A stretch of 30,660 nt of DNA, taken from contig JAQGMD010000485.1 in NCBI GenBank assembly GCA_028292565.1, positions 1 to 30,660 of the forward strand, written 5' to 3'. The DNA is from Burkholderia sp. GTDB lineage: Bacteria; Pseudomonadota; Gammaproteobacteria; Burkholderiales; Burkholderiaceae. Both the position numbers and the translations under genes were made by a program. Positions within the stretch are counted from its first letter, which is position 1, and each line of letters opens with the position of its first letter. Positions 1-30,660 of this stretch are shown one piece after another. The notes below the pieces were generated by a model, which worked only from the letters and a program-made list of their open reading frames with translations, made no database searches and was not told where the DNA came from.

Positions 1-2157
1 GCTGGAACGGGCGCAGGGAACATTACTGCGACCACAACGGGTGCCGATCATGGATCGCTCAACCTGTCCGGCATCGATTCCGCCAACAGCGTCAACCGAT
101 TCTGGACCCTGACGACTGGTGGAGTCACGTTACCCGCGGCTGGTTATTCCGCGCGATTCTATTTCATCAACGCCTCGCCGGTTGATCTCGATGCCGGCGC
201 CACCCCCGCAGACTTCATTGTTCAGCGCTGGAGTGGCGTCAGCTGGTTCACGGCCACAGTGAATGCCACTTGTCCTGCCACGCCCGGGGCCGCTCTATGC
301 AAGCAGGTGAGCGGCGTCACGGGGTTTGGCGATTTTGCGATAGGTGAGGGGACTGGCCTGAATGGGACTCCCGGGGACTTCAATATCTTCGAGACCAGTA
401 CGCCGGCGGGGGCGATTCTTGGGCGCATCAATACCAAGCTTCACAACGTTCCATTCAATCTTGATATTGTCAGAGTGAATGATGGGCGCACCGGAGTAAA
501 TACAGGCTATAGCAATTCCGCGGTGACGGTAGAGCTACTTGACGCAAGAGATAACACGGGAGCACTGACCGTTGCTACCAATTGCCGCTCCAGCTGGACA
601 CAACTTGCTACTCCTGTCTCGATTAACACCGTGACGTGGACTTCCGGTCGGACCACGATCTCTGTTCCTGCTCTTGCCAACGCGGCACGCGAGGTGCGTG
701 TCAGGGTGACCCGGGGAACGACTTCAGGGTGCTCCACAGATCGCTTCGCGATTCGTCCGCTGCTGTTCACCAGTGTTACATCTGACATGACCAACGCGAC
801 GAACGCCGGAACACTAATCAAGAAGACCGGCGAAACTTTCAGATTGACGGCCAGTACCGGGCTAAGTGGCTACGACAACGCCCCGGCTATTGATAACACC
901 AAAGTAACAACAGCCGTGGTAGTCGACCCTGCCGGCACTGTGGGCGCTGTCGGCACTGTCGGCGGCGCATTTTCGCCGGCATTGAATGGCACCGCTACTA
1001 GCGAGCAGTTTTTCTATAGTGAAGTGGGTAACTTTGTACTGGGCATCAATGCCGTCGTCGATGACAGTTACACGGCAGTTGACCAGCCCAACGATTGCAC
1101 GCCTGATTTCTCGAATTCAGCCGTCGGCGGCAATTTTGGATGCAACTTTGGGAATCCGGCGCCGAGCGCAACGATCGGGCGATTCACGCCGGATAATTTC
1201 GAGGTAAGCCTCAATACACCGGAATTCGCCACGGCATGTTCAGCCGGCGCTTTCACTTATATCGGGCAGCCGTTCATCTATGCGGTCCCCCCGGTCATCA
1301 CAGTCACTGCACGCAATGGGACAAACAACGGGCTCACCAACGAGGTGACGCGGAACTACACAGGAGCCGCCTGGTGGAAACTTACCGGCACGACTGAAAA
1401 GACTTATACGGCGACAAGCGGCGCTTTAGCCGCAACGGGCATTACAGGCTCTGATCCGGTCATTGTCGATCGCTTTGCAGCGACAGGCATCATTGCGGAT
1501 CGAGGTACCGGCACCTTGACCTTCAGTTCAGGCAGCGGGCTTGTCTTTACACGAACAACGCCTTCCGCCCCTTTCAATGCCGAAATCCAGCTCAGCATCA
1601 AAATTCAGGATAGCGATGGCGTCGCCGCTGCGACCAATCCCGTGCAGTTTGGCACTCCGTCCGCCGGCATCGCCTTTTCCAACGGCAATCAGATGCGCTT
1701 CGGGCGGCTCCGGCTTGCCAATGCGGCGGGCTCTGAACTGCTCGACCTGCAGATTCCCGTCGAAACACAGTACTGGAGCGGCAGCGCCTTCCTGCGGAAC
1801 GTGGCCGACAGTTGCACTACGATCGCCGCAAACAGCGTCTCGCTAACGAACCACCTCGGGGCGGTCACCGCGGCCAACATGCCGCAAAGCAACGTTGTGA
1901 CGGGCGGTGCGTTCTCAAGTGGCGTCGGCGTACTGCGACTGAATAAACCATCTCCGCGTCCCGCCAACAAGGGAAGCGTCAACGTCTGCGTCCGGCTGGA
2001 CCCGGCCACGGTTTGCAATGCGGCTGTCTCGGCAGACCTGCCCTGGCTTAAGGGGAAATGGACTTCCAACGCCGAATTCGACGACGACCCCGCCGCCCGA
2101 GCGACATTCGGCATTCAGCGAGGCGGCCCCATCATTTACATGCGGGAGATGCATTGA
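1..2157 (+). CDS. mshQ: MSHA biogenesis protein MshQ-like (DUF6701), 5'-truncated by window edge
   Basis: The frame is open from base 1 to TGA at 2155-2157, so about 718 C-terminal codons are present and the true start lies outside the window. The first ATG in frame (259) is not a credible start because coding character continues upstream of it. The sequence is Thr/Ser/Ala/Gly-rich with scattered paired cysteines and many short beta-strand-like segments. It carries the block around FNIFETSTPAGAILGRI that I associate with the DUF6701 region of MshQ, and it ends in an ATFGIQRGGPIIYMRE-type tail. MshQ-like proteins are large exported proteins encoded in MSHA pilus clusters; a surface or pilus-associated role is inferred. 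An 84-nt gap separates it from mshI. In the classical Vibrio order mshQ closes the structural operon, whereas here it stands immediately before mshI. Confidence 0.8.
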   Translation, partial: AGTGAGNITATTTGADHGSLNLSGIDSANSVNRFWTLTTGGVTLPAAGYSARFYFINASPVDLDAGATPADFIVQRWSGVSWFTATVNATCPATPGAALCKQVSGVTGFGDFAIGEGTGLNGTPGDFNIFETSTPAGAILGRINTKLHNVPFNLDIVRVNDGRTGVNTGYSNSAVTVELLDARDNTGALTVATNCRSSWTQLATPVSINTVTWTSGRTTISVPALANAAREVRVRVTRGTTSGCSTDRFAIRPLLFTSVTSDMTNATNAGTLIKKTGETFRLTASTGLSGYDNAPAIDNTKVTTAVVVDPAGTVGAVGTVGGAFSPALNGTATSEQFFYSEVGNFVLGINAVVDDSYTAVDQPNDCTPDFSNSAVGGNFGCNFGNPAPSATIGRFTPDNFEVSLNTPEFATACSAGAFTYIGQPFIYAVPPVITVTARNGTNNGLTNEVTRNYTGAAWWKLTGTTEKTYTATSGALAATGITGSDPVIVDRFAATGIIADRGTGTLTFSSGSGLVFTRTTPSAPFNAEIQLSIKIQDSDGVAAATNPVQFGTPSAGIAFSNGNQMRFGRLRLANAAGSELLDLQIPVETQYWSGSAFLRNVADSCTTIAANSVSLTNHLGAVTAANMPQSNVVTGGAFSSGVGVLRLNKPSPRPANKGSVNVCVRLDPATVCNAAVSADLPWLKGKWTSNAEFDDDPAARATFGIQRGGPIIYMREMH

Positions 2158-2184
2158 TTCACGGGCTGTTGAGTTTGTTTTCCA

Positions 2185-2213
2185 TTGACAACAATTGGTT
2201 ATTCACATACTTT
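2185..2213 (+). promoter_or_regulatory. candidate sigma70 promoter for mshI-mshN
   Basis: A perfect -35 hexamer TTGACA (2185-2190) is followed after 17 nt by TACTTT (2208-2213), which matches TATAAT at only three positions. CATACT two bases earlier fits better but leaves a 15-nt spacer. It lies in the AT-rich 84-nt gap between mshQ and mshI, the only sizeable gap before the chain of overlapping msh genes. Read by eye only. Confidence 0.4.
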
Positions 2214-2241
2214 CACCGCGTATCTTAAACAAAGCTAGGGC

Positions 2242-3192
2242 ATGAAGTTCTTTTCGCAAAACAAGAAAGTTCCCGGTTGGATGGCGGTCTGTCTGAAAGA
2301 GGACGGTATCTACGCCGCTCACATAAAGCGAATGCCCTCCGCACGACCCGTGGTTGAGCTGCACGCCTTCTTTTTTGCGGAGGCGGCTTCGGCGGGGGAG
2401 GCGCTCGAAAGACTTGCAAAAGAACTGCAACCTGGCCGCTATCAATGCACGACCCTGCTGAATACGGGCGAATACCAGCTGCTTTCCGTTGATGCGCCTA
2501 ATGTGCCTCCGGATGAACTCAAGGCGGCCATCCGTTGGCGCATGAAGGACATGATCGATTACCACATCGACGATGCGACCTTCGATGTCCTGGATGTCCC
2601 GGCGGAGAAGAACGCGACGGCCAGGAATCACACGATGTATGCGGTGGCGGCGCGTAACCAGCTTATCCAGTCACGCCAGTCCCTGTTTGAAGAGGCAAAG
2701 ATCCCTCTGCGCGCCATCGATATACCCGAAATGGCTCAGCGCAATATATCCATTCTGCTGGAGCCGGAAAACCGTGGCATCGGCTTGCTTTCCTTCGGCC
2801 ATGATGGCGGGCTGTTGACAATAACCTTTGAGGGGGAACTTTACCTCTCGCGCCGCCTTGACGTGACCCTGTCCCAGCTTCAGAACGCCGACGAAGTACA
2901 AAAAGAGACGTGTTACGACCGAATCACGCTGGAGCTGCAACGTTCGTTCGATCATCTCGATCGGCAGTACCACTTTATTGCCCTGTCGAAACTGTTGCTC
3001 GGGCCATCCGGTAACGCGGGTTCCGGCCTGCAGCAATACCTGGCAAAGAACCTGTATATCCCGGTGGAGTCGCTGGACCTCGACAGTGTGGTGGACCTGT
3101 CCAGGGCGCCGGAACTGAAATCCCCGGATCTGCAGCAGCGGTATTTTCTGACGATAGGCGCGGCGCTGCGTCACGAGGAGACGGCCCTGTGA
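2242..3192 (+). CDS. mshI: MSHA biogenesis protein MshI (PilM-like, cytoplasmic)
   Basis: A 316-aa protein with no signal peptide or membrane segment, as expected for the cytoplasmic PilM/GspL-like, actin-fold component of type IVa pilus assembly platforms. MshI is thought to pair with the PilN-like protein encoded next. Recognisable parts are the N-terminal GWMAVCLKEDGIYAAHIKR strand-turn segment, the central region with IDIPEMAQRNI, and the segment GIGLLSFGHDGGLLTITFEG typical of the second actin-like subdomain. The start ATG at 2242 is close behind AGGG (spacing only 1 nt), so the ribosome site is poor; there is no better start consistent with the conserved N-terminus. The stop codon overlaps the GTG start of the next gene by 4 nt, implying translational coupling. 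Confidence 0.85.
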   Translation: MKFFSQNKKVPGWMAVCLKEDGIYAAHIKRMPSARPVVELHAFFFAEAASAGEALERLAKELQPGRYQCTTLLNTGEYQLLSVDAPNVPPDELKAAIRWRMKDMIDYHIDDATFDVLDVPAEKNATARNHTMYAVAARNQLIQSRQSLFEEAKIPLRAIDIPEMAQRNISILLEPENRGIGLLSFGHDGGLLTITFEGELYLSRRLDVTLSQLQNADEVQKETCYDRITLELQRSFDHLDRQYHFIALSKLLLGPSGNAGSGLQQYLAKNLYIPVESLDLDSVVDLSRAPELKSPDLQQRYFLTIGAALRHEETAL

Positions 3193-3845
3193 GCCAGCAG
3201 ATCAATCTCTTCAACCCGATATTCCTGAAGCAAAAGAAGCATTTTTCCGCAGTCACCATGGTGCAGGCCTTGGGCGTGATCCTGCTGGCCTCTATTCTTC
3301 TCGGCGTGTATGCCGGCTACGAGCTGGCGGGACTGCGTAAAGAGGCGGAGGCGACGACCGCGCAATTGCGCGCGGCGAAGGCGCAATTGGCGCAAGTCAG
3401 CGTCACCTATCGGCCGCGCAAGTTAAACGAAGCGCTCGATAACGAAGTAAAGAAAACAGAGGCGGAAATCCGGTCGCTGCAGCAGGTTTCGGAAACGTTG
3501 AACAAGGGAGAGTCCGGCAATACGAAGGGCTTTGCAGAGTACCTGCGCGCTTTGTCGCGACAGTCAGTGCAAGGCGTGTGGCTGACCGGCTTTAACGTGC
3601 TGGGCAATGAGCTGGGGATCCGGGGCCGGGCATTGCAGCCGGAGCTGGTGCCGGTGTACCTCAACCGGCTCAAGCGTGAACAGGTCATGCAAGGCAAATC
3701 GTTTGCAACGATGGAGATGTCGACGCCGCAGGAGCCGGCTGCAAAGGATGCCTCTGCGACTGCCAAACCCCGAAATCAGCCTCCTTACGTTGAATTCAGC
3801 CTGCAGTCTTCTATCGCTGACCCGGCAGGAGTGAAGAGGAAATGA
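3189..3845 (+). CDS. mshI2: PilN-like MSHA assembly protein (second MshI-type gene)
   Basis: A 218-aa bitopic inner-membrane protein. The first six residues SQQINLF match the N-terminal INLLP/INLF motif with which PilN family proteins bind PilM. A single membrane helix follows at about residues 20-45, then an Ala/Lys/Glu-rich coiled coil (about 47-110) and a small C-terminal alpha/beta domain containing GVWLTGFNVLGNELGIRG. It probably links cytoplasmic MshI to periplasmic MshJ/MshK and the secretin. Translation starts at GTG within the GTGA overlap with mshI, and its end overlaps mshJ by ATGA. The naming of PilN-like genes varies between genomes, so the symbol is tentative; the family call is firm. 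Confidence 0.8.
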   Translation: MSQQINLFNPIFLKQKKHFSAVTMVQALGVILLASILLGVYAGYELAGLRKEAEATTAQLRAAKAQLAQVSVTYRPRKLNEALDNEVKKTEAEIRSLQQVSETLNKGESGNTKGFAEYLRALSRQSVQGVWLTGFNVLGNELGIRGRALQPELVPVYLNRLKREQVMQGKSFATMEMSTPQEPAAKDASATAKPRNQPPYVEFSLQSSIADPAGVKRK

Positions 3846-4531
3846 GCGGATACTGGCAAAAATTTTCCCTTCGCATCGACGCGTTAAGCCTGCGCGAACG
3901 CCTGATCATTTTCATGATGGCGGCGCTGGTCGTGGTAACGCTTGTAAATTCCCTGCTTCTTGAATCACAATTTGCAAAACAGAAACATATAGCGCAGCAA
4001 ATCCGGCAGGAACAATCGCAGATTGCCGGTATGCAGGCGGAGATCCATCAAATACTGAAGAAGCACGATACCGACCCGGACCGGGACAATCGCGCGAGGC
4101 TGGCACAGCTGACGCAGCAGGCGAAGCAAATGCAAGGATCGCTGCGGGACATGCAACAAGGCCTGGGTCCCCCGGATAGGATAGCGGCAGTTCTTGAAGA
4201 CATACTTCGGCAGAACAGCGGATTACGGCTGGTGTCGTTGAAGACGCTTCCCGTGACGAGCCTGACGGACCAGGCCGAAGTAAACAAGATCACTGCCGAC
4301 AAGGACAAGACCGACAAGAAGCCGGGTGCGGAAAGCATTTACCGCCACGGTGTGGAAATTACTGTCCAGGGCGGGTATCAGGACATCGTCCGGTACCTGG
4401 CGGCGCTCGAGGCCATGCGATGGCAGTTGTTTTGGGGCGGCGCGAACCTGTCGGTGGAAGAGCATCCGAAGACGAACCTGACCCTGACGCTTTATACCCT
4501 GAGCCTCGATCGGAAATGGCTGAATTTGTGA
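3842..4531 (+). CDS. mshJ: MSHA biogenesis protein MshJ (PilO-like)
   Basis: A 229-aa bitopic membrane protein. It has a short cytoplasmic N-terminus, one transmembrane helix at about residues 21-41 (IIFMMAALVVVTLVNSLLL), a long Gln/Lys-rich coiled coil (about 43-110), then a periplasmic ferredoxin-like domain of the PilO/GspM type with the segment HGVEITVQGGYQDIVRYLAA. MshJ is the PilO-equivalent partner of the PilN-like protein in the periplasmic alignment complex. The start overlaps the previous stop (ATGA), and the end overlaps mshK, so the cluster reads as one translationally coupled operon. Confidence 0.85.
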   Translation: MSGYWQKFSLRIDALSLRERLIIFMMAALVVVTLVNSLLLESQFAKQKHIAQQIRQEQSQIAGMQAEIHQILKKHDTDPDRDNRARLAQLTQQAKQMQGSLRDMQQGLGPPDRIAAVLEDILRQNSGLRLVSLKTLPVTSLTDQAEVNKITADKDKTDKKPGAESIYRHGVEITVQGGYQDIVRYLAALEAMRWQLFWGGANLSVEEHPKTNLTLTLYTLSLDRKWLNL

Positions 4532-4896
4532 ACAGGCGCACGACCAGACAGATTGCTCTTTTCGGCACGCTTTTTTGCGTGCCGTTTGCGCATGCCGAAA
4601 ACTTGGTTGATCCCACACGCCCTCCTGCGGCGCTTGAGCAGGGGAGCACGGCCGGCGGCGTGACGAGTTCAGGACCTGTACTGCAGTCGGTGCTCATCGC
4701 GCCGGGCAGGACGCTCGCCATGATCAGCGGCCAGACGGTCAAGGTGGGCGACAGGGTCGGTGAAGCACGCGTGGTGAAGATTTCGGAGACCGAGGTCGTG
4801 CTGCGCAATGGGAAGGACCTCGAGACGTTAAAGCTTTTCCCCGGCATTGAAAAACGGCGCAGCGCCGGTCCGGGAAACCTCGGTCGACAGAAATAA
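4516..4896 (+). CDS. mshK: MSHA biogenesis protein MshK (PilP-like periplasmic protein)
   Basis: A 126-aa exported protein: positively charged N-terminus, hydrophobic core IALFGTLFCVPFAHA (cleavage likely after AHA), then the NLVDPTRPP motif typical of MshK/PilP-like proteins. A small beta domain follows (VLQSVLIAPGRTLAMISGQ, VKVGDRVGEARVVKI) that resembles the GspC/PilP homology region contacting the secretin. Two starts are possible: ATG 4516, inside the end of mshJ, or GTG 4528, overlapping the mshJ TGA and preceded by GGAAATGG at good spacing. The reading frame is also open further upstream to 4420, but that part only shadows mshJ and lacks a signal sequence. Confidence 0.75.
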   Translation: MAEFVNRRTTRQIALFGTLFCVPFAHAENLVDPTRPPAALEQGSTAGGVTSSGPVLQSVLIAPGRTLAMISGQTVKVGDRVGEARVVKISETEVVLRNGKDLETLKLFPGIEKRRSAGPGNLGRQK

Positions 4897-4909
4897 AACA
4901 AGGGACAGA

Positions 4910-6610
4910 GTGCAAAAGATACCATTAGCCATCGTGATTCTCAGCTTGCTCGGATGCGCATCCAGACCGCCGAAGCACGAGACTTACGATCTCATTAATG
5001 CGGAATTGAGCAAGGCAAAAACAACGCCGGCCGTGCAAACGCAGCCTGATGCGGTTACTTCCGCCTTGCTGCCCCCGATGAGAATCGACATTCCGAAGCC
5101 GCGCCAGCCGCTGGAGGAGCGCTTTGGCGTCACGTTCAACAATGTGCCGGCCACCCAATTTTTCATGGGCATAGTGTCCGGTACTCGCTATAGCATGCTG
5201 GTCCATCCGGAGGTGAACGGTGCGATCTCGGTCAATCTCAAGGACGTGACGGTGTTCGAAGCGCTCGATGCGATCCGCGAGCTGTATGGGTATGACTACA
5301 AGGTTGAAGGCTCGCGCATCTATGTGAAGCCATTGACGATGCAGACCCGCGTGTTCCAGGTTAACTACCTGACGGGTAGTCGCAAGGGTACGTCAGATAT
5401 CCGGGTGACCTCGGGTTCGGTAAGCGACTCTGCCACCGGTGGACAAGGCAACAGCGCAATGCAGGGCAACCAATCGACGCCCGGCCAGTCACAGCAAACC
5501 CTCAACAGCAGCAAGATCAGCACCTCGTCGAACAGCGATTTCTGGACCGAACTGAGGGCATCGCTGGAAGCGATAGTCGGCAACAAGGAAGGACGCAGCG
5601 TTGTTATCAGCCCGCAATCGGGCATCGTGGTGGTCCGCGCGATGTGGGACGAACTGCGGAATGTGGATGGCTACCTGAAAGCCACCCAGCTCGCCGTCGA
5701 TCGCCAGGTGATACTCGATGCGAAGATCCTCGAAGTGGAATTGAGTGACGGGTTCCAGTCCGGGATCAATTGGGCTGCGTTCCGGTCCGGCGGGAACAGC
5801 AGGCTGTCCGGAGGCCTTATCTCCCCGGGCACTGTGCTGCAGGGTAATGGCGCACTGGCGACCGGTGTCAACGGCGCGCGGCTGTCCTCCGTGCCGGGAC
5901 AGGACCTGGTCTCGGGCGCAGGGGCGGCTGCGGGCGGCTTGTTCGGGCTGGCATTCCAGAACAGTAATTTCGCCGCGTTGATTTCGTTTCTCGAGACGCA
6001 GGGCCAGGTACATGTGCTGTCCAGTCCTCGCATCGCAACCATGAACAACCAGAAGGCTGTCCTCAAAGTCGGCAAGGACGAATTCTTTGTCACCGGCATC
6101 AGCACCACGACCAGTGCTACCGGTAACACAAGTACAACCACGCCCACAGTGACGGTGCAACCGTTCTTCTCCGGCATCGCGCTGGACGTCACGCCGCAAA
6201 TCGCCGAAGGCGGAAACGTCATCCTGCATATTCATCCTTCCGTCAGCAATGTGACGACGGTGGACAAGCCACTCAACTTCGGAAGCGCGGGGACGTTTAC
6301 GCTGCCGCTTGCTTCCAGCACCATCTCCGAGACCGACAGCGTGGTGCGGGGGCAGGACGGGCAGATTGTCGCCATCGGCGGGCTGATGCGGCAATCGAGC
6401 GTGTCGGACCGGTCGCAACTGCCGGGCGCTGGCGACATTCCGGTTGCAGGCGGGTTGTTCCGCAATACCAGGCAGTCGACGCAGAAGCGTGAGCTGGTCA
6501 TCCTGCTCAAGCCGACCATCGTCCATGGCAACTCGGCCTGGAGCCAGGACATGATGGAAAGCCAGCAACGCATCCAGGGCCTGGATCCACGGAGCGCGTT
6601 CCCGCAATGA
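4910..6610 (+). CDS. mshL: MSHA secretin lipoprotein MshL
   Basis: A 566-aa outer-membrane secretin, the channel through which the pilus passes. The GTG start at 4910 is chosen because it follows AGGGA and gives a lipoprotein signal with lipobox LLGC (acylated Cys about residue 16). An ATG at 4847 in the same frame would add 21 residues that only shadow mshK. Domains in order: N-terminal N0/STN-like domain with FNNVPATQFFMGIV (about 70-150), a Ser/Gly/Asn/Gln-rich linker (about 165-205), an N1-like domain (about 210-265), and the C-terminal secretin beta-barrel domain from about 270. The barrel domain holds ILDAKILEVELSDGFQSGI, a Gly-rich gate region and the terminal RELVILLKPTIV motif. Length fits the MshL/PilQ-short family. 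It sits 13 nt after mshK and 3 nt before mshM. Confidence 0.9.
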   Translation: MQKIPLAIVILSLLGCASRPPKHETYDLINAELSKAKTTPAVQTQPDAVTSALLPPMRIDIPKPRQPLEERFGVTFNNVPATQFFMGIVSGTRYSMLVHPEVNGAISVNLKDVTVFEALDAIRELYGYDYKVEGSRIYVKPLTMQTRVFQVNYLTGSRKGTSDIRVTSGSVSDSATGGQGNSAMQGNQSTPGQSQQTLNSSKISTSSNSDFWTELRASLEAIVGNKEGRSVVISPQSGIVVVRAMWDELRNVDGYLKATQLAVDRQVILDAKILEVELSDGFQSGINWAAFRSGGNSRLSGGLISPGTVLQGNGALATGVNGARLSSVPGQDLVSGAGAAAGGLFGLAFQNSNFAALISFLETQGQVHVLSSPRIATMNNQKAVLKVGKDEFFVTGISTTTSATGNTSTTTPTVTVQPFFSGIALDVTPQIAEGGNVILHIHPSVSNVTTVDKPLNFGSAGTFTLPLASSTISETDSVVRGQDGQIVAIGGLMRQSSVSDRSQLPGAGDIPVAGGLFRNTRQSTQKRELVILLKPTIVHGNSAWSQDMMESQQRIQGLDPRSAFPQ

Positions 6611-6613
6611 CTT

Positions 6614-7507
6614 ATGTATAGAGCCCACTTCGGCCTTCGTGAACTGCCATTCGGCATTACGCCGGACACCAGTTTTTTCTTCGCTTGCTCCAACTATCAG
6701 GAGGCGCTCAATACGCTGCTGGTGGCGGCGAGGCATGGCGAGGGATTCATCAAGATCACCGGCGAAGTCGGGATCGGCAAAACGCTGCTTTGCCGTAAAT
6801 TCATGGGGAGCCTGGACAACACCTTTGTCACTGCCTATATCCCCAACCCCTTCCTTGAGCCCCGATCTCTATTGATGGCGCTGGCTGACGAGCTGGGGAT
6901 AACGCTCGAGCGCGACGTCGACCAATACCAACTGCTGAAATCCATCAATAACAAATTGCTGGTCCTGGCGCGCGACGAAAAGCGGGTGCTGCTTTGCCTG
7001 GACGAGGCGCAGGCCATGCCGGTCGAGACACTGGAGGCATTGCGCCTGCTGACCAATCTGGAAACGGAAAAGCGCAAGCTGCTGCAGATCGTGATGTTCG
7101 GCCAGCCCGAACTGGACGCCAAGCTGCAGCAGGACGCGATCCGCCAGTTGAACCAGCGCATTACCTTTCACTACCATTTGGGACCGCTTTCCAGGGACGA
7201 CATGGAGTTTTATGTTTCGCATCGGCTGACTGTCGCGGGATTCGCCGGCAGCAGGCTGTTCAACCGGGGCGCGATAAGGGCCTTGTATGCGGCCAGCGGT
7301 GGACTTCCGCGGCTGGTGAACATCCTCGCCCACAAATCCATGATGCTCGCCTACGGCGCAGGCAAGCAACAGGTGACAGCACGGCATGTGAAAGCGGCGG
7401 TCAATGACACCAGCGCCGCAGGCAGGAAATACCGGCCATGGGCATGGTTGGCGGTAGCCAGCGTGCTGGTTGCCGGTACCGGCTTGGCGTGGGCCTATTT
7501 TCTATGA
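6614..7507 (+). CDS. mshM: MSHA biogenesis ATPase MshM (ExeA/GspA-type AAA)
   Basis: A 297-aa protein with the ExeA-like AAA/AAA_22 fold. It begins with the characteristic FGLRELPFGITPD segment. Walker A is GEVGIGKT (residues 50-57) and Walker B is VLLCLDEAQ (about 125-133). An arginine-rich sensor region follows (LNQRITFHYHLGPL) and a C-terminal helical lid with GGLPRLVNILAHKSMMLAY. A hydrophobic helix at about 274-297 probably anchors the ATPase in the inner membrane. ExeA-like proteins help position secretins in the cell wall, often with peptidoglycan-binding partners; a similar task for MshM with MshL and MshN is inferred from family and operon position. Its last codons overlap mshN by ATGA. 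Confidence 0.88.
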   Translation: MYRAHFGLRELPFGITPDTSFFFACSNYQEALNTLLVAARHGEGFIKITGEVGIGKTLLCRKFMGSLDNTFVTAYIPNPFLEPRSLLMALADELGITLERDVDQYQLLKSINNKLLVLARDEKRVLLCLDEAQAMPVETLEALRLLTNLETEKRKLLQIVMFGQPELDAKLQQDAIRQLNQRITFHYHLGPLSRDDMEFYVSHRLTVAGFAGSRLFNRGAIRALYAASGGLPRLVNILAHKSMMLAYGAGKQQVTARHVKAAVNDTSAAGRKYRPWAWLAVASVLVAGTGLAWAYFL

Positions 7508-8613
7508 GCGTCATCAATCAAATGTTGCAGGACCTGGACGCACGCCGCTCGGAAGTGACGGGCACCGACGTCTATGGCCATAACATCAGGGCGGTGCCGG
7601 AACGGCGCAGGGTGCATGCCGCCTGGTGGGTGGCGCTTGCGCTCGGCGTGGTGCTCGCAGGCGTGGTTGCAGGGGTGATGTTGCGTCCCGCTCCCGCTCC
7701 CGTTGCTGCTCCGATCCAGCCGATTACGCCAGCGGGACTTCCGCTGAAGCTCGATGTCGACATCGAGCGTTATCGATCATGGGCGCCGCCCGTCGAGCAG
7801 GAAAGCACGGTTGCTAGCGAACAAGGCAGGGACGGGCCGGTACCCGAGACTCCGGGGACAGGACAAGCGAGCGCCCCCGCAGACGCGCCGACAGTGGCGG
7901 TAAAGCCGCTGCTACCTAAGGCTCCGGCGCCGAAGCCAACAGTACAGGCGACGGCAGCAATGCCGGCGCCCGAAAAGCCGATCGTCGTGCCGACAGCTGC
8001 AGTGCCGGCAGCCAGCCATAAGCACGTCAAGGAACTCACTCCGCAGCAGCGCGCGGAAAATGAGTACCGCAAGGCGTTGTTCCTGGTTCAGCAGGGGAAG
8101 GCGGCGGACGCCGCCAGCGGATTCGAGCAGGCGTTGCAGATGGATCCGCATCACGCGGCAGCCCGCCAGACGCTGGTCGGCGTGTTTCTCGAAACCGGTC
8201 GTCGGGACGATGCGCTGCGGGTGGCACGGGAGGGCCTGAGCATCGAGCCGGCCCAGCCGGGGTTAGCAATGATTCTGGCTCGCTTGCGACTGGAAACGGG
8301 CGAATTGAAATCGGCTGTGGAAACCCTGCAACGCACGCTGCCGTATGCTGCGGACCGGGCCGACTATCAGTCGTTCCTCGCCGCGTTATTACAACGAGAC
8401 GGCCGGCACAAGGAAGCCGCCGAACACTATCTGCAGGCCTTGGAAAAGGCCCCGCAAAACGGCGTTTGGTGGATGGGACTGGGCATCTCGCTGCAGGCCG
8501 AAAACCGTTCGTCCGAAGCCCAGGAAGCCTACAACCGCGCGAGGTCTTCCAATGTTTTATCTCCCGAATTGCTCTCATTCGTAGAGTCGAGGCTGAAGCA
8601 GCTGCAGCGCTGA
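7504..8613 (+). CDS. mshN: MSHA biogenesis protein MshN, TPR-containing
   Basis: A 369-aa protein starting MSVINQMLQDLDARR, the typical MshN opening. A cytoplasmic segment of about 36 residues precedes a transmembrane helix (about 38-60). A long Pro/Ala-rich periplasmic linker (about 61-175) follows, then tetratricopeptide repeats from about 180 to the end, for example YRKALFLVQQGKAADAASGF and YLQALEKAPQNGVWW. The start is ATG 7504 in the ATGA overlap with mshM; the longer reading frame from 7438 merely shadows the mshM membrane helix. TPR domains in pilus systems organise protein contacts, so a link between MshM and the secretin is inferred. In Vibrio the next genes would be mshE and mshG; here they are absent and an unrelated chaperone-usher operon follows after 141 nt. 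Confidence 0.87.
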   Translation: MSVINQMLQDLDARRSEVTGTDVYGHNIRAVPERRRVHAAWWVALALGVVLAGVVAGVMLRPAPAPVAAPIQPITPAGLPLKLDVDIERYRSWAPPVEQESTVASEQGRDGPVPETPGTGQASAPADAPTVAVKPLLPKAPAPKPTVQATAAMPAPEKPIVVPTAAVPAASHKHVKELTPQQRAENEYRKALFLVQQGKAADAASGFEQALQMDPHHAAARQTLVGVFLETGRRDDALRVAREGLSIEPAQPGLAMILARLRLETGELKSAVETLQRTLPYAADRADYQSFLAALLQRDGRHKEAAEHYLQALEKAPQNGVWWMGLGISLQAENRSSEAQEAYNRARSSNVLSPELLSFVESRLKQLQR

Positions 8614-8754
8614 CACTGTCGTTATCGCGCCGCTCTGCCGGTAAACGTCTGCGCAATCCGCTTGAGCAAATCTGAAAAATTTCTCCGAGACACTGAGATA
8701 CCATGTGGAAACACTTTTCGTTACCGTCGGTATCGATGTCACAAGGAGAAAAAA

Positions 8755-9291
8755 ATGCGCTCGTATCTGCTTGCCAATGCTGTCGTCGCCTCTGTCCTGC
8801 TTGGTTCCGTAAGCCTGGCATCAGCCGCGACGGCAACAGCCAATCTCACTGTAACAGCCCAGGTTAACACCAACTGTTCGATTTCAACGGCCCCTGTCGC
8901 GTTCGGTGTTTACGACCCGATTACGGCTCATGCAGCCACCCCGCTCGACGCCACCGGCACTGTGACGGTCGCCTGCACCAAGAATGCGGCTCCAAATATC
9001 GGGTTGGGCTTGGGCAACAATGCCTTGGGTTCGGTCCGGCGCATGAGCGACGGCGGAACGGAACGCCTGAACTCCGAGTTATACAAGCCATCAAATAACG
9101 CGGCCGGCGCAGCGTGCTCGTATCTGACCCCCGCCGTCTGGGGTACGACGATCGGTACAGACACGCTCTTGATCACTGCGGCCCCGGGCAAAGCAGGGCG
9201 CACATATAACGTGTGCGGCCGCGTAGCATCGGGCCAGGATCCGGCGCCAGGCAACTATACCGACACAGTAATAGCCACTGTCACCTTCTGA
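8755..9291 (+). CDS. SCPU (spore coat U) domain pilus subunit, archaic chaperone-usher pilus
   Basis: A 178-aa exported protein. ATG 8755 follows a strong AAGGAG (8743-8748), and the signal peptide runs to about residue 24 (SLASAATA). The mature part is a single SCPU domain with the family landmarks FGVYDP near the start of the domain, the paired cysteines NCSI and VACTK, and the C-terminal CGRVASGQDPAPGNYTDT block. SCPU proteins are structural or tip subunits of Csu-like archaic chaperone-usher pili and assemble by donor-strand exchange. Being first in the operon and having the strongest ribosome site, this is the likely major shaft subunit. That assignment is inference. Confidence 0.85.
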   Translation: MRSYLLANAVVASVLLGSVSLASAATATANLTVTAQVNTNCSISTAPVAFGVYDPITAHAATPLDATGTVTVACTKNAAPNIGLGLGNNALGSVRRMSDGGTERLNSELYKPSNNAAGAACSYLTPAVWGTTIGTDTLLITAAPGKAGRTYNVCGRVASGQDPAPGNYTDTVIATVTF

Positions 9292-9337
9292 AAGCGCGCT
9301 GACGTGCTAACGCACACTGGCAATTGCGGGTCCCGGT

Positions 9338-10102
9338 ATGGATGAGTGCATCGTCATGCATATGTCGTACAAGGTTCGGGCGGCCGTCGGGGCCGCCTTT
9401 TTCTTCTTGGGCTGCATACTCCCGGAACCGCTCCTGGCAGGGAATTTCCAGGTGACGCCGATCCGGGTGGAGCTCTCGCCGCAAAAGGCAAGTGATGCGC
9501 TGAGAGTGCAGAACAACGGGAGCGAGCCTGTTGTGGTCCAGCTGCAAGCCGTCGCGTGGTTGCAGGAAAACGGCGAGGACATATACCAGCCCAGCAATGA
9601 CCTGGTGGCGACCCCGCCGATCTTTACCATGCAGCCCGGTGCAAGCCAGATCATCCGGGTCGGATTGTTGCGCGCAGCCGATGAAAAAAAGGAGCTCAGC
9701 TATCGGTTGTTCCTGCAGGAAGTGCCCTCCGCTCCGAAGCCCGATTTCCGGGGGCTGAAGGTCCTGCTTCGCGTCGGCTTGCCAGTGTTCGTTCATCCGA
9801 AGGCCAAAGCCGCCCCGGTATTGACTTGGCGCGCGGAGCGAACGGAGGGCGACCAGCTCAGAGTGCACCTCAAAAACGAGGGCAGTGCGCACATTCAGGT
9901 CTCGGATTTCAAGCTGTCGTCGCCACACAACCCAGAGCCGATCGCGGCCCGGGAAGTCGCCGCCTACCTGCTTCCCGGCCAAAGCCGCAACTGGGTGATG
10001 GCAACCGAGCCGGACCGGCGGGCTGGCACCGAAACAATGCGCGTAGTTGCCAACACGGATGCCGGAAGTGTCGAAGCCGAGATCAGCCTGGACCAGCCGT
10101 AA
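9338..10102 (+). CDS. periplasmic pilus assembly chaperone (PapD/FimC-like)
   Basis: A PapD-type chaperone of 254 aa counted from ATG 9338. ATGs at 9356 and 9362 are equally possible, and the last gives the cleanest signal peptide (MSYKVRAAVGAAFFFLG...LLAG). The N-terminal immunoglobulin-like domain shows FQVTPIRVELSPQKASDALRV, the strand with PIFTMQPGASQIIRVGL (the usual PPxxxLxPgxxQxxRv signature), and ELSYRLFLQEVP, the conserved Tyr-Arg-Leu segment at the G1 edge. The C-terminal domain is shorter and less typical, as in archaic-type chaperones. It binds pilin subunits in the periplasm and delivers them to the usher. The 3' end overlaps the usher start by about 44 nt, so the two are probably co-translated. 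Confidence 0.87.
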   Translation: MDECIVMHMSYKVRAAVGAAFFFLGCILPEPLLAGNFQVTPIRVELSPQKASDALRVQNNGSEPVVVQLQAVAWLQENGEDIYQPSNDLVATPPIFTMQPGASQIIRVGLLRAADEKKELSYRLFLQEVPSAPKPDFRGLKVLLRVGLPVFVHPKAKAAPVLTWRAERTEGDQLRVHLKNEGSAHIQVSDFKLSSPHNPEPIAAREVAAYLLPGQSRNWVMATEPDRRAGTETMRVVANTDAGSVEAEISLDQP

Positions 10103-12434
10103 AGCGCTATTGCTCGCGTCATTGAGCCTGTGCGCGGCGCCTTGCGCCTTGTCCGCCGCCGACCCGCACGATGTGCCGGGCGATCGCCAGGCAGCGCAGG
10201 ATATGGACTTGGAACCGGTGCTGCTAATGGTAGACATCAATCACCAAAGGCTGGGCGATACAGTGCTGCTACTCAAGGGGCGGCATGGGGAGCTGTACGC
10301 AGCCGAGAATGACCTGCAGAACTGGCGCCTGCGCCTGCCCGGCACACCGCCCGTGATGTTTCGCGGGGTCCGATACAAGCCGATTGCAGCACTGCCGGGT
10401 GTGGTCGTCCGGCTTGATGACGCAAACCAGTCGCTGAACATCGAGGTCGGTCCGGAGGCATTCGCTTCGACCAATATCACTGCGCCCCGACCGGCCTTCC
10501 CGGAGCCCATACCGCCGAGTCCCGGCATGTTCTTCAATTACGATCTGCTCACCGAACGCGAGTCCGGGGCCGCGCATAGTACCGGGGTGCTCGAACTCGG
10601 CGGCTTTAACGCACTCGGGTCGGGAGTAAGCAGCTATTTGCTCCAGAAGGGCTTGGGGGCACCAGGCTCAGTCCGGCTGGATACCACGTTCACCATCGAC
10701 CAGCCCACGCGTACAGCCAGCGTTCGCGTAGGCGATGCAATCAGCCGTCCGGCTACCGTCTGGGGCCGCGCAGTGCGTTTCGGCGGCGCGCAGTATTCGA
10801 CCAACTTCGCTACGCAACCCGGCCTGATCACTTTTCCGATTCAGTCTTTCAGCGGACAGGCGGCTTTGCCATCCACTGTCGATGTGTACGTCAACAATGT
10901 ACTCGCCGCCACCCGGCAAATTCCGCCGGGCCCGTTCTCGATTACCGATGTTCCGGTGGTGAGCGGGAGCGGCGATGCCAATATCGTTGTACGCGATTTG
11001 CTTGGCCGCGAGCAGGTGGTGAGTCAGCCGTTCTACGCGAGCCCGATGCTCTTGCGAAAAGGATTACAGGATTTCTCCTTCGAGTCCGGTGCAATGCGCG
11101 AGAACTATGGGATTAGCAGCAATGAGTACGGTACGCGCTTTGCCACCGGCACCTACCGTATCGGCATTTCCGATGCCTTGACCGGCGAAGGCCACCTGCA
11201 ATGGCAGGACAACCACCGGGCGGCCACCGGCCTGAGTGTGCTTGCCCTGTTTCCGTCGCTAGGCACCCTCAGTACTTCGGCAGCCGTCAGCCGTAGCGAT
11301 GCGGGCAGCGGCCGCTTGTGGGCCGTCGGATTCGAGCGCCAGTCCCGGCTTGTCAGCTTTGGAATGCGTACGCAACTGGCAACCGAGAATTTCACGCAGA
11401 TCGGCTCTGGCGCCACGTTGCCGGACCCGCGCCGCCTGACGACTGCGAGCATGGGGCTGGCTGCCGGTCGGATAGGATCGTTTGGTACCACCTACGTGCG
11501 GCAGGATGTGCCTGGCGCCGGTCGGGCAGAAATCGCCGGCGTCAGCTACAGCCTGTCGCTGGGACGAGCCGGCTTAATCGGGATTTCGGCATTCAAGAAC
11601 CTGCACGGCGCGCCGAATCACTCCATCAGTGCGTACTGGGCGATGCCACTCGGACGCGATGTCAATATGAACGTTGCCCATACGGTCTCGAGGGACGGAG
11701 TCGACCAGACGCAGGTGCAGGTACAGCGCAATTTGCCGAGCGGGAACGGCTACGGTTACCGTCTTCAGTCGGGCCAAAATGTGCCTCATCAGGGCGCGCT
11801 GCTGATGCAGAATCGCGTCGGCACCTATTCAGTGGAGGCCGCCACTTTCTCGGACCGCTCAAGCGTCCGCGCCGGCATGTCGGGTGGCGTCGCGGTACTC
11901 GGAGGATCGGCATTCCTTAGTCGGCGCATCAACGAGAGCTTCGGTGTCGTGCAAGTGCCCGGCATGGAAAACGTCAGGGTCTATGTGGATAATCAGCTCG
12001 TCGCGCGCACCGATTCGGAAGGCAATGCGCTGATACCGCGCCTGCGTCCTTACGACAATAATCCGGTGCACGTCGAACATACGGACCTGCGCATGGACAC
12101 GCAGATCGGAAGCCTCACAGCGAACCCGGTACCTTACGCCCGCAGCGGTGTGCTTGTTCGCATCCCGATCGAGCGGTCTTATGGCGCGTTGATGAGGTTG
12201 GTGTCGGACGACGGTAAGCCTTTGCCCGCCGGGACGGAAGTGGAGGTCGAGGGCCAGGAGACACCCTTCCCGGTGGCGATGGACGGCGCCGTGTATGTCA
12301 CCGGGTTGAAAGCGGTGAACCGGTTGCGCGTTAATACGGCTGGCAGCGTTTGCGGCGTAAGGGTAACGTTCAAGCCATCAGACCATCCGGTACCAGACCT
12401 GGGGACATACAAATGCACCGCCGAACAGCCGTGA
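10059..12434 (+). CDS. outer-membrane fimbrial usher (CsuD-like)
   Basis: A 791-aa usher from ATG 10059. TTG 10047 and GTG 10068 are alternatives; none has a strong ribosome site, fitting coupling to the overlapping chaperone gene. A signal peptide (ALLLASLSLCAAPCALSAA) is followed by a periplasmic N-terminal domain, and then a central 24-strand barrel region with plug sequences such as VDVYVNNVLAATRQIPPGPF and SGDANIVVRDLLGREQVVSQ. The C-terminal domains include VRVYVDNQLVARTDSEGNAL and PLPAGTEVEVEGQETPFPVA. It forms the outer-membrane pore that assembles and secretes the pilus. It overlaps the following subunit gene by 22 nt. Ushers of this family are firmly recognisable; assignment to the archaic (sigma) clade rests on the SCPU neighbours. 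Confidence 0.9.
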   Translation: MPEVSKPRSAWTSRKALLLASLSLCAAPCALSAADPHDVPGDRQAAQDMDLEPVLLMVDINHQRLGDTVLLLKGRHGELYAAENDLQNWRLRLPGTPPVMFRGVRYKPIAALPGVVVRLDDANQSLNIEVGPEAFASTNITAPRPAFPEPIPPSPGMFFNYDLLTERESGAAHSTGVLELGGFNALGSGVSSYLLQKGLGAPGSVRLDTTFTIDQPTRTASVRVGDAISRPATVWGRAVRFGGAQYSTNFATQPGLITFPIQSFSGQAALPSTVDVYVNNVLAATRQIPPGPFSITDVPVVSGSGDANIVVRDLLGREQVVSQPFYASPMLLRKGLQDFSFESGAMRENYGISSNEYGTRFATGTYRIGISDALTGEGHLQWQDNHRAATGLSVLALFPSLGTLSTSAAVSRSDAGSGRLWAVGFERQSRLVSFGMRTQLATENFTQIGSGATLPDPRRLTTASMGLAAGRIGSFGTTYVRQDVPGAGRAEIAGVSYSLSLGRAGLIGISAFKNLHGAPNHSISAYWAMPLGRDVNMNVAHTVSRDGVDQTQVQVQRNLPSGNGYGYRLQSGQNVPHQGALLMQNRVGTYSVEAATFSDRSSVRAGMSGGVAVLGGSAFLSRRINESFGVVQVPGMENVRVYVDNQLVARTDSEGNALIPRLRPYDNNPVHVEHTDLRMDTQIGSLTANPVPYARSGVLVRIPIERSYGALMRLVSDDGKPLPAGTEVEVEGQETPFPVAMDGAVYVTGLKAVNRLRVNTAGSVCGVRVTFKPSDHPVPDLGTYKCTAEQP

Positions 12435-12904
12435 AACCCCGGCGTACGATTTTCGCCCTGCTGCTGGTTGCGGTTTCGGCCGCGCATGGCGCAACCTGTT
12501 CGGTTACCAGCCTGCCCGCGCTTAACTTCGGAAACTACGATCCGTACTCGGCGGTCGACCTCGACGTCGCGACATCGGGCCAGGTATTTTGCACCAGGAC
12601 GTCAAACTTTGAAACGGTGACTGTGAACATCTTCCTCACTACCGGAGGATCAGGGTCTTACTTTCCCAGACAGTTACGTAACGGGCCCGGCAACACACTC
12701 AACTACAACTTGTATCTCGACGCCGCGCGCACAACGATATTTGGACAGGGAGCGGGGACCGGCAGTGTTGGCACAACCACCAGGCTCCGCCCATCCAGGC
12801 CCACCTTAACCGTAACAACCAACATATACGGTCGCATATTCGCTGGCCAGGACCCCGCGGTCGGTACTTATACCGATACGGTGGTTTACACCGTGAATTA
12901 CTGA
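12413..12904 (+). CDS. second SCPU domain protein (minor or tip subunit)
   Basis: A 163-aa exported protein. ATG 12413 lies 7 nt after GGGGA and inside the end of the usher gene. The signal peptide ends near VSAAHGA. The mature protein is one SCPU domain with the same landmarks as the first subunit: FGNYDPYSAVDLD, paired Cys, and YGRIFAGQDPAVGTYTDT at the C-terminus. Position after the usher matches that of CsuE-type tip adhesins, but CsuE has two domains while this has one, so an adhesin role is uncertain. The gene ends at 12904, directly abutting the stop of the convergent LOG-family gene. Confidence 0.85.
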   Translation: MHRRTAVKPRRTIFALLLVAVSAAHGATCSVTSLPALNFGNYDPYSAVDLDVATSGQVFCTRTSNFETVTVNIFLTTGGSGSYFPRQLRNGPGNTLNYNLYLDAARTTIFGQGAGTGSVGTTTRLRPSRPTLTVTTNIYGRIFAGQDPAVGTYTDTVVYTVNY

Positions 12905-13498
12905 TCAGATGATTTTTCCGGCCTCTGCCGCCGGGAGCAGCGTCTCGTGCGGAGCGGGCCGGAACCGTTTAAAGCTGTCCACCAGGGGATCCGGATCCGC
13001 CGAGTGCATCAACAGGGACGCCTGTTCAGCGCTGAGGAAACCCTGCGCCACCGTGTGCTCCAGGAACGCAATCAAGCCGTCATAAAAGCCGCTCACATTC
13101 AGCAGGCCGATGGGCTTGTCGTGGAACCCGAGCCGTGACCAGGTGAACACTTCAAACAATTCTTCGAAAGTGCCGATGCCGCCCGGCATGGCGATAAAAC
13201 CTTCGGACAGTTCGGCCATCATCGCTTTGCGCTCATGCATGTCCTTGACGATATGCAGGCGGGTCAGTCCGCCGTGTCCGACTTCCTTGTCCATGAGCGC
13301 TTTCGGGATGATCCCCGTTGCTTCGCCGCCGAGACGCAGCACTTCATCGGCGATTGCGCCCATCAGGCCAACCTTGCCGCCACCATATACCAGCGCGATA
13401 TTGTCATTGACCATGGCCTTGGCGAGATCGCGTGCCGCGTTTGCATAAGCCGGATCTTTGCCGAGGGAGGAACCGCAGTAGACGCAGATGGATTTCAT
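12905..13498 (-). CDS. LOG family protein (cytokinin riboside 5'-monophosphate phosphoribohydrolase-like)
   Basis: A 197-aa Rossmann-like protein of the TIGR00730/LOG family. Visible signatures are CVYCGSS at the N-terminus, LVYGGGKVGLMGAIAD (residues about 37-52), the MHERKAMM segment (about 87-94) carrying the catalytic Arg, and MPGGIGTFEELFEVFTW (about 104-120), the PGGxGTxxE nucleotide-binding/catalytic motif. Family members cleave ribose 5-phosphate from purine nucleoside monophosphates; in bacteria that do not make cytokinins the physiological substrate is often AMP or is unknown. The gene has no same-strand partner and converges with the pilus operon with zero spacing. Confidence 0.88.
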   Translation of the reverse strand: MKSICVYCGSSLGKDPAYANAARDLAKAMVNDNIALVYGGGKVGLMGAIADEVLRLGGEATGIIPKALMDKEVGHGGLTRLHIVKDMHERKAMMAELSEGFIAMPGGIGTFEELFEVFTWSRLGFHDKPIGLLNVSGFYDGLIAFLEHTVAQGFLSAEQASLLMHSADPDPLVDSFKRFRPAPHETLLPAAEAGKII

Positions 13499-13591
13499 TT
13501 GATATGTTAAATTAAAAGCGCCGGACAGGCCGGCAGGTTGTTGTGGATCGACTTGCAGAGCCGAGATTTTACCAAGATGCGCCTATTTGCC

Positions 13592-14257
13592 TTATCGGAC
13601 CTTCTTCAGGTAGTCCGCGGTGAGCTTCTCGAACAGCGTATGCACTTCGCCGCGCAAATACGGCCCGATCAGCGACAACACCTGATAGCATCCGCGCGCC
13701 AGCGCATCGGTCATCGCTTGTTGCTCGTTAAATTTGCGCGGATTGCGCACATATTCATACGACAGCCAATAGGTGGCCACGATCACCATGTTGGTCGCCA
13801 GGGCGTCGATTTGCATGTCGTTGGCTTCCAGCGCGTCATCGCTGCGCAGCCCGATGCATAACTGCTGTGCCACCGTGATCTTGTGCGCGACGATCTGCTT
13901 GAAGTGCAGTTCGAGTTTCCGGTTGCGTGACAGGAGGTCGCTCAGGTCGCGATAGAAAAAGCGGTATCGCCACACCAGTTCAAACATCAGGTGCAGATAG
14001 AGCCACACGTCTTCGATATTCGGGCGCCGGTCGGCGGGTACTGCCAGCATCCGTCCGATTTCAGCTTCGAACTGGACGAACAGGGAGTTGACGATGTCGT
14101 CCTTGTTACGGAAATGGTAGTACAGGTTGCCGGGCGAGATATTCATCTCTTCGGCGATCACGGTGGTGGTGATATTCGGCTCGCCAAACTCGTTGAACAG
14201 CCGCAGTGATAATTCGAGTATTCGCTCACGTGTGCGCCGTGGCGTTTTGTTTTGCAT
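13592..14257 (-). CDS. TetR/AcrR family transcriptional regulator
   Basis: A 221-aa regulator. The N-terminal helix-turn-helix (about residues 10-57) reads RERILELSLRLFNEFGEPNI then TTVIAEEMNISPGNLYYHF, the classic TetR recognition-helix pattern. The remaining helical ligand-binding/dimerisation domain is rich in aromatic residues (FELVWRYRFFYRDLSDLLSR), which suggests a hydrophobic ligand. No obvious efflux or catabolic target gene is adjacent. Upstream of its start, an 11-bp odd palindrome GATGGTCCATC (14299-14309) could be an autoregulatory operator, but no convincing promoter was found around it. Target and ligand are unknown. Confidence 0.85.
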   Translation of the reverse strand: MQNKTPRRTRERILELSLRLFNEFGEPNITTTVIAEEMNISPGNLYYHFRNKDDIVNSLFVQFEAEIGRMLAVPADRRPNIEDVWLYLHLMFELVWRYRFFYRDLSDLLSRNRKLELHFKQIVAHKITVAQQLCIGLRSDDALEANDMQIDALATNMVIVATYWLSYEYVRNPRKFNEQQAMTDALARGCYQVLSLIGPYLRGEVHTLFEKLTADYLKKVR

Positions 14258-14347
14258 GCTAGGCTACCCCCGTCTTCGCTCGTCGCTAGCATATCACTGA
14301 TGGTCCATCTGCAAAATTGACCGGACGAGAGGGCAGGGACCTTCCCT

Positions 14348-14812
14348 CTATTGCTTCGGTAGCACGACGGTGTCGATAATGTGGATGACGCCGTTATCAG
14401 CTGTGACGTCGCTCTGCGTTACATTGGCGTCATCAACGGTGACCTTGCCGTTGTCCGACTTCAGCGTCAGCGAAGCGCCCTCCATAGTCTGGACCTTACC
14501 CGGCTTCACTTCTGCGACCATTACCTTGCCCGGGATGACATGGTAGGTGAGTACTTGCGCAAGTTTCTTCTTGTCTTTCATCAGGTCGTTTTTCGTGTCC
14601 GGGTCGAGTTTGGCGAACGCCGAGTCAGCCGGTGCGAAGATGGTATAGGGGCCGTCGCTCTTGAGCGAGTCGGCGACGCCGGCTGATTTAAGCGCCGCAA
14701 CAAACGTCTTGATCTCGCCGGACGAGGACGCTGTTTCGACCAGGTCGGATGCCATCGTGTGACCCGCGCATAGCAACAGCACGAACGCGATGGCGGAGAA
14801 GGGTTTCGTCAT
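14348..14812 (-). CDS. exported fasciclin (FAS1) domain protein
   Basis: A 154-aa secreted protein with a signal peptide (about 1-21, ending HTMAS) and one FAS1 domain. The H1 motif region YTIFAPADSAFAKL and the H2-like end VIHIIDTVVLP are clear, with YHVIPGK between them, the standard bacterial fasciclin pattern. The start at 14812 is chosen because AAGGAG lies just upstream and a signal peptide follows; the frame extends to 14884 with Arg-rich sequence that is not signal-like. FAS1 domains mediate adhesion or protein contacts outside the cytoplasm; the role here is not known. The gene stops with TAG. Confidence 0.85.
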   Translation of the reverse strand: MTKPFSAIAFVLLLCAGHTMASDLVETASSSGEIKTFVAALKSAGVADSLKSDGPYTIFAPADSAFAKLDPDTKNDLMKDKKKLAQVLTYHVIPGKVMVAEVKPGKVQTMEGASLTLKSDNGKVTVDDANVTQSDVTADNGVIHIIDTVVLPKQ

Positions 14813-15028
14813 ATCGGTCTCCTTGTCTGGATGGAAAAGTTCGTCTATGAAACGTGCGCGACGGAGCCGCCGCCGGGCTGACAAGCGGACAGGCCTTGTT
14901 GAGTTGCCAAATAGTTAAAAAAGTTCAAATTAAATCGATGTCATGGTGAAGATGATCAAGATCCCGGACCGTTGGGTTGCAGTCATTTAAAATCCGGCAA
15001 CGATCTAGTCACGCGGGGATTACTTTTC

Positions 15029-15994
15029 ATGCTTATCAATTGTGTTGCCTATCAAAACGGGAAGAAGTTGAGTGACGTCCCGGTCGAGCAGATTTCAGAC
15101 TACTTGAACCGCCCCGAGTGTTTCGTCTGGGTTGCGTTGAAAGATGCCGACCCGCAGGAACTGGAGCAAATGCAGGAGGAATTCGGACTGCACGAGCTGG
15201 CGGTTGAAGATGCGCGCCATGGACATCAGCGGCCGAAGATCGAAGAGTACGGGGATTCGCTGTTCGCGGTCGTCCACACCGTGGAACCGGTCAATGGAGA
15301 GCTTCTGGTCGGGGAGCTCGATATTTTTGTTGAAGAGGACTATGTACTGACAGTCCGCACCCACAGCGAGCATAGCTTGCTCGATGTACGCATACGTTGC
15401 GAGCATGAACCGCATTTGCTCAAGCAAGGATCGGCTTTCGTTTTTTATGCGTTGCTGGACGCGGTGGTTGACCGGTATTTCCCGGTAATCGAAAACCTTG
15501 AGTCGGAGCTGGAAGCGGTCGAAGAGCAGATATTTGAAAAAGGACTGCAGCGTAAAAACATCGAAAAGCTTTACCAGCTCAAACGCAAGGTTACGGTGCT
15601 CAAGCATGCAGTCGCGCCGCTGATGGAAGCGGTCGGAAAACTGCATGGCGGCCGCGTCCCGAGGATCTGCGTCAACACGCAGGAATACTTCCGCGACGTG
15701 TACGACCATCTCTACCGCATCAACACATCGGTCGACGCGATCCGGGACACGATAGGGACTGCAATCCAGGTGAACCTGTCGATGGTAACGATCGACCAAA
15801 GCGAAGTGAACAAGCGACTGGCGGCATGGGCCGCAATATTCGCGGTTGCCACGGCCTTCGTTGGAATATGGGGCATGAACTTCGAAGTGATGCCGGAGCT
15901 TAAATGGAAGTACGGCTATCCGGCCGCGATTATCGTGGTCGCGGGCGTCTGCGGATATCTGTACTCCCGCTTCAGGAAAGCGGGCTGGCTGTAG
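15029..15994 (+). CDS. corA: CorA-family magnesium/cobalt transporter
   Basis: A 321-aa CorA protein. A large cytoplasmic domain (about 1-255) starts with the beta-rich part (FVWVALKDAD, DARHGHQRPKIEEY) and continues with the long helical stalk (NLESELEAVEEQIFEKG onward, KLYQLKRKVTVLKHAVAPL). Two C-terminal membrane helices bracket the signature GMNF (about residue 282) in the sequence GIWGMNFEVMPELKWKYGYP. The pentamer forms a Mg2+ channel in the inner membrane gated by intracellular Mg2+. ATG 15029 follows a GGGGA at suitable spacing; the frame extends 19 codons upstream without a better start. The gene ends with TAG, and its last 23 nt overlap the convergent hydrolase gene. Confidence 0.92.
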   Translation: MLINCVAYQNGKKLSDVPVEQISDYLNRPECFVWVALKDADPQELEQMQEEFGLHELAVEDARHGHQRPKIEEYGDSLFAVVHTVEPVNGELLVGELDIFVEEDYVLTVRTHSEHSLLDVRIRCEHEPHLLKQGSAFVFYALLDAVVDRYFPVIENLESELEAVEEQIFEKGLQRKNIEKLYQLKRKVTVLKHAVAPLMEAVGKLHGGRVPRICVNTQEYFRDVYDHLYRINTSVDAIRDTIGTAIQVNLSMVTIDQSEVNKRLAAWAAIFAVATAFVGIWGMNFEVMPELKWKYGYPAAIIVVAGVCGYLYSRFRKAGWL

Positions 15995-16952
15995 CGGACG
16001 AGGGAGCTGCCGCCGGCGCCCGGGATGCTTCACGGATTTCGGCAACGACCCGTGCCTGCACGCGTGGACTGAATGCCAGTGCGACGTGGCCTACACCATG
16101 GAATTCGATATTGGTCGCGCCCGGCAGGAAGGACGATGTTTGCGGTGAAATGATGTTGTCGTGGTGTGAAAAAATCGACACCAGCAACTTGCGATCATCC
16201 GCGGTTTCGCCGGCATCCAGCTGGCGCAGCCATTCGCTCGATGCGCCTTCTCCCTCGTCGACAGTCCAGCGCATCTGCTGGCAATTTGTGCCTGCCCCGA
16301 AGTTGGCGACGCCGGTACCGTGGTGCGGCGTACCGAGCGTAATGACCTTCGCAATGCGCGCGCTGCCGTGCGCACGCAAGTAGGCGCGCGCAGCCAGGCC
16401 ACCCATGCTGTGGGCCACGATAATGATCTTGTCACTCCCGGTTTCCTTGCACATCGCTTCAACCCCTTCATGCACCACGGGCACGTAGTCGTCGATGTCG
16501 CCCATGACCGGCTCCATGTTGACTGCGTAGTGGGTAATCTGCGCATGCGCCAGTTGCTTGCTCATCATGTGCCAGTAACCGCTGTTGCAGCCATAGCCGT
16601 GAATGAGCAGAACCGGCAATGCGGAAGGATTTTCCGCCACGCGTTTGGTGAATGCATGAAACGGCATCGTGTATGACGAAGCCGTCATCGTTGACCTGAA
16701 TTCGTAAAGAAACAGTTTGCACGACTGCCAGCGGCTCAGCCGGCAAGCGTCAGGCGTCACGCTGCTGTAACGCGACGACAGGATGAAGTTATTGGCCGTA
16801 ATTTGCATGCGCACCAGGAGAACCACGCCAAGGCCTATGATCATGGCGACCACGGGTTTGTCGAAGTGGAAGACCTTGATCATGGTCGCTGCAATGGCGC
16901 ACGCGACCAATAGCTGCAAGACGAGCAGGGTTCTTGTAATTCGGACAATCAT
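15972..16952 (-). CDS. membrane-anchored alpha/beta hydrolase (lipase-like)
   Basis: A 326-aa protein with two N-terminal hydrophobic segments (about 6-24 and 33-50) followed by an alpha/beta-hydrolase domain. The oxyanion region is LLIHGYGCNSGYW (His-Gly about 118-119). The nucleophile elbow is AHSMGG with Ser182, followed by LGTPHHGTG as in triacylglycerol lipases. Asp265 (SHHDNIISP) and His289 (GVGHVAL) complete a plausible catalytic triad. The substrate is probably an ester or lipid at the membrane, but specificity cannot be read from sequence. The C-terminus is Ala/Ser/Pro-rich and overlaps the corA 3' end on the opposite strand. An 80-nt gap separates it from the RDD gene upstream on the same strand. 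Confidence 0.82.
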   Translation of the reverse strand: MIVRITRTLLVLQLLVACAIAATMIKVFHFDKPVVAMIIGLGVVLLVRMQITANNFILSSRYSSVTPDACRLSRWQSCKLFLYEFRSTMTASSYTMPFHAFTKRVAENPSALPVLLIHGYGCNSGYWHMMSKQLAHAQITHYAVNMEPVMGDIDDYVPVVHEGVEAMCKETGSDKIIIVAHSMGGLAARAYLRAHGSARIAKVITLGTPHHGTGVANFGAGTNCQQMRWTVDEGEGASSEWLRQLDAGETADDRKLLVSIFSHHDNIISPQTSSFLPGATNIEFHGVGHVALAFSPRVQARVVAEIREASRAPAAAPSSATASPLS

Positions 16953-17032
16953 GATTTACCGGGAAAAGCGTTGCGGGACCGGGTGTGTGCGATCTCCCGG
17001 CGCGCGGTCTTTTCCAGTGTACCTTAGAGAAT

Positions 17033-17563
17033 CTAGGAGCGGTGCGGCTTGGCCGGGGGAGCGGCCTTCGCCGGTTCCTCCGTCACGTTGACGACCTTGG
17101 TCCCCGCTATACGATCGTGCAGGAACTGGCGTTGCGGATCGAGATAAACAGTGAGCGCCCAAAGCAGCATGTTCGCTGCGGGAATCAGGACCAGCATCCA
17201 GTTCTTCGCACCCATGGCCCACGCGGCAGCCAGTCCTGGCAGGACCCAGCCCCAAGCCAGTAAATACCTGCCTATGGCACGTTTCAGATTGACTTCGTTG
17301 CCGTCCCGGGTAACCACGCGGATGCGCCAGGTCTTCATCGCGAGTGTCTGGCCCCGATGGGTCCAGAACCAGACAAAATACACCGCCAGCACGAGAAACA
17401 ACCAATCCTGTAACGCACTTCGCAAATAAAGGGCATGGCGCTGCTGCAGCAATGTCGAAAACAGCCAGCCCGAAATGAACAGTACGCCGAACAGCAGCAT
17501 GGATTCATAAAGCATGCTGGCAAGACGGCGCTTCAACGAGGGTGTCGTAGTAGTAGGAATCAA
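17033..17563 (-). CDS. RDD family membrane protein
   Basis: A 176-aa integral membrane protein. The Arg near the N-terminus (SLKRRLASMLYESMLLFGV) and the C-terminal LHDRIAGTKVV block with conserved Asp-Arg give the RDD signature. About four hydrophobic segments are visible (near 17-37, 52-66, 103-118, 121-140). Between them lies the conserved QTLAMKTWRIRVV strand. RDD proteins have been linked to ion or small-molecule transport in some bacteria; most are uncharacterised. It is the last gene of the sigma-factor operon, 9 nt after the DUF3106 gene, and ends with TAG. The charged Pro/Ala tail follows the membrane domain. Confidence 0.85.
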   Translation of the reverse strand: MIPTTTTPSLKRRLASMLYESMLLFGVLFISGWLFSTLLQQRHALYLRSALQDWLFLVLAVYFVWFWTHRGQTLAMKTWRIRVVTRDGNEVNLKRAIGRYLLAWGWVLPGLAAAWAMGAKNWMLVLIPAANMLLWALTVYLDPQRQFLHDRIAGTKVVNVTEEPAKAAPPAKPHRS

Positions 17564-17572
17564 CGGCGGTAC

Positions 17573-18289
17573 TTATTTTGTGGCGGGTTGGGGGGAAGGC
17601 TGCAGCGGAGATTGCGATGCGGCTTGCGGCGTAACGGACTGTTCGAGTACACGCCTGGGCGTTGATTTGATCTGGGGCACCGACTTGTCCTTGGACTGGG
17701 ACGCAGGCGGCAACGTGGCGATACGCTTCCTCGATGCCGCATCGGCGGCCAGTTTTTTCTTCTGCTCTTCGGGCAACTGCTGGTATTTTTCCCAGTGCTC
17801 GGATTTTTGATTCGGATCGAGCTTCTTTGCACGCGTATAACTTTCGCGCGCCATGCGTCTTTGTTCCGGCGTGAGCTTGACCCATTCCCGCATACGGGCT
17901 TGCACCCGCTGTTGCTCATCGGGCGTCATCGATGCGTATTTGTTGCCGATGACCAGCCACTTGCTCTTGCGCGCGGAGTTCAATTTGTCCCATTCCCCCG
18001 AAAGAGGGGCGAGCGCCTGTTGTTGGGCCGGCGTCAGGTCGGTCCACATGGGCTTCACCGCAGGCTGTGCCGGTGCGGCTTTCGCGGCGCCGGCGGGCGA
18101 GGGTGGCATCGCGTTTTGCTGGGCGCGCTGCGGCGCGGGATTCTGCCCTGCGACTACCGGGGCGCCGCTCTCAGCAGCGTGAGCCAGTCCTGCTGTGCCG
18201 GCCAGTATGGTCAGGGAGGCCACCAAAGACACCGCCCGCAAAGCGCGGGCGGTAGTAGAAATGGTCCGGAAGGCATGCCTGCTTGTCAT
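17573..18289 (-). CDS. exported DUF3106 protein with LTPxQ repeats
   Basis: A 238-aa protein with a signal peptide (about 1-38, ending GLAHA), a Pro/Ala/Gln linker, then a helical domain with four related motifs: LTPAQQ (85-90), MTPDEQQ (121-127), LTPEQRR (139-145) and LPEEQKK (172-178). Trp residues recur between the motifs (82, 100, 111, 136, 166), and a Lys/Ser/Pro-rich tail ends the protein. I recognise the domain as DUF3106, whose function is unknown. The LTPxQ repeats recall, without proving homology, the LTxxQ motifs of periplasmic Spy/CpxP/ZraP-type stress proteins. ATG 18289 begins one base after the DUF3619 stop and gives a proper signal sequence, so coupling is likely; upstream in-frame codons only shadow DUF3619. 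Confidence 0.82.
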   Translation of the reverse strand: MTSRHAFRTISTTARALRAVSLVASLTILAGTAGLAHAAESGAPVVAGQNPAPQRAQQNAMPPSPAGAAKAAPAQPAVKPMWTDLTPAQQQALAPLSGEWDKLNSARKSKWLVIGNKYASMTPDEQQRVQARMREWVKLTPEQRRMARESYTRAKKLDPNQKSEHWEKYQQLPEEQKKKLAADAASRKRIATLPPASQSKDKSVPQIKSTPRRVLEQSVTPQAASQSPLQPSPQPATK

Positions 18290-18290
18290 C

Positions 18291-18695
18291 TCACTCCCCC
18301 GGCTTCGCGAGGTATGCATTAAAGCCATGATCGAGATAGGCGGACAGGGGCAGCTCATCGGCCAGAACGGCGGCGTCGAGTTCAGCGGTTTCACTGATGC
18401 GTTCCTGCTGTTCGAATTGATAAATGCTCATCAGACCGGCAATCAGCACCACAGCGGGTACTGCGAGGCCCATGCGTCCCAGCCAGTCGGAAGGCTTTTC
18501 GAAATAGGAACCAACGTTTCCGGCAAATGCAACTTGCGGCAGCCATGCTCGCATCGGCGAGTTCACTTTCTTGCGGGATAATGCAATTTTGCGCGCAGAT
18601 GCCAGTCTTTCGGCGGTAGATGCCGGAAGGTTGTCGAGGTTTTCATTCAGTGCGTTACGCACTTTATAAGCGAAGTTCAGGTCTTTCGAATTCAT
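18291..18695 (-). CDS. DUF3619 single-pass membrane protein, candidate anti-sigma factor
   Basis: A 134-aa protein. An N-terminal hydrophilic region (about 1-70) contains the DUF3619-like segment NALNENLDNLPASTAERLAS. A single membrane helix lies at about 73-93 (LGRMGLAVPAVVLIAGLMSI). A short acidic C-terminal tail (about 94-134) is predicted to be outside. Its ATG overlaps the sigma-factor stop (ATGA). Gene position directly after an ECF sigma factor, co-translation, and cytoplasmic-TM-periplasmic layout are what an anti-sigma factor would show. It lacks any anti-sigma motif I can recognise, and the function is not established from sequence. Confidence 0.8.
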   Translation of the reverse strand: MNSKDLNFAYKVRNALNENLDNLPASTAERLASARKIALSRKKVNSPMRAWLPQVAFAGNVGSYFEKPSDWLGRMGLAVPAVVLIAGLMSIYQFEQQERISETAELDAAVLADELPLSAYLDHGFNAYLAKPGE

Positions 18696-19261
18696 AACGT
18701 AATTCCTTTGGCTCTCAGCGCCTGGGCCAGCGCGTGCGTGGCACGGGAGCAGTGTGTTTTCACGCTACCCTCGGAGCATCCCATTGCCGCCGCCGTTTCA
18801 GCCACATCCATATCTTGCCAATAACGCATAAGGAAGGCTTCTCGTTGACGCGTCGGGAGTTTTTGTACTTCCGCTTCGATCGCCGCCAGAACCTGGCGCC
18901 TTTCGACCTTGTCGGCGCTCGACTCGGCCGCCTCGGTACCTTCTTCCGCTTCGTACGTTTCCAGCAGGTCAAAGCCGTCGGGGTCTTCACCGTCGCCGCT
19001 CTTGCCGGAAAACAGGCTCACCCAGGTGTTGCGGACCTTCTCCCTGCGAAAATAATCGTTGATCGTATTTTGAAGTATTCGCTGAAACAGCAGTGGCAAC
19101 TCCGCCGCGGGTTTGTCGCCGTACTTTTCCGACAACTTGATCATCGCGTCCTGCACGATATCCAGCGCCGCTTCGTCCTTGCGGACCGCATACACGGCTT
19201 GCTTGAAGGATCGACGTTCTACGCTCTCCAGGAAGGCTGACAGTTCTTTTTCAGTGGCCAT
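18692..19261 (-). CDS. RNA polymerase ECF (RpoE-like) sigma factor
   Basis: A 189-aa sigma70-family protein with the two ECF domains. Region 2 (about 10-80) contains LDIVQDAMIKLSEKY and LLFQRILQNTINDYFRREK, the latter matching the 2.3-2.4 pattern. Region 4 (about 122-182) contains LPTRQREAFLMRYWQDMDV and the helix-turn-helix AMGCSEGSVKTHCSRATHAL. An acidic linker rich in Glu/Asp (about 88-118) joins them. It heads a four-gene operon with DUF3619, DUF3106 and RDD genes, a set I know as recurrent in Burkholderiales. No clear ribosome site precedes ATG 19261. Its regulon cannot be read here, and autoregulation is only a guess. Confidence 0.9.
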   Translation of the reverse strand: MATEKELSAFLESVERRSFKQAVYAVRKDEAALDIVQDAMIKLSEKYGDKPAAELPLLFQRILQNTINDYFRREKVRNTWVSLFSGKSGDGEDPDGFDLLETYEAEEGTEAAESSADKVERRQVLAAIEAEVQKLPTRQREAFLMRYWQDMDVAETAAAMGCSEGSVKTHCSRATHALAQALRAKGITL

Positions 19262-19766
19262 GCAATGCGGCGCGTTTTTCGTTGACTTGCCGGTTTCGGA
19301 TACGGTGGTTAAGGTCGCTCAATTGGTTTGTTGCCTGTAGAAACTGTGCGCATGCTAGCAAAAAACCCCCCGTTTGTCCGCTTTTTCTACGTAAACCGCT
19401 TGATTTCAAACGTTTTTATTCGGATTTGACTTGACCAAAATGGTGCGACGCATTACCGTATCAGTCCCTTCGCAATCACGAAGGATTGTCTTTTCTTGCG
19501 CGGTGCATGATGCCGCTTCCTGATCAGGCGCGCTTTAACAAGCTGTTTGCTCTAACCCACGCCACAAGCGTGAGAAATTTGTATCGGCAGTACAGAAACC
19601 CAGGCTGAACGAGTCGCGTTTAGCGTCATTTTGAACCGCACTTACTAGTGCGCGACGAACTGGCGTCACCGCACAAAAAAGGGAAGCCCGGCCGTGTATA
19701 TCCGATCGATTTCGCAAGGAGAGAGCATCCGTTCAATCTCCCATGGACCTTGAAAGGAATGATGTA
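19262..19766. other. 505-bp intergenic region between the sigma operon and ilvI
   Basis: This gap carries the divergent control regions of the minus-strand sigma operon and the plus-strand ilvI-ilvH-ilvC operon. Visible: two overlapping -35-like boxes TTGACT/TTGACC (19426-19436) without a convincing -10; a palindrome CCTGATCAGG (19519-19528); a hairpin CGCACT-TACT-AGTGCG (19637-19652) not followed by a T run; and an AAGGAG at 19716-19721 that is too far from any start. Two short ORFs with modest Val/Ile/Leu content (19352-19429 and 19440-19523) lack ribosome sites. No attenuator, RNA gene or riboswitch could be supported. Confidence 0.5.
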
Positions 19767-21482
19767 ATGAGTTTGGAACTTACAGGCGCGGAAATCGTTG
19801 TGCGCTGCCTGGCCGAGGAAGGCGTCGAACACGTATTCGGCTATCCCGGCGGCGCAGTGCTTTACATCTACGACGCAATATTCAATCAGGAAAAATTCCA
19901 GCATATCCTTGTACGCCACGAACAGGCCGCGGTGCATGCCGCCGACGCCTATTCGCGCAGCTCGAAAAAAGTCGGGGTCGCTATCGTGACTTCCGGTCCG
20001 GGCGTCACCAATGCGGTAACGGGTCTGGCAACTGCCTACATGGACTCGATCCCAATGGTGATCATCTCCGGTCAGGTTCCTTCGCACGCGATCGGCCAGG
20101 ATGCGTTCCAGGAGTGCGACACGGTTGGCATCACGCGTCCGTGCGTCAAGCACAATTTTCTCGTCAAGGATGTCAAAGACCTCGCATTGACGATGAAAAA
20201 GGCGTTTTACATCGCCACCACCGGTCGTCCGGGTCCCGTACTGGTCGATATCCCCAAAGACATCACCATGCACAAGTGCGCGTACGAGTATCCGAAGGAA
20301 CTCGAGATGCGCTCTTACAAGCCGGTCGACAAAGGCCACTCCGGCCAGATCCGCAAGGCATTGCAGTTGCTGTTGACCGCCGAGCGGCCGATGATCTACA
20401 CCGGCGGCGGCGTCATACTCGCCGATGCGGCGCCCGAGCTGAACAAGCTGGTCGACAAGCTTGGCTTCCCCTGCACGAACACGCTGATGGGCCTCGGTGG
20501 ATACAGGTCGTCGAGCGACAAGTTCGTCGGCATGCCCGGCATGCACGGCACGTACGAAGCCAACATGGCGATGCAGCATTCGGACGTGATGATTGCAATC
20601 GGCGCCCGCTTCGATGACCGTGTGATCGGTAATCCGAAGCACTTTGCCAGTCACCCGCGCAAGATCATCCACATCGACATCGACCCGTCGTCGATTTCCA
20701 AGCGAGTGAAAGTCGACATCCCGATCGTTGGTAACGTGAAAGATGTGCTGCAGGACCTGCTCGCGCAGCTCGAAGCGTCAGAGGCCAAGCCGAATGCGCA
20801 GGCATTGACTGCGTGGTGGAAGCAGATCAACGAATGGCGCGGCCGCGAGTGCCTGAAATTTACCGATTCAAGCGAAGTAATCAAGCCGCAATCGGTAGTC
20901 CAGAAGCTGTGGGAAGTGACCAAGGGCGACGCGTTCATTACTTCCGACGTCGGCCAGCACCAGATGTGGGCTGCGCAGTACTACAACTTCGACAAGCCAC
21001 GCCGCTGGATCAATTCCGGTGGCCTCGGCACCATGGGTGTCGGCCTCCCATATGCAATGGGTGTGCAGATGGCCAACCCCGGCGCTACGGTGGCATGCGT
21101 CACTGGCGAAGCATCGATCCAGATGTGCATCCAGGAGCTCGCCACCTGCAAACAGTATCACCTGACGCCGAAAATCATTCTGTTGAACAACCGCTTCCTC
21201 GGCATGGTGCGCCAGTGGCAACAGATCGATTACGGCTCGCGCTAGTCCGAGTCGTACATGGATTCGCTGCCGGACTTCAACAAGCTCGCGGAATCTTTCG
21301 GCCACGTCGGCATGAAGATCGAAAAGCCGGGCGACGTTGAAGGCTCGCTGAAAGAAGCATTCGCCATGAAAGACAGGCTGGTATTCATGAATTTCATAAC
21401 GGATCAAACCGAGAACGTCTGGCCGATGGTGAAGGCGGGTAAAGGGTTGACCGAGATGCTTTTGGGCTCGGAGGATCTGTAA
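19767..21482 (+). pseudogene. ilvI: acetolactate synthase large subunit, interrupted by in-frame TAG at codon 493
   Basis: Catalytic subunit of acetohydroxyacid synthase, the ThDP/FAD enzyme condensing pyruvate to acetolactate or acetohydroxybutyrate. ATG 19767 follows AAGGA at 8 nt and gives the usual LTGAEIVVRCL N-terminus; an in-frame ATG at 19743 is less likely. The catalytic Glu is in RHEQAAVHAA (Glu52). The ThDP/Mg motif reads GEASIQM (447-453), followed by the NN pair at 474-475. Translation stops at TAG 21243-21245, exactly where YGSR is normally followed by Tyr (Y-SESYMDSLPDF). The rest of the C-terminal domain continues in the same frame to TAA 21480-21482, overlapping the ilvH start. 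The truncated product (492 aa) lacks the C-terminal segment that helps close the active site, so it is probably inactive unless the codon is suppressed or miscalled. Confidence 0.9.
21243..21245 (+). other. premature amber codon in ilvI (expected Tyr codon)
   Basis: Codons around the site read TCG CGC TAG TCC GAG TCG TAC. A single third-base change from TAC or TAT to TAG explains the stop, since flanking residues GSR and SESYM match the conserved AHAS sequence without any frame change. TAG also terminates corA, the fasciclin gene and the RDD gene in this window, so the codon is an ordinary stop in this organism. Confidence 0.92.
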
Positions 21483-21973
21483 TGCGCCATATCATTTCTG
21501 TTTTGCTGGAGAATGAAGCAGGTGCATTGTCGCGCGTGGTCGGTTTGTTTTCGGCACGCGGCTATAACATCGAAACGCTGACCGTGGCGCCGACCGAAGA
21601 CGCGACCTTGTCGCGCATGACGATCGTGACCAGCGGCTCGGATGACGTGATCGAACAGATCACGAAGCACCTGAACCGCCTGATCGAAGTCGTCAAAGTC
21701 GTCGACCTGACCGAAGGCTCGCATATCGAGCGCGAGCTCATGCTCATCAAGGTGCGTGCGGTCGGCAAGGAGCGCGAAGAGATGAAGCGCACCGCGGATA
21801 TCTTCCGCGGCCGCATCATCGACGTCACCGAGAAGACTTACACGATCGAGCTGACCGGGAATAAATCGAAGCTCGATGCATTCATCGAATCAATCGACCG
21901 GACAGCGATCCTGGAAACCGTCCGTACTGGCGGTTCCGGCATCGGGCGCGGCGAGCGCATTCTCAAAGTTTAA
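21482..21973 (+). CDS. ilvH: acetolactate synthase small (regulatory) subunit
   Basis: A 163-aa regulatory subunit. The N-terminal ACT domain (about 1-77) begins RHIISVLLENEAGALSRVVG and includes the RGYNIETLTVAPTED segment, which forms the valine-binding dimer interface in IlvH proteins. The C-terminal domain (about 80-163) contains the GRIIDVTEKTYTIELTG block that activates the large subunit. The start is in a TAATG overlap with the ilvI stop and has GGAGGA six bases upstream. The gene itself is intact, full length for the family, and shows no sign of decay, which bears on how to read the ilvI lesion. Confidence 0.94.
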   Translation: MRHIISVLLENEAGALSRVVGLFSARGYNIETLTVAPTEDATLSRMTIVTSGSDDVIEQITKHLNRLIEVVKVVDLTEGSHIERELMLIKVRAVGKEREEMKRTADIFRGRIIDVTEKTYTIELTGNKSKLDAFIESIDRTAILETVRTGGSGIGRGERILKV

Positions 21974-21976
21974 TAA

Positions 21977-23026
<1,050 letters not shown>

Positions 23027-23043
23027 GCACATTCGCCTCGACG

Positions 23044-23118
23044 AGCGGATCGGTAAGATCCGCTTGAGTTGAGTAGAATTAATGGGGTGCACACTCAGGT
23101 GTTGCACCCATTTTTTTT
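23044..23118 (+). terminator. tandem hairpins with intrinsic terminator after ilvC
   Basis: The first hairpin is AGCGGATC-GGTAA-GATCCGCT (23044-23064, 8 bp). The second is ATGGGGTGCA (23082-23091) against TGCACCCAT (23103-23111) with one bulged G, followed by eight T residues. The T run is followed directly by the GGAGAAG ribosome site of the next gene. Confidence 0.8.
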
Positions 23119-23127
23119 GGAGAAGTC

Positions 23128-23889
23128 ATGTCACGATTGCGAGCCTGTTTGCTGCCCCTGGTTCTCTGCGGCAGCCTGACAAATGTATACGCAGAGACTG
23201 CGCAGAGTCCCGCACAGACGAGCGGCACGCTGGTGATCGTCCCGGCATTCAGCGAAGTCAGACATCCGAATGACGAAGCGCGCATCACGCTGATGCTCGA
23301 AGAGCAGGACAAGGACAAGGCGGCCGCCGCGTCGCGCGTCAATCAGAAGATGCGGCAGGGTACCGAGATCGTGAAGCGGGAGGACCCGCAGGCCACACTG
23401 AGGACGCGGGGGTACTACACATACCCGGTGTACGCGGATGAACAGCAGCCGCGTCCCCACGGCGGTAAGCCGAGGCAGGCCGTGGGATGGCGCGTAGGCC
23501 AATACCTGGAAGTGACCACGACCAATCTGGGCACGCTGCCCAAGACGGTTGCGGCTGCCCAGAAGGTGCTTGCCTTGAGTGGCCTGCAGTTCGGCCTGAC
23601 CGAAGCGACCAGCAGGAAGCTGGATGAGAAGCGGATTGCAGCTACCTACAGCAACCTCAATGAACGCATAGGCGCTATCGCGAAGGCGATGGGACGCAAC
23701 ACGGCGGATGCGGTGATCGAGGCAGTGGATTTCGAAGGCTCGGGCGCATATGCCCAAAACGAAGCCCAGGCGCCGAAGACCATGCGCATGTCCTCGGCGG
23801 ACGCCGCACAACCGGTCGAAGAGCCAAGCTTCGAACCGGGTGAAACAACGCTAAGCATGCGTGCGGTTGGAAAGATCCGCTTTAAGTAA
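23128..23889 (+). CDS. exported SIMPL (DUF541) domain protein
   Basis: A 253-aa periplasmic or surface protein. The signal peptide is MSRLRACLLPLVLCGSLTNV with cleavage near VYA. The SIMPL/DUF541 domain spans about residues 30-235. It opens with a LVIVPAFSEVRHPNDEARIT strand and has the RTRGYYTYPVY and GWRVGQYLEVTT segments. The ending LSMRAVGKIRF is typical of the family's last strand. SIMPL proteins are poorly understood envelope proteins, some linked to oxidative stress. GGAG lies 7 nt before ATG 23128. The gene sits between the ilv operon terminator and psd, with no functional tie to either that can be read here. Confidence 0.75.
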   Translation: MSRLRACLLPLVLCGSLTNVYAETAQSPAQTSGTLVIVPAFSEVRHPNDEARITLMLEEQDKDKAAAASRVNQKMRQGTEIVKREDPQATLRTRGYYTYPVYADEQQPRPHGGKPRQAVGWRVGQYLEVTTTNLGTLPKTVAAAQKVLALSGLQFGLTEATSRKLDEKRIAATYSNLNERIGAIAKAMGRNTADAVIEAVDFEGSGAYAQNEAQAPKTMRMSSADAAQPVEEPSFEPGETTLSMRAVGKIRFK

Positions 23890-24035
23890 AGCAGTTGCGG
23901 CCGCGCGCGAGGGACGGCGAACAAGAGTCGCTTTGGTAATTGGTTTAGCATTGGGTCACCGGCTTCGTCCCCCGAATGCACAGAAAGCCATTAGGCGTGC
24001 TTCGGGTCTGAACGTACAGGCATCGTTGCCAGGGG

Positions 24036-24064
24036 GTTACATTTAGTTGCTGCTCGTCTAGAAT
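24036..24064 (+). promoter_or_regulatory. candidate promoter for psd-pssA
   Basis: GTTACA (24036-24041, 4/6 match to TTGACA), a 17-nt spacer, then TAGAAT (24059-24064, 5/6 match to TATAAT). It lies 39 bp before the psd start in the 213-nt gap after the SIMPL gene. Read by eye; no experimental support. Confidence 0.45.
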
Positions 24065-24102
24065 AGCCACGCTTTTAATCTTTCGCATAACTCGGAGCGA
24101 CA

Positions 24103-24500
24103 TTGAAACAGTATCCGCACCCCATCATTGCGCGCGAGGGTTGGCCATTCGTTGGCCTGACCATCGTGCTTGCCGCAGCGATGGCCTTTTTCTCTGCAGC
24201 ATGGTCGCTCCCTTTCTGGATCATTGCTGTATTCGTATTGCATTTCTTCCGTGATCCCGCACGGTCGATTCCGCAAAAGGCGAACGCGATCCTGTCTTCG
24301 GCAGACGGACGTATTGTCGTGGTTGAAAAGGCTCAGGATCTGTATGCCGGCCGTGACGCGACATGCTGGCCCGCGGCCAGCGCTATCGATTCATCCGCTT
24401 CGGTTCGCGGGTCGATGTCTATCTGCCGCTTAGTGCGAAGCCCAAAGTGACGGTTGGGGACAAAGTGTCCGCGACCGAAACGATTTTGGCCGAATTGTGA
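24103..24500 (+). pseudogene. psd: phosphatidylserine decarboxylase with internal deletion and frameshift
   Basis: Residues 1-86 from TTG 24103 (GGAG five bases upstream) match the N-terminus of short, archaeal-type Psd. They include [15 protein letters not shown], a membrane helix, [12 protein letters not shown] and [22 protein letters not shown]. The C-terminal part is also present but in another frame, from 24360 to TGA 24498-24500. It has [20 protein letters not shown], whose Gly-Ser is the self-cleavage site forming the pyruvoyl group, then [15 protein letters not shown]. About 80 residues between these blocks, normally holding the conserved NVHSNRSPVDG region, are missing. The deletion length must be 1 modulo 3. 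In the original frame translation ends at 24450 with 115 aa. Psd converts phosphatidylserine to phosphatidylethanolamine, so this copy cannot be functional as written. Confidence 0.88.
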
Positions 24501-24532
24501 TCTCAACTGCATTAAATTGAAACGGAATCAGC

Positions 24533-25411
24533 ATGGGAAGTTTCCATCGTCGCAAAGCGAAGAGTAACGCGGGGTTTTTCCCCAAAATGACGCGTTTGAA
24601 CAAGAAGACGCTGCGTCATGCACCGCTTGATGAGGGCGGCGCACCGGTGCGTGCCACGCTGCGCCGGCGTGGCATTTATCTGTTGCCGAACGCATTCACC
24701 ACCGCCAACCTGTTCTGCGGTTTCTTTGCCATCGTGATGGCGATGAACCTGAAATTCGACTTTGCCGCGATCGCGATTTTTGCGGCGATGGTGCTGGATA
24801 GTGTGGATGGCCGGGTGGCGCGCCTGACCAATACGCAGAGCGAGTTCGGTGCACAATACGACAGCCTCTCCGATATGTTGTCATTCGGCGCCGCGCCGGC
24901 GCTGGTCGTGTACGAGTGGTCATTGCGCGGCATGGGCAAGCTCGGTTGGCTGGCTGCGTTTGTTTATTGTGCCGGTGCGGCGTTACGGCTGGCTCGCTTC
25001 AACACGAATATCGGTGTCGTCGACAAGCGTTATTTCCAGGGGCTGCCGAGCCCGGCATCCGCTGCCTTGGTCGCCGGGTTCGTATGGTTGATGGACGATC
25101 TCGGCTTTGCCGGGACTGACCTGAGCTGGTTCGCATGGGCGATCACCCTGTATGCCGGACTGACCATGGTCACCAACGTGCCGTTCTACAGCTTCAAGGA
25201 AGTGAATTTTCGCAAGTCGGTGCCGTTCATTGCGATATTCGTGATTGTGCTTATTTTCGTACTGATATCGAGCGATCCGCCTAAAGTGCTGTTTGGCATG
25301 TTCGTCCTTTACGGCCTCTCCGGATACGCAATCTACTTCTGGCGCTTGTTGAAGGGTAAGCCGGTCAGTATCGTCCAGACGACGGCCGAGAACGAGCGCG
25401 AGAAGGAGTGA
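24533..25411 (+). CDS. pssA: CDP-diacylglycerol-serine O-phosphatidyltransferase
   Basis: A 292-aa multi-pass inner-membrane enzyme making phosphatidylserine from CDP-diacylglycerol and serine. A basic N-terminus precedes the RRGIYLLPNAFTTANLFCGF segment. The CDP-alcohol phosphotransferase motif is complete: D-SV-DG-RV-AR-(8)-G-(3)-D-(3)-D, read in DSVDGRVARL and FGAQYDSLSD. About seven hydrophobic segments follow, ending in a charged tail. ATG 24533 is kept because basic N-terminal extensions occur in relatives; ATG 24587 is an alternative. The gene is 32 nt after the broken psd and, with it, would form the phosphatidylethanolamine pathway. This gene is intact, so phosphatidylserine would accumulate if psd is really lost. 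Confidence 0.92.
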   Translation: MGSFHRRKAKSNAGFFPKMTRLNKKTLRHAPLDEGGAPVRATLRRRGIYLLPNAFTTANLFCGFFAIVMAMNLKFDFAAIAIFAAMVLDSVDGRVARLTNTQSEFGAQYDSLSDMLSFGAAPALVVYEWSLRGMGKLGWLAAFVYCAGAALRLARFNTNIGVVDKRYFQGLPSPASAALVAGFVWLMDDLGFAGTDLSWFAWAITLYAGLTMVTNVPFYSFKEVNFRKSVPFIAIFVIVLIFVLISSDPPKVLFGMFVLYGLSGYAIYFWRLLKGKPVSIVQTTAENEREKE

Positions 25412-25476
25412 CAGCCGCCTGAACAGCAATGTGGAAGAGTTGCACGCTATGCAAAACCGGCGCTTTTGCCAAATAG

Positions 25477-25505
25477 TTGCGCTTTTCCACATTTCCGCTT
25501 ATAGT
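25477..25505 (+). promoter_or_regulatory. candidate sigma70 promoter of leuA
   Basis: TTGCGC (25477-25482), 17-nt spacer, TATAGT (25500-25505, 5/6 match to TATAAT). The predicted start of transcription is about 25511-25513, which coincides with the ATG of the leucine-rich leader ORF. Immediately upstream lies the inverted repeat GCAAAA...TTTTGC (25451-25469). Confidence 0.5.
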
Positions 25506-25538
25506 TTTTCGCATGTCCCGCGAAATCCACATTTCCGC
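25486..25538 (+). repeat. 13-bp direct repeat flanking the leuA transcription start
   Basis: TCCACATTTCCGC occurs at 25486-25498 (in the promoter spacer) and again at 25526-25538 (early in the leader ORF), 40 bp apart. The reverse complement of its left half, ATGTGGAA, occurs at 25429-25436 and pairs with TTCCACAT at 25485-25492. The arrangement could be a multi-site operator; no known regulator motif was recognised. Confidence 0.55.
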
Positions 25539-25602
25539 ATCCGCTTCTCTCAGCAGCCTCCTGCCAGGCCTGCTGCTATCGCTATTCCTGCTAGTGCGTT
25601 AA
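25513..25602 (+). CDS. leuL: leucine-rich leader peptide of leuA (29 aa)
   Basis: ATG 25513 to TAA 25600-25602. Nine of 29 residues are Leu, concentrated in residues 13-27, where the core reads SLLPGLLLSLFLLVR. Three of the Leu codons are CTA (residues 22, 24, 27), normally infrequent in GC-rich genomes. There is no Shine-Dalgarno sequence, and the ATG coincides with the predicted transcription start, so translation from a leaderless RNA is likely. The ORF lies 120 nt before leuA, in the position of leader peptides that sense charged tRNA-Leu in attenuation control. Gene, size and position fit such a leader; a chance ORF cannot be excluded, but clustering of Leu just before a leucine-biosynthesis gene makes that improbable. 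Confidence 0.68.
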   Translation: MSREIHISASASLSSLLPGLLLSLFLLVR

Positions 25603-25722
25603 CACGCGCTAAACCCCATACCCCCACAATTCGTGTAGTCTCTCGCTCCTGTTGACGGCAAGGGCAGGCGAAAAACCATTTAAAACACGGCTCGTTCACC
25701 GTATCTTTCTAAGGAGTGCAGC
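25603..25722 (+). promoter_or_regulatory. leuA leader RNA downstream of the leader peptide
   Basis: This 120-nt stretch starts with a C-rich, G-free segment (25609-25632, about half C), the type of sequence Rho prefers. No GC hairpin with a T run is seen. Possible pairings are GCAGGC (25664-25669) with GCCTGC in the leader ORF (25568-25573), ACACG (25602-25606) with CGTGT (25632-25636), and CTCCT (25646-25650) with the leuA ribosome site AAGGAG (25711-25716). Regulation by Rho-dependent termination or by sequestration of the leuA ribosome site is therefore conceivable. Confidence 0.4.
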
Positions 25723-27273
25723 ATGACCGCTAGTGCATCAGAGAAGTTGATCATATTCGACACCACCTTGCGTGACGGTGAGCAGTCCCCGGGCGCCTCG
25801 ATGACCAAGGATGAGAAAATCCGCATCGCCAAGCAGCTGGAGCGCCTGAAGGTTGACGTGATCGAAGCGGGTTTTGCTGCGGCCTCGCCGGGTGATTTCG
25901 AGTCAATCAAGGCCATCTCCGGCATCATCAAGGAATCGATCGTATGCTCGTTGTCGCGTGCCAATGACCGCGACATTTCCCGCGCGGCCGAAGCGCTCGC
26001 GCCCGCTGCACGGAAGCGCATCCATACCTTCATCGCCACGTCGCCGCTGCACATGGAAAAGAAGCTGCGGATGTCGCCGGACCAGGTGTTCGAGCAGGCT
26101 AAGCAAGCAGTGCGTTTCGCCCGCAACTTTACCGACGACGTGGAATTCAGCCCCGAAGACGGCAGCCGGTCGGACATGGATTTCCTGTGCCGCGTGATCG
26201 AGGCGGTGATTCAGGAAGGCGCAACGACCATCAATTTCGCGGATACGGTTGGCTACGGCGTGCCCGAGTTGTACGGCAACATGATCAAGACTTTGCGCGA
26301 GCGTATTCCCAATTCGGACAAGGCTGTCTGGTCAGTCCATTGTCATAACGACCTGGGGATGGCAGTTGCGAACTCGTTGGCCGGTGTGATGATCGGTGGC
26401 GCACGCCAGGTAGAGTGCACCATCAATGGCCTCGGCGAACGTGCGGGCAATACTGCCCTGGAAGAGATCGTGATGGCGGTCCGGACACGCAAGGATCACT
26501 TCAACCTCGACCTTTCGATCGATACCTCGCAAATAGTGGCTGCTTCAAAGCTGGTGTCCCAGATCACCGGCTTTGCGGTGCAGCCGAATAAAGCGGTGGT
26601 TGGCGCCAATGCGTTTGCGCACGCATCCGGCATACACCAGGACGGCGTGTTGAAGGCGCGCGATACCTACGAAATCATGCGCGCGGAAGACGTGGGCTGG
26701 ACCGCGAACAAGATCGTGCTGGGCAAACTGTCCGGTCGCAATGCATTCAAGCAGCGTCTCGAAGAACTCGGCATTGCGCTCGAGTCGGAAACCGAAGTCA
26801 ATGCCGCGTTTGCGCGCTTCAAGGAACTGGCTGACCGCAAGTCCGAGATTTTCGATGAGGACATCATCGCTGTCGTAGCGGACGAACAACATTCGCACGA
26901 CAAGGAATTCTTCCGATTTGTGTCGCTGTCCCAGCGTTCCGAAACCGGCGAGCGCCCGAGCGCCAAAGTGGTATTCACGATGGATGGCCAGGAACTGACC
27001 TGCGAAGCGCAGGGCAACGGCCCGGTCGACGCCACCGTCAATGCGATTGAATCGAAAGCCGCGAGCGGTTCCGAATTGCTGCTGTTCTCGGTTAACGCGA
27101 TCACCACCGGGACGCAATCGCAGGGCGAAGTGACCATGCGCCTGTCGAAAGCCGGCCGCATCGTCAATGGCGTTGGCGCCGATCCGGATATTGTGGTCGC
27201 CTCCGCGAAGGCGTACTTGTCGGCGTTGAACAAGCTGCAGTCGAAAGCGGAGAAGTTGAATCCGCAGCTTTAA
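25723..27273 (+). CDS. leuA: 2-isopropylmalate synthase
   Basis: A 516-aa enzyme for the first committed step of leucine synthesis, condensing acetyl-CoA with 2-ketoisovalerate. The TIM-barrel catalytic domain (about 1-280) starts with [16 protein letters not shown] and holds the metal ligands of [16 protein letters not shown] (His-x-His) and the [15 protein letters not shown] helix. A linker region with [17 protein letters not shown] follows. The C-terminal LeuA regulatory domain (about 375-510), which binds leucine for feedback inhibition, includes [13 protein letters not shown] and [24 protein letters not shown] at 25711-25716 precedes ATG 25723. The product is full length for the type-1 family. 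A strong terminator follows, so leuA is monocistronic. Confidence 0.95.
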
Positions 27274-27292
27274 TCTCACTGCGGAAGCATCC

Positions 27293-27331
27293 AAGCGCCT
27301 GCCTGGAAGACCAGTCAGGCAGGCGCTTTTT
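27293..27331 (+). terminator. intrinsic terminator of leuA
   Basis: A perfect 13-bp stem AAGCGCCTGCCTG (27293-27305) / CAGGCAGGCGCTT (27316-27328), 10-nt loop, run of five T (27327-27331). It begins 19 bp after the leuA stop and ends just before the stop of the convergent lipoprotein gene. Confidence 0.92.
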
Positions 27332-27333
27332 CA

Positions 27334-27846
27334 TTATCTGCGTAGCATGCCAAACGGAAAACGCATGTCCGGATCGAAGCGCGGATCCGGTCCGTTTAGC
27401 ATCTGGCGTACAATGCCGTTCTTGTCAAAATGCACGTGCATCATCGAGTTCCATACCCCGCTTTCCTTGTACGGATAGGTCCATACCTCCAGGTCGGTCC
27501 GTCGGAAATAAGACGTTTCACTAGGAGCGCCGATGGTGCGCAGGACGTCGTTCTTGGTCGCCTGGCCCACCTTGAGCGTGGCGAATTTTTCCACCGTTAA
27601 CACTTGATCGAACGAAACAACCTTGCCATCCGGGCCGATGCGCGCCATATAGGTCTTCTGGCCCCACGGCCCGAGTGCATATTCCAGCAACCGGTCCTGT
27701 CCGTCCTGGTAGCGATTCGTTGGTTCGCCGCGTTTGGCAAAAAGGTCCGGTTCGGTATCGCCGGCATTGACCGGCGCGGGCATCAGCGCGCAGCCACCGG
27801 TTGTTGCCAGAACGACAGCGAGCAGGGCAGTGGAGAGAATTTTCAT
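27334..27846 (-). CDS. putative lipoprotein, BamE/SmpA-like fold
   Basis: A 170-aa predicted lipoprotein. The signal MKILSTALLAVVLATTGGC gives a lipobox ending TGGC with the acylated Cys at about 19. Two related segments follow: EPDLFAKRGEPTNRYQDG (about 33-50) and the later VGQATKNDVLRTIGAPSETS (about 93-112). The second has the G-x-T-x-x-D/E-V-x-x-x-x-G-x-P pattern of the SmpA/OmlA (BamE) domain and is followed by LEVWTYPY and VHFDKNGIVRQML strands. It is probably periplasm-facing and outer-membrane-anchored; a direct role in the BAM complex is not shown. SD AAAGGAA precedes ATG 27846, near the interrupted palindrome TTTAAAAGCGCTTTAAA. It is monocistronic, convergent with leuA and divergent from rpsO. 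Confidence 0.78.
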   Translation of the reverse strand: MKILSTALLAVVLATTGGCALMPAPVNAGDTEPDLFAKRGEPTNRYQDGQDRLLEYALGPWGQKTYMARIGPDGKVVSFDQVLTVEKFATLKVGQATKNDVLRTIGAPSETSYFRRTDLEVWTYPYKESGVWNSMMHVHFDKNGIVRQMLNGPDPRFDPDMRFPFGMLRR

Positions 27847-27885
27847 GGCGATTCCTTTAAAAGCGCTTTAAAGCCAGCTAAGTGT

Positions 27886-27914
27886 TTGAATAGCCAAGTC
27901 ATTTCCTATATACT
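27886..27914 (+). promoter_or_regulatory. rpsO promoter
   Basis: TTGAAT (27886-27891), 17-nt spacer, TATACT (27909-27914, 5/6 match). Predicted transcription start is near 27921, giving a leader of about 88 nt before rpsO. Confidence 0.65.
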
Positions 27915-27927
27915 GCGCATCTTGGTC

Positions 27928-27943
27928 AATTTTGATCAAAATT
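27928..27943. repeat. 16-bp perfect palindrome in the rpsO leader
   Basis: AATTTTGATCAAAATT is self-complementary and starts about 7 bp after the predicted start of transcription, 65 bp before rpsO. An operator for a dimeric regulator or a weak RNA hairpin are both possible. Confidence 0.5.
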
Positions 27944-28008
27944 TTAATTCATTTATTCACGGTGTGTTAGGGGTCGCGACTCCGCCCACCGCATGTGAAA
28001 GGTAATTC

Positions 28009-28278
28009 ATGACAGTCGAAAATATCAACAAGGCCGAAATCATCAAGGACAACGCTCGCGGCCAGAACGACACGGGCTCCCCGGAAGTTCAGGTCGCATT
28101 GCTGACCGCCCGTATCAACGAACTCAACAGCCACTTCAAAGCCCACGCGAAGGATCACCACTCCCGCCGTGGCTTGATCATGATGGTCAATCGTCGTAAA
28201 AGCCTGCTTTCCTACCTCAAGGGCAAAGATTTGAGCCGCTATCGCGCCCTGATCGAAAAGCTCGGCTTGCGTAAGTAA
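28009..28278 (+). CDS. rpsO: 30S ribosomal protein S15
   Basis: An 89-aa primary 16S rRNA-binding protein of the small subunit platform. The full family signature is present: [20 protein letters not shown], then [20 protein letters not shown], then [20 protein letters not shown], ending LIEKLGLRK. Length matches the usual 89 residues including Met. AAAGG precedes ATG 28009. In many bacteria S15 represses its own translation by binding its mRNA leader; the leader here is long enough, but no specific pseudoknot was identified. It is followed by a terminator-like hairpin and then pnp. Confidence 0.97.
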
Positions 28279-28315
28279 ACTCGTTGCGACATTATTGTCT
28301 GGGTTTGTAGCGCTG

Positions 28316-28357
28316 AAATGCCTGCGTCAGTTTGCTGATGCGGGCATTTTGTCTTTT
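28316..28357 (+). terminator. intrinsic terminator between rpsO and pnp
   Basis: A 15-bp stem AAATGCCTGCGTCAG / CTGATGCGGGCATTT with two G-U pairs, loop TTTG, then TTTTGTCTTTT. Partial read-through to pnp is expected by analogy with other rpsO-pnp operons, or pnp has its own promoter in the next 110 nt. Confidence 0.82.
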
Positions 28358-28385
28358 AGCAGTTTGTAGTGTTTGAAAGTAACAA

Positions 28386-28437
28386 AGGCGGCTGTCATCC
28401 GTGACGGTCACCCGTGGTGAGGTGAACGACAGCGCCT
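28386..28437 (+). promoter_or_regulatory. long leader hairpin upstream of pnp
   Basis: AGGCGGCTGTC (28386-28396) pairs with GACAGCGCCT (28428-28437) apart from one bulged G; an inner CACC/GGTG stem can stack within. It ends 34 nt before the pnp start and lacks a T run, so it is not a terminator. It resembles the double-stranded pnp leader that RNase III cuts in Escherichia coli and that PNPase uses for autoregulation; equivalence here is inferred. Confidence 0.6.
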
Positions 28438-28471
28438 GAAAATCTGTCGGCAAAAATAGAAAGGAAACACC

Positions 28472-30604
28472 GTGTTCAATAAAGTTACCAAAACTTTCCA
28501 GTATGGCCAGCACCAGGTCAAGCTTGAGACAGGCGAGATCGCCCGTCAGGCCTCCGGCGCTGTGGTCGTATCGATCGAGGATACCGTCGTACTGGCTACT
28601 GTCGTCGCCCGTAAGGATGCCAAGCCTGGCCAGGATTTCTTCCCGCTTACCGTCGATTACGTTGAAAAAAGCTATGCCGCGGGCCGTATCCCGGGTGGTT
28701 TCTTCAAACGTGAAGGCCGTCCTTCCGAGAAAGAGACGCTGACTTCCCGCCTGATCGATCGTCCGATTCGCCCGCTGTTCCCGGAAGGTTACCTGAACGA
28801 AGTGCAGGTGATTATCCATGTACTCTCCGTCAACCCGGAAATCGATCCTGACATCGCATCGATGATCGGCGCATCGGCCGCGTTGTCGGTTGCCGGCATT
28901 CCGTTCAACGGTCCGCTCGGTGCAGCCCGCGTCGGTTATATCGGCGGCCAGTATGTGCTGAATCCAACCACGTCGCAGCTTGCAACCTCGCAAATGGATC
29001 TGGTGGTTGCCGGGACCGAACAGGCTGTACTGATGGTGGAATCGGAAGCGAAACAGCTGTCCGAAGAAATCATGCTCGGCGCAGTGGTCTACGGCCATGA
29101 CCAGATGCAAGCGGTCATCAATGCGATTCACGAACTGGTACGTGACGGCGGCAAGCCGGAAGTGGAATGGAAGCCGGCGGCCAAGAACGAAGCACTGATC
29201 GCACGTGTCACAGCGTTGGCCGAAGCGAAGCTGCGCGAAGCCTATCAGATCAAGGAAAAGCAGCAGCGTACCGAAAAGCTCAAGGCGGTTACCGAGCAAG
29301 TGAGCGTCGCGTTGGCTGCTGAAGCCGCTGCGAATGGCAGTCCGGTGCCTGATGCTGCCGAAGTTGGTTCCATGCTGTTCGACCTGGAAGCGAAGATCGT
29401 CCGCTCGCAGATTCTCGAAGGCGAGCCGCGTATCGATGGTCGTGATACACGCACGGTCCGTCCGATCTCGATCCGTAACAGCGTGCTGCCGCGTACCCAC
29501 GGCTCCGCGTTGTTCACCCGCGGTGAAACACAGGCTCTGGTCATCGCGACTCTCGGCACTGCGCGCGACGAGCAAAAGATCGATGCGCTGATGGGCGAGT
29601 ACTCCGATCGCTTCATGCTCCACTACAACATGCCACCGTTTGCTACCGGTGAAACCGGCCGCGTCGGTACACCGAAGCGTCGTGAAATCGGTCACGGCCG
29701 TCTGGCCAAGCGCGCGCTGCAGGCAGCGTTGCCGTCTCCGGAAGAGTTCAGCTATTCCGTGCGCCTGGTGTCCGAGATCACTGAATCGAACGGATCCTCT
29801 TCGATGGCGTCCGTCTGCGGCGGCTGCCTCGCGTTGATGGATGCGGGCGTTCCGATGAAGGCGCATGTCGCCGGCATCGCGATGGGCCTGATCAAGGATG
29901 GCAGCAAGTTTGCAGTCCTGACAGACATCCTCGGCGACGAAGATCACCTCGGCGACATGGACTTCAAAGTAGCCGGTACCGCCAACGGAATTACCGCGTT
30001 GCAGATGGATATCAAGATCCAGGGCATCACCAAGGAAATCATGCAGGTCGCGCTGGCGCAAGCCAAAGAAGGCCGCATGCACATCCTGGGCAAGATGCAG
30101 GAAGCCATGCCGCACGGTAAAGCCGAGCTGTCCGACTTCGCACCGCGCCTGATCACCATCAAGATCAATCCGGAAAAAATCCGTGACGTGATCGGCAAGG
30201 GCGGCGCTGTGATCCGCGCATTGACTGAAGAAACCGGCACCCAGATCGATATCAGCGATGAAGGCGTAGTGACCATCGCTTCCGTCGACGCGGCTGCGGG
30301 CCAGGAAGCCAAGCGCCGTATCGAAGAGCTGACCGCTTCGGTTGAAGTCGGGAAGAACTACGACGGCACTGTGCTGAAGTTGCTCGACTTCGGCGCGATC
30401 GTCCAGGTCATGCCGGGCAAGGATGGCTTGCTGCACATCAGCCAGATCGCCAATGAGCGCGTCAATGCGGTCGGCGATTATCTGAAAGAAGGCCAGCAGG
30501 TCCGTGTCAAAGTCCTGGAAACGGACGACCGCGGCCGCCTCAAGCTGTCGATGAAAGCCGTCGCTGCGGAAGAGGGCGGTGTAGCGGAGCCTCAGCAGCA
30601 GTAA
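28472..30604 (+). CDS. pnp: polyribonucleotide nucleotidyltransferase (PNPase)
   Basis: A 710-aa phosphorolytic 3'-5' exoribonuclease and degradosome component. Domains in order: first RNase PH domain (about 12-145, with [20 protein letters not shown] and [15 protein letters not shown]), helical domain (about 150-310), and second RNase PH domain (about 320-460). The second domain has [20 protein letters not shown] and the active-site [13 protein letters not shown] and [20 protein letters not shown] blocks. Then come the KH domain (about 555-615, GKGG loop) and the S1 domain (about 622-695). GTG start at 28472 behind AAGGAAA is the only sensible start. The protein is full length. The 56 bases after the stop hold a short CCTGC-TGAC-GCAGG hairpin and no further gene start. 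Confidence 0.97.
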
Positions 30605-30660
30605 CAAATTGCGCGCCTGCTGACGCAGGTTGAAAAGCAAACCGCCCGTGGTGCATACCA

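Follow-up and report, generated by a model that had tools for sequence, protein, structure and literature searches.

The locus analysed here raises the question of how leuA is controlled when a short leucine-rich ORF lies directly before it, and whether translation of that ORF can begin at the very 5′ end of the mRNA. The window, which is the whole stretch of 30,660 nucleotides of Burkholderia sp. DNA that was analysed, carries ilvC, a gene for a CDP-alcohol phosphatidyltransferase and leuA in the same direction, and the leader ORF sits between the latter two genes. Our preferred reading, to which we give a probability of roughly 0.8 as a whole explanation, is that a leaderless Leu leader before leuA serves as a leucine sensor. 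The preliminary description had reported an ORF of 29 codons with nine Leu codons, three of them CTA, at a distance of 120 nt from leuA, and this was confirmed. The leuL-like, putatively leaderless ORF occupies positions 25513–25602 of the forward strand, on which all features described below are located. It starts with the ATG at 25513, ends with the TAA at 25600–25602, and encodes the peptide MSREIHISASASLSSLLPGLLLSLFLLVR. The ATG of leuA follows at 25723; the gene (25723–27273) encodes 2-isopropylmalate synthase with the Pfam domains HMGL-like and LeuA_dimer, and is preceded by a Shine-Dalgarno sequence, AGGAG, that was read from the sequence at 25712–25716.

A promoter can be read immediately upstream of the leader. 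It consists of the −35 hexamer TTGCGC (25477–25482), which has 3 of 6 matches to the consensus, and, after a 17-nt spacer, the −10 hexamer TATAGT (25500–25505), which leaves 7 nt before the leader ATG. Upstream of this ATG in the window there is no piece of AGGAGG of at least 4 nt. The earlier proposal that the ATG lies at the predicted transcription start and has no ribosome-binding site was supported, with the start itself being a predicted one. A simple sigma-70 scan listed no promoter at the leader; the scan requires a −35 element with 4 of 6 matches, and TTGCGC has 3 of 6 in comparison with TTGACA. A direct repeat, TCCACATTTCCGC, was noticed by eye at 25486–25498 and 25526–25538 and was discarded as a candidate element, as it is not conserved in the promoters of L156, L157, L160 and L171; a looser form is present in L009. 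Several near relatives conserve the first leader codons, SREIHISAS (25516–25542), among which a small hairpin, GAAAU/AUUUC, is predicted at 25522–25535. Searches against Rfam at the gathering score gave no match in the window or in 18 related loci, and the only two matches of this type below the threshold were both far under the gathering scores of their families. A search of a plasmid collection gave no match.

The comparison with relatives started from 80 leuA loci of named genera. Further leuA loci were taken from genomes of the order and of the family of G001, the genome that holds the Noviherbaspirillum locus L009, with matches in 169 of 200 genomes in the order search and in 137 of 195 in the family search. 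Thirty loci were drawn from each of these searches, some of them shared, and another 40 were added from the order and 60 from the family; these additional loci came from the higher-scoring part of the lists, so that distant or leuA-less genomes are under-represented. From the resulting 244 loci and the window, 13 sequences that were identical over 200 nt and two that were too short (L048 and L110) were removed, which left 230 regions. When leader ORFs were picked by Leu enrichment alone (binomial p<0.01), one was found in 76 of the 230 regions; the controls gave 2 of 230 (reverse strand) and 44 of 2300 (shuffles). When a −10 element located 6–9 nt before the start was combined with a laxer Leu threshold, the count rose to 126 of 230, with 2 of 230 in the reverse-strand control and 54 of 4600 after shuffling; the 126 leaders were chosen by Leu content and −10 element, and their figures on either are therefore inflated. 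The ORF might be regarded as a chance one adjoining an ordinary promoter, for which nothing but its small size can be said. This explanation was rejected because the leader recurs in relatives and because shuffles reach far lower counts (54 of 4600) than the regions themselves (126 of 230), and its probability is negligible. Judged by these sequence counts, the recurrence of a Leu-rich ORF behind a −10 element before leuA is not due to chance.

When the upstream regions were grouped into single-linkage clusters, a leader in the leaderless position was found in at least one member of 63 of the 107 clusters and in most members of 61. Looking for the same ORF upstream of leuA in related genomes had been suggested in the preliminary description. 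Among the named loci, 47 of 80 have the leader, and one of the 33 others (L048) was merely too short to judge. The genera with leader loci include Undibacterium, Noviherbaspirillum, Burkholderia, Caballeronia, Cupriavidus, Acidovorax, Limnohabitans, Polaromonas and Rubrivivax. Over the whole set, 104 of the 230 regions have no ORF with the required combination of Leu content and −10 element. In the sampled loci, the leader was not found in Collimonas (3 loci), Massilia (3), Janthinobacterium (3), Duganella (2) and Herbaspirillum (1), and it is also missing in Variovorax and other loci and in some loci of Burkholderia, Paraburkholderia and Polaromonas. Absence of the Leu cluster in close relatives had been named as an outcome that would count against the leader; this was not the outcome for the clade overall, but no leader was found in the loci sampled from some relatives. 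In three Paraburkholderia loci (L013, L017 and L022) the TATAGT box is kept without a qualifying Leu-rich ORF, as if the leader were decaying. In a class-wide sample of 28 new leuA loci, the best-scoring from 80 matching genomes among 114, a raw count gives a Leu-rich ORF in the leaderless position in 11 of the 28. Leu leaders of this sample (L245–L272) often have ...LRLLP as their last residues; by eye, a hairpin may surround the stop codon, and the motif CTGGCGAGG is located upstream of leuA in 12 of the 28 loci.

The position of the RNA 5′ end can be judged from the distance between the −10 element and the ATG. In the 76 leaders that were picked without reference to a promoter, TATAAT-like hexamers (at least 5 of 6 matches) end 6 nt upstream of the ATG in 15 leaders, 7 nt in 22, 8 nt in 5, 9 nt in 4 and 10 nt in 2; no other distance between 0 and 29 nt occurs more than once. 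A −10 element with at least 4 of 6 matches is located 5–9 nt before the start in 56 of the 76. For the 126 leaders, in which the −10 element was itself a selection criterion, the hexamer is TATAGT in 58 and TATATT in 27, and a TTG is present at the position given by a 17-nt spacer in 87, with a −35 element of at least 4 of 6 matches in only 26. A leaderless mRNA is expected to have no Shine-Dalgarno sequence before its start, and this is what was found in the window and before 75 of the 76 leaders, a proportion at chance level, as 74 of 76 shuffles likewise have none. The leuA gene is preceded by a Shine-Dalgarno sequence in 72 of the 76 loci, where the choice of the leuA start favoured such a sequence and the contrast is therefore partly built in. 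An alternative in-frame start with a Shine-Dalgarno sequence is available in 6 of the 126 leaders.

The distance of a transcription start from the −10 element is not fixed at 7 nt and can differ by a few bases. The leader could for this reason have a short 5′ UTR, with the start site a few bases upstream of the ATG, and would then lack a Shine-Dalgarno sequence without being strictly leaderless; distances of 8–9 nt, which would suit such an arrangement, occur in 14 of the 126 leaders. Against this, the start codon lies 6 or 7 nt past the −10 element in the other 112, and the base before it is C in 105 of the 126, which fits a pyrimidine-purine start site. We consider a short 5′ UTR unlikely. 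On a consensus reading of the promoter, the leader RNA very likely starts at the ATG.

Two other amino acid biosynthesis genes of the same family were used as controls. A Trp-enriched candidate ORF was found before trpE in 28 of 30 loci, with a −10 element at the leaderless distance in just 2 of these 28. Before ilvB, 28 of 30 regions were without a branched-chain-rich leader by scan. Because of these two controls, the juxtaposition of the −10 element and the ATG is taken as a property of the leuA leader and not as an artefact of the scan. The trpE leader ORFs (L303–L332) are located approximately 170–350 nt upstream of trpE, and nearly all share an end resembling EAWLWRRWQSW. These candidates have no Shine-Dalgarno sequence by scan and are mostly without a −10 element at the leaderless distance, and in several of them a GC-rich hairpin-like stretch and a T-run follow. 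In the window itself, the gap of approximately 480 nt upstream of the ilvB operon (19262–19742) yielded nothing in the scan for leaderless ORFs.

Evidence for translation of the leader comes from the pattern of its changes. In the alignment of the window's clade (24 sequences), 47 of 48 gaps within the ORF are multiples of three, compared with 5 of 97 after the stop codon; these gaps were counted per sequence, so that inherited gaps are counted repeatedly, and 1 of the 24 rows is out of step over the ORF columns. A second group, the Comamonadaceae-type loci, is made up of leaders grouped by their peptide ends. In its alignment 30 of 52 gaps within the ORF are multiples of three and the 22 others are single-column gaps, with a recurrent one at the stop codon, which is inside the ORF boundary as set. 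Across 19 leaders of the window's clade, comparison of equal-length pairs showed conservation of Leu residues in 152 of 218 cases and of the remaining residues in 261 of 556, as would be expected from the earlier prediction that relatives keep the Leu codons and let others drift. The codon CTA makes up 27.4% of the Leu codons of the leaders, compared with 0.5% in leuA of 79 of the same loci (p ~3e-105), and 1.5% of the Leu codons across 15 ORFs of the window. Leu is concentrated towards the end of the leaders, with 671 of 1764 residues in the last 14 codons compared with 210 of 1409 earlier.

The hairpins and the conserved motif after the stop codon, which are described below, would also be in keeping with a conserved RNA or DNA regulatory element in which the Leu reading is incidental. 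Such an element would not account for the frame-preserving gaps, the CTA enrichment and the drift outside the Leu codons, and this explanation is very improbable. Because of the recurrence, the CTA enrichment and the in-frame gaps, it is very probable that the leader ORF is translated, that its translation is leaderless, and that it has been retained to sense leucine. Two features of a leader-peptide attenuator are present in the comparison, namely a short ORF that is rich in the amino acid of the pathway and located between the promoter and the first gene, and selection on its frame (47 of 48 gaps, which is comparative evidence).

Three hairpins are predicted in and after the leader of the window's clade. 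H0 (25551–25575) lies in the leader with the Leu codons as its 3′ arm; its helices have 78.9% and 91.5% of cells paired, and it is also present in the RNAalifold and RNAfold predictions. H1 (25593–25610) has the leader stop codon in its loop and 89.0% of cells paired, and RNAfold gives the stem in the window; one of its pairs is GC in 10 sequences, CG in 5 and unpaired in 8. H2 (25645–25665, GCTC.TGTT / GGCA.GGGC) is located approximately 40 nt past the leader stop and is not followed by a T-run; 92.1% of its cells are paired, and 3 of its 8 pairs have changes on both sides. An unbiased helix scan recovered H2 and part of H1, and did not recover H0. Taken together over 24 clade members, 88.8% of cells in H0, H1 and H2 can pair, and both the cells paired and the covariation score exceed those of 500 of 500 shuffles and of all slid versions; the number of further pair types was matched by 69 of 500 shuffles and that of both-side changes by 13 of 500. 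Predictions made largely on these very sequences were the source of the three hairpins, and such scores can also rise through relatedness alone. Four folded segments of the window were not clearly better than their shuffles. In the deep-branching loci, RNAalifold found almost nothing in a set that aligns poorly after the stop codon, and a stem of 5 pairs where the leader ends shows 95% pairing over 31 loci but no covariation in the scan.

Between H1 and H2 there is a C-rich, G-poor stretch (25613–25639) that contains CCACAATTCG and ends in the conserved CCACAATTCGTGTAGT. In the 60 nt that follow the stop codon, the pattern C(H)CAAYY is present in 23 of 24 clade members compared with 4.0 expected by shuffling, in 13 of 39 deep-branching loci (L104–L155) compared with 4.9, and in 2 of 18 Comamonadaceae-type loci compared with 1.7. 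In the window's clade, the 45 nt after the stop have a C content of 0.39 and a G content of 0.17, compared with 0.29 and 0.26 in the whole upstream regions, and the composition after the stop is similarly C-rich and G-poor in the Comamonadaceae-type and deep-branching groups. A long-range helix was also considered, in which GCCTGC of the Leu codons (25568–25573) can pair with GCAGGC at 25664–25669, overlapping the end of H2. It has 94.9% of cells paired, a value equalled by 86 of 500 shuffles, and is conserved but not covarying; a second register has 93.7% paired, with 22 of 500 shuffles as high. The duplex energies between the Leu codons and the downstream RNA were about the same for a locus's own and for swapped partners, with a method that allows long gapped duplexes and for this reason says little.

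The analysis suggests the following order of events. The promoter at 25477–25505 would drive leuA from an mRNA whose 5′ end lies at, or about a base from, the ATG at 25513. The ribosome would start at this ATG without a Shine-Dalgarno sequence and read the Leu-rich leader peptide. With plentiful leucyl-tRNA it would run through the leader, and when leucyl-tRNA is scarce it would stall on the CTA and CTG codons. The stall would alter events on the RNA past the leader, and expression of leuA would increase.

What the stall acts on seems to depend on the lineage. An intrinsic terminator before leuA is present in 18 of 18 Comamonadaceae-type loci, in 3 of 19 loci of the window's clade and in 11 of 39 deep-branching loci. 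For the Comamonadaceae-type terminator, 27 aligned sequences give a covarying stem that is 96.3% paired with 10 doubly changed cells. A candidate antiterminator, in which a stretch of the leader pairs with the 5′ arm of the terminator, has 7 pairs and 81.0% paired, with a nearly invariant core; this percentage was equalled by 83 of 500 shuffles, and there is little covariation. The output in the Comamonadaceae-type loci is very probably a classical antiterminator/terminator switch, as far as can be read from the alignment. In the window, no intrinsic terminator was found between the leader and leuA. Control of leuA by the leader is therefore proposed from its position and from the relatives. 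Because a terminator was sought and not found, the window's leader, which probably works like an attenuator, is not assigned to the classical terminator-based attenuators. We conclude that the sensor is common to the lineages and that the output differs or is hidden.

For the window, Rho-dependent termination at the C-rich stretch after the stop codon is a guess that we hold at somewhat below even odds. Rho is favoured in the window's clade because this C-rich, G-poor stretch follows the stop directly, but loci that have a terminator are just as C-rich there. The alternatives are translational control or some other factor. In a translational version, passage of the leader ribosome would let the Leu codons pair with GCAGGC, H2 would be blocked, and its GCTCCT arm would cover the Shine-Dalgarno sequence of leuA, which stalling would free. 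The window suits this scheme in that the CGCUCCU arm forms 7 contiguous pairs (one of them G-U) with AGGAGUG, a helix that is present in the predicted fold. Across 19 clade members, however, the best helix has a mean of 12.5 compared with 11.1 in shuffles, several members lack the helix, and imposing a stalled ribosome barely shifts the predicted pairing of the Shine-Dalgarno sequence (from 0.91 to 0.87). Sequestration of the leuA Shine-Dalgarno sequence by the H2 arm found no support as a conserved device, since it fits the window but not the relatives taken together, and translational attenuation seems improbable for the window.

Our comparison thus supports the ORF, its translation, its leaderless position and the surrounding hairpins. 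The precise start position, the way leuA responds to leucine and the means of output are inferred. A wider and more tentative reading, which is possible though doubtful, is that an old leucine sensor with leaderless initiation is common to Betaproteobacteria and presumably also to some of the other Gammaproteobacteria (11 of the 28 class-wide loci), while the output module has been exchanged between lineages. It would be an intrinsic terminator in the Comamonadaceae-type loci and, in the window's clade, a mostly terminator-free output based on a C-rich element with the conserved ACAATTCG motif and on H2, read by Rho or another factor. If this were so, leaderless initiation would tie the control of leuA to the state of the ribosome as well as to leucine. 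If the predicted start is right, the leader would be a natural and widely conserved example of leaderless translation under regulation in Proteobacteria, and one that occurs in environmental genera. Such a system would make it possible to ask directly if leaderless initiation makes a difference to attenuation, and by what route a leader peptide acts on a gene that has no intrinsic terminator. The arrangement also provides an annotation rule for leuA leaders that methods based on the Shine-Dalgarno sequence would miss.

Similarities exist with several known systems. As in the classical enterobacterial leu and trp attenuators, the regulatory codons are located in a leader ORF, and a terminator and a candidate antiterminator are present in the Comamonadaceae-type relatives; in contrast to these attenuators, no terminator was found in the window. 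The enterobacterial leu and trp leaders have a Shine-Dalgarno sequence. The LeuL of Campylobacter jejuni is, in the passages of its report consulted, a leader of 28 aa that precedes leuABCD and has rare Leu codons at the end, and it was found through a search for small ORFs with a ribosome-binding site, so that, unlike the leader described here, it is not leaderless (PMC3847290). In the actinobacterial LEU element, a leader ORF before leuA likewise has a run of Leu codons able to pair with downstream RNA, and according to part of its description these codons pair with the leuA Shine-Dalgarno sequence, with a pseudoknot proposed (PMC1262725); in our analysis, pairing with that sequence was examined for the H2 region only.

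Leaderless leader-peptide control is already known, and in a library of open-licence papers neither a leaderless leader peptide nor a leuA leader was found described for Betaproteobacteria. Term searches in the main texts of start-site papers on Burkholderia cenocepacia (PMC4603805) and Cupriavidus metallidurans (PMC7563307) gave no description of a leuA leader. The preliminary description had called a leader started at the RNA 5′ end an unusual variant for a proteobacterium. This holds insofar as none was found described in Betaproteobacteria, but it has to be qualified by the leaderless leaders of Actinobacteria and of the alphaproteobacterium Sinorhizobium meliloti. In Mycobacterium smegmatis, leaderless Cys leader ORFs are cited in sections of a review (PMC9031893). 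In Streptomyces lividans and, by the same account in the parts consulted, also in other Actinobacteria, leuL before leuA is leaderless, and the resemblance to the present leader extends to the Leu-rich ORF before leuA and to a LeuL1 without a typical Rho-independent terminator (PMC8079986). S. lividans belongs to another phylum, and the peptides differ as judged by eye rather than by a formal comparison. The trpL of S. meliloti (rnTrpL/peTrpL) is similar to the leader described here in that the RNA 5′ end is the leader ATG, according to sections of its report, and in that it comes from a proteobacterium (PMC7298713), while that system is concerned with tryptophan and trpE and belongs to the Alphaproteobacteria.
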